A stretch of DNA of 64,000 nucleotides from positions 124,001 to 188,000 of the forward strand of contig PUDQ02000001.1 of NCBI GenBank assembly GCA_002964805.2, given 5' to 3'. Made by a program: the position numbers and the translations under genes. This DNA comes from Trametes villosa (Eukaryota > Basidiomycota > Agaricomycetes > Polyporales > Polyporaceae). Positions 1 through 64,000 of the stretch are shown here, in pieces. Below the pieces are notes generated by a model. That model was not told where the DNA came from. It did no database searches and worked only from the letters and a program-made list of their open reading frames with translations. Every line of letters begins with the position of its first letter. The first letter of the stretch is position 1.

Positions 1-2435
1 ACGCGCCCTCCACGTCGCCGTCCGAAGAGCCACCCATTGCCAATGAGTAGATCGCATTCGAGAACGCCGGACGATCGTCCGCCTTCTCCGCTCCGCCTCC
101 CTCCGCCTCCGCCCTCGTCGCTCACTTACATATCAATATCCAGATAACCTCCCGCTGAGAGCGGCCACTATGACGTGCCAGTGCAGACGCGAACGCCGGC
201 ATGGCAGCTCGGACGCGGACGCGAGCTTCCATCCCGGCGTCCTCAAACTTAGTGCCCACCCAAAGTCCGTGAAACGTCGCTATTTCCGGGGGCGTTGTGG
301 GTTGGCGTTTGCCAGCGACATTGACGCCTCCGGATTAGCAATGTCCAGTACAATTGCAGATGGAACCTGGTCGGGTGCATATGCACATCGCACAGGCGTC
401 CCGCTCGTCAGGCTGGCGGTGCCCGGCCCCACCTAACTTACGACTATCGACACCGAAATGTCTGAGCACAGGCAAGCCTGGATCACGACATCTGGTTTCT
501 GGCGCACCTGCGCCTCCTGGGCTGATCCCGGACAATGTCCGGTGACGGCCACACCCTCGGACTACACGACGTGCGTGATGCACCGCGCGGGCGACACGTA
601 TACCAGTGCGCGAAGCAGAACCATCGCGAAAAACACACGGTCCGACAGTGGCTTCCTGAAGCAGTGGCACAGCTAGAAGAAGCAGCAGCGGAAGATTGGC
701 GTCGCGTTCTGAGTTGCCAGTCAGTCAGCTCCGGGCGGAACTCGCTGAGAACGGGCTCACCTCCGTCGCGCACGGCGGGCCAAGCCGCCCGCAAATTTCG
801 TTGCCGCTGCCGCGACCGCCCGACGCGTATGAGGATGCGGAGCCGCGCTGCGCAGGGTCGATGGCGAGTGGGACGGCGGCGTCGCCCTGGCCCTCATGTT
901 TCTCGCACAGGCGCGAGGGCGGGCGCAGCGGTGCCGCCCCGCTCTGAAGCGCGTTTCGGGAGCACGCGGCGAGCGCGGCGGGAGACGGTTCGCGCAGAAC
1001 GCCATCGCGACAACCGCGTAATATTCACGGGCTCGCGTGCGTCGGGTGCGGCTTGGGATCTGAAGGCCGGAAATTCCTTCGCCAGAAGAGGAAGCTGGCA
1101 CGCCGCTGCGGGGTGCGGAAAGTCAGAAGGTGCTGGAGCCTGATGCTAGGGCTGCATTGTCGGTTTCCAGGTTTATGTATGATGCAGATGGGCGAGCGCG
1201 CTGCGAACAGTCGCGAAGAGAGGTCCGCGAGGATTGCTGTCAGCATCGGCGCGATGTGCTGTCAATGTTGGTACGTTGGGCTGGCGTGCGCAAGCCCACA
1301 CAGATGTCATGGAAAGGGAGTTGCTGAGTTCCTATTGGCAGCCTGCGTGAGACGTCGGAGGAATCAATGAAAGAGGCTCGCTGGGTGCCGTCAAGCCTGA
1401 CGGCGGCCGGGCCGCGGAGGGTTGGTCTCGAGCCTCGGGACCCGTCAGAGCGGAACAGGGCCATGTGGATGATTAAATATAATTATACTCAATGGATTGT
1501 GCGGCCAGGGCGCAGACGCGCATCATCCAAATGTGCTTGGCGAGGAGATCAGGCGAAAATGAAGGCAGATCGGCAGGCGGACGTCTGCGAGGGTTGGTAT
1601 GCCGTGTCGCGACGCGAGGCGGCCGAGGGGCGCGGTGGCAGCCTCGTCGGGCGGGTCGGGGGCGTGGACGTGGGAAGGGCGAACAGCTGGAGGCGGCACC
1701 GGACGCTCTTGCTGCGTCCCGGATTCAGATCCCGTCCGCGGCAGATGTCAGAATGAGAGGCGCTGCGCTCCGACTGCCGTCGGGGTGGAGACTCGGCCTT
1801 GTGTGGCTGATTTTAGAGTGTTGATGAGCGAGAACGAGCAGGCTGCTTCAACGTTGTCGCGTCGAGAGGAAAGCAAGCGGGTCGGACGAGGGCACGGGCC
1901 GCGGACGTTCCTGCGTGCTCGATCGAATTAACGGCGCTCAGGGCAGAGCCACCGCCCGATCGTCCGTCGCGCGTTCGCACTCAGCTTACAGCGGTTTCAC
2001 CCCCGAAAGGCAGGGTGGTAGTGCGCCCATAGAAGCGTTGAAGGTCCGACGATCGGGGGGATTGGCGCGTATCATTGTGGCAGCGGCCGGGGCGGGAGAG
2101 GCCCATTAGAGAGGCCGACAGCGTCGCGCCGGGTTCCCTCGCTTCTCTCCCTGCGCTCACCGTCCCCCTCGTCGTCCTCGCCCCCGTCCTCCGCAGGCCG
2201 TCAGGTCGTCGCTCCTTTCCCGTAAGTCCGCCGCGCTCATCTGTCCCCGTCACGCGTGTCGCTCACCGCTCGGCCTGTTCCCATCACCCACATCTTCTTC
2301 CTGATCTTCTCAAGCCCTCCTTTCAGACGCCCTTCTCCCTCCCCCGTCTGCCCAGACTCAGGCTGTCGTCCTCTCCGTCAGCTTCCACCGAGTCCCGTTT
2401 CGTTCCTTCCTTTCCCCTTCCCTTTTCTTTCCGCC
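1..2435. other. Gene-free stretch, left edge to the G-alpha gene
   Basis: No reading frame here looks like protein; the longest ones are arginine-rich products of high GC. The last 300 bases (about 2110-2435) are strongly pyrimidine-rich on the plus strand, as in many fungal leaders and core promoters. An acceptor-like cctccgcag near 2190 followed by a donor-like gtaagt near 2220 could mark a spliced 5' UTR of the G-alpha gene; this is a suggestion only. Confidence 0.5.
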
Positions 2436-4119
2436 ATGGGTGCGTGTATGTCTTCAGGCGGCCTTGAGGTCAGCGAGGAGGAGAAGCGTCTGCACAGAGA
2501 GGCCGAGAAGAACCTCAAGGAGGTCCGTATCTCCACATATCCTCCTCCGTCCGACATTGCTCACCCCAACCGCAGGCACGGCTGAAGATGGCAAAACAGG
2601 TCAAGGTGTGTGCCATTCCCCTCCGCCCGCGCATACCGCCATGGTTCTAACAGAGCCCGGCCCCAGGTCCTGCTCCTCGGATCCGGAGACTCCGGAAAGT
2701 CCACCATCCTCAAGCAGATGCGCCTCATCCACCGCGTCCCCTTCTCCTCACAAGAGATCGAGTCCTACCGCCAGCTCGTCTTCAACAACCTCACCCATGG
2801 CCTCTCCAACGTCATCGACGCCATGGAGGACATGGAGCTCGACGTCTCGGACGAGAACAGAGAGCTCGTCCAGATGATCCAGGACGCCTCGGATATCAAG
2901 GACGGCGAGCCCTTCCCGCTCGAGTACCGCGACGCCCTCAAGCGGCTCTGGGAGGACCCCAACATCCAGGCGGCGTACTCGCGAGGCAACGAGGCAGCGC
3001 TGCCCGAGAAGTGAGTTCGCTCCGTAACCGGGCCCGGTCGGGAGCTGCGCTGATGACCCATCTCCGCTCAGCTTGAACTACTACTTCGCGGACCTGGACC
3101 GGTTATTCGAGCCCGCCTACGAGCCCACTGAACAGGACATCGTCCACGCGCGTGCACGGACAATCGGCATCACGGAGACGGTCTTCACTCTGCGCGACCA
3201 CGAGATGCTCATGGTCGACGTCGGCGGCCAGAAGAGCGAGCGGAGAAAGTGGATCCACTGTTTCCAGGATGTCACAAGTATCCTGTTCCTCGTCAGCTTG
3301 AGCGGGTTTGATCAGTGCCTTGTGGAAGACAAGGATGCAGTACGTCCCAGAGTTCTGTCAACCCGGGAGCCGGTCAATTTGACTCTTGCCCCGCCAATAG
3401 AACCAGATGCAAGACGCGATGACAATTTGGGACTCAATATGTCACTCGCAATGGTTCAAGCAGACATCCATCGTGGGTTCTATCTTGTAACGAGAGATGG
3501 GCGAAGAATGTAGCTCATCCCGCGATGCGCCCAGATTCTCTTCCTCAACAAGAACGACCTGTTCGAGAAGAAGGTACAACATTCCGACATCAAGAACTTC
3601 TTCCCGGTAGGTTAAACTTTCGAGTCGGCGTTGAGGACCCTCCGCTCATTATACATGCTCAGGATTACGATGGTGAGGCAGGCGACGCAAAAGCCGGGCG
3701 TGAGTACTTCCGGAAACGGTTCGCGAGGCTCGCCCAGAAGGCGAACGCGAAGGAGAGGGAGATCTACATCCAGTACGTCACTTTCGGATCTGCTCGTTCG
3801 ACCTCCATTGCGTCGCCCGAACGGCGGCATTACTAACGGATCGTCCCCAAGCGTAACGACCGCGACGGATACGGCCATGCTTCGGGTGGTCATGGCTGCT
3901 GTTGAAGGTGCGTCCGCCCTGGTTCTCTCACAAAGTGTAGCTGACTAACTGTTCCTCGACAGAGTGAGTGTTCCTGTTCTTCTCTTTGGCCCGGCCCCTT
4001 CGTTGTCTATATTTGGCACCTTTGCTCCTCTGCACTGCGACGCAATGGTGCTTACGGACGCACCGTCTTCATTCAGCATCATTCTACGACAGAGCCTCCA
4101 AACGGCAGCGTTGATATAA
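2436..4119 (+). CDS. Heterotrimeric G-protein alpha subunit
   Basis: This is a 360-residue GTPase that would couple membrane receptors to signalling at the plasma membrane. Exons: 2436-2522, 2576-2605, 2667-3010, 3072-3339, 3401-3472, 3535-3606, 3663-3772, 3852-3907, 3963, 4077-4119. The start MGACMS fits an N-myristoylation signal. Visible motifs are the P-loop GSGDSGKST (residues 44-52), switch I around R183-T184, switch II DVGGQ (203-207), NKND (272-275) and TTATDT (330-335). Length matches the family norm (353-360). The C-terminus, ending in TAALI, lacks the cysteine found in pertussis-sensitive subunits. The last two introns require a one-nucleotide exon; without it the protein would end after residue 346, short of the receptor-binding helix. 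GSGDSGKS and DVGGQK differ slightly from the classical GAGESGKS and DVGGQR, suggesting one of the expanded, less canonical mushroom paralogs (inference). Confidence 0.95.
3963..3963 (+). other. Candidate single-nucleotide exon of the G-alpha gene
   Basis: The single A at 3963 sits between an acceptor (ctgactaac branch-like motif, then cgacag at 3957-3962) and a perfect donor (gtgagt at 3964-3969). Exon 8 ends one base into a codon (G at 3907). The final exon, opening at C4077 after attcag, needs two bases. G + A + C gives GAC (Asp) and restores the canonical G-alpha C-terminus. Direct splicing from 3907 to 4077 breaks the frame. Stopping splicing at 3963 gives an immediate TGA. Confidence 0.75.
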
Positions 4120-6620
4120 CTCCCCCTCGTCCTTGTTTATCGTACCGACCCGCCTGGTACTGCTTAATGCCCGGTGTCGCACACCATTATTCCCCAGCCC
4201 GTCTCACGGTATCATTATCTATCACCCCGCATCTGTCCATCCGTCATCGTCGTTCCGCCCATGGCATATGTAGCTTCCCGCTCTTCCTTTCGTTTTGCTT
4301 TCGGTTTCCCGGTCTGTCCTTGCAGAGTCGTGACCGCTGATGTAACTCATCATGACCTTCTCTATCCCCTGCCACGCCCGACCCGGCCGCTCTTTCCCCG
4401 TCGCCCGCACGCGCGCTCCTTCAAACGCGGAAACGACCCGTTCGCTGCTACTTGTGGCGCGGACGCATTCCTGGCGTCCCTTCTGGAAACCGCCCCTCCC
4501 GAAACGCCAACCTGCACAAATGCATATCCCATCCAACCGCCGGCGCGTTCTCCAGTACGATCATCAGCAGAAACGTGAGTGCCATTCACTCTCTTGGCCC
4601 CTCCCCCTGCACGACACGTGCTTCCCCCCCGGCCCCGTCCTCCTCCCGAGCCTGCGCCGCAATTACGCCTCATGCTCGCTGTCCCGCCCTGGCCCGACGC
4701 TCACTCCTATCCACCCCCTCCTGCAGATCCGCGAAATCATGTTGTGATCGCGCAGCGCGATCCCCCCTGGCCCGCGCACCCTACCGGCTAGGACCGCATC
4801 AAGCACCGACGCCCAGCCCGCCACCGTTCGCACGCCTGTCCCGTTCCTGGTCACCCCCTGCGGATGATCGCCGGGACGCAGTCCACGGGGGCGAGGCACT
4901 GGCTCTAAGCAGGGAACGGGAGCGGGGGGCCCGGGGGAGGAGGAGCGACGGCGGAGGGGGGTGGGTGCTGGGCGGGTGGGTGTAATTTATATGTCCCGGG
5001 GCGGCGCCGCGCCCCTGGCGGAAAACCGCGGGCTCGGGTTGGGCGTTGGCGTTGCTTCGCGGCGCCGTTCCTCGCGACGCCGGCGTCCTGGGCGCCTGAC
5101 CCCGCGTTCCGCACGGCGTCTCGTCTCCCTTCGTTCATTCCGTTCGCCGTCTCACGTCTTCCTTCTGCACGCACACACACCTTCAGCTCGGGCTACGCCT
5201 TCGCCTTCGCACATCTCCTTCCTCTGGATCCGGATCCCCATTCGTCCCCTACCCGCCCCTGCTTCGAACACTCCCTTCCGACTCCGAGCCCGCCGCACGT
5301 TCGCTTCGCTTTCGCTTTCAGCTCCGTCGCCGTATTATTATGCGGGCGCGATACATTGCGCCCGCTTGCATTAAGTCGCTTCGCTTCGCCCCGCCGTCCG
5401 CGCCCGTGTGTTTATTCCTCGTATCCTCTATATCCCAGTCTCTCTCTCTCGCCTCTCGCTCCTGCCCATGTTGCTCGCACTCTCACGTCCCTCGCAGTGT
5501 ATACATACGCTACACGTACCGCCCACCCCATTAATATCCCCTTCGCCCGTCTCCCTCTCCCACCCGACGTCGAACCGCGCGAACACGCCCCTGGGGAGTG
5601 GTACCGAGCCCCGACCGTAGGACGCCGCAGACATATTCGACACGAGGAACCGAGAATTCAAAATCAGCTTCCGATGATGCCCTCTGGCCTCATTCGCAGG
5701 GCAGCGCCAGGGCAGCATGCGTACGCGATATTGCACTACAACAATGCTGGAGCCTCCTCGACCCGCCGTCTCAGTGCCATACGCATACGCATCTTCTGCT
5801 TGCGGAGGCATCTGAATCTGCTTGAGCCTCACGTCCCTGCCATGTCTGTGATGGCGGGATCTGATGCGTGCCGCGGACGTCTGTTGGAACAGCAGAGGTC
5901 CGAGGTCGATGGACAGACACATGTATCACCAGTACACCGAAGCCCAGCCAAGTCCCAACGCGACGTGAACGTAGCTCTATCCACCTCCGACGTTCTTCTC
6001 GAGTGTTCGCGCCGACGTCAGCCGCCGGCCGGAGTCCGACGGCGTGCTCGCATCGATGTCGCGGAGTGCGCGCGGCGCCGCCGGTACGTCGCAAAACATA
6101 CGCTGTCTGCGACATCAGAACATGCGCGAACATATCAGCAGCGCGCCATCCCGACGTCCGTGCATCACGGTGCGCGGTGGGATACCTCCCGGGACCCGGA
6201 CGACGAGTGCTCGTTTCTAGTCCACGGAGTTAGATGCATATGTACACCACGCTCCGGCTGGGTGGCAGCGGCGGCGACACAGGTATGGGCTAAGTGCCAA
6301 GGAGCGTTTCCGTGGACTGCGAACAAGTGCGGGTTCACGCGGCCCAGCACACAAGGCGAGTACAGCCAAGTTGCACAGTATACTGACGTCCGATGCCAGG
6401 GAATTGGTGAACTGACCCCTATGTAGTTGCACTGCGCTACCCGGCAGCATCGCTGCTGAGCGATGCATACAACGGGACGCAAGCCGTCCATGGAGGGTAA
6501 CCCAAGAATACTAATTGCACATCTTACAGTATACAAGGTCCACCCGTCCCCGTCCGCGCCGTGGCAACGTATAAGTTTCGAGTCTCGAAGCACGCCGGAC
6601 GCCGGGCGTTATAAACACGC
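4120..6620. other. Gene-free stretch between G-alpha and the reductase
   Basis: No recognisable gene in 2.5 kb. The longest plus-strand frame (5356-6426) gives a low-complexity, Arg/Pro/Ser-rich product with no domain, and I regard it as chance. From about 4580 to 5560 the plus strand is rich in CT runs such as repeated ctctct near 5440, typical of promoter or leader DNA. A donor-like gtgagt at 4575 and an acceptor-like ctcctgcag near 4720 would be compatible with an untranslated spliced RNA. Confidence 0.5.
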
Positions 6621-8013
6621 TCAGATGCCCGCGCCGCCGGTGACCTCGAGGGTGTGCCCCGACACGAATGCCGCAAGGGGCGAGGCCAGGCTACAAAGAA
6701 GCAGGAGATCGTCAGCGACCTGCTCATGCGAGAGCGGAGGAGGGTGCACATACAAGAGGACACCGCCGGCGGCCTCGTCAGGCGTCGCCGCACGCCCCAG
6801 GGGGATGCCCGCGAACGGGTTGCCGGGGCCCTTGGCCTGTCCGGGGATACCGAGCGCGACCTTCTTCCCGCCGACCTCGATCGTCTCGCCGTTCTCCTTC
6901 GGCGCCGTCAACCTATTGAACAGCCGCGCTCAGCTCCTGTCGAACAAAGAGGGAGAACCGGCGTTCGAGAAAGTACGTACCGTGTCTGGACGAAGCCAAA
7001 CGCGACGGTGTTGGCGCGCACGCCGAAGCCACCCCACTCCTTGCAGATCGTCTTGGTGAGGCCAATCACCGCGGCCTTCGCCGCGGCGTAGTTCGCCTGC
7101 CCGACGTTGCCGTGCAGGCCGGACGTCGAGGAAACGTTGATGATAGACCGGTTCTCAGTGTTGCCCTGCAAGCTCTGTCAGTCGCCAAGCCACTGCGTGT
7201 CCAAGGAACGCGCCCACCTTAATGCGGAGATGGGGCGCGGCGGCGCGGATGAGGCGGAAGGGCGCGCGGACGTGGACGCGGAGGATGACGTCGAACGCAT
7301 CGTCCGGCGTCGTGTGCAGCATGCGGTCATACGTGAAGCCGGCGTTGTTCACGATGTGGTTGATCTTGCCGTACTTCCTGCAGGCACCGGCGTGCGTTAG
7401 GGCCAGGGTCCCCGAAGCACGGACAGGGGAGAACGTGTAGGCGGGAGACGCACCCGATGGTCGCCGAGATGACCTTCTCCGGGAAGTCGTCGGCGCCGAC
7501 ATCACCGCCGACGGCGAGCGCGTCGCCGCCCGCGAGCTTGATCTCGTCAACGACGAGTTGTGCCTTCTTCTCGTCGAGGCTGTAGCAGTGATACAATCAC
7601 GTGTCATGAACAAAACGCAGGGTGGCGATTGTCAGTCCGTGCACCGGGCTACGTAGGAGCGAGGGCGACGCACTCGGTGACGACGACCTTCGCGCCCTCC
7701 TTGGCGAACAGGAGCGCGACACTGCGGCCGATACCCTGACAGCGTGGATGCGCGCGTGAGTACGGGATGCTCGGGTGCCTTCATGGCGTTATGGCGCCGG
7801 ACGCTTGACGCGAGCTTACCTGGGCGGCACCTGTAGACGCAGACAGAGTTCGTGAGCATGATGGATGCGACCTATTTGCGGCTGCGGCTGCAGCCTGCAC
7901 CCGAGGAGCGCGACACGACACGTACCGGTGACGATCGCGACCTCCCCGGCGAGGAGGCCGCGGCTGTGCGTGTTGGAAAGGTGGCCAGCAACCTGCGCGA
8001 GACGGTCGGCCAT
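6621..8013 (-). CDS. FabG-like short-chain dehydrogenase/reductase
   Basis: This is a 286-residue NAD(P)-dependent oxidoreductase resembling 3-oxoacyl-[acyl-carrier-protein] reductase. Exons from the start downward: 8013-7926, 7830-7820, 7735-7674, 7579-7454, 7377-7218, 7165-6981, 6912-6754, 6690-6621. Cofactor motif TGAAQGIG lies at residues 29-36, NNAG at 106-109, and the catalytic Ser-Tyr-Lys at S162, Y175 and K179, with the usual 13-residue Ser-Tyr spacing. The second exon is only 11 nt, so the cofactor motif is built from three exons. A 20-30 residue stretch rich in glycine and lysine near residue 215-235 is an insertion relative to bacterial FabG. The C-terminus has no peroxisomal SKL signal and the N-terminus shows no clear mitochondrial presequence, so a cytosolic enzyme is most likely. 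The substrate cannot be told from sequence. Confidence 0.92.
7820..7830 (-). other. 11-nt micro-exon of the reductase gene
   Basis: GTGCCGCCCAG between ctacag and gtaagc supplies Ala-Ala-Gln of the TGAAQGIG cofactor loop. Skipping it destroys both the frame and the motif. Confidence 0.85.
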
Positions 8014-8545
8014 GTCGTAAGTCTGAAGCGGCGGGGTCGGGTGGTGTACGGGGCGCGGGCGCGAGAAGGAGGAGGTGGTGAGGAGGAGAGGAGGGCAGGG
8101 AGAGGGGCCTATAACCGGCGCGCGCGTGCATGAGCAGATCCGGCTACCCCGCATTCCCCGGCCGGTCCGCGCGCATGTTTACGCCTCCCCCGCACCCGCC
8201 CCTCTCTCCCCGGCCATCTTCCTCCCGTACCGTCCTCTCGCCTGACCGTTTGCTCATCGCTACGCCCGCCTTGCGCCTGGGTGATATAATACCACATAGC
8301 CCCTGCCACCACCAGGTCACCGGTGGCCTCACGGGACGTCCGGCGGCGGCCCCCCGGTTTCTCATGTGCAAGTCTGGAACGCTTCGGACTGAACAGGCAC
8401 CGTACGGTACGGCATTCAATGTAGCGTGTACGTTAAATGCCGACGGAACTGCGGGCACGGTCACGAACGCACACGAGCCATGAGAGAGTACGTTCGATAA
8501 GTTATACAACATGGCACCATCCAATCGTACAAAGCGTCGTGGGCT
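8014..8545. other. Spacer between the reductase promoter and the GPALPP gene 3' end
   Basis: This 532-base region is head-to-tail and must hold the reductase promoter and the GPALPP gene terminator. The part next to the reductase start (8040-8110) is purine-rich on the plus strand, i.e. pyrimidine-rich in the direction of transcription. No gene seen. Confidence 0.5.
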
Positions 8546-9673
8546 TCATAGGAACCCGCTCTTGCCAGAGCCAAACCTGTCTCCCAAGCCCTTCGCCTCG
8601 CGGATGAACTTGTCCCGCGTCTTGTCATCCATGAGTCGCCCGCCGAGCGCCATGTCGCGGTCGCGATCCCAGAACGCGGGTGGTTCGTCCTTCTCGCCTT
8701 CCCGCGCCTTCTCGGCCTCCTTCGCAGCCGTCTCACGCTCGTGCTGCTTGAGCAGCGCCGCACCACGAACATTTTTCTGGGCAAGAAAGCGTGTAAGACG
8801 CTACACGCACGCCGGGGGGAGCGGACAAGTGTGCTACGCACCGTGTGTTCCTCCACGCCTCTCCGGACCTCTTCCTCGTACTTCCTTCGTTTGCGCGCAT
8901 CGACATCCGCATCTTCATTCGCGACGTCGGTAGCTCGCCTACGTTTCCCAGCAACCTCGTCCGCGATGCGCTGTTGGCGTTGCGCAGGTGTCTCGGTCCA
9001 CAGAGAGTTGTCCTGATCGCGCGAGGGCTGCGCACTCCGAGCGAATTGCCGTCCACGCGTGAGCTTGGTCGGATCAATGGCTGGAGCGTGTTCAGACAGA
9101 GACGGTATCGGTGTAAAGGGTGGAACTCACAGCCTAGGAGATCAGACGAGGATGGAGGCACGAGCATCCATTCCTCTCGCTGAGGTGCTTTGGGTTTAGA
9201 CGCTTCCTAGCGTGAGGTTTAGCTTCAAGCTTCGAAACACGCTTGAAAGGCAGACGCACCTCGAGTTGCTTCCGCCTCCGCTCTTCCTTCTCCAAGAACT
9301 CCTGCACGCCGTCCTTCTCCTCCACGACATACCCCTGCGGCAGTGGCCGTGGCCCTACGTCATCATCATCGTCTTCATCCTCATACCGAGGCGCTGCCAC
9401 AGACGGCGGAAATGAGGGCCCTAGCACTCTCTTCGCCGTTGAAGCCCGAGTGGCTGCAAGTTCCGGAGGCAGCGCCGGTGCGTAGTCATCGTCATCGTCC
9501 TCTTCAGCAGGCGGAGGAGGGGTGGTGGATTTCGTCGAGGCGGAGATGAGGTGTGAGGGAATTTGCGGGCCGACAGGTGCAGGCACAGGTGCAGGTCCCT
9601 CCTCGTCCGAGCTTTCGTCCTGCCGCGAGGAAGACGACGCGAGAATATGTGCAGGAATGTCTGGCCCAATCAT
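8546..9673 (-). CDS. GPALPP-motif / DUF3752 protein
   Basis: This is a 319-residue, highly charged nuclear-type protein. Exons: 9673-9260, 9206-9131, 9080-8842, 8776-8546. The N-terminus has repeated GPxxP/GPxIP units (IGPDIPAHI at the start, VGPQIPSHLI, PALPPELA, LGPSFPPS) separated by runs of Asp and Glu. The middle has the family signature REEWMLVPPSSSDLL followed by SIDPTKLTRGRQF. The C-terminal DUF3752 region is a long Lys/Arg/Glu helix ending in KSGFL. Homologs in other eukaryotes share this architecture and are of unclear function; some lie near the lipopolysaccharide-response literature, but nothing here adds to that. Start chosen because MIGPDIPAHI opens the repeat series. Confidence 0.88.
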
Positions 9674-10158
9674 CCGGACTGCGGGGTCGCACACGGAGTT
9701 GTCTAAGTCTAGAAAGCCTGAAAGCTGAGAGAGTTGCCGGACAGAACGCAGGCAGGTGGCTGAAAGCAAGCGCAACTCCAGGCGAGACGCGCGAGAGACG
9801 TTTGCGATCGACCGGGCCGAGGCACCCGACGCATGCAGAGATCTACGCGAGATTTCGTGTAGTTGCCTTCAGCCACCGCAGCCGTTCACAGCGCAAGGTT
9901 CTACGAATACCACACGATTCTATACAGCGAGCTGGAATGTGCGTGTTTATTGATCTCGCCATCCCGCATTGTTACAAATGGTCTGACTCTCGACGCGGCT
10001 CTGCAATCCTGGTATTCGCAAAACCTCGGACTTGCAGAGCTCGAGTCATTCAAGCACAGTGACTCTGCGTCGCGGTGAAGCCATAAAATCTCGCGCATAC
10101 AACGCGCCTCGCTGCTGAGAAGCCTATCAATCTACGCTGTTATACCGGAAGCCACATA
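9674..10158. promoter_or_regulatory. Divergent promoter region, GPALPP gene and deaminase gene
   Basis: The 485 bases separate two divergent start codons, so both promoters lie here. A weak TATA-like ataaaa (10083-10088) lies 71 bases before the deaminase ATG. No coding potential seen. Confidence 0.5.
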
Positions 10159-11404
10159 ATGTCGCATACAGTAGCCGGATACGCCGCTGAGGCCCTAGCC
10201 AGCCTCACGCCCGCCCAGCTCGAGTTCCTCCAAAAACTCCCCAAGGCAGAACTGCACGCCCACCTCAACGGCTCAATTCCCTTCCCCGTGCTCCAACAGC
10301 TCGCACACGAGTTCACTTCCCAGAGCACCGACACAGACCCTACCGCTGCGCTCCCCGACGCCGTCCGCGCAGGCCTCGAGCGATTGCAGGCCGAATTCGT
10401 CCTGAACGAGCTCAACGACTTCTTCGGCCTCTTCCCCGCCATCTACGCGATTACCGCGACTCCCGCGGCTCTCCGCCGCGCGACCCGCGCTGTGCTCGAA
10501 TTTTTCCTGGCCGCGGAGCCCAGCGGGTACCCGCAGGCGGCGTACCTCGAGCTCCGGAGCACCCCCCGCGCTACTCCGGCGATGACGCGCCGGCAGTACG
10601 TCGAGACGGTGCTGGACGAGCTCGAACAGTACCCGCCGGAGCGCGCGGCGCTGATCGTCAGTCTGGACCGTAGGATGGACTCCGCTACCGCAGCAGAATG
10701 CATCAAGTGCGCTGTCAGCCTGAAGAGAGCTGGCCGGCGGGTGGTCGGTGTCGATCTGTGCGGCGACCCATCGGTAGGTAATTTTTGACTGCACACAGAC
10801 TGTAGAGTGGCGAATGATATTTTCCCCGACAGGCCGGTAACATGGACGAGTTCGCAGAGCATTTCCGTGCCGCGAAGGCTGCCGGGCTGGGTGTGACCCT
10901 CCACATCGCAGAGGTACATGCGTTTACTTGATTTCTCTCTCCACATCCTCCCCACTGACTACAATTAGACCCCAGATTGCCCAACACAAGAAACGCTTCG
11001 GCTACTCTCCTACAAGCCAGACCGGCTCGGGCACGCGACCTTCCTCGATGCTGACGCGAAGAAAATCGTGCACACGGAAGAGATGTGCATTGAGATCTGC
11101 CTCTCCTCCAACTTGCTCTGCAAGACCGTGCCCACTCTCGACGCGCACCATCTGCGATATTACCTTGGCCACGACCATCCGGTCGCGATCTGCGTGAGTG
11201 GCTCTCGGGTTGACCTTATCCTACGCAGTATCTAAAATGTATAAATCGCGCGAATGTGTACAGACCGACGACATCCTCCCGTTCCGAAACTCTCTACTAG
11301 GGGAATATGCGCTGCTCATGGCTAAAGCACCCCTGGGCTTGGGGCTCACGGAGCCGGAGATCGAGAAAATCGCGAAGATGGGCATGGAATCAAGATTCCG
11401 GTGA
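10159..11404 (+). CDS. Adenosine/AMP deaminase-like enzyme (MAPDA/ADAL type)
   Basis: This is a 353-residue amidohydrolase-fold deaminase. The closest family I recognise is the adenosine-deaminase-like group that removes the amino group from N6-methyl-AMP or adenosine. Exons: 10159-10773, 10833-10913, 10969-11193, 11264-11404. Zinc ligands are expected in HAHLNGS (H33, H35). LHIAE (H229 and catalytic E232) ends exon 2, DRLGHATF follows in exon 3, and the TDD aspartates begin exon 4, right after the last intron. Length fits the family (about 330-360). It is convergent with the RSC-type gene 212 bases away. Whether the substrate is adenosine or N6-methyl-AMP cannot be decided by eye, though the LNGS motif after HAH favours the ADAL branch over classical adenosine deaminase (HVHLDG). 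Confidence 0.9.
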
Positions 11405-11616
11405 AGTAAGTCATTCATCTTCACTGTTAGAATCACGTCGGGGTTTCGACATTGGCATATCGAGGGGACAACATGAGGGGTACTATAGGGCTGTAAACAA
11501 TAGCTGTGGAAATTTCTATACACTAGAAGAGAAGCTTGCAACAATTCAAGTAGAGTATACAAAGTATAACAATAATCTACAACGACGCGCGACACACCAG
11601 ACTGCGAACAACGGTA

Positions 11617-14600
11617 CTATGAATCCCGATCTAACCCGTGCTCCTTCATCAACGCCTCCAACTGCTCCGTCACCGTCAGCGGCATCTTCCTCCGCTTCGC
11701 CGCCTGCGAGCGTGAGTCCTCAGCGTCCACATCCACGACCATCTCTTCGTCCGCCGCTCCGGCACCCCCTTGCTGTCTCTTCCGTTTTCGTGCGAGGAAT
11801 GCGAGGTATTTCAGACTATGGCGCGGGGGCGGCACGTGCACGAGGTCCACTGGAGGCGCGGCGAACCACAGAACCTCGTTCGTCTCTGGGTCGCGGTCGA
11901 AATGCCGCGCTGAAATAAACAATGAGCACACGCTTTTCTAGTATATATTTGAACACACATACCGGTCTCTGGATGGAGCTCCTCAACCGTAGCGTTGTTT
12001 AATGCGGACACCCCACCAGCGGCCGCGTATATCGAGCGATCCTCGAGGGGCGGTATATGCTGGGCATACTGCGTCTGCGCCGGATACGCATACGCCGTGC
12101 TCGCCACGTGCTGCACGGCTGGCTGGCTCGTCGAGCTCGTCGCCTTCGCCGACCCCGCACGCTCCGCCTCCGCCTTCGCCGCCGCCTTCCTCTGCAGCCT
12201 CTTCCTCGTCCCTGCCGCCACACCCCCCACCGCTCCAGCCGCAGCCACCTCCGCCTTCTCGCCCTCCTTGTTCTCCGGGGCGTCCACAATCCCGCCCGGG
12301 GCCCTGATCTTCGCCGCGCCGAGGAACGGGCTGGGATGCGCGCGCGGCACGACGGGGCGCTCGAACGGGTAGATCGGCATGAACTCCTCCTTCTTGCGCA
12401 CCTCCTCGGGGATGCACGAGTTCCAGTTCTTGATCTTCACGAACACGCGGTCGCGGTCGTTGTAGCGCGAGTCGCACACGTACAGCGGCCAGCCCGGGTG
12501 CCAGAACGGCGCGCGCGGGCGCCCGCGCAGGTGCCGCGCCGTGAACTGGCACGCGACCTTCTCGATGATGTCTTCGATGGGGTGGTCGGCGAAGTGACCT
12601 GTGTTCGGGGACGTTAGTATAGGTTGTAGGACATAGGTGAGGGAAGGCGTACTCGTCTTGAACACCTCTTTCTCCCAGAATTGCCGACTGGCGGGATGGA
12701 ATGTCTGGCAACAACTAGATTCAGTGACGAGCACCTCTGAGAGCGACGTTAACGTACCTGCTCTGGCCGGTAATACCAGCTCACGCTGACACCAAGCTGC
12801 CCTTTCTTCTGGCTACATGATATTCAGTAAAACAGCGTGGAAGGAGTGTGAAGAGACACTCACTTCTCCTGAGAAAGGAAACACTTGAAGACCTGACCGA
12901 CTATTGGTCTGCTCGGGTCGTCCGGATTACTGAGGTGCAACCAGTCAGCCAACCGAATCGTCCACCCCTTGTATTGTATCTCGTCGATAATCTTCCTGTC
13001 CTTGACCGACACCCGGAACGTCGTGACCTTATTGTCGCTCTCCACCGTATCGTGCAGCGGCTTCGCGTTTCCCGGGCCCGCCGGCAGCGCCGCAAACCGC
13101 GTCGCGGACGTGTACGGTGGCTGTGGCGGATTCGCCGACGTGAGGGCCTGGTACAGCCGCTGTCGCAAACCACCAGGCGTCAGCGGGCGGCGCAACAGCA
13201 CGAACAACTCCACAACACGCGCGGCCGGGGACGCACCTGCAGCACGAGCACGTTCCCGTACGGCTCGGTCCCGATCTCATACCACCGCCGCGCCTTCAGG
13301 AACAGCTGCGCCATCTCCCGGTCGAACGCCTTCGCCGTCTCATAGTACTTCATGCGCGCCCGGCTCTACAGTTCAGCGTCCAGCGTCAGCCGCCGGCTCG
13401 GGTCCTGAATGCAGAGCACGAAGCGTTCACCTCCACCAGCCGCAGCGATAGCGGGACCTGTGTGAGAAGAGCCGTCAGCGCCCCGCGGGCCGCAGATGCA
13501 GAGAGACGGCCGCACATTGAAGGACAGGTCTGGAATGGTCGTCTCCTCCGGCACGGCTTCTAGGCTCGCTGCGAGGCGGTTCCCGCTGCGCAGGCTTCAA
13601 TACGCGAAGGCGCCCCTGCGAGCACCGGGCGGACGGAACGCACCTCTCGTCCCTATACTTGGAGATCGTGACGACGATGTCCACCATGCGGTCCTGTCAT
13701 ATGTGAGTCGCGGGCCGGGGCGCGCCAGAAATGAGTCCGGCACGGGGAAGCTCACCGCGTCCAGTTCCTCTGCCCAACCGACGTCCGCGAGCCCCTCCCA
13801 TCTCGGCAGGCCCTTCTCGAGCTGTCGCACGATCTCGTCGCTCTCCCCATCGCGGGCACCGTCGTGCCCAACAGCCTCAGGCTCCGGCGTCCCATCGATG
13901 TCCACGTCGATCTCGGGCGACGCGGCACGCTCAGGAGACTTCGCGGCAGCCGCCTCTGCCGGCTGCGCCGAGCCCCGGGGCGTGGGGTCCTGCTTCATGG
14001 GCGGGGGCGCCGCGGGGGCTTTGGATGAAGCCTTCTGGGCGGGAGTTGCGGTTTGGGACTTGGACGCGGCCTGGGGCGCTGCGGCACGTTCGGACTGGTC
14101 TTTCTTGGCGTGCACTTTCTGCGCAGACGAGGAGGGGGCCGATGTAGGGGGTGCGGGAAGCACGGAGCGCTGTCTCCATTCGCTTTCGAGGATTCCCTAG
14201 ACAGCGCTGCGTTCGCACCAGGGGTAGGCACGAAGAGGGTCATTACTCACCTTAAGTGTTGTAGCGTCCTTCGCTATCTGGCTCCCGGGCTCGTTGTAGT
14301 AGAGCGCATTAAGGAACACGAGCTGGAGGTCCTGGAACGCGTCGAGCGGATCTTTGTATTTGTTTTGGGCAAGGGTAGACTTCACGCCGTTGATGCAACG
14401 AGGCTGGGGTATGACCTATGTTATGAACGCGTCAATTGGTGGCGCATTAGATTGGGCGGCGAAAGAGACGCGCCTCGTAGTACTCCGGCCAAGACTCCTT
14501 GTTGACTAGATCCATGAACATGTCCGCCAGTCGGCGCTTGACGCGGCGACTGGTGGCGCTCGTCAGCGCGCGCACGACCTCCTCAATCGCAGTTTTCTGC

Positions 14601-14617
14601 GCGGCAGACACAGGCAT
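11617..14617 (-). CDS. rsc1: RSC chromatin-remodelling subunit with bromodomains and BAH domain
   Basis: This is a 785-residue nuclear protein of the Rsc1/Rsc2 (polybromo) type, which reads acetylated histones for the RSC remodeller. Exons: 14617-14474, 14415-14251, 14196-13756, 13693-13644, 13585-13516, 13457-13431, 13365-13237, 13159-12864, 12812-12758, 12704-12653, 12598-11963, 11909-11617. Bromodomain 1 occupies about residues 5-105 (SWPEYYEVIPQPRCINGV, then LNALYYNEPGS). A low-complexity linker follows. A second, eroded bromodomain spans about 250-345 and lacks the usual YPxYY motif (it reads TTIPDLSFNVPLSL). The BAH domain (about 370-520) contains GWTIRLADWLHLSNP, SWYYRPEQTFHPA and HFADHPIEDIIEKVACQF. 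Intron 1 begins GC (gcgcgt) and ends AG. An in-frame TAG at about 13367-13369 lies inside intron 6, so it is not a disruption. The symbol follows the yeast genes and is by similarity only. Confidence 0.9.
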
Positions 14618-16876
14618 CGTAGGAGGCGAGAGAGCGCGTGCAAGGACGCGACGAGGAGCAGGAGATGGGTGCAGCCACAGCGAGAGACTCAGAGGGAGGC
14701 CCGAAACATTGGGCTGCTCGGCATTTGCCGCGGCTGGTGCCACGTGGGCGTGGTTCTCACAAATATGGACCTACACGGACGCGCGATCACTTTAATCGCC
14801 AACCGCCATCCAAAAGTTTGGCTAGAGTCTCTCGCAGACATCGTCTTGCCTGGTGCCCACCAAGGGGCTTTACCTTGTGCTGCACGCAGTATGAGACTGA
14901 ATTAAGCCCTCCCTTCCGTTCCCCGGAGTGCGAAAGGTGCGGCAGTCGGAGGTTCCCTCCCATACGCGGCGCAAGCGACCGCAACGCATCGTGCGCTATT
15001 GAGTGGAAGGAAGGCGCGCCTGGCCAGCCGACGCTTGGGACGTGAGTGCATTCCTCCAAGTCCCTGTCCCTCGCTCCCCCACCATTCCTGCGCTGGCCAG
15101 ATCCCTCTTGCAGCGGGACATGCACGCTGAATCTCGGGACGCTTGCCGCACAGATTTGTTTGCTGTCCAACGCAATCTTCCCGTCCGACTTGCCGCAGAC
15201 GAATGCGCGGAGAGCGCTGCCGGATTAGAGGAGGAGATGCGGCGGCATGGTGGCGTTCGCGGGCGTCGGCCACTATACGTCGCGCCGGATGCGAGTTACC
15301 GGACACGAACCGGCATTCTGACTCTGACAGGAACAACGCCTAGCTCGCCGACTCCTCGACTCCGCGGAGGCGAGTGCGCGAGGGAATGCCTCCGCCCGCT
15401 ACCGGAGGTAGATGCTCGGAAGGCCCCTCATACGCCAGCCAGCCACAGCGCCAGCCGCTGCTTCTCGCGAGGTAAGTCAGGCGCACTCCCATACGAGCTC
15501 GTTCGGGAAGCGGTGTGTGCATGCACGGCGATGCTGATGCCGTTTGACGTACAGGCAATGTTGCATGGTGGCCCGCGATCGAGGGCTTGGAGCGCGATAG
15601 ATCCTGTGGGCATCGGAGACGAACTGTCGCCAACCGCCATCTGCGAGCTCTCCAATCTCGTCCCCCGACCGCTTCTCTCCCCTTTCCGCCATATTCAATC
15701 TCGGCGGGCGGTCGGAGCGATCTTTCGTTCATCTCCCATCTGCGCCTGAACGTCTCGTACCTCCTCGGCGGTGGCGCGGCGTGGACATGGAAGCGCGGTC
15801 CCTGCGCGCGCCCATCCACATCCCCTGCGTTTTCATGTGCTCCAGGTGGTCTGGGGAGCGCAGGACGCGCAGTTCTTAGCAGCTCAACAGTGTGCATGGG
15901 CGTCAGATCTGGATGCTGCGCGTCGCAACTGTTAATAAAATATTGCGCGCTGGGCGCCTATGGGCTGCATGCGGGAACGACGAGCAGATGCGCGACTCGC
16001 GAGCGACGACCACTGAATTCAAGCTTCGTGCGCGACCCTGGGCCGGGGTGCATCTTTGACCGCGAATGTTTCAAGCTAGGCTTCGAGCCGGGTATGGTAG
16101 AGTCACGTAATGTGTGCGTATCTGTCGGTGTTTCGGGCTTGCCCTCTTGCGTCGTCCGCTGATGGATCGTCGGCTGCAGAGGGGCTGAGCTGCCACGATG
16201 TCTTCTGGTCATGCGTCCGTGCCTGTCTGCCTGCTTGCACAGACCAGACCGAGCCGCGCGCGCGGGGGCTGCCTGCCCTCGGCTCGATATGGCCAGGCAG
16301 GCCAATCTGCGGCGGACGGAGCAAGGTTTGGGCGTCATGTCCCGTTCGCTGCGACATCCGTATGAACCCGCTGACCGTGCTGCGCGCCCACGATGGGCAG
16401 CGACGGCACGAATGCTCGGTGCAGCCGTTGGCCAACAATAGGACGCGCGACGGCGCGCGTTATCAGCGCGTCTGTCGCGGTGCGGGTGCGCGGGCAGGCG
16501 CGACCCGGGGGAGCGTTACTCGGGCAGGATGCTCGAGATTTGAATGGCCGGGATGGATCTGGAGCGGGGGGCATGCAGGCTGCGCGCGAGCGAGCGAGCT
16601 TGCGAACGAGCGCCGTGGACTGGATTGACGACCGCCTCGATCTCCGTCTCCCTGCATACCGCGAGCGGATTGAGGTACGGCACCTCATTGCTGACAACGT
16701 GGGTGTGCTTCCTCGAATTCAAAATCGTGCGCCGTTGGGTGGGAGCGATATATAACCCGCTTACCCCTAGCACCCGCCCGCGCACCACGAGCCTCAGCCG
16801 ATCTCCCAGTCTCTTCTCATTCCGCTTCAGCCCAGTCCAGCGTCCGCCAGCGTGAGCGCTCGCCCTCGCCCCCGAC
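14618..16876. other. Gene-free stretch between the RSC gene and the C2H2 gene
   Basis: This is a 2.26 kb divergent region without a convincing gene. Frames are short or arginine-rich. It must hold the RSC-gene promoter at the left and the zinc-finger promoter at the right, where a TATA box is visible. A possible long untranslated leader or regulatory RNA cannot be excluded. Confidence 0.5.
16748..16755 (+). promoter_or_regulatory. TATA box of the C2H2 gene
   Basis: atatataa lies 121 bases before the ATG at 16877, followed by a pyrimidine-rich leader (tctcccagtctcttctcatt). This fits a TATA promoter with a leader of roughly 90 bases. Confidence 0.6.
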
Positions 16877-18330
16877 ATGCACAACGTCCCCTCCCCACCC
16901 GCGTACCTGTTCAAAACGCCACAAGCACCATCCCATGCGCACTACACGCCCCTCGCCTTCTCCCTCGGATTCCCGCCGCATGATCATGCGCTGTTCCTCC
17001 ACCAGCGGCCGGCCAGCTACGCCCCCGCGCCGGGCGCTGTCGCTCGAAGTGGCTACCCGTATGCCCCCTCGTCCGCCTTGGCCCCACACGAGCACTACCC
17101 GGGCTCCCCGCCCGTGCCCCGCGCGTATCACCATAAAGCCCCACCGCTGAGCGCACTCACCGAGCCAGAACCAGACGAACTCGCGCCCACTACTAGTACC
17201 ACCATCATGGCGATCTCTCTGCCCTACGCCAGCCGCGCCCCGCACGCCTCCTCGTCCGACAGCGGCGCCTCGCACCGCGGCGGGACGGGCAGCGGCTCAG
17301 ACGGCGGACGCGACCCCACGCCGCCTGGCGAGGACCAGCAGCGGGCAAAGGACGCGAAAAAGAAGATACACCACTGCTGGATGTGCCACAAGTCCTTCGA
17401 TCGGTGCGTGGCGCCCTTGCGCGTCCCTCGCTCTGCGGGAGAACACGCTCGCTGACCGCTCTCCGCTCCTGCACAGGCCCAGTACGCTGAAGAAGGTGAG
17501 CACCACGACCACGCCCGCGCGGCGCCCCCGCACCCGCACGCCCGGCTGGCTGGCGAGAGTCGCTGATTGGCCGCTTTTGCAGCATCTTCTCGTTCACACT
17601 GGCGAGAAAGGTACGCGTCCTCCCCCTGCTGGCCGGCGCCTGCGATGCTGACGGCGCTTGCCCCCCAGCCTTCGCGTGCGAGAGCTGCGGGAGACGGTTT
17701 GGCGTCGCTTCCAATCTTAACCGCCATGCGAAGACCTGCCGCGCTGCCAACCCCGGGCCCTCCGGCACGCCCGCTGCGGGCAGCACCTCCCCCGCTGCCT
17801 CCTCCTCGCAGCCCGCAGCCGCGAGCCCCAGTACATCTAGCGACGCGGCGAGTGCTGCTGCACTCCCACTCGCCTCGACCTCAGCCTCCGCCGTCCCCGT
17901 AGCCCCCGTCTCCCCCGCGACCACGCCCGCGGAGACCCCCGCCCTCACCTCCGCCCCCCGCCGCTCCACGCGCAAACGCAAGGCGACGCCCGCCGAAGAG
18001 GCCAGCACGCCGTCGGAGATGTCCCCCGCGGCCGAGCGCCAGGCGCGGTCCCGCAAGCGCGCGCGGCGCGCGCCGTCGCCGTCGCTCTGGGTGCCGGACA
18101 GCCTCAAGGCGTTCGACCTCACGCCGCTCGCGAAGGGCACGCCTGTGCCGCTCCCGCCCGTGCGCCCGTTCCAGGAGAACAGCCAGCTGATCGAGGAGCG
18201 CGACTCGTTCGACGAGAACGCGTCCGCGAACCCGTACCACCCCCGCGGCTGGAAGGGCAGGCTCCCCGGCCCCGGCCTCATGGGCACGAACGTCGCGAAC
18301 AGGAGCGGCGGGCAGCTCCTGATCTTCTGA
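16877..18330 (+). CDS. C2H2 zinc-finger transcription factor
   Basis: This is a 411-residue nuclear regulator with two adjacent C2H2 fingers. Exons: 16877-17403, 17477-17495, 17583-17610, 17669-18330. Finger 1 starts CWMCHKSFDRPSTLKKHLLVH and runs through TGEKA into finger 2, CESCGRRFGVASNLNRHAKTC, at about residues 168-220. The first finger and its linker are cut by three introns, with exons of 19 and 28 nt. The N-terminal 165 residues are Pro/Ser/His-rich and disordered. After the fingers comes a Ser/Ala/Pro tract with a basic cluster RSTRKRKAT and SRKRARRAPS (likely nuclear localisation). The C-terminus is a short conserved-looking block, from SLWVPDSLKAFDLTPL to NPYHPRGW. Related two-finger proteins occur throughout Agaricomycetes. 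The target genes are unknown to me. Confidence 0.9.
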
Positions 18331-18853
18331 GCGCGTGCTCGTGCCCGCCGGCGCGCGCGCGCCCTCACCTCGCCTCGCCTCGCCTCGCCTCGCCTCGCGA
18401 CGCGACGGGCTCCCGCTATGGGCATGGCGAGCATGCATGGGGGACGGATCCTGCCGCAGCACCGCGAACGACGCAACCTCCTATTCGCTTCGGCCACCCA
18501 GCGCACTATCGCGCTCGGTCGGCATTTTTCACCCCTCGGACTGCTCTTTCTCTTCGGGTTCCGTGCGCCATCTTATACCAATCTCGCCGCGCTATTGCTA
18601 TATGTAGGCCGAATACCTCGCGCTCTTCTCTTGTACTTATCAATATCTCCACTGTATATTGCCCCCCGTACGCTCCCCACCTAATATGCCTCCTCAAGCA
18701 CTGGAACAGTGCTTTCTCATCAGGATACTGTATGCCGCCAGGCGGCGGGACTCGCAACGGACAAGTCGAGTATCTGTCACCCGGCTCCAAAGGATACAAT
18801 ACGCATCTACTTGTACTACGCTACACTGTCACCATACGAACATACACATCTCC
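18331..18853. other. Convergent 3' region between the C2H2 and hydrolase genes
   Basis: 523 bases receiving the 3' ends of both flanking genes. It includes a pentanucleotide repeat at 18368-18397 just after the zinc-finger stop. Several TATA-like stretches on either strand (for example tatatt near 18656) are probably polyadenylation-type AT-rich signals. Confidence 0.5.
18368..18397. repeat. CCTCG pentanucleotide microsatellite
   Basis: Six uninterrupted copies of CCTCG, followed by degenerate cgcgacgcgac. It lies 38 bases after the zinc-finger stop codon and so probably in its 3' UTR. Confidence 0.9.
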
Positions 18854-21800
18854 CTACTTGCGATACTTGCTAAACAGCTTCGATCCCGCTTCATGTACCA
18901 TCGCCACGAGACGTCAGCACCCGCAATGCATGATCAGAACAGGACGTCCACTTACAGCTCGCCAGATTCTGCAGCTGCGTCTTCGCGCCCTGCCCCGCCA
19001 CGTTCCCCACTAGGTTGAATGCACTCCCCAGCGGCCCGGACGACAGCGCAGGACCCTGCCCGCCCTGTCCACTGCCCGAGTACCCCGACGCGGGGTGGCT
19101 CGGCGGCCGCGCATGCGTCGGCGGCGGGGGAGGGGGAGCGAGCGGAGCGCCCTGCGCCCCCGGGCCCCCGCCTGCATAATACGCGCCCTCCGGCGCGGCC
19201 GGGTGGTAGTAGTCGCCCGCGCCCGCGGCGCTGCCGTAAGGACCTGCCAAGATCGACGTGCAGGGTCAGCTCGGGCACTCTCGCAGCGGGCCTTGCGCGC
19301 TGATTCGCCCACAAGCTAGCAGGAAGAGGGTTCGGCACGTACGTGGTGGCGCGGGCGGCGCAGAGCCAGAACCTGCGTACGAGTCCAGTCCTGCTCCTGG
19401 GCCGGCCGGGAAGAGGGGCGCGTGCGGGCTGCCCTGGCCCGCGCTGGCGTACGGCGACGGCGGCGGGTAGGGCGAGTGCGCGGGCGGGGGCGCGCAGAAC
19501 GCGTTATCTTGCCCGTGGAGCTGGGCTTCTGGGAACGCGAATCCGCCCACGCCGCCGTTGTACGGCGGCTCACTTGGAGCGGGTCCGTAGCTATAAGGCG
19601 ACGGGGGCCCCGGCGGCGGACGCGGGTGGTGCGACATCGACGGGCGCGGCCTCAGGGGCGGCGGCGGCGGGCTTGCAGGCGGGTAGCCCGGGGCGTACCC
19701 AGGGTTGTACCCAGGCCCGTACTCTGACGCGAACTGTGGTTCGCCGTGCTGGTGGTGCTCCTGCGGAGGGTACGGTGAGGAATGGTGGCTTTGGGGCTGC
19801 GGGAGGCCCCACTCGGGCGGCGGCCACGCTGCCTGCGCCCACGGCCCTGGGGGACCGCTCGGCGGCGAAGGGGATGGGAAGAGGCTCGGCGCGCCGTATG
19901 CCGGTCCTGGTCCTGGCGGGGGATATGCCAATGGCGCGGACGCCGAGTGCGACGACGTGTGCGAGTGGTGTGAGTGGTGCGAGAGGGCCGGCGATATCGG
20001 GCGAGGTGACGGGGAATGCGAGTGCCGTCCATACGAGGAATGGTCTGCGGGCGGTGACTGGGGCGGGGAGGACACAGACAGGCTGCTGAAACGTTGTAGG
20101 GCGGGAATATCCTGCGACGAAGACGGGTGCGGCTCCGAGAGCGGAGGCGAGGCTTGAAAGCTTTGGGGTCTGGAGCCGCTAGGTACCGGTGGGGGCGCCG
20201 GACGCGTCGACACTGGCGGTGGAGGCGGGCCTTGGGGCTGCGAGGAGCTCTGAAGCGTGGGTCTACGCTCGACAGGCACAGGGGGCGGACCGCCGGCGCC
20301 CGCAGGGGGGACGACAGGCTGCGACTCCTCATCTTCTAGGCTATAGGGCGGCGGGGGAGGCTCGTCCGTATCCTGCTTGCCTTTCGTTAGCTTCTCCCAC
20401 TCCTCCCACGTCTCACCCTTATCGCCGCCCCCGCTAGGTCCAGCAGTGCCCGCCCCCGAACTCTCTTCGTACCGCGGGCGCGTGGCCCAGTAGTCCTGCA
20501 GCTCCTTCGACGGGAACGTCTCATGGATCATGCGCTCGCCCCGCAGGCCCTCCGCTGCGAAGCCGCATATGCGCATGTACCTGCAACGGCGGTCAGCGCG
20601 ACATACACGGCGCAGTCACGGGCTCTCTCTGACCAGTCTGGGGGCAGATCGAAGCCGTCCTCGTCCAACGCCATGAAGCGGTGGGTCTCGAGCACCGGCA
20701 ACTGCCGCTTGTGCGCCACGACTGGCATGAATGCCGTACCCTCGTCGTACCTGCGCAGCGTGTCAGCAAAGGCTCCCCTGCGCCGGACGGGGAGGGAGGA
20801 TGCCGCGTACTCGTCCCACATCGCGCCGTAGATTGTACGTACGCCGTGGCGCTTCGCGTTGACGAGCTGGCGCCACATGAAGTGCCCGCCCTTGCGGGGG
20901 GCATCGTTCCATCCCCATTTGCCCTCGGAGAGGTTGTGCCCCTAACGCGACTATCAGCTCGGCGGCAGCAGACGCATGCCCAGCGCAGCTTACCGAGCCG
21001 CCAGGGAAGATCACGGGAATGTAGTCGATCTTCCTCATCGTGCTCCGGCTGTTCTCCCACCGCTCGTTGTGCTGCTTGATGAGCTCCGCGTCGCCCTTGA
21101 TCTTCTCCTGCTCGAACCGGTCCGCGCCCTCCTCGTCGTGGTACCGGCCAATCGTCCACGGCGACAGCGCGTCAAACTCCTCAAGCCACACCTTCAGGAA
21201 CTCAGGGTTGGGGTCGGCGTCCATGACGCTCGTCCGCCAGTGCGCGGGCACGCCCGCCATGATGTACGCGCCCCCAGGGGTGTTGTCGCGGATGAAGCGG
21301 GTCACCGCGCGGACCATCGCAGGGTCGTGGTGCGCGTCGGACATGCCGAAGCCCCAGAGCACGACGACCGCGCGGCCCTGCTCGCGGAGGTACGCGGGGC
21401 TGTCGAGGATCGCCTTGCGGCGGATGAGGTGCACCCAGTCCTGCTCGAGCACGCGCTGGATGCGCTCGGGGGCGACGCCCGACACGTCGTACCTGCCGCG
21501 CCGCGTTGAGCGTCCCATTCGTCATTGCGCGGCGAGTGCGTGTGAGAAGCGTACATGATCGCGAAGACGCGCCCCTCCTTCTCCGCCGCCTCCATGACCC
21601 TATCGCCGACCTCGTCCCGCTGGTCCCGGATCCCGCGGTTGCCCTGCTCGAGGTCGGTCTGCCCGAGGAAGCGCTGCAGGAGCGCGCCGTCGACGCCGTG
21701 TTGCGCCATCCAGTGGAAGTGTCGCTGCACCGTCTTCGGATGGCGCGATGAGAATAGGAACGCTTGCGAGCCGTCCGCGTACTTCAGGCCTGGCGCGGGG

Positions 21801-22036
21801 AACAGCTCCGAGGGCGTGTACTCGGACACATCCGGCCAGAGGTCTGTATTCGGCCGGCCGCCATCGGGGATGGGGTGGTTGAACCAGTGTAGCCAGCCGT
21901 GGTGGCCAGGTCCGACAGGCTCACCGTCCCCTGCGCAGGTAAACCAGCCTTGGTAGCCGACAAGGAACTTATCATGAATCGTAGACGGGTTGGCGCGCTT
22001 CAGTATCTTTCCATCTCCAGAGGTTGAGCTTGCCAT
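18854..22036 (-). CDS. GH71/99-like hydrolase with long proline-rich C-terminal tail
   Basis: This is a 929-residue protein. Exons: 22036-21555, 21492-20994, 20941-20811, 20750-20634, 20580-19343, 19243-18956, 18888-18854. Residues 1 to about 410 form a (beta/alpha)8 hydrolase-type domain. FLVGYQGWFTCAGDG near the N-terminus, WPDVSEY, and VVLWGFGMSD match the family often annotated xylosidase/arabinosidase or GH99-like; the catalytic acids were not assigned. From about residue 430 a tail of roughly 480 residues is rich in Pro, Ser, Tyr and Gly, with PPPPPYSLE, many PPY motifs and the ending GSKLFSKYRK. The ATG at 22036 (MASSTSGDGK) has no signal peptide, so the protein is probably intracellular, unusual for a glycosidase fold. 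A longer frame begins at a TTG upstream and would add a hydrophobic stretch; it is not accepted as a start. PPxY motifs could bind WW-domain ubiquitin ligases (inference). Confidence 0.85.
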
Positions 22037-22622
22037 TGAGTACAGAGCGTTAGTGGCCAGAAACAAGAAGCGTAGCCACAGGAGGTCCAATATGAAGAGT
22101 AGCTCAAGTGAGATTACGCGGTGATAGATGCGTACGATGCCGCGGCGATTGTTATGTGTGCACGCAAGCAGTCAATAAAGCTGGACACAGAGCAGAGTCG
22201 CCGTGAGGGTGAGGTGGTAAGAGAGAGAACATCGTGCTGTGCTGCAGAGGTTGCTCACGTCCCGCTGCGCCGCCGCTCAGGATGCCGAGCGACATAGCCG
22301 GTCCACGTGACTGGAGTAGTACAGCATTTGGGTATAAGCGGTGCTTATATTACGCTCAAACATCATCCTGAAAGCCTCCACGAATGTGCTCTCTTCTCAA
22401 AGATATCGGGCATATGTGGAGGACTCGAGGAGGCCTGAGCGAAAGCAGATAAAGAGACGAATGGCTGTGATTGGCCACTGTCGCGGAGGCGTGATCTGTA
22501 AGAAACGCGTCTACGCGTACACACGCGTAAACAACGCCTCTCCCCAAACCACGTCCTCAACACGCCTCCGCCGCACGCCTCCGCCCCTCTCCCGCCTCTG
22601 TCTCACGCTTTCGACGCGTCAA
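22037..22622. promoter_or_regulatory. Divergent promoter, hydrolase gene and APC11
   Basis: 586 bases between divergent start codons. The part next to APC11 (22530-22620) is CT-rich. No TATA box in the usual place; no coding potential. Confidence 0.5.
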
Positions 22623-23042
22623 ATGAAAGTACACATCAAGAGCTGGCACGGTATCGCGCAATGGCGCTGGGACACGGGCCACAACGACCCGGACGATGAC
22701 GGGGAGGGCGATGTGTGCGGCATCTGCCGTGTAGCCTTCGAGGGTTGCTGCCCGTCTTGTAAGATGCCAGGAGACGACTGTCCATTGAGTGAGTACTGTG
22801 TTTGTCAAGAAACATAGTATAGATGTCTGACAACGCGTCGTACCTCCAGTTTGGGGCGAGTGCACGCATGTCTTCCACATGCACTGCTTACTACAGTGGA
22901 TCGGGACAGCTGCCTCCAAGCAGCAATGCCCGATGGACAGAAGGCCATGGGGTGAGTATCCTACCCATGCTTAGTCAATACAGGCTGACAGGAAGGCGTA
23001 GTGACCGCGGAGAGGAAAGTAGACACCAATAATCCCCGCTAG
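22623..23042 (+). CDS. APC11: Anaphase-promoting complex RING subunit
   Basis: This is a 102-residue RING-H2 subunit that, with the cullin Apc2, recruits E2 enzymes to the APC/C ubiquitin ligase controlling mitosis. Exons: 22623-22788, 22850-22951, 23002-23042. The N-terminus MKVHIKSWHGIAQWRWDTG and the segment CGICRVAFEGCCPSCKMPGD are near-invariant family features. They are followed by CPLIWGECTHVFHMHCLLQW and CPMDRRPW. The last zinc ligand is Asp (CPMD) where animal Apc11 has Cys (CPMC); the related Rbx1 protein also uses Asp there. Start chosen at MKVHIKSW, the family's usual beginning. The final acceptor gcgtag at 22996-23001 was chosen over two nearby AGs because it gives the expected continuation PWVTAERK. 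Convergent with the kinase gene 206 bases downstream. Confidence 0.95.
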
Positions 23043-23248
23043 CGTCACGCTTTCTCGCAGCTGTATCACCAGGACCGTATACCCCGTGTATCTATATCAC
23101 TCTCCCCCGGAACGGTTTAGTCTGCTCGCTCTCACTGCTCTGTTGATTGTGGAATGCCTCAGTGCTAACCCGACCCACGGGTGTGGTCCTCACCGCTGTC
23201 CTCGTACGTCCAGTCTCATTAGTCATCCGTACGAACCGTGGATTGCTC

Positions 23249-24130
23249 CTATACAGAACTAAGAAGGGGGTCGTCGATGCTCGGTATGACTCGCGTAGGC
23301 TTCATCATATTCTCCCGTAGGAATCGACCATCTACCCCAAGCTTCAGTATCCGTTTCAGCAATATAGAAAGAGAGGGGGCTTACTCGGCGCATCGTTCTC
23401 TCTGGATCTCCACACAGCCTCTTCGAAGTCCTTCGCCACACCCGTGCGTACATGTCTCGCAACAAGTCTCTTCTCCGCTTCATCTTCTGCAATATCAATG
23501 TACCACCGCTCGTCGAGAAGCTCTGCGGCAGCCGACCAAGGTGGGATGGCGAGGAAGGTGTACAGCCCCTCGACGACTACCAGCCTGTGATGCGGGTAGA
23601 CAGGTATCGCGTCGAAGACTGGATCCTTCTTCTCGTGTGAGAAGGACGGCGCATAGACAACCGGGGCGGTACCAGCAGACACGGATAGCGGTTCCCGAAG
23701 AGCGCGTACGAAGGTAACGTATCCGTCACCATCGAAGGTCCAGTGCGCACCACGCCGGTCGTGTGCCAGCTTTGGGTCAGGAAACGCGTCAAGCTGCGCG
23801 CGGGTGAGGTGCCAGCCGTCAAGGCCGATGAAAGCCGCTATGGGTTGGTCGGACGGCGCGCTCTGGGTTGCTGCGCCGATAGCATTGTCGGGGGAAGGGC
23901 GGGAAGACGAAGCGGCGGCAGCGGCGTTGACGCGCTCGACGATGAGATGGGCGAGTGTGGACTTGCCGGACGCGGGTACGCCTGCGATGCCCACCAGGAG
24001 TCGCCTATCTGGTGGAGTCCTACAGCGCGCCTTGGAGGTAAGCTAGCTGCTTCGTCTCTATCAGAACGGTAGCTCACTCTTTCAGGCGATCTACCAGAAA
24101 CCGAGAAAGCTCCTCCGCAACTTTGTCCAT
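23249..24130 (-). CDS. P-loop kinase, uridine kinase/phosphoribulokinase superfamily
   Basis: This is a 256-residue ATP-dependent small-molecule kinase. Exons: 24130-24078, 24019-23385, 23331-23249. The Walker A motif GVPASGKS is at residues 31-38. FIGLDGWHLTRAQLDAFPD and FDGDGYVTFVRALREP are the substrate-loop segments seen in nucleoside or pantothenate-type kinases. YIDIAEDEAEKRLVARHV and the C-terminal NDAPNGRFLREN end the fold. The acceptor ggggtag (23338-23332) was chosen because it yields this NGR..EN ending; two other AGs give unrelated tails. Yeast Yfh7 and bacterial fructoselysine/nucleoside kinase-like proteins share the pattern. The real substrate is unknown. It shares a 272-base divergent promoter with the metallo-beta-lactamase-fold gene. 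Confidence 0.85.
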
Positions 24131-24402
24131 CTGAGTGCTTGCCGTGGGCTCAGTAAGGCTGCAGAGAGGCCGCGAACTTGCAGATCGTTATCGTGCGGGG
24201 ACAGTTCAACGCACGTGGCCGCGCGACGCGTCTTAATTGCTCGCGACGCGTCGTGACGTCATTCGCGACGATGTACTCAGACTGACAGCTTGTACCACTG
24301 AGCAGCGTCCCCGCGACCCACGGAATACATGGGCTTCTCATCGGTTAACTCGCACGTACGACGAGTCTCTACACCCACATACTCTCTTGTTTAACCTCCA
24401 CT

Positions 24403-25633
24403 ATGAGCGCAGCTGCACAGGTCACAGTCGTCGCGGACTTGACAGTCGACACCAGCGATACCCGGCCTCCCACCAAGGGCACCCAGGTCGCAGGGTCTGC
24501 GCCCCTCCCGAAAGCGCTGAAAGTGCATCCCACTAAACCTGGGGGTGAGAATGCTACCCTTACGTTTGTCGGCACCGCGACGACGCTGCTCGAATGGCGC
24601 GGTCTACGCATCATGACCGACCCGAACTTTCTTCACGCCGGAGGTATATCGTTTTTGCCTTTTCCCTGGTCGAACCTAGCTGATAGACGTCCATTTTGCA
24701 GACCACGTTCACCTCGGTCCTGGTGTGACCGCCGAACGACTCACCCACCCTTCCGTACCCCTCGACAAGCTTCCCCCAATCCACCTCATCCTGCTTTCTC
24801 ACTACCACGAGGATCACTTCGACAAAGTGGTCGAAGACCGCCTCCGGCGGGACCTCCCCATCATCACTACTCCCCACGCCCAACACCATCTCACGGAAGC
24901 GCAAGCTAAAGGCGAGCCCTTTACCGCCGTCACCCCCCTTGATACTTGGCAAGCCGCAGACGTCCACGCTGCAGGCGACGGTGGCGAAGCGAAGTTGAGA
25001 GTCACTGCCATGCCCGGGAAGCACGTTCCTTCTGGACTGCTCGACACGATCAACAACGCGCTCGGCGCCGTTCCGCCAACGAATGGGTGGATGGTCGAGT
25101 TGCTCGAGGAGCAGGACAGAACGTACAGGATCTACATCAGCGGCGACACCCTGATGGTTGACGACCTGAAGAGCATTCCGGAGAAGTTCCCTCACGTGGA
25201 CTTGATGCTGATACACCTTGGTCAGTGCCTTGTGCCATCCCGCACAGTGTGCTCAACAATTAGCTGACGGATGCGTAGGAGGGACAAGTATCCCCGGACC
25301 GAACATGCCACTACTCATGGTTACGATGGATGCTGCGCAAGGTCAGCCATGCAGCAAGAAGCGCGTCTCAGTCAATCCGATTGCTGACATCGCGGTTTTC
25401 CAGGCATACAGCTAGTGCATCTCATCAACCCGGATGTGACCGTACCGATCCACTACGACGACTACGATGTTTTCAAAAGCCCTCTTAAGGTCAGATCTCA
25501 ACTACGGAGCCTAATGCGCGTTCGTTTTGTTGACACTTGCTCTCAGGATTTCCAGGAGCTAGTGACGCAGGCAGGGCTTGATGAGAAGGTGGTTTATTTA
25601 AACCGAGGGGATCAGTACTCGTTCAAAGTCTGA
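24403..25633 (+). CDS. Metallo-beta-lactamase-fold hydrolase
   Basis: This is a 331-residue protein of the UlaG/NAPE-PLD-like branch (Lactamase_B_2). Exons: 24403-24643, 24702-25220, 25279-25341, 25404-25489, 25547-25633. The metal motif SHYHEDH gives ligands H114, H116, D118 and H119. MPGKHVPSG supplies the next histidine, YISGDTL the bridging aspartate, and VPIHYDDYDVF the last histidine, so the metal centre looks complete. NATLTFVGTATTLLEWRGLRIMTDP is the usual N-terminal beta-sheet. No signal peptide, so probably cytosolic. Such proteins hydrolyse phosphoesters, lactones or N-acyl phospholipids; I cannot choose between these. Confidence 0.9.
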
Positions 25634-26539
25634 GAGACCCAGGAGAGACCGGTCGAATCTAGCAATATATGAGTGAGCACAGATATGATGGTGAACATGT
25701 TCCGTCATGATTAATGCATTTACAGTATATCAGGTTGCAAATTATCTTCCCTAAACGCGCTGGATAGAACCAAGCTGCTGCGCCACATGCGTGGTACAAT
25801 TTGCAACTACTTCGTGCATCATGCCGCATACACTGCGGCTCATAGTCGCGCGCCCCTTCAAGGGTGCGGATCTGTACCGGGTCCTGTCTTTAGAAGGTAC
25901 GCGAGCTGCATTTTCATCCCACGACGCCGACTACGCATTCCAAGTAAGACGCCTCACGAAAGCTGTGCGTTCATTTTGTACAACTGGCACCACTCAGCCA
26001 CCTCCATACCCGCTCACCGGTTGCGGGCGGCCAACTACCTCCCATAGCCACCGTAAAGCCACTTCGGTCGACTTCATACACTACGTCGCGCGGGCGACAA
26101 TCTGTCGACGCACAGAGGCGGTGCACTCGCGCGTCGCGCCTCCCGCTCTATCCACTCAAGAATAGTGGTGCCTGGCGCCGCCGACGCGTTCGCAGCCGCC
26201 CCCTTCCTCATCTCGTATGTTCTGCTTCTCAGGCCCGCTCAGGACTGCCCGAAATCTCACGTACACTTGATCGCCTAGGTTCGCGCGCACGACGTAAGTA
26301 ACTGCTTCCGTGTGTGGTTCGCGCCGAGGTACCACCAAACTGCGCGTGCATATCCGCGTCTGCCTGTCGGACGCGTGGTTTGTCGAGACGTCCTAGGCCG
26401 CTATACGCCCTTCGGGTACTTATGCTCTGGCGATGCGCTCGAGAGACGTCTTCACTGCCTACAAGGTCCGGCGTCCGTCGACCTATAAGAAGGGGACCTT
26501 GCACCATGGGCCGCTCTTTACCTGCCTCTTCAGCCCAGG
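25634..26539. other. Spacer upstream of the secreted-protein gene
   Basis: 906 bases between tandem plus-strand genes. A short frame beginning ATG at 25809 (MPHTLRLIVARPFKGADLYR) runs into a donor-like gtaagacg near 25943 and could be a decayed or small gene, but no matching downstream exon was found. The right end holds the promoter of the secreted-protein gene. Confidence 0.45.
26484..26489 (+). promoter_or_regulatory. TATA box of the secreted-protein gene
   Basis: tataag lies 56 bases before the ATG at 26540, consistent with a strong, regulated promoter and a short leader. Confidence 0.55.
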
Positions 26540-27161
26540 ATGCGCTTCTCCACCTCCACCTTCCTCTCCGGCCTCGCTCTCGCGCTCTCCGCCGCACGCG
26601 CCTCTCCCACCACGCGACAGATCGTTGAACCCCAGCACGGCACGACCGTGAGCCCCGCGGATGGCAGCGCAATAACTCCGGGCGCGAGCTTCCCCTTCGC
26701 GTACGAGAACCGCAACCTCTGCGAGTCCGGGTTTAGCCCCATCTCCGTGTATCTGAGCGCCGCGCCGCCCACCGCCGCGGACGTCACGAGCGACGGCAAG
26801 CTCGCTGACGGCAGCTTCGTGTTCGATTTCGGGGACTACCTCATTGCGAACTTCGGTGGGTGCCCCTCTTCATAGCCCCTCTTTTGGGCTGCGAGACGTC
26901 TATGTAGTGCGCTTGCTGACGTTGGTGTGGTGTAGGTATTCCGCAGATGGGCACGCCGCCGCCGCCGACTCTGACCGCACCCACGCTCGACGGCGTGGCA
27001 GACGGCACGACGCTCTACTTCTCGGTCGTGGAGCTGTACCGGGACTGCCCTGTGAGTGACATGATGCACGGTGCATCTGGAGTGAATCACTGAACGCTGC
27101 TCAACAGGGCCACATTCCGCTCGAGTTCGGGCTCGAGACGACGACAGTAACGTACGCATGA
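26540..27161 (+). CDS. Small secreted protein
   Basis: This is a 161-residue protein of unknown function. Exons: 26540-26855, 26936-27051, 27108-27161. The first 22 residues (MRFSTSTFLSGLALALSAAR, then AS) are a clear signal peptide. The mature part opens with Pro/Thr-rich sequence, and GTTVSPADGSAITPGASFPF resembles the start of Kre9/Knh1-like Ig domains (TPxxGTTVxPGxxFxF), known in fungal cell-wall and GPI proteins. It has two cysteines (residue 56 region and DCP at the end of exon 2), no GPI-anchor tail and no transmembrane segment. A TATA box sits just upstream. Probably an extracellular or wall-associated protein. The family assignment is tentative. Confidence 0.8.
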
Positions 27162-27323
27162 TCGTAACGAAGGGTGGTATGCACTAGATACTGGGTGTAT
27201 TATACAAATGGCCACGACTGGACATGACACTGAGCGGGGGGCATGATAGTCTCGTCGCAAACATGATCATCGACAGCATTCAGACAAAGTGATCCGTCGC
27301 GCTCGTCTATTTTCGTGAGTCGT

Positions 27324-29418
27324 TCAGGTTGAGGCGCGAACCTTGCCCTCGCGCCACTTGCGACCGTACGCCCACACCAGCAGGATCAGCACATTGGTGA
27401 GCGCCATGATACCGCCCCAGATGGTGTACATCCAGCCGTCGCCGAGATGGTCCTGAGCTCGCCGTCAGATATCACATCTATATCGTGTTCGAAAGAGGAA
27501 CGCACTTGGATGGGCACAGCAAGCTCAGCAGCCGCGAAGGCAAACAGTCCACGGAACAGGCTGTTCGTCGCGACAGCAGACGTCGAGATCCCTGCGTTAG
27601 AGTCGACGATGTACGCGAGCGTGCTCGAGTAGATCCATCTGCCCGGCGGACAGCATCAGCTAGCGCACAGTGCCACAAGGACAAGCGAGTACTCACACAG
27701 AGAACAGGCCGCACAGAAACAGGAAGACGACCGGGGCTGCGATATGCACGTTCTCGTGAACAACCCAGCCGTATGCGATGATGGACGGCGGGAGGAACAC
27801 CATGCCGAAGAACGTGGACTGCAGGCGCATCTACGAACCGGCATTCGGGTCAATATAGAGGGACGTCTCGTGAGCGTCAGCATGCGTACCTCGGGGAACC
27901 GTTCTCCACCGCTTTTGCTTTGAACGCGGGCGAGTGTGATGTCGGACCACTTGCCACCTAGGATGCTGCCGGCGACGCTACCTGTAGATCGAGTGAGACC
28001 GTGGTTACCACCCTATACATGGAGTGCGCATACCTGCACCGAACGACAGGAGGACGAGGCTAGCAAACAGCTGTGAGGGTTTACATCTTTCTAACAGAGC
28101 CTTTGACCTACCCAGTATGCAGCGCATCATACCCATACTGCGACCCGAGGACACGGGCGGTCGTGTACAGAATGGAGTACGAAAACCCGTAGATGAAGCC
28201 TACAGGCAGCAGATGAGTTCCTGGCCCAGCAGCTTCATGCTCAGGGGGCTTACCGGACGCAGTCAGTATCACGGGGTTGTTAATGTACCGCAACACCCGG
28301 AACATGGGCATAATCGGATCGACGTCCTTCAGCGACAGCTTGATGTCGTTGAACGCGGGAACCACAGGTTGAGGATCAGCGGCCTCGGCGTCCGAGACAT
28401 GAGCCTCCGGCTTCTTCTCGTCGGTCTTCGACGAGGTGCCCGACTGGTCTGCCTTGCGCTCGCGGTCTTCATGATTCCGCTTTAGAACGCGCTGGTACGC
28501 CAAGCTGCGCTCGCGGCGGAACGTGTCCTTGAACAGGAATGCGAACGACAGGAGGTTCAGTCCTCCAAAGATGACGAGGAACCAGAAGCACGCCCTCCAG
28601 TCAAATCCTTGGGTGAGTCTGGGGTATCAGGATCAGCACCAGGATCAGGAGGCGCCAGGACGTTTACGTACCCTCCTCCGAGAATGGGACCGATGGAGGG
28701 CCCCAACAACGGCGCGCTATAGTACAGACCCATTTTGGAGCCCCGCTCGTGCGAGTCAAAGATGTCGGCCAAGGTCGCTGCGCCGATGGCAAGAACAGCA
28801 CTTGAGCTGCGAAGGAGACCTCAGCTCAGTTCATAGCTCTCAGCCTGGTCTGCCCCAGCGCTTACCCGGCTGCCTGCACACACCGCATACCGATGAGCAG
28901 GCCAATGGACGGCGACAACGCCGCGCCCACTGATCCGCCCACGAACAGCAGGATGGATAGAATGTACACAATCTGTTCGTACCCCATTAGTCTCGCGAGT
29001 CCCAGACGTGCTAGGTGGCGCAGCCTTACCTTCCGGCCCTTGAGCTCGCTCATGACGCTCCATAGAAGAGGTACCACGCCCTGTATGAGCACGAACAGGG
29101 ACAGAGTCCAACTGATCTGCGAGGCCGTAGCATGAAGTTCGTCCTCGATTTCCACAATCGCAGCTTCACTGAAGGTAAGCCCCCCATGTCCATCGACCTT
29201 GTGGCGCGAACTTACGGTTGTAAATCCCGGCAGCAATCGTCGTGATGAGAGATGCAGACGACACGATGAGCAGCGTAGCGGTCTGTACCCGGGCGATGAT
29301 GTCAGAGACAACCGCCACACCGCGTCGACCATGCACGCACCTTGCGCGCCGACGACCATTGGCGGGGGTCGTCGTGCACGGCGACATGCTCGATGTCGAG
29401 TTTCGTCGCGGCCGACAT
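27324..29418 (-). CDS. MFS transporter, DHA1 drug:H+ antiporter type
   Basis: This is a 495-residue membrane exporter. Exons: 29418-29341, 29282-29216, 29163-29030, 28972-28866, 28806-28672, 28618-28254, 28199-28112, 28059-28034, 27981-27890, 27830-27697, 27638-27506, 27452-27324. TM1 region TLLIVSSASLITTIAAGIYN leads into NPAIVEIEDELHA and WTLSLFVLIQGVVPLLWSV, then the A-loop SELKGRK. MGLYYSAPLLGPSIGPILGG is the antiporter motif C. A charged cytoplasmic loop of about 80 residues separates the halves. SGFIYGFSYSILYT, LVLLSFGAGSVAG and GGKWSD follow in the second half. Start MSAATKLDIE is the only in-frame ATG before TM1. The acceptors ending gaag (before 29163) and gctag (before 28059) were chosen because only they restore the conserved NPAI and LVLLSFG segments. 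The substrate is unknown. Confidence 0.9.
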
Positions 29419-31415
29419 GACGGACTTGTTGCGTGCGACGGTCGAACCTGGGGACTGCCAGGGCCTTGCTCGAAACGGACGCGCGAACTCGGACACAGGA
29501 ACGCTGCGAACGGGACAAGACCGACAAGCTATTCATCGTGAGAATGGGGTGATGGCGTGCGGCGCGGAGCGCTTCGCGCGATACAAATAGAGCGGCTTCG
29601 CGGGCGGTCGGCGGTCGCCCACCCCGGCAGGCAACTCCCCGATGTGAAGGATCCTCGCCTCGCCTAGCTCGAGCAATGCAGACGCGGGCCGACTGGCGCT
29701 GCGGGCTTAGAGCGGGACGCCATTATTAGAACGTCATAGGATGCAGTGCTCACGTTGCAAACCCGCGCCTACAACCTCCTCGAACGTGTCCGCCGCTCCG
29801 AGCATGCTCCCTAAACTCGCGTGGCAGCGGCTGCGGGCATCGCGAACGCACCCTCGCGCAACCCGCGGTTCTACTCGCGCGGCGGGGTCGTGTTCGCACA
29901 TTACCGACACCGCCGGCAGCCAGCTGGAGTCGTCCAGGACACAATCCGAGCAGAAGCGGGGATGTCGACGCGCGCAGCGCTGCGGTCAACGTCTCCGACT
30001 GGCTCCGTCCCACACGCCAAGTGTTCCAGACCATAATCAGAGCGACTCTGCGAGCACGCCTGATTGCACGTTCATCGGCAAAGATGCACCGTTGCATATG
30101 GCGCTGTCGACGCGGTTGAAGCGACGGCCGCCCAGGTCATCTGCGTGTGCGCGCCCGCCTTCGTCTCCGCCATCGTGACCCGATGGCGACTGGCTGCGCG
30201 TCGTGTAACAATCGATGCAGACAATGAGATGACTCGCCATCAAGAAGCCGGGGTGGAGCATTCGCCTGGAGAGGAGGAATTGTCAATCCAGCGCCGGCTT
30301 CTCATCACTCAGCAGAACGCTCGCACTCACGGCATTTTGAGATCGGCGGAGCAGCAAGTCTCCAAGCCGCTGGGCTCTCGCATAAGCACCCTCACGGTCC
30401 GGCAACGTTCGCTGAGCATGGAATTCAGTGCGGTGTCTTCAACGTAAGGAAGCGGCGTGAGTACGGCGTAGTTGGGGAATGGGGCGCAAACGTCACGACC
30501 GGGGAATGTCATACGTAGGAGCGGCCTCTTGCGCAATGCTGCATGCAGCACAAGGGTCCGATGAGAACCGGGGATATGCTTCTCATCGGGGCTGTTGATG
30601 TGCATCAAACGGGGAGGGTGCACCGCGTTGGAAGCAGTTAGACGACCGTGAGATGGGCGTCGAAGTCGCAGTCGCTGCAAATCTCGACTGCAAGCTTTAG
30701 ACGGCCGATTGAGTTCATTCCGTCTCCGCAGTCGGCTAGCGGAGTTCAGGGACGCCGCTCGACGGAGTTGGTGGTGATGAAGGGTTCCTGGACACCATGG
30801 TGGCACGAAAGTCCACCGCGGACACGCAGTCTTGGGGATCCACGTAGGTCAGGAAGCTCTATCGCGAGGAAACATTAGCGTATTGCACGTCTAGAGCGGA
30901 GTTGTCAAGGGTGGGTCGAGGTCATTCCACGTAAGGAAAAACAGTCGACGACGTCATCCGGCTCACAGACAGTTGCGAGCTGCTAACCCGCGCATTGACA
31001 GGCTATTGGGTGGACATCAGCGGGGTAATCGCTGCAACATCATTCGGACTCCTAATTCACAATTCGGACTCGAAAAACAGTACTCACAGAAACCGGAAGG
31101 AGGAAGTTCGCATGGGCGATCGAAAGGCATGGAAACCTCCGAACTCAATGGGATGCACGTCCGCGCTGGCGTTCGGGGTATTCTTTCGACAAATCACGCC
31201 CGGCGTCGCTTGCCTGCGGTCAGGAATGGGGTACTGGCGCGCCACATTGCGCGACCTTCACCTCGTGAAAAACTCGGGGTCGCCGGCGCAACCTGAGGAG
31301 CCAGCAGTATAAAAGATGCACTGAGTTGGCCAGACTTTCGACAGGAGACACAGTCATCCACTCACCACCGCAAAAGCACCTTCAGCACCTCAGCCTCACC
31401 ACCCCCACACTTGCC
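29419..31415. other. Gene-free stretch between the MFS and oxygenase genes
   Basis: This is a 2.0 kb divergent region with short, compositionally odd frames on both strands. A minus-strand frame at 30327-30806 and a plus-strand frame at 30064-30447 overlap each other and show no domain. Base composition is less GC-rich than the flanking genes after about 30.4 kb. It may contain old transposon debris, but I saw no terminal repeats or transposase motifs. Confidence 0.45.
31308..31314 (+). promoter_or_regulatory. TATA box of the oxygenase gene
   Basis: tataaaa lies 102 bases before the ATG at 31416. A CA-rich leader (actcaccaccgcaaaagcacc) follows, typical of highly expressed fungal genes. Confidence 0.7.
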
Positions 31416-32586
31416 ATGTCTGCCACCGCTGCCACCACCGCCTCCGTCGCGTCCAACGCCGCCTGGCCCGCTTTCCCCGGTGGAAAGGAGGTCCCCGTCG
31501 CGCCGCTCGCCACCGTCGACCTCGGTCGCCTCATCGCGAAGGACGCCGCTGAGGTCACCAAGCTCCTCGACGTGTGCAAGACGCACGGCTTCTTCTACCT
31601 CGACCTCCAGACCTGCGAGCCCGGCCGCCAGATCCTCGAGGCCGAGCAGGGCTTGCTCCGCTTCATGGAGAAGTTCTTCGCCCAGCCCCACGAGGTCAAG
31701 ATGCTCGAGGACCGCAAGTCGCACACTCACGGGTAGGTTCCTAACTCTCTCAAGGACGCTTGACAAGACTAACTTGGCGGCTTCGCAGATTCAAGCCGGT
31801 TGGCACGTTCTCCGGCACCAAAAATGGCAGCAGGGACTGCTACGAGACTCTGAAGGTCAGTAAATTGCTCAAGACATGCATGACTACAAACTTACAACGA
31901 TTTCTCAGGTCTCTCGCGCCGAGATGGTGGAGAAGTCCCCCAAGCTCCCCGAGGACGTCAAGAAGCAGGAGCAGCTGTTCGACACCTTCATCTCCCTGTC
32001 GCACTACATCACGCACACCCTGCTCGAACGCCTCTCTGATGCGCTCGGCCTCAACGGCGGCGCGCGCCTCGAGCAGTTCCACCGCGACGGCGAGGAAACG
32101 AACACAACCCTCGTCATGCTCCACTACCCGCCGAGCGACTCCGACGACACCATCGGCCACAACAAGCACACCGACATCGGCTCGATCACGCTCCTCTTCA
32201 GCGAGCAGTGGGGCCTCCAGGTCTGGTCGCCCGAGACCGACAGCTGGGCCTTCATCCAGCCCCGCCCGCGCGGCCACGCCACGATCAACGTCGGCGACTC
32301 GCTCCGCTTCCTCAGCCAGAAGCGCCTCTACTCCTGCCTCCACCGTGTCATCCCCCCCGCCGGTGGCCGCCAGAGCGAGGACCGCTACTCGATCGCGTAC
32401 TTCCTCCGCCCGGAGAACAACGCGGTCTACGAGGACCCGAACGGGAAGAAGGTCACTGCGCGCGAGTGGCACGACGACAAGTACGTGATGTTCGGAGAGC
32501 CGCACGTGAAGCAGGAGGCGAGCCCGATGCTCACCGGCGGCATGGAGCCCATCCTCGGGAGCCGTGCCATCGAGGTCACCAACTAG
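31416..32586 (+). CDS. Isopenicillin-N-synthase-like 2-oxoglutarate/Fe(II) oxygenase
   Basis: This is a 353-residue non-haem iron oxygenase. Exons: 31416-31732, 31789-31855, 31909-32586. The N-terminal DIOX_N domain has VPVAPLATVDLGRLI and CKTHGFFYLDL. The jelly-roll carries the iron ligands H215 and D217 (KHTDIGSITLLF) and H273 (CLHRV), and R287-Y288-S289 binds the co-substrate. All required residues are present. Members oxidise alkaloids, gibberellins, beta-lactam precursors and other secondary metabolites, and most need 2-oxoglutarate. A strong TATA promoter suggests regulated, abundant expression. Codon use is strongly C-ending, like the housekeeping genes, which argues against recent transfer. 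The substrate is unknown. Neighbours (an MFS exporter and a Dabb-barrel protein) are compatible with, but do not prove, a metabolic role. Confidence 0.92.
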
Positions 32587-33666
32587 ACGGCGAAAAGTCG
32601 GAACAGCGGTAGCGGATGCTCATCTTCTCCTGTGTATGCTCGCCAGTAGTCGTGTAAAGAAAATGTAGCCAGCCTCAGATCATGAATCAATCACCTGTCT
32701 CGTAGAACAACCTACCTCTGCGCGACGGTTTATCACTCACTTGGAAGCATTCCACGGCGGTGAGTTTCGCCGACCGGTCTGTCCGAACCTCTATGGTTGG
32801 CCCGCCTGTGCCGCAGCGGTCTGCCTCGTCGATCGCAGCAACGCAGATCGATGCCCACGTTGTAAGCTGACTCAAGAGGTATTATGCATTAGAAAGTGAG
32901 TGGAGATCGCCGTAGGGATTGCATGAGGCACATACAGTAGATCGCAGCTCAAGAATCGCGGCTATGCACGTAATGACGCTTCTATTGATAATTCGGAGAC
33001 TTGAGAACTTTTGGGACTTGTCTCGCTTCCACGATACGGGAGCCGCGGATTTGCGTGGTCAGAAGCTCAAAATGCTGGCATCAGAGAGTTCCATGGTTTT
33101 GGAGAGTAAATGTGTTGGGCTGTACGCGAGGCGACGCGGTCGGAGGAAGGAAACGCGACTGAGATGTGCGGCGAACTCGAAGACGCCGCGCCACAACGCC
33201 CTCTTCGGCGCCTCTGAGTCTAAATTCGGAGCCGGTCGCCCGGCCCGACATCCCCTGGGCTAAATTCTGTCCTCGGCGCGGGCTTCCGGAGGCTCTCCCA
33301 AGAGGCGTTTTATCGCTTTCTTCTGCAGAGTGATTGGACACCCACCACGTAGAGTTTATGCTACGCTGACCGACAATATTCGCCTCCTCGTATCTGGGCG
33401 GCATTATAGGATCTCAAGTAGGTATGCCCAGCGTCGTCAAAAACTCATGTCATAAGCACAGGTTCAACTGGCACAGCAACACAGCAGAAGGTCCCCACGG
33501 TCACCATACTTCCAGCCGGATGCATCATATCATTCGCCAATATTAATAAACAACGAGCCATACTCACACTCTCACTCCCATTGTACGCTTTGCTGAATAC
33601 GGCTTCCGTCCTCCCGGGTACTGCAAATTATCCTCAACGTTTCTCCCGAGACTATTAACCCGAGAT
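32587..33666. other. Spacer between the oxygenase and Dabb genes
   Basis: 1.08 kb, noticeably more AT-rich than the flanks in its right half (33400-33660), with stretches such as atattaataaacaa. It holds the oxygenase 3' UTR and the Dabb-gene promoter. No gene recognised. Confidence 0.5.
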
Positions 33667-34149
33667 ATGACGATCCTGCACGTTGGTACGTTGAGGTCGC
33701 ATCTCACCAGCGCTGTCGGTTGTCATAGAAGCTAACAGCGAGTCCAGCGTTGGCGAAGCTGGACGAATCTTGCCTGCAAGAATCCAGAGAAGAAGCGTAC
33801 CGGCAAATCCATCGCATGATGGCGGAAATACCAGTGCCTAAACAGAACGTTCGGGTTGGCCCGCCGATCAATCCAACAAGTACGCTAGGATACAACATCA
33901 GTGCGGACATGTTCTTCAGCGAAGTGGTCGAGTCCGAGCAGCGGCTGATGCATGGCTATGCTGCAGTGCTGTCCATCACCTTCGACAAGTACGACGACTT
34001 CAAGTGCGTGCATCTCCGAGGAGTTGAGTGGTAGCGACCACGCATACTGAGCACTCCGCTGTAGAGCATATTTGAAGCATCCGGAACATATCAAGTACGT
34101 TTTGGTCACTGTATGCGACGCAACGGTTGATTTTGAGCCCCTTGGTTAG
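33667..34149 (+). CDS. Stress-responsive A/B barrel (Dabb) domain protein
   Basis: This is a 119-residue single-domain protein. Exons: 33667-33685 (19 nt), 33748-34003, 34065-34149. It begins MTILHVALAKLDES, the first strand of the ferredoxin-like barrel, with the histidine of the family's HxVLxK pattern. A helix then carries NRMMAEIP-like sequence (HRMMAEIPVPKQNVRVGPPI). VLSITFDKYDDFKAYLKHPEH is the signature second half, and VTVCDATVDFEPLG is the final strand. The length equals the usual single-domain size (about 100-120). Dabb proteins include stress proteins of unknown activity and olivetolic-acid-type polyketide cyclases. No catalytic function can be claimed here. The short first exon makes this gene easy to miss. 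Confidence 0.85.
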
Positions 34150-34532
34150 GCTATTCAAGCGTTACGGCCCTGCTTTGCGCGGTCAGTCACCCCTTGAATA
34201 TTCCTCACCATGGAGCTTACGCGCCGGATCACGGTTTAGAAATGATCACATACCAGGTGGATGGCACGGCTCCCGAGAGCAAGCTCTGATCTCATACATC
34301 GGAGTCCTTCAAACGGAAATATGCAACGCGCTCATCGGAGCAGGTGCATGTCCCCGAAGGTACCCATCGCTCCTGGTAGCCGTGCCCACGTAATGTGCAT
34401 TTGGACACTAGACACTACAATACACCCGCGTTGGCGCAGTACATGGATTCAGGGAACCTTCCGACCGACACTGAGGGAGCTGCGGTTGTCTGGAATCTTT
34501 CCATAGCTGCGTCATCTCCCATGCCCTTGTAT
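34150..34532. other. Convergent 3' region, Dabb and carboxypeptidase genes
   Basis: 383 bases between two stop codons on opposite strands. No coding signal; expected to contain two overlapping or abutting 3' UTRs. Confidence 0.5.
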
Positions 34533-37135
34533 TTACGCCGACGGCGAGTCCCGCTTCCCCAGAACGTAGGCAATCGTCTGGAACGCAGCCCAGGGGACGA
34601 ATTCTGCCAGCGTAGCCCCGCATCAGAACAACACCGAGCGTAGCAGCGAGCTGAGAGATACGCACGAGGGGTCATGTGGCCGCTGTAGTAGAACTCCACA
34701 ACTAGCGATCCGGGATGCGGGCATGCGTCAGTATCGATGCACGGAAGTGGCGAAGATGACGACTCACAGGCGAGGCCGCGCTCGATGTGCTGGTTCCCGA
34801 ACACGCCCATGTTCTCGACGTGGAAGCTCTCCGGCTCGATGGGGGTCTGGAAGCCCTGCTTCCCATGCCATGTCATGTTTCTAGGTACAATGATCGTCAG
34901 CGCGCGGATACGGAGGTGAGCACGCTCCGCGCCTCCACTTACTGGATAGCGATCCTCGTGCCCTCAGCTACGAGAATGAAGTCCTAAATACAAGGGCGGA
35001 TCAGCCGCCACCAACGTAAAGCTGACAGTCTGCTTACCGCAAGGCCATGCACGATCGCGACGCGCTTGCTCTTCTCGATGACGTTCGGGAGCACGCTCAG
35101 CGTCGATGCCACGCTCTGGTCGTTGCCCGGTCCGCCCGTGGCGGGGTTGATGTACACGGGCCCGCCGCAGTCCTCCCAGTTGATGTGCGGGGCGTGGATG
35201 GCGTCTTGTACCTGGCATGCACCGCGCATCGCATCAGCTTCTCGCCCAAATGACGAGCGCAAAAACTCCGACGCACGTCAGTCCTATCCGCCGGAGGCCG
35301 CTGTCAGCTCCTCGTCATCGCGGAGACTAGGCGTGGCACTAACCGGTTGAAGTACACGAATTGCTGCGTCGCGCGGGGGAAGCCGAGCACGCTCCCTGGG
35401 CCCGGCGGCATCTCAGCAGCGTGTCAGCAGTTAACGCCCTCGGAAAGCGGACTCACAGAGGTTCGGGAACGTGTCTGTGACCCGATAGACGTCGAAGACG
35501 GGGTTGATGCTGCACCCAGCCGCTGTCATTCTCGCATGTTCCATGACACATCGACCCCACTCACATGCCGACAGCGCGTTGGATCGGACTGTGCAGCCTG
35601 CACTCCGGCTTGACGCCGACCGCACGGGTCGTCGCGTTGAACGTCGCGCCGGCGGGGAGCGGCAGCTGGCCTTTCGGCGGGTACGTCACGAATTTGTCCA
35701 GGTAGTCCGTGTAGCCGCAAGAGTCGGAGATGTTCTGCAGCTGCGCCCAGAAGGTCGAGTTGAACGGGAACACGTTCTTGTTCGCCTGTTACAGCGGCGT
35801 GAGTACAGGCGACTTCGAGGAAGATCGCTTTGAGCACGGACCTGAGCGAAGCGGAGCGCAGGAATCTCCTGCTGTACCAGACCCCAGCTGAGGGACGGGT
35901 CCGCGATCCAGATACCGTGCAGGTCGAGGTCGCGGTTGGGGTGCTCGTAGAGGTAGTTGGCGATGTATGGAACGTCTGTACGTTTGTGAGCGTTAATTAC
36001 TCTAGAGACAGAGAGCCCAACTCACAGTAACCGGCATACTGAAGATAAGCGAATCACGATGTCAGAGACGCTCGGTTAGTGGAAGTGAATGGAGACTTAC
36101 ACTTTCTCCGCTGACCCAGAAGTTGCTCCCCTTGAGTTCACCGAAGACTTCCAGGAACTGCTCGAGGAACCCGGCGACTTGCGCTGCCAGCTCGTCGTCG
36201 TTTGAGATGCTAGGTTGGCCTTGGGAGAACCCAGTCTGCCGCAAACCAATCAGCAAGCAACTACGTCGCATTCACCGGCAATGACGTACTCCGACGGGCT
36301 GTTCGACCCAGAGGACGTTCGTCAGGTTGGTCCAGCTCCAAGGGTTGCTGAAGAAGCAACGCGGTGAGCAAGATGAATCTATTTATCAGTAATGAGACGT
36401 ACGGCGTAGGCTCAGATTGGCCCCAAGACCAGGCTATCGTAAATGTGGGCATCAACTGTGCATTCCATGCCGTAGCAGCCTCGGCGACCTACAAATGGGG
36501 CCGTTTTCCTGAAGGAAGCCTTCCAGAGAAGAGCAGCCAGGGCCGCCTACGAGCGAACAGTCAGTTCAGCTAGGTGTCCCTGAGCATCAGCTTACAGGTA
36601 GCATACCGTTGGTCCAGAAGAGCAAGTCCCTCACGTTCTCGATGTTGTTGGTCGGCCAGAACCTGTTCGTTAGATCTACATCAGCGTTTGTAAGGAATTG
36701 AGTCGTAGTGCTCACTTACCAGAAGAAAAGCTTCCTGGTCTCATTCGGGTGGTTAGAGATCGGCATGAGGCCTGACCAGGACGGCCCGGCATCGAAGTTC
36801 ACTGCCAGGAAATCGACATAAGCGTACTTGCCTACGCTGTAGACGCAGCCGTACATACCGTCCGGGATCGATCTCCCGTCCACGAAGAACTCGCGTGCGC
36901 GAGGGTTCCTGAAGTTGATGAGGCTCTGGATGCCTTCGCTGTCGTCGCTGCGGGCGGTGTGCCCGCCTTCGGGAGCAACCTGCGGGCCTAAGAAGTCGCG
37001 TAGGCGGTCAAGCTGCTCACGCTGGATGGCCTCGGCGGTGTCCATGCCCTCCATGGCGCTCCCAGAGAACCTGGCGAGGCATAGCGGCGTCGCAAGCAGC
37101 AGCACAGTTCCCAGAAGTAGCTTCAGAGACAACAT
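34533..37135 (-). CDS. Secreted serine carboxypeptidase, family S10
   Basis: This is a 554-residue extracellular or vacuolar exopeptidase. Exons: 37135-36720, 36662-36607, 36546-36493, 36433-36403, 36347-36290, 36235-36101, 36038-36026, 35975-35842, 35785-35565, 35509-35457, 35395-35344, 35283-35277, 35211-35038, 34983-34943, 34880-34768, 34701-34666, 34603-34533. Signal peptide MLSLKLLLGTVLLLATPLCL. NGGPGCSSLEGFLQENGP forms the oxyanion region, WTNLTNVLWVEQPVG follows, and the triad is S250 (GESYAG), D469 (GLADFIL) and H528 (SGHMTPQF). NMTW and other NxT/S sites suggest glycosylation. The 17 exons include a 13-nt exon immediately after the catalytic serine and a 7-nt exon (G ACT GAC) that restores FNRTDVQDAIHAP. 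A TATA-like box lies 58 bases upstream of the ATG. All catalytic residues are intact. Confidence 0.94.
35277..35283 (-). other. 7-nt micro-exon of the carboxypeptidase gene
   Basis: GACTGAC lies between ggatag and gtgcgt. It completes an Arg codon and adds Thr-Asp, giving the conserved FNRTDVQDAIHAP; without it the downstream exon is out of frame. The flanking introns are 60 and 65 nt. Confidence 0.85.
36026..36038 (-). other. 13-nt micro-exon next to the catalytic serine
   Basis: TATGCCGGTTACT encodes Tyr-Ala-Gly-Tyr plus one base, directly after the exon that ends in Gly-Glu-Ser. Flanks are ttcag and gtgagt. Confidence 0.88.
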
Positions 37136-38308
37136 CGTGGTGAACGCTGCTGTCGAGGGTTAAGCACTGGAGAGCCGCTCCCTCTTGAGCCGCTTTTTAT
37201 GCTCGCCAGACCTCCTGGACGTGACCTTGACGGGGTTCCGCTCTGTCGACGCGGATGCCGAGAGCCTCATACGGACTTGCAAAATTGACGATCACGAGGA
37301 AGACCGCAGATAACGGCGAATTGCCATTGCGCGAGTACCTACGGCACGGACGAGGCCCAGCGAGCCATGGCGCAAGTGGGCTTCCCGCCTACGATGACGG
37401 CACGCCATGGCGTGCGTGCATATACTGCCCCCGCCCATCTCCATATCGGTGAGCCATTATCTGCAGCGGTCCGCCCGTTCTTGCTCACCTGGCCGTGAAC
37501 CATACGGCGACGAAGGCCCTCCAACGGCTTCCTTATCACATCGGCCCCATCTTGTCCCACGGCCGCATGTTGCATCCAGATGCATATGAGATGCTCTTCT
37601 GCGCTGATTCTTCTGCGGAGTAAGAGTGCGGAATGAGGACCCTCGCCGCCGGCTCGTGACCGCTTCCGTGAAGCGCGATGAGTCACTGTATTCAGTACGC
37701 TCGTAAGTGCTCCGCCGTTCTGTAGCAAGAAGTGACGATGGAAGTAATGAGAGTTTGGCCCGCTGCCCAGTCCGTACCGGAGCGGAACACAGAGAAGCAG
37801 GATGCCTTCAGCGAGATGCAGAGGAGCACGGAGGGAAGTGAGAACAACTAACTTCTTACTTCCTGCTTCTCGAATGTAGCTTGCCGGACGTGCCGCCTTC
37901 GGCCGCGATGCTAAAGGCCAGCTCGAAACAAAAATGCCCTTACTCCATAGCCAGACATTCAATACTGACGGACTGAAATGCGTCTACTACGATGTCAGTC
38001 CAGCGACGTCTCCAACGTGTCCCGGGACTCACAAGTGTAGGAGCGACACACAGGCTCAAGCCGGAAGCCGGTTGATCAGGCGTGGAACATCGTCTCACCG
38101 ACATTGGGTACACGATCGATGTGGATGTTGCTATTGGTACACAAAAGGCAGACATGCGAGAGCGATGCAGGATAACGACTAGTGACACAACGCGAATGGC
38201 TCAGATTCGGTTCCGCTTTCGCTGCTGTCGCAATGACGCGTCTGACGTTGAAGGCCTGCTACGCCGTGAACATCAGCATGGTCATGCTGAAACGATTATT
38301 CAAAGCAC
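37136..38308. other. Spacer between carboxypeptidase and COP9 subunit genes
   Basis: 1.17 kb head-to-tail spacer. The left part carries the carboxypeptidase promoter. A 207-codon minus-strand frame at 37339-37962 has no family resemblance and is not accepted as a gene. Confidence 0.45.
37193..37201 (-). promoter_or_regulatory. TATA-like box of the carboxypeptidase gene
   Basis: Read on the minus strand, cataaaaag lies 58 bases before the ATG at 37135. Short leader implied. Confidence 0.5.
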
Positions 38309-39396
38309 TCACTTGCGACCTTTGCCTTTCGAACCCTCCGCGGGCTCCTCGTCGATGTCCATGCTATTCTCGTCCCCGTTGTCCTTGGTCCTCTCGCGTT
38401 CCCTCTGCTGCTGTCGCTCTTGCTCGCGCTGCAGCTCTGCCTTCCCGGCTGCAGTAATGCCTGTCTTCCCAGTGAAGACGTGCGTCTTGTTTGCGTTTCG
38501 CGCCTCCTTCTGCTTGTCCACGACCTCCTTGAGAGTCGCCTGGTAGCCCCTGTCGTAGTCCTCCTTCACGGTCTTCGCTACAACAGTGCGGCTGGAAAGC
38601 TCGGTCAACTTGTTGTCCAAGGTGGCAAGTACGGCGGCCGTGGTGGACGCCCTACATTCAGTTGTCAGCTCAGTGTACCCCAATGGGAATACCAATGGAC
38701 TCACCAGTTCTGGAGCGACACCAGCAATTGCTCGAGCTTCCCAGGCTCCAGATCCCGACCCATGGTGTACTCAATCTCGAACTGCCCCTCCTTCTGATCG
38801 AGCTTGCCGCGCACGATGTCCAGATAGATAGCGTCGATGATCAAGTCTTCCAGGTCACGAACGGTGGGCATGTCAAGGACGCGAAGGAGTTCATTGTAGG
38901 GGAGAATCTGCGTAGCGTGTGAGCACACAGGAGAAGCGCGCTCAGGGAAGGGGACGTACGCGGCTGTCCTGCGCCAGAGAGACGAGGGTGAGCTGCTTCA
39001 GCTTGATCGTCTGAGCTTCGTTAAGAGGAGGAAGGGAATCTTTGTGCTCTGCTCGGAGTATCAGAGAGCACGTTCACGCCACGGGGAGATTAGTCCTCAC
39101 GAATGTAGTCCGTGTAGGTCCTGTATGCGAACAGCTGAAGCAGCGAGAAGAACCGCGAGTGTTGCTCGTGCCCAGCCAGCTACACCACAGGATCATATGT
39201 CAAGGGTCATGGCCTAGAATGCCCCATTCGTGCGTACCTCCTGGATGTTCGGAAGTTCCAGTAGCTCCCCGAAGACGAACACCCCAGGTGCGGAAGTGGC
39301 GTCCTGGATGAGCTTTGCTGCAGCCGCACCCTTTGCAGCCTTCGACATCAAGAGGAAAGGCTCCAGCTTCGCGACATGTTGTGTTCCAATCTCCAT
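38309..39396 (-). CDS. CSN7: COP9 signalosome subunit 7 (PCI domain)
   Basis: This is a 290-residue structural subunit of the COP9 signalosome, which removes Nedd8 from cullins. Exons: 39396-39238, 39179-39101, 39048-38960, 38907-38705, 38651-38309. An N-terminal helical repeat ([20 protein letters not shown], then [14 protein letters not shown] and [14 protein letters not shown]) leads into a PCI/winged-helix domain ([40 protein letters not shown]). A C-terminal coiled coil rich in Arg, Glu and Gln follows, ending KGKGRK. This order matches Csn7a. The last codons overlap a donor-like gtgagt, but the only nearby acceptor would create a 26-nt intron, so the TGA at 38309-38311 is taken as the end. 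Placed next to APC11 and a cullin-like gene in the wider window, though probably by chance. Confidence 0.88.
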
Positions 39397-39821
39397 CCTG
39401 GACAAGCAGAAGTGAACAGATGAGTTATCTCGGGTACAGAGCCTAAGTTGGTGGCACGAGTGGTAGCCTGAGGGTGTTGGCGCTTGTGGCAACAGGACGC
39501 AGTTGTTTGGCTGTGTTAGGATCGGAAGCTCTTGGCAAGCTCGCATCAAAACAGAACTCATCCTATGCAACTACAGCATAACCGCCGGCTCCCAGTTTAT
39601 GCGGTGGGATATTCGGACAGCTTGGATCGTTTACCATAGAGGGGCGCGAGAACCTGGGAGAATTCAGATACCAGTACGTCCCGTAAAAACCATCCTGATA
39701 CAAATCTAGGTATATCTAAATACATGGGATCCATCCGCATTCCGGGGAACCATTATAACTGGGTATAAGTTATTAGCAGGTATGCGATAGGTCAAAGCAA
39801 ATATCATGTCTATGCAAAACG
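39397..39821. other. Spacer between the potassium transporter 3' end and CSN7 promoter
   Basis: 425 bases, AT-richer than average around 39680-39800, which suits polyadenylation of the transporter transcript. No gene seen. Confidence 0.5.
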
Positions 39822-42800
39822 TCAAACTTGTGCGCTCTTGTCTTTCTCTGAAAGGTCTACGACTTGGGGCTGTTCTACAGGCTGGTCGGCTTGGTTTGCG
39901 GGTTTATTTGGCTTAAGGTCTTCCGGCAGGAGAACTGGCGAAACGCAAATGTGAGCCATTCTTCAGCATACAGGCAGCTCGTAGACTTACTGGCTCGGTC
40001 GATGGCGACGGGCAACCCACGGTGCCGCCCACGGACCATGATGATGATCACGACGATCTTGGAGACTGGACCAAAGGAGCCGGAGAACCCGAAGTTCTCA
40101 GTCGGAATGCCCAGGGTCAAGCCAATGCCACCAAAGGCAGACACCAGCTCGAACACTTTACCCCACCAGTCATGATCAGACCTGCCAATCCGGGAACGAA
40201 CAAACACTCGCAGCGCACCTATCCGGAAGACGTTGAACCAAGGGGCGTTCGCGTCGTCCATGATCTTCGAGCGCTCGATGATGCATATCGCAAAGATCGC
40301 GATGACGAGCCACCAGATGTCGAACGCGAGCTGCCGTCGCAAGTGCCAGCCGAAGTACTTGCCGATCCGTTCGCGACGCGGCTGCTTCTCGTCGAGGTCC
40401 GGCTCCTCGTCTTCATCCTCCGGCGCAGCTTCAAAGACGCCGAGACTCTTCTCCTCGTACCTGATCACGCAAAGTTGTCAGTACGTGCATATGATTGGGG
40501 TCTTGTAGTACGTACACGTTGGTAGAGCGGATACTCAGTGCAACCTGCTCAGCGTTCAGTCTCGTCAGATTCTCCGAGAGTTCATCATACACACGTACTG
40601 GATAGATGGCGATGTACATCATGATGATGCATAGAAACCTGTGAGCAATGTTAGTGCACCTCAGGCTGAGTAGAGCAAGGGCAGGGCGTACTGAAAGGAA
40701 GGCGCCAATGCAGAGATGGAGACGATCGGGAAACCAGAGGCCCGGACAGCGAACGACTGGAACAGTCCGGCGACCACTCTCGTTCCGGGGGAGAGAGACT
40801 CTGTGACATCCAACCCGATGTCTAGCACGATGAAGCACACCAACTCAGCGATGCTGGCGGGGAAGGGCTTGAGTTAGATAACCTCGGGTAGTACTGAGCG
40901 CAAGGGCGTACGTGAAGAATACCAGCGTTGCGACAAGGTACCAGGTAACGTGGGACGGGAAGAGGTAGAGGAAGCACCTATAACAGTCTTAGTATCAGGC
41001 GCTCCCCGACACGGCAGCATGCATTACTCACCGACGAGGATGGTCAAGTAGAAAGTCGAGCGCAAGATCCTTAGGCGAACCCGTTTTGACGAATTTCGTA
41101 TACAGCCAGCTGAGCAGGACGTTAAGTTTGCCTCTTTGATTTGATGACATGCGATACTCACATCACAAAGCGTAGGCTTAAAAGGGCATACAGGTCAGTA
41201 CCATACCATCGACGAGAACGCTGTATCCGACTAACAATATTGGCAAGCCATGGTTACCGGCGAGGATGACGAACAGTAGGGCGACTGCATGCGTACAGTC
41301 AGCCTATGCTATGTGCACCTAGCTAAAAGTCGTAAACTCACATATCATCAAGTACGCCCGTTGGAAGGGTACCATGCCCCTGCGGCTGCGGGTTAGACAT
41401 ACACAGGTTGTATCAAGCATAACACTTACTGATCGACCAAGCTCATCCCGCCTCCGGTATAGGCCCCGACGATCTGACTGTTTAGAATGTTCGAAGGGGT
41501 TACTTATGGTGCAGTCGTGCACGTGCGACTTACAACGCTGTAAACCTGAGCGTCGATCGTTAGCTTCACCTACGCCGCATGGAAGCCGATAGTACACACC
41601 ATGACTTATTGACAAGCCGAGGCTGAGCAGCGAAGACGCTGTCATAGCTGTGGCTTGTGGACAACCAAGGGGCGATTAGGATGAAGGAGACCATTTGCGT
41701 CCCGAGGAAGTACTGCCTCCAGGTAAGGACCTGCATACGAGTTCCCTATCGCCCTGCCCCGACTCACCAGTATGACAATGTAGCTCAAGAGCCGCAGCGC
41801 GCGGTACCTGCGCATAACACCCACTATCAGCGACTGGCAAACGAAACGCACTACAACGCAGCACCCACTCAATTCCACCGAGCTCCTCCAGCTGGTCATC
41901 GTCCAACTCCTCCGTATGGAAGTCGCCGTTGCGCCCGATCACCAGACCCTTCAACCCGTCGCCCAGCCACTTCATCTCTTTAGAAGCCGAGCTCGTCCGT
42001 ACGGTCAAGTCTGTAAAACGTCTATACAGCCTCGGGGAATACCACTTGAGGAACCGTCTGGACAGCTCTACCGGCCCAGGGAAACCGCCGAGGCCTTGAT
42101 CCTTGTTACGCTGTCCCAGCTCAGCATGGCCCGGCACTAGCTCCTCCTTCGGTGGGACGATGATAGTCCGGCGTCGGGGGACGGGTACACCTATGGGCTA
42201 CACGTCAGTGGCAGATACCTTGATAGACGGGGCAAACTCTACCAACCTGGACGACGTCTGATAGTCCCCACATCACCGATAGTCTGCATATACTGCGGGT
42301 ATTGGAACTGCACACGACCGCTCGCCAAGGACGTCGGCGACCGTGGCAGCGGCATCGCCCCCGAGCGCGGAGATGACGTGAACGACTGCGCGTCCGCGAT
42401 AATCCCGCGCTCGCCCTCCTCGCTATGGAACATCGTGGGCTCCTCTGAGGGCGACGCACGCAGCGGGGATTCGATCTGGATGCCGATGTGCGAGCTGGAG
42501 TCGCTCCAGGGCCCGGTTGAGGGTACAAGGACGGGTCCTTTCTGCCCTTCTCCATCCTGGCCATCTTCAGCGGAGTTGTTTGCCGTCCCCAATGCAATAC
42601 CGAGCCCTAGCCCAGTTGTGGCGCCGCCAGCAAGGGCAGCCCCGATCCCGTCTGACGCCTGGATGGCATGGCTGCCGTGGTGTGCGCGCTTCTCTACGCC
42701 CTCCTCGGGGTGCCATAAGGGGACGGAACGGCTCATGCCGGTTACGATCTTCGTCACGCGGCTGCGCATGTTTTCGGACATGCTCTTCTCGCGTTGTCTT

Positions 42801-43507
42801 TTGATGATGTGCTGCCGGAAGTAGCGCAGGCGGACGAGGACCATGATCCACGCCACGATAGTCTATGACGTTGTTGAGTGCCCTGAACATGCACGGCGAA
42901 GGAGAGGGTGCTCACTATGTCGCCCATGACCATGAGGACAAACAGGATGACCTGCTGAAAGACCGTGAGGGTGCTCAGGTTGACGGTGGCCAACCCGGTC
43001 ACGGTCAGCGCCGAGTAGCATAGGAACACCGAGTCGATAAAACCTGGCGAAGAGGAAGGTCAATATCTTGGTCACACGATCTGGTCAAGGACTCAAGGCA
43101 TCCCCGCAGGAGGCTTGGCGTAGCATGGAGGAAGCCGTCTTGAGGTGCGACAGCCATAACCGCCTCCACCGTCAGACCCGGCGTGATCTACCAACCACAA
43201 TGTGACAGCACTCTAAACCACAGCGGTGCAGGCCTTGGCATGCGCACACAACCCTAGCGTCAAGGTCACTACTCCCCCCGGGGCCCTTCAACCCGCTCCC
43301 CGTATCATCCTTCTTTATCGGCGTGAAGAAACTTGAGGGGGAAGACTCACGTATGTGGAACTCGCCATTCGCGCCGTAGAATATACCGGCAGCGATCAGG
43401 GGCACGAAGGTGAAATACAGGAGGTGCAGGCGGAAGAAGTTGGCCTCCTCCTCAATCCATTGGCGAACGTGATCATAGGCGTCCCAGAACCTGTCGACTA
43501 TGGCCAT
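39822..43507 (-). CDS. TRK1: High-affinity potassium transporter, Trk family
   Basis: This is an 810-residue plasma-membrane K+ uptake protein in 19 exons: 43507-43351, 43043-42916, 42862-42247, 42190-41869, 41807-41768, 41712-41600, 41545-41534, 41477-41430, 41379-41342, 41284-41236, 41176-41162, 41109-41032, 40977-40912, 40853-40692, 40638-40599, 40544-40516, 40460-40219, 40155-39991, 39934-39822. The first pore unit is SALTVTGLATVNLS. A cytoplasmic loop of about 300 residues follows, holding the TDLTVRTSSASKEMK segment and ELGGIEYRALRLLSY. Later pore units include AYTGGGMSLVDQ, FQSFAVRASGFPIVSI and FELVSAFGGIGLTLG. IRSTNVYEEKSLGVF and GRHRGLPVAIDRAILLPE close the protein. Exons of 12 nt (41534-41545) and 15 nt (41162-41176) are needed for continuity. 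Intron 1 is 307 nt, far above the usual 50-65. Confidence 0.95.
41162..41176 (-). other. 15-nt micro-exon of the Trk gene
   Basis: CCTACGCTTTGTGAT between ttttaag and gtgagt gives the Leu-Arg-Phe-Val segment of the LRFVIWLYTK helix. Confidence 0.82.
41534..41545 (-). other. 12-nt micro-exon of the Trk gene
   Basis: GTTTACAGCGTT between gctcag and gtaagt links ..NKSW to FTAFQIVGAYTGGG. Its length is a multiple of three but both borders split codons. Confidence 0.8.
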
Positions 43508-44539
43508 CCGATGACAGCCTGCGGAGGGCTTCTAAGCACAGTGAGAAGGGCGGAAAAGCGAGGGGGTGGTCGGAGGCAGGCACTGCGCGGGCTGCACGCC
43601 TTGAAGAAGAGTAGGACCACACGTGGAGAGGATATGTAAAGCCGGGGGCAGGGCCTACCCCGGGGCGAAGCGTCAAGGCGGTAACGAGGCTCGCGGGCTC
43701 CATCTGGCATGCGAAAGCCCTGTGCAGCGGCGCTTGTACCCCACGGGCCCACGCCGCATCTAGCTTAAGACATCAAATCATATCGCAGAAAAGCATATCC
43801 GTGATAGTCCGGAGGGCGGCACTAGAGCTATGGGCGCATCGCGGAAGCAATTTAGACTGAGTGTCCGAGCATATATCTGAGTAAAGCACCCAAAGAGCAC
43901 CCATAGTTGCGGTCGTTAGCGTCAGAGTCCCAAGGTGATGATGTCGGTGGACATTGTCGCCGGACGCCGAGGTCAGCACAAACACCTGCCCTGAACGTCC
44001 GGGGGCCGAACTAACGGTGATACATATAATCAAGTTGCACTGTTCATGTGGCGGTGGGGGCATCCAGCCTCCCAGCAGCGGTACCAGATGCTACCTACGC
44101 CGCTGGGCAGCATGTACTTCCTCGAGGTTTCAAGTGCGCTCCAAGAGCTTGCGAGAATGAGGCGCCGCGGGAGCGGGAGACGCGTTCCTGGAACCCACGT
44201 GACCGTGTGCTACCTCCGGCCCGGCGGTGCGAGCGTGTCGAGCAGCGCGCTAAACTCGGACCACGTCCTCGTCAACGATCCGACACAGTCCCCTTCCCTC
44301 CCCTCTCCAGCTGAACGACACCGGCGACAAGGCGCTCTCTACTACTCTGTGCGCATCAGCTCTAAGCTGCTTTATCTGCTGCTGCTGTCTCCTCAACGTT
44401 GGCTTTTGGCGGTATCACTCGGACACTAGTACTACTGGCATCTTGGCTATAGTCTTCTTCCCACCCTCACCACGTCGCCGCATACCCTACCAGCCCACAG
44501 AGCACCACACAAATACTTGTGGCTCCCGGTTCACAAGCT
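43508..44539. promoter_or_regulatory. Divergent region between TRK1 and RGP1
   Basis: 1.03 kb between divergent start codons. The part before RGP1 (44290-44520) is CT-rich. No gene seen; both promoters are expected here. Confidence 0.5.
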
Positions 44540-47500
44540 ATGGCAAGCCCTACCACGAATGTACTAGATGAAGCGATCCGAGTCGTCGTGACTCCCTCAC
44601 AAGCGTCCTACTTCGCCGGAGAACCCTTCTCAGTCACTATCACCTTCACCAACACCCGGACGCCCGAGGCTCCTGCTGCACCCCGTTCCGCATCGCATGC
44701 GCACAGGCGCGGCGCACACTCTATCAGCTCTGTACCATTAGCACGACCACCGACGTCTCCCGGAACCCCTCGCACTGTTGTACCCGTTTTCCCGTCTCGC
44801 GCAAATGGCGAAGGTAGCTCTACTCGGAGGAAGGGGCTCATAGGTCACAAGCTCCAGGGAAAGCTCTCGGACGAACCACCATCCGCCGAGGTTCTCCGGA
44901 AGAGGCTCCTGGCGAGCAGATCACTTTCAGTCAACCTAACGCCACATGAACTGCCGCTGCAAAGCCAATCCAGCGAGTCAGTCTCTCCATCCAGTCTTGC
45001 CTCTTCTCCAGCAGACACATGTGAGTTTCTCTCTACTTTCCTCAGCCGTGCGGGTGTGTTGGGTATCTTGCTGCATCCACGGTGTAACATGGTCGCTCTG
45101 TTACTATGAGACATTCACATGGGACGGACGAAATTGCTACCCAGGAGTTCGGTATCCGCTTTGAGCGTATGAGGCGTGTACGAAGGTTCCGCAACTATTC
45201 GTCTCGCACCGTCTCCGCTATCACCCTGGTCAAAGATGAATTCGTCTATCGTGCTAACGATTCCCTTCTTCTACAGCGCCTGTCTCAGGCCCTTCTACCT
45301 CCCGCATCATCGCGCCTCTGGCAAGGTCGCCTTCTCTCCCTCCCAATCACCCACACGCGCGAAAGAACTCTATTCTGGACGGCCAACTACAACTACAAGA
45401 CCTCCGCGCACCCCCCTCACCATCCTCATTCGCGTCCACGCCCAACCCATCAACATCCACCTTCTCGCTCTCACTCGACCCAATAGCGGAGGCAGGCTCG
45501 ACATCCCCCGGCCCTCCTGCGACACCCTCTTTCCCGTCACCCATACCCGGCTCAGATATCCCGAACATTCGGACCCACATACCCACAACAGCAACAAAGA
45601 AACCGAACGGAACCCATCTATACCCCGCCGCTGCACCACGCGAACCCCCTCGGCGCCCCTCACAACTCGGTCTCGGGCATGGGCCCCCGCCCGCATCTAC
45701 ATCTACCGCCTATCTCAAGCCCCCACGCTCCGCGTTCTCGTCAACATTCCCTGCCTCAAATACGGAGCTCATTCTCTACGCATACGCCCAACTACTTGGC
45801 ACCCTTACCCTCACACCACTTCCTGATGCAAACGCATCTCCAGAACAGACCCGCGCGCTCACCCACCTCCGGTCGCAATTGTTGAAGCGCAAAGCCGTAG
45901 GCGGGGGCAGCATGGACATATCGTCTTCTCTCAGTGCACAGTCTCTCGTACCTGGAGGTGGACCTCCTAGACGGCCAAATCTACATGCACGGTCATCTTC
46001 GCTGTCCGGTGGGCTGTTGTCCATGCTCTCGCCAACATCACTAGTGGCTTCTCAGAGCCAACAGCCCTTCGTACCCGGGCATCGCGCCAGGACGTCTTCG
46101 GTGTTCTCGTTATTCTCAAATGGACAAGGCCCCACAACGAGCCGGTCTGCTGGTGTTGGATTGGGCCTGGGTGCAGCAATGCCAGAGGAGGAAGAGGTAG
46201 ATCCGGATACGCCCCTTCCGACTCTTGAGGTGCAGCCATCGATGCTTGCGGTCGACCTAACCCTTGGACCAGGGGAATCACGGACATGTGCGTCGTACCG
46301 CAACCAAGTGTGATCACGCGACTGACAGTTCTGTTGCAGATACATACACTATGACGCTCCCCGAGAACCTCCCCCCGACCTTCCGAGGGCGAGCATTGAA
46401 GTTCTCCTACCAGTTCATTCTGGGCGTATGCCGTGCCGGCTCGGCCACAGCTCCCGGTACCGGTCCATCGAGCAATAGTCGGGTGATGAAGGTGCCAATA
46501 CGAGTGTATAATAATGTATCTGGTAAGCGGCTCTACCAGTATCAATCGCCGCCTGCTGAAGGGGTGTTGTTAGTGAGCAGACCGCTAAGGCCGTACGACA
46601 TGCTATGGCCCGTAACGGCAAAGCGAGGGCCCTTTCCGCCAGGGACAGTCACCGAGGAGCCGAAAGAGGCACCGAAGCGCGCCGATCCTCGGTCTTCCCC
46701 ACGGCCAGGTCGGTCTCGATGCACCGTCCTAACACCCTCATACTGAATACATCCTCTCAGGCGTATACACGCCAGGGTCCTACGAAGACCTGCAAGAGTA
46801 CGCGCGAAACCTACTCGCGTCCTTCCCAGATCCCAAGGCGACGGGCGTGCGGATAAAGCTCCCCATAGAAGCCATCCAGTCTTCGCGCAGCGCCGGGCTT
46901 GACTGCGAGCTGGAGGACGAGCTCGACAGCCCGGCCGGTTGCCGACAAGCGGTCGAGATCCTCACGCGGAATCCCAAGAAAGGTGTGTCCCACCGCCAAT
47001 CCACCGTCGTGTTTCCCGCTCATGCGATCACATAGCGTCATACGATGTCACGAAGGACGGGATCAAGGTCGCGGTGCTCACCTTCCCAAGGAGCGCGTAC
47101 CGGCTCGGCGAGACAATTCTGGGCGTCGTCGAAACGAACGAGCGTGCGAGCCGCGCGCGCGTCCTCAAGGTGCGCATCACACCGTACCCCTTCCCCTTCC
47201 CTGCCACTTGTCTTCGCTGTACACCGTGGGACTGCTCTGACCAAGCACGAACACCGCAGCTCTCCGCGATGCTCGAGGCACACGAGTCGCTGCCGAGCAG
47301 CCTCGCCGCGCCGGCGCTCGCGCGGCACATGCGCCGCGTGCACGCCGAGCACCACTCGTGCTTCATGCCCGCGACGTTGCGCACGACGTTCTCGCTCGAC
47401 ATCCCCCCGGACGCGAGCCCCGCGTTCCAAGCGTCGCTGAGCGACCCTGGCAGTGCAATGGGTCCCGGGCGGGAGAGTTCGACGCGTCCTGGGGGACTGG

Positions 47501-47955
47501 AGTGGAAAGTCCGGTTATGTCTCCTCGTCGCCATTGCGTCGCCAACCTCGCGCGAAGGCGTGGAGGGTGTGCGCATGCGCCAGTTGGTTAGGGACGGGCC
47601 GCAAGGGCAGTGGGGCTCCTCCTGGAAAGCAACGCAGAGCATCGCGCCGCTGGAGCGGCCAGGGCCCCCTCCGCAATCCGCGGCCTCCTCTCCCACCACT
47701 CTGAGTGGAGACACCGCGGGGAGCGCAAGCACCGCGATGTCGTGGATGTCGTACTTCACGTCGTCGCTACTAGGGCCGTCCAACGTCGGCTACCACGACG
47801 GGGACGAAGACCTGGAGGACGAGGCGGAGGATGAGGTCGGCCCGGAGGAGGCGTGGAAGGACGTGAAGGTGGAGATGGTTGAGTGCGAGGTGCCTGTGAA
47901 GGTGTGGCCAGGGAACACGGCGTTCAAGGCGACAGATATCGTATTCGACGTCTGA
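44540..47955 (+). CDS. RGP1: Rgp1-like subunit of the Rab6/Ypt6 exchange factor
   Basis: This is a 953-residue protein that, with Ric1, activates the Golgi GTPase Ypt6/Rab6 for endosome-to-Golgi retrieval. Exons: 44540-45020, 45277-46287, 46340-46522, 46574-46708, 46761-46982, 47036-47169, 47260-47955. The arrestin-like N-terminus IRVVVTPSQASYFAGEPFSV is typical, as are YTMTLPENLPPTFRGRALKF (about residue 500), FILGVCRAG, KVPIRVYNNVS and RPLRPYDMLWPV. YDVTKDGIKVAVLTFPRSAY and RLGETILGVVE come next, and VECEVPVKVWPGNTAFKATD ends the protein. Between residues 160 and 490 lies a long disordered Ser/Pro insertion, larger than in yeast. Intron 1 (256 nt) is unusually long, so a missed internal exon in this variable region is possible; the frame closes without one. 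Confidence 0.9.
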
Positions 47956-49129
47956 CCGATGTGTATGTCAACCTTCGACTGCATTGTCGTTTCATGCTAG
48001 CGGAGCTGACTAGACAATGTCTTCCATTCGGCAACACAGAACTCACGCAGTCGCATACCCGAGGCACTTCTGCGGGCACGCGAACGCTGCGATCGATCAT
48101 AGGATTCACCTCCGTAACCGCGGCGCGGGGCCGACGCTTGCCCATACGGAGGTTAGCGGGCGTCTTCGGTATGTTGCGAAAGCGCGAAGGCTCCACAACC
48201 CGAAGCCGCCGGGCATCCCCTGGCATCGCCCGACGCGGGGTGCTCGCTGGCCGACGGACGCCAGGCACGGCACGGCAACGGTAGCAAATCAGCGCCACGG
48301 AGAATCGTGCGCGGGCGGTTCACAGGGTTTAGCCTTTGGCGAAGGGGCCGTGAGTGTGCGCGCACAAGACCGGATCATCCGCAGGCGCGGGAGCGGTCAG
48401 ATGCAGAGGGCGGCGGTCAGCTGGGGGATGGAGAAGGGGGGAAGAGAGGCTTGGTGCGTTCGGGAAGCGTAGGGTGGGGGTGATGGGGGAGTGTGAGGAG
48501 GTGTAGAATAGCCTAGCGTTGAGAACGGCGGATGGGCGAGCAGCGCGGACTGAATAGACTGTGGACGAGGAGCGGGCCTTGTGACCCGCGCCTGCCTAAT
48601 TGGGGACAGGGGTGACCGAGCCTGCGTCTCGTTCTGGCTCTCGCGCCGTCAGGTGAGCGGACAGAGTCCAGCACCGCGATGGCATTGCCCAGGGCCCCCT
48701 CCGCGCACGCCTGACTCCTTGCTCTTGCCACCCACCGCCATAGACCCGCCGCGAGCCGTGCAGTCCGCCCCGCCCCCGCCCAACGACCCCCGCTGCTTAG
48801 ACTGCGCCCGCTCCGAGTCATCTGTCCCCGCTACCCCGCATTTTCCCCTAGACCGTTGTCGGAACATCGTAGAGTCGACGCGTGTACAACACAGAGCTCA
48901 CGACCCCCGTGCGTACCACCCCGCTCTCGCCCAGCGCGTCGCTCACCGCCACCGCGCAGACTAACGACCCTAGAGGCTGCAAAGAGCGTGTACGCTATAG
49001 TCCGGGCACCCATCTCCTAGATCCACATATCCCCGCCCTCCACGGCCATCCCTCACGCGACTCCTCAAGCTGGCGACCGTCCAGAACTACCAACAACTCT
49101 CCAACCTCGGCCTGCCCTCTGCCAGCCTA
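47956..49129. other. Spacer between RGP1 and the PSP1-domain gene
   Basis: 1.17 kb tandem spacer. The right part, 48700-49120, is strongly pyrimidine-rich on the plus strand and looks like the leader and promoter of the PSP1-domain gene. No gene seen. Confidence 0.5.
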
Positions 49130-51338
49130 ATGCAGTCGAGCAGCCACCAGCAGCACGCGTCCGACGACGCCGATCGTCAGAACCGCTTCCTCGCCTCCCA
49201 TGGCTCCGAGACCCCCAACAGCCTCAGCCTGCGCGAGCGCGCCTCCAGCCAGCCCCCGCGCGCGCAGGGCTTCATCGCCGCCCCGCCCCAGCCCGTGCGC
49301 CAGAACTCAGGCGGGCCCGGGGCGGGGGCTTGGGGACGCTTCTCGTCCGGGCTCAATCCCCTCCCCCAGTCGGTTCCCACGCGCAGCGCTTCCTTCTCGT
49401 CCTCGCCTTTAAGTACCCATAGCCCCTTCTCATCCGCCATGCGCGACTCCCGCTTCGCGAGCACGTTCGAGGACGACGAGTCCGAGGCGACGAGCGACAT
49501 CCAGGATCCGTACGATCCGTACGACGAACGCTACGCCCGCACGAACATGTCCTTCCGCGGACGCACCTACGCCCCCGATCTCACTCGAAGCCGCTCGCAG
49601 TCGCTGGCGACGACGCGTCCTGGCGCGATCGGCAGCGGTTTCCCCAGTCAATTTGGACAGTGGGACGGATCCACGCCGCAAAGCATCCCCTCGCGGTATG
49701 ACTTCAAGACGCCGACGAGCGGCAGTCGCTATGGGTCGCTTGGTGCCATCGGCCGGTCGCCGTCCAACGGATACTCTGGGAACATAGCAGACCCTTCCAA
49801 CATGAGTCCCTTCGTACGAGACGTGGGCCAGATTCTACTGGACGACGGCTCCGCCTTCCGGGAACTGTGGTCTGGGATGAACCCGCCGCGCGACGAGAAC
49901 GGTGGCGGAGGCAGCGGTACGACCAGTCGACGGCACAGCGTAAGCGTCGTACAGCCCCGAAGGCCTACGATCGTGGGCTTCAATGCGCCCGCAGTCGACA
50001 TGCAAGAGGAAAACAGCCGGCCCGGGAACTTCCACCACTCTGCCTCGTACAGCGGTGGTGGCGGCCTGCTGCTCACCGATGACGACCTCGCGAGCGATCT
50101 CGGAATGATGAACCTCAACGACAGCGGACGACCCATGACCTCCATTCAGCCCCCATCTCAGCCGTCCTCTCTCCCAATTTACGCGCCTCTGTCGCGCAGC
50201 CCACCGTCGTCCGACCGCGTATCGCCTTACCAAGCTCTGCATCTCAACATCCCAGGAGGCGCAGGCAGCTCCTACGCATCCCGCCAGTCTATTGTTGGCT
50301 CCCCGAGCGACAGCGGTCTCTCCGGAGGGAGCCCTTCTCGCGGCCTGGATCACTACTCGCAAGACGCCACTCTCGGCAGAGAGCCCGCGCGGCCGCTCAT
50401 GGCGCGCTACGTCCCCGGCCACGGCATCCAGCAGATCCCCGAGGGCGGGATCATGCCCTCGCCGCTCTCGCCCGCAGCGCTGCGGAGCGCCGGGCAGTAC
50501 GGGCAGGCGCAGGCGCTGCAGCGGCGGCCGTCGGACGCGACGCGCCCGCTGACGGAGCTGGGCAAGGGCGTGCCGCTGCACGCGGTGCCGACGTCGTGGC
50601 CGCTGTACATCGTCGAGTTCAAGGCGGGGCGGACGGACCTGTTCTACTGCACGGACCTGACGCAGGACATCCGCGTCGGCGACCTCGTCATTGTCGAGGC
50701 GGACCGCGGCAAGGACCTCGGCAAGGTCGTGAACGACAGCATCACGCTCGCCGAGGTCGAGGCGTTCCAGAAGCAGCAGAAGCTCATGAGCATGGGCCAC
50801 GCGGACGTCCATGGCGTCCCGACGAGCCCGACGGGCGCCACCGGCGGCGGCGTCAAGGACATCAATCCGAAGATGATCTACGGCAAAGCGGGGCAGAGGG
50901 ACACCCAGTACGTGTCTATACACTCTTCGCAAAATTTCAGCCGTCTGACCGTGTTATGTGTGCTAGGCTTCTGGCGACGAAGGCGCAGGACGAGGCAAAG
51001 GCGCTCGAGCTGTGCAAAAACAAAGTGCGACAGAGGAAGCTGCCAATGGAGGTCATCGACGCCGAATACCAGTGGTGCGTTTTAGACTCGAAGCGCCCAT
51101 ATCATACGCTTACTGACGCGGTCTTCTCCAGGGATCGGCGCAAGCTGACCTTCTACTTCGTTGCCGAAAAGAGAATCGACTTCCGCGAGCTGGTGCGCGA
51201 GCTCTTCCGGTATGTCACGCCCTCATTCCTCCTGTCCTCCCGCCACGAGCTGACTCCGGGACCGTCATAATGGGCAGGCTGTACAAAACGCGCATCTGGA
51301 TGGCCTCGCTCGGCGGCGCAGGCGGCTTCGAACAGTGA
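49130..51338 (+). CDS. PSP1 C-terminal domain protein
   Basis: This is a 674-residue protein. Exons: 49130-50907, 50967-51074, 51132-51209, 51278-51338. The first roughly 475 residues are disordered and Ser/Pro/Gly-rich, with RSRSQSLATT and GSRYGSLGAIGRSPS-type phosphorylatable stretches. The C-terminal 195 residues form the PSP1 domain: YIVEFKAGRTDLFYCTDL, IRVGDLVIVEADRGKDLGKV, LLATKAQDEAKALELCKNKV and YFVAEKRIDFRELVRELFR, ending in a tail with TRIWMASL. Yeast Psp1 is a low-complexity RNA-related protein, and bacterial relatives act in sporulation and RNA processing. The function here is inferred only to that level. A start further upstream joined by an intron cannot be ruled out. Confidence 0.9.
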
Positions 51339-51726
51339 CAGGACCGCGCCAAGCAAGCTCCCCGCACGCCAGCACGCCCTCTTCTCACCACGGTCCCGTC
51401 GCGCATCTCGTTTTGCCCCGGTTATACCTCGCTTCCGCGCTGTCAAGCTCCCCACGCATGCACTCCCTTTCCCCGGCCCCCGCAATATTTACTACAAGCC
51501 CCGGACGTCGCCAGAGTAAAGTGTACGCTACCCGCCGCCGCTACCGCCCGAAGCCTCCCCGCACCGCCGCGTGCGCCGTAACTTAACGCCCCGGACCCGC
51601 GCCACGATTCCCTCCCTTCTGCACATGGTCTCCGAGTCTCTTCGCCCTCCGAACACTCCCTCTGTCCATTCCCCCTGTACCAACAGCACGGTCTGTTTTG
51701 CGTCTGCTCGTCAGTCCTCGCGCGTT

Positions 51727-51770
51727 ATGCTTGTGCTAGTGCTTGTGCTTGTTCCTGTGCCTGTGCTCGT
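51727..51770. repeat. Degenerate TGTGCT hexamer repeat
   Basis: A run of tgcttgtgctagtgcttgtg and similar units; seven to eight imperfect copies of a TGTGCT/TGTGCC hexamer downstream of the PSP1-domain gene. Confidence 0.7.
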
Positions 51771-51887
51771 ACGGACATTCTCCGGTCTGGGGTCGACGCG
51801 CGAAAGAAGAAGGCGGCCGCCCGGCTGGGCATGGCTTTGGATACCCCCGGCCGGATGCCGGCCTCGTAAATGTATCATTACTTGTAG

Positions 51888-52042
51888 TCTAGTCGTATAT
51901 ATGGTGCGTGCCGATGTACATTTGTTTCTCTAATCCGCCGGGAGCTAGCCTGTGAAGATCCGAAGAGCCCTCTCGAGTGCAGTCATGGTGCGTGTCGATG
52001 TACATGTGTTGTTTGATACGCCGGAAGTTATCCCCTGAGAAG
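51888..52042. repeat. Imperfect tandem duplication, 84-base period
   Basis: atggtgcgtgccgatgtaca at 51901 recurs at 51985 as atggtgcgtgtcgatgtaca. The similarity continues for about 50 bases (taatccgccgggagctagcc versus gatacgccggaagttatccc). Non-coding; probably an old local duplication in the 3' region. Confidence 0.7.
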
Positions 52043-53407
52043 TCGTACTGCGTGGCACCAGGGAATGTGTAGGTACGCTTGATTGTTTGTGTTACGCATA
52101 TATGCCTAAAGGTTCACTTTTTGTCTAGGCATCTGCACAGGTATATACCCCCACGCATAACGCCGAGATCATTGAAGAGCGTCCTGTCCGCTGAACGCGG
52201 AACATTGATTGTCTCCGTTAGAGGCGTGGGTTTGTGAGAACGCACACGACAGACGTTATACGAAGCGCTTGATGTGGGTCGCAATCCCCGTCATACCACC
52301 GTTCGTACTACTCGCAGCCGGGCGCAGTGGCGGCGTTGGCGGCGACGGGGCGCGCACTGAATTACAGATGAGAGCGCCAGAGGCAAGCGCGGCGTCCCCG
52401 GGCGACACAACTCTCGCAAGAAGCGTCCCGCCAACTTTCTGGAGGTGCGTCAGCCGTCCCGACGTCCTTCTCTCGCAATGACGTAGCCGACATATACCCT
52501 CAGTTTGGCCTTGTGGCGGTGTGTGCGCATGCGGCTACGAGACGCCATTTATCGGGGCCTCATTCAATATGTCTTCATGACATGGCACGGAAGCGAGCGA
52601 GGAACAGGACCGGGCCTTATCGAGATTAACTACTCTAGTCAACGAGATACAGATCGCAGGTTTTGCGCGGCCGCATTGAATCCACCGTTGCCACGGCTCG
52701 TCTGACCACCGCCAGCGGGGAAGTCATCGACGGAGAATGCGACTGCATCCGTACCCTCATTAGCGCGAAAGCCGATGATTCAGGTGAAGTGCGCTCATCA
52801 ACCTGTCTATACGTGGGTCACTGAGAACAGCCATGCGCAGGGGCGAGCAGCGACCAGCAGGTTTCTTACATGTCACATCTGGCCGGGAAATGTGCGCGCC
52901 GGTGCAATATAACTGGCATTCCGGCGCGTTGCAAAGCCACCGGGGACGCCAGAAGGCGGAAAATCAAACGGCGTTGCCAGAACCTGCGCGATGGGGGACG
53001 GAGCTGGGACAGGAGGTGAGTAAGAAGGAACATAGTGGAGCGCGACGATCTGTTAATGAACGTGACGGGCCTGGCAGGGCGCGGTTGATGAGAGAAGGTT
53101 AAGAGGAAAGAAGGGCGCCTGTTGGGCGAAATGCAGCGTCGGGATTGGAGGGAGGGGGGAACACTTCCTGGAATGGGGCGATGTGTCCCGGAAAGGCAGG
53201 TGACAAGGAATGATGGAGGGGACGTCGGGCGAGGCACCCTTCCCTCCGCGCCCGCCAGCTTCTCATGCCGACCCAGCGCGGTGGCGGCGCTCCCCGGACA
53301 GCAACATTCCGCTCCTGGGCGATGTGACCGCGCTCGCTCCCTCGCTCTCCGTCGCGACGACGCCGCATGTCTCTCTCTCTTTTATACCACCACCATCGCC
53401 ACAGTCG

Positions 53408-53413
53408 TATATA
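53408..53413 (+). promoter_or_regulatory. TATA box of the disordered-protein gene
   Basis: tatata is 36 bases before the ATG at 53449; a second TATA-like tttatacc lies near 53381. The spacing from 53381 would suit a start site just upstream of the ATG. Confidence 0.45.
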
Positions 53414-53448
53414 GCCCACCCCCACTCTCCTTCACCTTTTTTTCATCC

Positions 53449-56250
53449 ATGTCGCTCGCCTCGGACCCCCGTGCCTCTCCTTTCACCGTCCAGGAGTTCA
53501 GCGACCTCGTCTGCTCCGCGTTCAATCTCCAGGACGCAGACGTCTCTTCGCCGTCTCGCCGGCCCCTCCTCTCCTTTACGCCCCCTTCGCCTCACCCGCC
53601 CGCCCTCCCTGCCGCCGAGGAGGATCTCTCATCAGGCTGCTGCTTCGAGAGCGAGACAGAGGACGAGCATGAGCGGCTTCGGTCCCCGAGTCTGGACGAT
53701 GCCTCTCCGCAATCGTCTCCACCCGAGAGAAGGTCGCGTTCCAGAACGATTACCGCCCTCCGCGTGTTCCACCAAGTCCGTACTCGCGCCTCCGCCTTCG
53801 TTCTTCGACCACGTGCCCCCTCCGTGTCTCGTACCTCTCCCCCGCCCCTTCCTTTTGAGCCCCTCCCCCCGCTCTCCATCTCCCCCACTCTCATCCCCAC
53901 TCCCATCATCCCTCCCCGCAACCACACCCCCCTCAGCATGGTCGACCTCAACCTCGACCGCCCCGGCTCCCGCACGCGTTCGCGTGCAGAGAGCCTCCCC
54001 CGCTCGCTCCTCTTCAAGCGCGAAACCACCCCGCCCCCGCTCCCGGGCCGGGGGACGCGTCCTGGCACCTCCGCCGGAGCGCGCGACGCGTCTCCCGACC
54101 TCCGGTCCTTCTTCGACGACTCGCCCGTGAGGTCTAAACGCGCATATAGTCGCCCGTCTACGTCCGCGTCGACCGTCCATCCTCTCTCGCGCATGGCTTC
54201 CTCCAATAGCGCCCATGCAGTACTCTTTGGGGATGGCCTGCCGTCATTCTTCGAGGATACTGGTTACCAAATTGCCAAACCTGCCGCTCCGCATTACAGC
54301 CGTCCTACCACTCCGGCGGGAGGCGCAGGCCCGCGCATACATACCCGTCTCCCCCCGCTGCGCAAGTCCAAAAGCGGGGGTAATGGGCTGTTCAGCCGCG
54401 GTGGGCGCAAAGGCTCGAAGAACCCCGGCGAGGACGTACCTGCTAAACTCGGGATCGAAGATCCTGCTTTCTGGAGCGCACCGAATGAGGGTCGCACGCC
54501 GTCTCCCTTCACCTGTCCGAGAGACGTCCCTCCGGTCCCCGATGTTCTGACGCCTCTGGCGCTGGAAGGTCTAGAGGATGTGGACGCTCCTCTTCCGCCA
54601 TCGTATGTGTTCGAGAGACGCGGTAGCGCGCAGAGCAATTCAACCGTGAGTCTCAACACCATGTTCCTAGAATGTGGGGATGCTGACAACTTACCCTATT
54701 AGGCGAGTACAAGGTCAAGTTCTAGTCTATCCTCGAAGATCTCCAGCATTGTCGGTATCGCTTTCCCGAGCAAGATGCGCTTGCATGCACGGTCCAAGCT
54801 CAATCTCAACATTGCGACGGGTCCCGAGCCAGCATCGACGCATTCTTCCCCGTCGTCAACCTTGGCGTCACTCTCCTCACCGACAACTCCGGTCTCTCCG
54901 ACTTCGACGTTCCCACGCTCTCAACCATACATGTTCCCTGGATACGCTGACCCGCTTGGCCAGGACAACTCGTTTTCCGAGATCGAGGAGGACGCACTTG
55001 CTATCGGGCGCGTCCTAACCCCGGAGGCGGATCCATTCGCGAAGGCGGATATTACGGTCCCTATCGAAGGGACGCCGCGTCCGCCCACTCCTCCCGTATC
55101 TCGTCGTGCGTCGTCTCAGACATCGCCATGCACGGGGCTGTATCGGACTCCGACCTGGAACGAGGAGAGAGCTAAGCCGACAGGACCCGTGAAGCGGACG
55201 AGAAACAGTCTGCCCGCGTCGCCTGTGTCCTCTGCCTTCACCTTCCCTTCTTCATGCTCGATCTACCCAGGACGCGATTCGAGCCCATTCGCTCAAACTC
55301 CCCCTACGCCTAGGCGCAATGGACCACCCTCAGCTTGGTCGCCATACAGCACTCCGGCCGCGTCTTCTTCGTCGCCTAGCTCTCCATCGGCTGCTAATTC
55401 CTCTCTCAGCCGCTCGCCAGCTTCGGCTCCTCGGTCTAGGCTCCAAGCCAGTCCACCATCGCCGCCTTCCCCCACTATGTCCATCTTTCCGCTGCCTCCC
55501 AGGACGCTTCCGCCGCCGTTCCCGCCGCCGAGTCGCGCGTTACCCTCCCTCCCTCCTCTTCCCTCGCCTCCGGCCCCGCCTGTCCCTCCGAAGGACTCCC
55601 CGTTGTCTCGGGTAGCCCGCGCCCACAAGTCGCTCCCGCCGTCGCCGAGCCCTCTCCAGCCTCCCGCTGGCTCTCCTTCATCGGTACGCTCACACAGGGC
55701 ATCGGGGGCGACACGCTGGGATGATCGCCAGCTTACCCTCCTCCCCCTGGGGACGGACATAAGGGACCTTTTCGCGGAGGTGGAGGCCCATCGCGGCGAG
55801 CGCCTCCGTCGGGAGGAGGGCTTTGAGCTTTCGAGCTTCCCCCTGGGCGAACCGTGGTCCGAGTCGGGGTCAAGCAGCGACCTATCTGCGTCTCCGACCA
55901 TATCGCCTGCTTGGCAGATCAGGCCTGTAGCGAGGCGGCGCTCTGTGGACTCTACGTCTACCATCACGGCCTCGCCGACCTCATCTGCTCTACACGACGC
56001 GGCTCGCAACTGGGCGGAAGATACCTCCGCCGCACTCAAGCCTCCCGCTCTCGAGCTGGACATGCGTTCCGTGGCCAACGCCTCTTCCTACAGGCTGCCG
56101 ACGTCTGAGAGCGCTACGGACAGCGACTCCGACTGCTGTGGTTCCGCGGGGTCGCTCGCGACTTTCTACACCGCGCGATCCAGCCCGACTTTGGACTCCC
56201 CCGCTCAAACCTCTCCGCTGATGGGTTTCCCCGCGAATGCTAGTACGTAA
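53449..56250 (+). CDS. Large disordered Ser/Pro-rich protein, function unknown
   Basis: I do not recognise this 914-residue protein. Exons: 53449-54645 and 54703-56250. It is mostly disordered, with long Pro/Ser runs such as PLPPRTLPPPFPPPSRALPS and many SP/TP and RSxS sites that kinases could use. Islands that look ordered or constrained are FTVQEFSDLVCSAFNLQDAD at the N-terminus, KLGIEDPAFWSAPNEG, LSSKISSIVGIAFPSKMRLH just after the intron, and TLLPLGTDIRDLFAEVEAHR. There is no signal peptide, membrane segment or catalytic motif. The proline clusters (PPxPPKDSP) resemble SH3-binding sites of cytoskeletal or polarity scaffolds; that is only a resemblance. It is convergent with the membrane-protein gene 403 bases downstream. 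Confidence 0.85.
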
Positions 56251-56653
56251 TTCAGAGGATCTCTCCTCGGACTTCATCGCTTTCGCCGTCCCCCGTCTCC
56301 TCGCTCTCAATGTTATTGCGTTGTAATAGCAAGCATACCTCTCTTATAGTACATACCTTGCGCCCCCCTCCTTCCGCTCATTATGCGCGTAACTTATCGA
56401 GTCGCTCGTTATTTGCACCATACCCCTTCGTAATATTTTGTAAATCGTCCTACTTAAATCGGATCCGGTGTAGTTTACTGTACCAATGCCCATGGGCTGT
56501 ATACGTCTGTACTGTGGAGGTGAAATATTAAGCAGTGGTGGTCGAAGTTCGTCGTTGTCATCGCTCCACGAGGATGCTGCGAGTGGATTACTGGTCGGAA
56601 ACATCGGAGCTCGAGACGGCTTGTATACGACGCTCTCTGGGGACGAATAGGAT
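56251..56653. other. Convergent 3' region
   Basis: 403 bases between two stop codons on opposite strands; AT-richer than the genes, with taatattttgtaaatcg near 56431. No gene seen. Confidence 0.5.
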
Positions 56654-58414
56654 CTACGGATGAGGACTCCGCGAGATCTTCCTCGCAACCGTGTCATACA
56701 AATCCCTCTCCGAATCCCTCGCTACAGGCACCACCCGCTCCTCCCCACCCGCCTCCGCATAGCGGCGCACATGCAGCCTCTCCGGGCGAGACACCGACGG
56801 CGGCGAGTGCTCGCGATACCGCGGTTCCGGGGAGGGCGGCACAGGCGAGCCCGCGATGTAGCGGTCCAGCACCGAGTCGTTCACGGACGCGTTGAGGTAC
56901 GAGTTGCTCCGATGCGGCGAGTGGTCCGCGACGCCGGGGTCGACGAGCGTCCGGCCCTTGTGCTTCAGCCGGCCCCAGTCTTCCTCCTCCTCCTCGTCAT
57001 ACTCACGGCTGAGCTTGTCGCGGTCGTCGTGCGCGCTCCGCGAGCCGCCCCAGCTGTCCGTCGACGGGAACACGGGGGACACGCCCGCGCGGAAGTCGCG
57101 CGCAGGCACCATCGTTCGCCGTGCTCGCCCTTGACCGTGGGCGTGGCTCGCGTGGAACGGCTCGCGCGTCGGGCGCCGCGGCTCCCTGTGCGGGAACGCC
57201 GTGTAGTGGCCCTCGCCGCCCACGCTCCCGCCCCTGCTCCGGCCGTCGTCCGTGCGCCACGCGAGCGTCGTCTCGCTCGCGCGCGACGCGCACTCCGGGC
57301 GGCGCTCGTGGCGCGACACGTCCCTTCGCCACGCGCGCATCATGTTCACGCTCGTCGAGCGCGACTCCTGCCCGCCCCCTCCCCCTTGCCCGCGGCTGGA
57401 ATCACGCGTAGGCGGGCGGCGGCCGGACCCGAGCTTCGTGAAGCCGGCGAAGCTGAGGGTGGAGTGGCGCGAGAGCGCGAGCGCGCCGCGCGTCTTGAGC
57501 GACTCCTGCTCCTGCTTGCGCTCGCTCTGGAGCTTGCGCCGCTGGTGCACGGAGAGGCCGCCCGCGGCGAGGAGGACGGAGGCGACGAGCGAGAGCGGGA
57601 CGGCGTACGCCGCGGTGGGCACGGGCGCGCGCGACTCGTCGAGGGAGAAGGTCTGCGGTACGTTGGGCGTCGGCGTCGGCGGGGTGGGGCTGGAGGAGTT
57701 GTTGGGCGTGGAAGACGGCGTGGAGGAGGCATCGGCGGCGGCGGCAGAGGAGGAGCTTGGGTCAGCAGCTTCCGAGGAGCTCATGTCGTCCGTTGCGGCT
57801 GGAGGAAGGCGTCAGAATGTGTGCAGGTACGGAAATTCTGAGGTACTTACCCCCGTAGGAGAACGTCGGTGAAGCCATCTTGTGCCCGAAATCGTCGACC
57901 ATCTCGAGGAAGCAAGATGCCACCGAGGAGACATTCGGCAGGGACCTGCATCAACAAGCTCAGACAACAGAGCAATGCAGAACTCGAAAAGCACTCACAT
58001 GTGAACGAAGTAGGACCCATCGGACTGCTCGATGGTCGGCCACACAGCTGCCCCACAGCTCCCACTCGGACTGTCGCTGTCACCGCTGCCGTTGGTATCA
58101 CCGTCGTCGCCCTCCCCGGAGTCACCCTTGTCATCCGTCCCAGCGCCGTCTTCGTCGTCGTCCGCGTCGTCGGCATCGTCTCTCCTCGAGGCTGCCCCGC
58201 TCCCGTCGTCCGTCACGCATATCCGGAAGGAAGGGGAAACAACCGCCTTGTCCGAGCTCCACCGCCCGACGATAGTATCCCCAGAGCTGTAGACGTCTCC
58301 ATCGGACGGGGTAATCCAGGTTATGTTGGGGTCGCCGGCGAAAGTACGCTCCACGCAGCAGGCTAGACAGAGCAAACCTGTCACCGAGAGGAGGGAAGGG
58401 ATCGTGGGGTGCAT
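56654..58414 (-). CDS. Single-pass type I membrane protein with Ig-like extracellular head
   Basis: This is a 551-residue protein. Exons: 58414-57999, 57945-57851, 57798-56654. It starts with a signal peptide (MHPTIPSLLSVTGLLCLACC). A head domain beginning ITWITPSDGDVYSSGDTIVG resembles the Kre9/Knh1-like fold (TWxxPxxGDVYxxGDTIVxxW) of fungal surface proteins. The head is interrupted by an acidic Asp/Gly/Ser loop and includes CGAAVWPTI and SYFVHMSLPNVSSVASCF. A Ser/Thr/Pro stalk precedes one membrane helix (AAYAVPLSLVASVLLAAGGL, about residues 225-245) and a stop-transfer HQRRK. The cytoplasmic tail of about 300 residues is basic, Ser/Arg-rich and disordered. The layout suggests a wall or mechanical sensor, but I know no characterised member with this tail. 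Confidence 0.82.
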
Positions 58415-58672
58415 GGTCCAAGACCCGCGGAGCAGTAGGTGGTGAGAGAGACGAGCGAAGCTAGCCTGGAGCGTCGGAAGGGGTGTCTGTGATATGCGAG
58501 GGGGGTGGGCTGCAGGGGAACGCTTCGGGGGAGCCGCCAACCGTGCTGGCGGTGGCTGACATTGAGCCCAACCACCGCCGCCTCAAGCGCAACACCAGGC
58601 CCGATCGCAAGCCCCCGCATTGCTGAACCTTCGCAGCAGCCCACCTACAGTGCTCGAGCGCATTACTGCGCT

Positions 58673-59149
58673 TCAAGCAGGAGTAGAGGCCGTCGAGTCT
58701 ACCTCCATTTTGAGGTCGCGTCGAGTGGCTGCTGACGAGATAGCACCGACTTTTGTTGCAAAGTGGGCTAGCTGACGTCTTCCAAGGGTCGTATCTTAGT
58801 ACATCTAGGGCTTTCTACCAGGGAGCACACGTACCTCTTGCGCTCCTTCAAATCTTCCAGCATTGCGATGACCTCGTCCTGCTCCTCCACCGACAATTCA
58901 CCGCCTGGTAGCGCGACTGCAAACTCGTGCGCCTCCTTCACGGCGTCCTTGTATTCTTTGGTCTATCCTCCCCGCATAAGAGAACCGTACAAACGAGATT
59001 TTGGAGGGGAATGTACGAACAGAGCGGACCAGGGCCTGTTTGGTTTGTGGGCTCAACTGTCCCTGTGGGTTGGAAGGCCCCTGGTCTTGGACTGCAAGCT
59101 CTGCGACGTTCGCAAGCTTCAGCAACAGAGACTCGTATACTGATGTCAT
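58673..59149 (-). CDS. Mediator subunit 9-like protein
   Basis: This is a small 117-residue helical protein. Exons: 59149-59030, 58962-58835, 58778-58673. Its core VALPGGELSVEEQDEVIAML followed by EDLKERKRRQLAHF has the same spacing and pattern as the C-terminal pair of helices in Med9 of animals (MPGxxLSxEQQ...L..L...KNELL.K). The upstream helix YESLLLKLANVAELAVQ fits too. The acceptor cttggaag before 58778 was selected because it alone gives the continuous helix RRQLAHFATKVGAISS and a natural stop. Med9 sits in the Mediator middle module and is poorly conserved, so the identification is moderate. Any coiled-coil protein could imitate the pattern. Confidence 0.65.
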
Positions 59150-59530
59150 CTCAGCGTGCAGCAGGAAAGTAGCACTGGCAGTATATCGCGTTCTCAAGGA
59201 TGTAGCAGTTGTTGTGGTCCAGTTCGAAGCCTCCAAGCCAGCGCTTGGCGCGCGTAAGTACGGCGCGAGCTGCGAGCGGTCCGACAAAGCCGGAGTCCTC
59301 ACGACCACCACTAGTGGCAGCATATGCGGCATTCCAGCAGCTTGCTAGGGTCCCGCACCCCGGTGAGTTGTCGTGTTTATGCAATATACGCGTACGCTTG
59401 CGACTAGCACACAATCCGCGATGGATGAGTCTCCAAAAACAGCGTTCATGGTGAAGGAGGGGCAGCCAATGCTGCACGGTATCTGAGAAGGGTCGGAAGA
59501 CACAGCGAGGATCACTTCGACCGGGAGAGT
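59150..59530. other. Spacer between the Med9-like and cullin-like genes
   Basis: 381 bases head-to-tail; promoter of the Med9-like gene and 3' end of the cullin-like gene. No coding signal. Confidence 0.5.
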
Positions 59531-60604
59531 TCAGTGTTCTTCAGGAGGCAAAAATTTGTCCAACTTCTTGCGCAATGGGTGGTCGACCTTGATGCCCACT
59601 GTCCGCAACGCGATCGCCAACTCCCCCGCCAGCCGTCGTTTCTCCTCCTCGTCGCCCCCCTTCGACTCTAACAGCTCCTTCACCGCCCGCGCCAGTCGCC
59701 CGCGCGGCAGCGGCGGCTTGTCACCATTCGCTGGCGGCGGTCTCTTCTTCTTTCCCCCCTTCGACCCCTTCAGTTTCGGAACCGCGAGGAGCGGGTCCAT
59801 GACCTCGAGCCTGAACCTCCGGTACGCGAGCGCCGCGAGCGGGACGACCCGATCGGGCGCGCTCGCCGCCTCCGCGTACGACTCGATCTGCGCGACGCGC
59901 GCGGGCGGGTCGCCCTCGCGGAACCCCCACTTCTTCAGCTCCTCCGTGCGGCGCTCGCGGAGGCGCTTCTGCACCTTCTCGCGCGTGTCGTCCTCGCGGA
60001 TCGTGCGGGCGACGGCGTCGAGCACGTCCGCGAGCCGCAGCCACCCGCGGTCCTCGTCGATCGCGCGCTTCACGTAGTGCCGGTTCACGTAGTTGAGCAG
60101 GCGGCTCACGGACTGTGCGCCGGCCGCGTAGCGGTTGAAGCAGGGGACGAGGTAGTGCACGAGCGTGGAGTCGTCCGCGGGCGCCCCCAGGAAGATCTCG
60201 CGCGCGACGTCCGCGTAGTAGCGGTCGAGCTGCTCGTACAGGTCCGCGCCGCTCGCCTTCGCCTTCTCGCTCTGCACCGAGAAGCGTGCGGGGAAGCCGG
60301 CGAGGCCGGCCGGCGCAGGCGAGGCATCAGACTGCGCGGTAAAGTAGTTGTAGACGGCGGTGTGCACGCCCATGTGGTAGCTGACATCGATAGCGGGGGC
60401 CTTCGCGGGGTTGTTCGTCGGCGCGCGCACAATATGGTCCAGCGCGGGGTGGAGGTATCCCCAGAGCGCGTGGAGCGATGCGGAGGGGTTCGCGCTGCCG
60501 GTCGAGGGGTTCGGGAGTGGTGGGAGGGCTGGGGACGCTGCCTCCGGCTTCTTGTGGCCGCTAGCGGGCGCAAGCTTGCGCTTGTCGCTGGCCTCTGCGG
60601 GCAT
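59531..60604 (-). CDS. Orphan cullin N-terminal-domain protein
   Basis: This is a 357-residue, intronless gene. The segment LWGYLHPALDHIV, then VHTAVYNYFTAQSD, GADLYEQLDRYYADVAREIF, and VSRLLNYVNRHYVKRAIDED follows the first helical repeat of Cul1, the part that binds adaptor proteins such as Skp1. The later cullin repeats and the C-terminal cullin-homology and neddylation domains that bind Rbx1 are missing; instead there are about 130 residues of charged helix and linker (REKVQKRLRERRTEELKKWG ... GGKKKRPPPANGD). A full-length cullin is about 750 residues. Being intronless in an intron-rich neighbourhood, it may derive from a retroposed or truncated cullin copy. It could act as a dominant competitor for adaptors (inference). 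Divergent from Swc5 with 195 bases between start codons. Confidence 0.8.
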   Translation of the reverse strand: MPAEASDKRKLAPASGHKKPEAASPALPPLPNPSTGSANPSASLHALWGYLHPALDHIVRAPTNNPAKAPAIDVSYHMGVHTAVYNYFTAQSDASPAPAGLAGFPARFSVQSEKAKASGADLYEQLDRYYADVAREIFLGAPADDSTLVHYLVPCFNRYAAGAQSVSRLLNYVNRHYVKRAIDEDRGWLRLADVLDAVARTIREDDTREKVQKRLRERRTEELKKWGFREGDPPARVAQIESYAEAASAPDRVVPLAALAYRRFRLEVMDPLLAVPKLKGSKGGKKKRPPPANGDKPPLPRGRLARAVKELLESKGGDEEEKRRLAGELAIALRTVGIKVDHPLRKKLDKFLPPEEH

Positions 60605-60799
60605 GGCGGCGGTCAGGGCGAGAGGTGGAAAGCAGACAGGGCGAGGAGGAGGGCGGGGTGGAGGAGTCGGACGCCGGTGAAGGCGACGAGAAAAGTCGCG
60701 CGCCCATCAAACTTCCCTTTGCTGGCAGCTCCGGGCGCGGCGGCAATTCCTCCGCCTTTCCTTCCTTTCCCCGCATCCACCACCGCCCTTTGCTGCGCC
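60605..60799. promoter_or_regulatory. Compact bidirectional promoter, cullin-like gene and SWC5
   Basis: Only 195 bases separate the divergent ATGs at 60604 and 60800. There is no TATA box; it is GC-rich. The two genes almost certainly share control elements. Confidence 0.65.
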
Positions 60800-61688
60800 A
60801 TGCAGTCAGACTCGGAAGACGATTCGGACTACGTTCCCCCGAAAGACACAGGTAATGTCCGCGCAATGATGCGTTTGTTCGCGCGACTCATGCTTTACGT
60901 AGAAGGTGGCTCAGACATTGAGGTGCCCGCGCCGAAGCGCGCCCGCACGGACGCGCCACCGGAGGCAGCAACATCATCGGGGGAGGCGCAGGCCACCCAG
61001 AAGCAGTGCGTCCCCTCTGCCTTGCGGCAATGTCGGCCGTCTGAGTTGCACAGATCAGACAGGGCGACGAAGCCTTTGCGGCGTTCAAGGCGTCCCTAAG
61101 CGCACCGCCGCCACCCGGAGCTGCCTCCGCCTCCGCGACCTCGCCTACCGTCAAGATCGTGAAACGATTCAGATTCGCTGGGGAGGAGGTTACGTGCGTA
61201 GGCGAATTCGCTGCCTCCGTAATATATACTAAAAACCTGTCATGCACAGAGAGGTCAAGGAGGTCCCTGCGGACTCGCGCGAGGCGAAAGAATGGCCGTT
61301 ATGGGAACCTCCGGAAGGCGACAACACCTCCCCTACGCCTCTTGAACAACCCTTCGCACCTCCCAGTGGGAGCAGCGCCCCCGTCGCCTCGACCTCCGCT
61401 GCCCCTCCGAAGCCGCCGGGTCCTGGCAAACGTCCCGGACCCCGGAAGCCGAAGACGACGCTCGCCGCAATCCCGAAGAAGCAGCCCGTGAAGAAACTCA
61501 CCACGCTCGACAAGTCCGCGATGGACTGGCGCGCGCACGTCGAGGGCGAGGCGCCCCAGGACGTCAAGGACGAGCTCGAGGCGAACCGCCGCGGGGGCGG
61601 GTACCTCGAGAAGGTCGACTTCCTCCAGCGCGTCGAGGCGCGCAAGGAGGAGGTGCTGGACGCGAACAAGGGCAAGCGCAGGCGATGA
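60800..61688 (+). CDS. SWC5: SWR1-complex subunit Swc5 (BCNT domain)
   Basis: This is a 242-residue nuclear protein needed by the SWR1 remodeller to exchange H2A for H2A.Z. Exons: 60800-60851, 60903-61005, 61059-61193, 61250-61688. The acidic N-terminus MQSDSEDDSDYVPP is the H2A-H2B-binding DEF/Y-like motif. A basic PAPKRART stretch follows, then VKIVKRFRFAGEEVTEVKEV. The C-terminal BCNT domain (about 165-242) reads KKLTTLDKSAMDWRAHV, then RRGGGYLEKVDFLQRVEARK. The start, acidic patch and BCNT-C are all in family order, and the length is close to yeast Swc5 (303) and human CFDP1 (299), somewhat shorter. The acceptor at 61057-61058 (after cacagatc) was chosen to keep QGDEAFAAFK in frame. Confidence 0.92.
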
Positions 61689-62088
61689 TTTGTTCATGGT
61701 CAGACGGGGCGCGTAGTGTGCCTGTGTGGAGTTGTATGCTTGGATCTTCATTCTCGCACGGCGGAGATGCCGGCGGTAGGTGATTGTAGTACTTGTATGA
61801 TACGGTGTACGTGTATTGAGAGACGCCCACCAGACGTTCTTTGGCGTATTGCAGGCGTATCAGCTGAATGATGTCCGGCAGCGTGTTTAGTTGTAGAATA
61901 TCATGCGGAGGGTGGCAGCTCCCCCGCAGAGTGCACAGGAGCCAAGTGCTTATCATGAATAGTCGTGTCAGGTTCGTGATACAAGAGGGAATAACCTAAA
62001 CAAAACGGAGAGCAGAACAACTACGAGCTCGACAACACGCACAACACACAACACACACGCATGCGCACGCAACAGCCCCCCCCCCCCC
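61689..62088. other. Convergent 3' region with CA-rich and poly-C tracts
   Basis: 400 bases between stop codons of SWC5 and the right-edge gene. Contains a CA-rich stretch (62036-62075) and a 13-base C run. No gene. Confidence 0.5.
62076..62088. repeat. 13-base C homopolymer abutting a stop codon
   Basis: Thirteen C on the plus strand (G on the coding strand) directly follow the TGA of the right-edge gene, so the run starts the 3' UTR. Preceded by an (AC)n-like tract. Confidence 0.85.
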
Positions 62089-64000
62089 TCATACAACCCC
62101 CAACACCACCGTCGCCCGCAGACTGACCTCCCGCCTCGCCGGCAGCACGACCGCCGCCGGCTGTCCCTCCGCGTCGACCTCCAGGTACTCCTCCGCGCGC
62201 AGCGAGCTCGACTTCCACCCCCAGCTCTGGCTCACCGAGAACACGTCCGGCGCACTCGTGAAGCGCGTCAGGCTCGCGCCCGTCGCGCTCGCGCACGCGA
62301 TCGTGAAGTACGCGCTCACCGCCGGGCGCGGGTCGCGGTACGGCTGCGGCGGCGTCACCGCGGGCGCCATCGCCGGCAGCGTCGGCGTCGGCGACCCGAG
62401 GCTGCTCCCGCTCCCGCTCCCGTGCAGGGTCGCGGACGAGCGCGCGAAGCCGGGCGAGCTCGGGAGCGACGAGGATAGTGGGGATCGTCCGGGCCCGGCT
62501 GGTGAGTTCGGGGCCGATGCGGTCGTGCTGGTGCGGGCGAGCGGGGACATGGGCACCGCCGGCTGTGCGGAGAAGATCGTGCTGCCGCTACCGCTCGCGA
62601 CCAGCGATGGTGGGCGGGGGCTGGAGACGGAGGATGAAGAGCCGCGGCCGAGAACGCTTCTGTCGCGCGGCGGGGCGGGCAGCATCCCCGGAACAGGAGC
62701 GGAGGAGGCGGGTATCGGGTCGACGGTAGACTGTCGATGGAGGTATATGCCCAGCTGGATGCCCTTCTTGCGCACGACCTGCACGTAGACGTTGTACAGG
62801 CTCCCCGCGTACCACACCGTGTGTGAGTGTAGCCGGCTCTTTTCTTTGAGCGCGTCCACGTCCCAGAACTCCACAGCGAAGCGGAACGGCGGGTGTGCTG
62901 TCCACTGTGTCGCTGAAGTGCTCGGTGATGGCGTGGAGAATGTCGACGCTGGCCGACGCGCTTGCTCCAGTCCGAAGAAGTTCGCCTCGGTTGTGTTGGC
63001 ACCTTTCTTCGCCCCTCCGAGGTCGAAGAGCTGGTCCATCGACGCACCCTCTAGGCCCGTGCTATCACCCAGGCGGAGAGAAGAGTCACCGGGGACAGGG
63101 TAAAACGCACACTCTCGTTCTTCTGGATGCAATACCTCCTTCGGAATGTCTGCCGCAGGCATTGCAAGACCGAGCTCCTTGATGCTGCCCGTTGGCGAGA
63201 GGTATGGAGATGATGAGCCAGGCGGACGTGCAGTGATGCGGTGGTGAAGCGCAGAGTAGTTCCAATGCGCCGCTTGGAGCACAGGAAGCGGGACGACTGG
63301 CTTCCCTGTCGAAGGCGATATGTCTTTGGAGATCGCCATCAGGTCGTCGATGTGCTACAGCAAGCGGTTAGACCCAGCAATTCCAGTCGCCGAGAGGAGC
63401 CGAATGCATACCATGTTGGCATAGTATATGCCCTCCCTGAACAGCCGCTCGAACTCGGCTTCTTCCACCTCCTCCGGCTCTCCAGGAACACCTCTGGCTC
63501 GAGCAGACCTCCTCATCTCGACTACGCTTCGTGCCGTCTCGTATCGCCCCTTCTCACCGCGCACGAAGAGCGCGTCTGACGACAGCACCCCGCGGACCCA
63601 CCGAGCGGTCAGTCCGCCCCGCCGCCATAAAACGGGAACCGCAGGCTCCACCTTCGCGCTCCGGCCGCCGAAGCGTGAAGCTCGCATCTCTGGTGGAGCG
63701 GACCCTGGTCGGTCAGACGACCATGGCACTTCGTGCACCGCAGAGGACCAGGCCACCTCGGGTGATTTGCCGGCAGCGTTCGACTCTGAGGCCACCGCCC
63801 GTTCCTCGTACCGCAACAGATCAAGCCCCCAGCGAGTGAGCCAGCACGCGGCAGCTTCACCGACCTTGTCGGACACCCCGCCATAGTAGTAACAAGGCTC
63901 CGGGTTCTCCGTGTTAGCCTTTCCTCCGTCTTCGTGGTATTCAGAGGCTGTATCCGAGTCTGTGTCGTTAGAGCCGCAGATATGTGAGTGCTTGGGTCCA
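62089..64000 (-). CDS. C-terminal part of a large protein of unconfirmed family, 5' end outside window
   Basis: At least 618 residues are visible and the frame is still open at the right edge. Exons seen: 64000-63412 and 63354-62089, joined at YYANM|HIDDLMAIS by a 57-nt intron. Features are CYYYGGVSDKVGEAAACWLT and RWGLDLLRYEERAV near the visible start, a helical segment EAEFERLFREGIYYANMHID, then FAVEFWDVDALKEKSRLHSH and WYAGSLYNVYVQVVRKKGIQ, which continues LGIYLHRQS. The last looks like the second half of a MATH/BTB-associated domain found in large fungal BTB-type proteins; I am not certain. A Ser/Pro linker then leads to a final strand-rich region (AYFTIACASATGASLTRFTS). The function is not assignable without the missing N-terminus. 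Confidence 0.7.

What the first reader, a model, noticed from the sequence alone, without database searches (positions are those of the whole stretch)
3908..4076. One-nucleotide exon needed to complete a G-alpha subunit
Exon 8 ends in phase 1 and the last exon starts in phase 2, so one extra base is required. A lone A (3963) sits exactly between a good acceptor with a branch-like ctgactaac upstream and a perfect gtgagt donor. Including it gives 1083 nt, 360 residues and a canonical C-terminus; omitting it gives either a frameshift or an immediate stop that removes the receptor-contacting helix. Single-nucleotide exons are known but extremely rare. If this one is skipped conditionally, the cell would make a receptor-uncoupled G-alpha.
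Basis: partly seen in the sequence, partly recalled or inferred. Interest (0 to 1): 0.9.

Follow-up and report, generated by a model that had tools for sequence, protein, structure and literature searches.

The report
One-base exon feeding two Gα tails
A mushroom signalling-protein gene appears to need an exon only one base long, and that single base leads into either of two alternative endings of the part of the protein that touches receptors, so one gene probably makes two differently wired G proteins.

Summary
Exon 8 (3852-3907) ends in phase 1 and the last exon (4077-4119) needs phase 2. Inserting A3963 gives 1083 nt, 360 aa and a Gα C-terminus of standard length. CAG-A-GTRAGT occurs once in both strands of the window.
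Independent support: I held 180 homologues from capped lists. All 72 from short intronless contigs (cDNA-like) have the Asp codon that the lone A completes. Of 108 records from named organisms, 2 have Asp there, only one with a sensible tail. Four of these models fit an A-skip frameshift over their full tail, and 8 of 8 that read through the tail-1 acceptor fit AG|C.
A second C-terminus, TIISRNIREIML, lies downstream (4556-4574, 4727-4747), in frame only after the same A. Of the 72, 29 carry this kind of tail and 43 the first. Best reading: a one-nucleotide exon, probably widely conserved, whose donor serves two mutually exclusive terminal exons that exchange Gα's receptor-contacting tail.
No RNA from this organism was available. 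Single-nucleotide exons are known in plants and Fusarium; my ten literature listings showed no such combination.

The parts
2436..3907 (+). Gα gene body, exons 1-8 (2436-2522, 2576-2605, 2667-3010, 3072-3339, 3401-3472, 3535-3606, 3663-3772, 3852-3907); exon 8 ends in phase 1 (GAA G|)
   Evidence: PF00503, E 9.1e-121; listed homologues up to 93% identical
3908..3962 (+). intron 8, 55 nt, GTGCGT...CTGACTAAC...ACAG
3963..3963 (+). one-nucleotide exon A: second base of the Asp codon (GAC with tail 1, GAT with tail 2)
   Evidence: Asp in 72 of 72 cDNA-like homologues held
3964..4076 (+). intron 9 (tail 1), 113 nt, GTGAGT...ATTCAG
4077..4119 (+). alternative terminal coding exon, tail 1: (D)IILRQSLQTAALI-stop
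   Evidence: 43 of 72 cDNA-like homologues carry this kind
3964..4555 (+). intron 9b (tail 2), 592 nt, same donor A|GTGAGT, acceptor CTCCAG; no CTNAY branch-like site within 60 nt of the acceptor (intron 4 lacks one too)
4556..4574 (+). 19-nt exon, first part of tail 2: T ACG ATC ATC AGC AGA AAC (D-TIISRN)
   Evidence: tail-2 kind in 29 of 72 cDNA-like homologues
4575..4726 (+). intron 10b, 152 nt, GTGAGT...CTGCAG
4727..4747 (+). end of tail 2 coding: IREIML-stop (TGA)

Best explanation
The gene encodes one Gα subunit (its closest named relatives are labelled 'heterotrimeric G protein alpha subunit 4' or GPA2-like, of mushroom fungi). Shown from sequence: the mRNA needs the lone A3963 between exon 8 and the terminal exon to make the Asp codon of helix α5, and two different terminal coding segments lie downstream, each in frame through that A. 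Inferred: intron 8 is removed (probably first, because an acceptor and a donor one base apart cannot both be occupied at once), creating the donor GA|GTGAGT at the end of a normal exon. That donor is then joined either to 4077 (tail 1, D-IILRQSLQTAALI) or to 4556 and on to 4727 (tail 2, D-TIISRNIREIML). The tails are mutually exclusive because tail 1 carries its own stop. Since the last dozen residues of Gα are the main receptor contact (established knowledge), the choice probably changes which receptors the Gα couples to. The arrangement seems conserved across several orders of Agaricomycetes and wrongly modelled in nearly all of the 108 named-organism records I held. The lone exon most simply arose by insertion of intron 8 one base upstream of an existing donor.
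For: Phases, lengths and splice signals. Tail 1 keeps 25 residues after TDT, as in the solved Gα chains whose alignment was printed, without gaps around the Asp. Asp follows MAAVE in 72 of 72 short-contig proteins (contigs 1.1-3.2 kb, intronless, hence cDNA-like), 43 with tail 1 and 29 with tail 2; in the first, tail-neutral search it is 48 of 48 (31 and 17). Of 108 named-organism records, 63 read Gly after AVE (fits exon 8 G|GT), 31 stop at AVEE* (fits G|A|GTRA read on), and 0 have Asp plus tail 1. Four models (Somion, Boletus, Daedalea, Heterobasidion) are compatible over their full length with an A-skip frameshift of a tail-1 exon. Eight of 8 models reading through the tail-1 acceptor have Ser there (fits AG|C). 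Both tails on near-identical bodies: P0143 (tail 1) and P0129 (tail 2), both cDNA-like, 376 of 390 body residues identical; P0098 (Suillus genome, tail 1) and P0125 (cDNA-like, tail 2), 345 of 348. One search shows no close second copy of this part of the gene in the genome (next best place 37% identical).
Against: No RNA reads from this organism could be mapped. That the short contigs are cDNA is inferred from length and lack of introns. No DNA of a related mushroom could be fetched (searches found none), so conservation of the lone exon elsewhere is deduced from protein models. AVEE* alone would also fit a species without intron 8 (exon ending GA|GTRA), and Ser before tail 1 could also be TCN. 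In Mycena the Asp for tail 2 appears in genome models (P0139; P0142 reads ..HADTIVSNN), so there the A may be joined to the tail-2 exon. P0064 (Flammulina filiformis, held only in nr without a contig, perhaps a deposited clone) and P0090 (Coprinopsis cinerea) end AVEE*. The tail-2 acceptor lacks a CTNAY site nearby, but so does intron 4. Receptor switching is untested.
Confidence: 0.87

Rival explanations
1. One intron of 165 nt runs from a weak donor at 3912 to 4076, giving ..AVEGAIILRQSLQTAALI without a lone exon.
For: In frame. Five genome models carry tail 1 with one extra residue after Gly, as if a donor 4 nt downstream had been used.
Against: Adds one residue within helix α5. No cDNA-like protein has the extra residue: tail 1 is 25 residues after TDT in all 42 that could measure, tail 2 is 24 in all 27 measured (3 of the 72 not measured; one of them, P0071, has a tail one residue shorter still), and all 72 have Asp. 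The donor is GTCCGC.
Confidence: 0.04
2. The lone A is usually skipped or intron 9 retained, and the functional product is a truncated or frameshifted Gα that cannot contact receptors.
For: 31 of 108 named-organism records end AVEE* and 4 fit the skip form. P0064, possibly a deposited clone, ends AVEE*.
Against: 0 of 72 cDNA-like proteins have these forms. Both tails are conserved in kind across many versions (33 distinct among 43 tail-1, 25 distinct among 28 tail-2 of 13 residues), which would not be expected if unused. Such models are what predictors unable to place a one-base exon would produce.
Confidence: 0.05
3. The lone exon is real, but tail 2 is a decayed or rarely used remnant in this organism, so there is one functional Gα.
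For: Intron 9b is 592 nt against 53-113 for the nine introns of the tail-1 form and 152 for intron 10b, and its acceptor has no CTNAY site within 60 nt.
Against: Tail 2 is fully in frame with GTGAGT donors and CAG acceptors and matches the tail-2 kind closely, e.g. P0041 DTIISNNIREIML differs at one position. Intron 4 also lacks a CTNAY site.
Confidence: 0.2
4. A twin intron (stwintron): 3908-3962 sits inside a larger intron and no base is retained.
For: Two nested or adjacent introns with a shared border look similar (recalled literature, no call).
Against: Leaving no base gives a frameshift, and all 72 cDNA-like homologues keep the Asp.
Confidence: 0.02

Closest known systems
One-nucleotide exon of Fusarium CYP621A P450 genes (PMC12940212)
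   Same: A fungal one-base exon between two introns that supplies the middle base of a codon in a conserved motif. It was found from a phase 1/phase 2 mismatch, and the authors report reads across the joint.
   Different: Ascomycetes of one genus and a P450. The exon is a G there and an A here. The parts of that paper I read describe no alternative terminal exons.
One-nucleotide microexons of plant APC11 and VPS55 (PMC4674806 abstract, PMC8831610 passages)
   Same: Conserved across a large clade, systematically missing from annotations; VPS55 has conserved GTRAGT donors.
   Different: Plants. In the passages I saw the base is included or lost by intron retention; it does not feed two alternative protein ends.
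Gα splice variants of animals (Drosophila Gαq, PMC5765363 passages; Lygus Gαq variants, PMC4553527 passages; mammalian GoA/GoB recalled)
   Same: One Gα gene gives several proteins by splicing. That some of these differ at the C-terminus is recalled, not seen in the passages.
   Different: Animals; no one-base exon that I know of (recalled); independent origin is likely (inference).
Placozoan mitochondrial cox1 single-base exon (PMC5436844 abstract)
   Same: One-base exon.
   Different: Mitochondrial, flanked by group I introns, not spliceosomal.

Membership tests
Gα subunit (PF00503) | match over the whole family profile above the cut-off | tested here: met
   403.5 bits against a cut-off of 48.8, residues 19-349 on profile 3-333 of 333, both isoforms
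Gα subunit (PF00503) | α5 helix of standard length with the conserved Asp | tested here: met
   tail 1: 25 residues after TDT, Asp present, gap-free there in the two printed alignments to solved Gα chains. Tail 2 has the Asp but is one residue shorter
Gα subunit (PF00503) | GTP binding and receptor coupling | not testable with these tools
   needs biochemistry
Single-nucleotide spliceosomal exon | one base between an AG acceptor and a GT donor, required for frame | tested here: met
Single-nucleotide spliceosomal exon | conserved in relatives | tested here: inconclusive
   protein-level deductions strong; no relative's DNA available
Single-nucleotide spliceosomal exon | junction reads from the same organism | not testable with these tools
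   no RNA data held
Mutually exclusive alternative terminal exons | two terminal segments in frame from the same donor in one gene | tested here: met
   no close second copy of the gene seen
Mutually exclusive alternative terminal exons | both forms present as transcripts of one gene | tested here: inconclusive
   near-identical bodies with both tails: P0143/P0129 and P0098/P0125; same-gene origin inferred

The most novel reading that the evidence does not exclude
Across mushroom-forming fungi one Gα gene has for a long evolutionary time used a one-base exon as an obligatory splicing hub: its donor is regulated (mating, development or nutrition) to join one of two tails, rewiring the same Gα between two receptor sets, and the whole switch has been hidden because annotation programs cannot place a one-base exon.
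Probability: 0.35. Interest if true: 0.92.

Novelty: new variant of a known kind. Interest (0 to 1): 0.78.

Why it matters
Single-nucleotide exons are rare curiosities. Here one appears conserved across several mushroom orders and sits at the branch between two Gα tails. If confirmed, mushroom genomes encode a receptor-coupling choice by splicing that annotations have lost: in 0 of the 108 named-organism records I held does the first tail appear with its Asp, and in 1 the second. It would give a simple test system for how a spliceosome handles a one-base exon and for which receptors each tail serves. It would also mean that most Gα proteins taken from gene models of this subfamily lack a correct C-terminus.

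Tried and rejected
Tried without result: relatives' DNA in viral contigs (no match) and genome contigs (24 pattern matches, none a relative by tblastn). Literature searches for fungal Gα splice variants or mushroom micro-exons listed nothing on point by title and start of abstract (one search listed 20 of 28). A paper on long-read Coprinopsis transcripts, its DOI recalled, was not held. A Coprinopsis splicing paper (PMC10532568) has no occurrence of six searched terms, among them G protein and microexon. Paralogues in the same genome were checked: L009 has its intron elsewhere and L010 codes straight through this position, so they neither support nor oppose.

Considered and rejected: extra-residue single intron, twin intron, skip or truncation as the main form (see rivals). 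AVEE* endings were first noted as a sign of cag|A|gtra; I now use them only as consistent, since exon..GA|GTRA would give the same ending. Same-length Gly for Asp in 12 genome models (4 tail 1, 8 tail 2) may come from transcripts whose extra base was mis-mapped onto a flanking G; this is a guess. No structure was predicted, because a predicted helix would not tell the splice forms apart.

Caveats on counts: the 72/108 split was typed by hand from the source columns (jgi/lgn/ena against the rest); 3 of the 72 are partial (P0136, P0140, P0176, 223-267 aa). Searches used tail queries and so favour proteins with tails; one search did not. One search found 3607 proteins, one search found 145 and one search found 191; only the best 120 of each were listed. 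The database is clustered at 90%, so two tails of one species are usually merged. One search left two of the 72 unclassified (P0077, P0175); with a looser rule put them in tail 2 and tail 1. The residue sets allowed were somewhat wider than those seen; the control used the same sets.

Full report
Observation. Rebuilding the gene from the raw sequence gives ten coding segments from 2436 to 4119. Exon 8 ends in phase 1 and the segment at 4077 needs phase 2. A3963 lies between a 55-nt intron (GTGCGT...CTGACTAAC...ACAG) and a 113-nt intron (GTGAGT...ATTCAG). With it the CDS is 1083 nt and 360 aa. Without it the frame shifts to ..AVEASFYDRASKRQR; with intron 9 retained the protein stops as ..AVEE. 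The block CAG-A-GTRAGT is found once in both strands of the window, and YAG-A-GTRAGT in shuffles of the 169-nt stretch at a fraction of 0.0001 of 20,000. The product is a Gα (PF00503, 403.5 bits), and its C-terminal part aligns without gaps to the solved Gα chains printed across the Asp in question.

What the relatives say. A search with the 360-aa protein found 3607 proteins and listed the best 120. These fall into two sharply different sets. The 72 records from named organisms mostly end badly: 24 at AVEE*, others in AVEG plus intron-like residues, and so on. The 48 proteins from short contigs (sources jgi, lgn, ena; a ten-segment gene read without introns, so cDNA-like) all have AVED followed by a sensible tail. 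Two more searches with the two tails brought the total held to 180: 72 cDNA-like (contigs 1.1-3.2 kb) and 108 from named organisms. Asp follows AVE in 72 of 72 and in 2 of 108; of those two, P0076 continues in an out-of-family frame and P0139 (Mycena indigotica) has tail 2.

Deducing relatives' DNA from their models. Sixty-three of 108 models have Gly after AVE, which fits exon 8 ending G|GT. Four models (Somion, Boletus edulis, Daedalea quercina, Heterobasidion irregulare) are, over 9 to 14 positions, compatible with what one gets by joining exon 8 straight to a tail-1 exon without the A; random peptides starting AS reach 8 positions in 0.185% of 20,000 trials. Eight of 8 models that read through the tail-1 acceptor have Ser before I(V/I)LR, fitting AG|C. 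So exon 8 ending in phase 1 and tail 1 starting in phase 2 is probably not special to this genome; the same mismatch is implied within single models in Polyporales, Boletales and Russulales, and piecewise in Agaricales (orders recalled from the organism names, no call). The 31 AVEE* endings fit G|A|GTRA but would also fit a gene without intron 8.

The second tail. The cDNA-like proteins carry two kinds of ending after AVE: 43 of 72 like DIVLRSNLEVAALI (14 residues) and 29 of 72 like DTIISNNIREIML (13 residues, one with 12). This window encodes both. Downstream of tail 1, after CTCCAG, lie T ACG ATC ATC AGC AGA AAC (4556-4574), a GTGAGT...CTGCAG intron, and ATC CGC GAA ATC ATG TTG TGA (4727-4747). 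Joined to exon 8 through the same A it reads ..AVED-TIISRNIREIML, 359 aa. I saw no close second copy of the gene in this genome, so the two tails belong to one gene here. Elsewhere, bodies nearly identical but with different tails exist: P0143/P0129, both cDNA-like (376 of 390 body residues), and P0098 (Suillus genome) / P0125 (cDNA-like; 345 of 348). The Armillaria solidipes pair P0148/P0131 differs more (319 of 347) and may be two genes.

Mechanism. Shown: the need for the A and the two in-frame endings. Inferred: ordered splicing, with intron 8 probably removed first so that A|GTGAGT becomes the donor of an ordinary exon; choice of acceptor 4076 or 4555; mutual exclusion by the stop in tail 1. 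Tail 2's acceptor lacks a branch-like CTNAY within 60 nt (as does intron 4) and its intron is 592 nt, so tail 1 may be the default in this species. From general knowledge, the last residues of Gα are the chief receptor contact, and the Asp itself corresponds to the Gαs residue D381 that touches receptors (recalled). Swapping the tail for one a residue shorter should therefore alter coupling. That last step is untested.

Against. No reads from this organism; cDNA status of the contigs inferred; no relative's DNA; Mycena models suggest that in that genus the A can sit with the tail-2 exon; one nr-only record (P0064, Flammulina filiformis) and one Coprinopsis cinerea record (P0090) end AVEE*; clustering at 90% hides same-species pairs and minor forms; the lists were capped at 120 each.

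Known cases. One-base exons are on record for plant APC11 and VPS55 (PMC4674806 abstract; PMC8831610 passages) and for Fusarium CYP621A, whose authors call it the first for a fungal gene (PMC12940212: abstract, introduction, results and discussion read); a mitochondrial case is the placozoan cox1 (PMC5436844 abstract). Gα splice variants are on record in insects (PMC5765363 and PMC4553527 passages). My ten searches of an open-licence library listed, by title and start of abstract, neither a one-base exon in a basidiomycete nor a tail choice in a fungal Gα; subscription papers and preprints were not covered.

Noticed in passing
window 4556-4574: The first part of tail 2 is itself a 19-nt microexon between introns with GTGAGT donors.
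   Followed up: yes
L011, L012, L016, L020, L021 and other loci: The genome has many diverged Gα-like loci besides the ordinary ones. Some look like near copies on different contigs (C10 near 3121337 and C77 near 523015 give the same scores; C20 and C47 copies are similar), so they are either recent duplicates or haplotype contigs.
   Followed up: partly
P0131 and P0148 (Armillaria solidipes): Two records under one species name carry tail 2 and tail 1 on bodies only 319/347 identical, so possibly two genes that each kept or lost one tail.
   Followed up: partly
P0139, P0142 (Mycena): In Mycena the Asp codon for tail 2 seems to be contiguous with the tail-2 exon, so the one-base exon may not be needed for tail 2 there.
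   Followed up: partly
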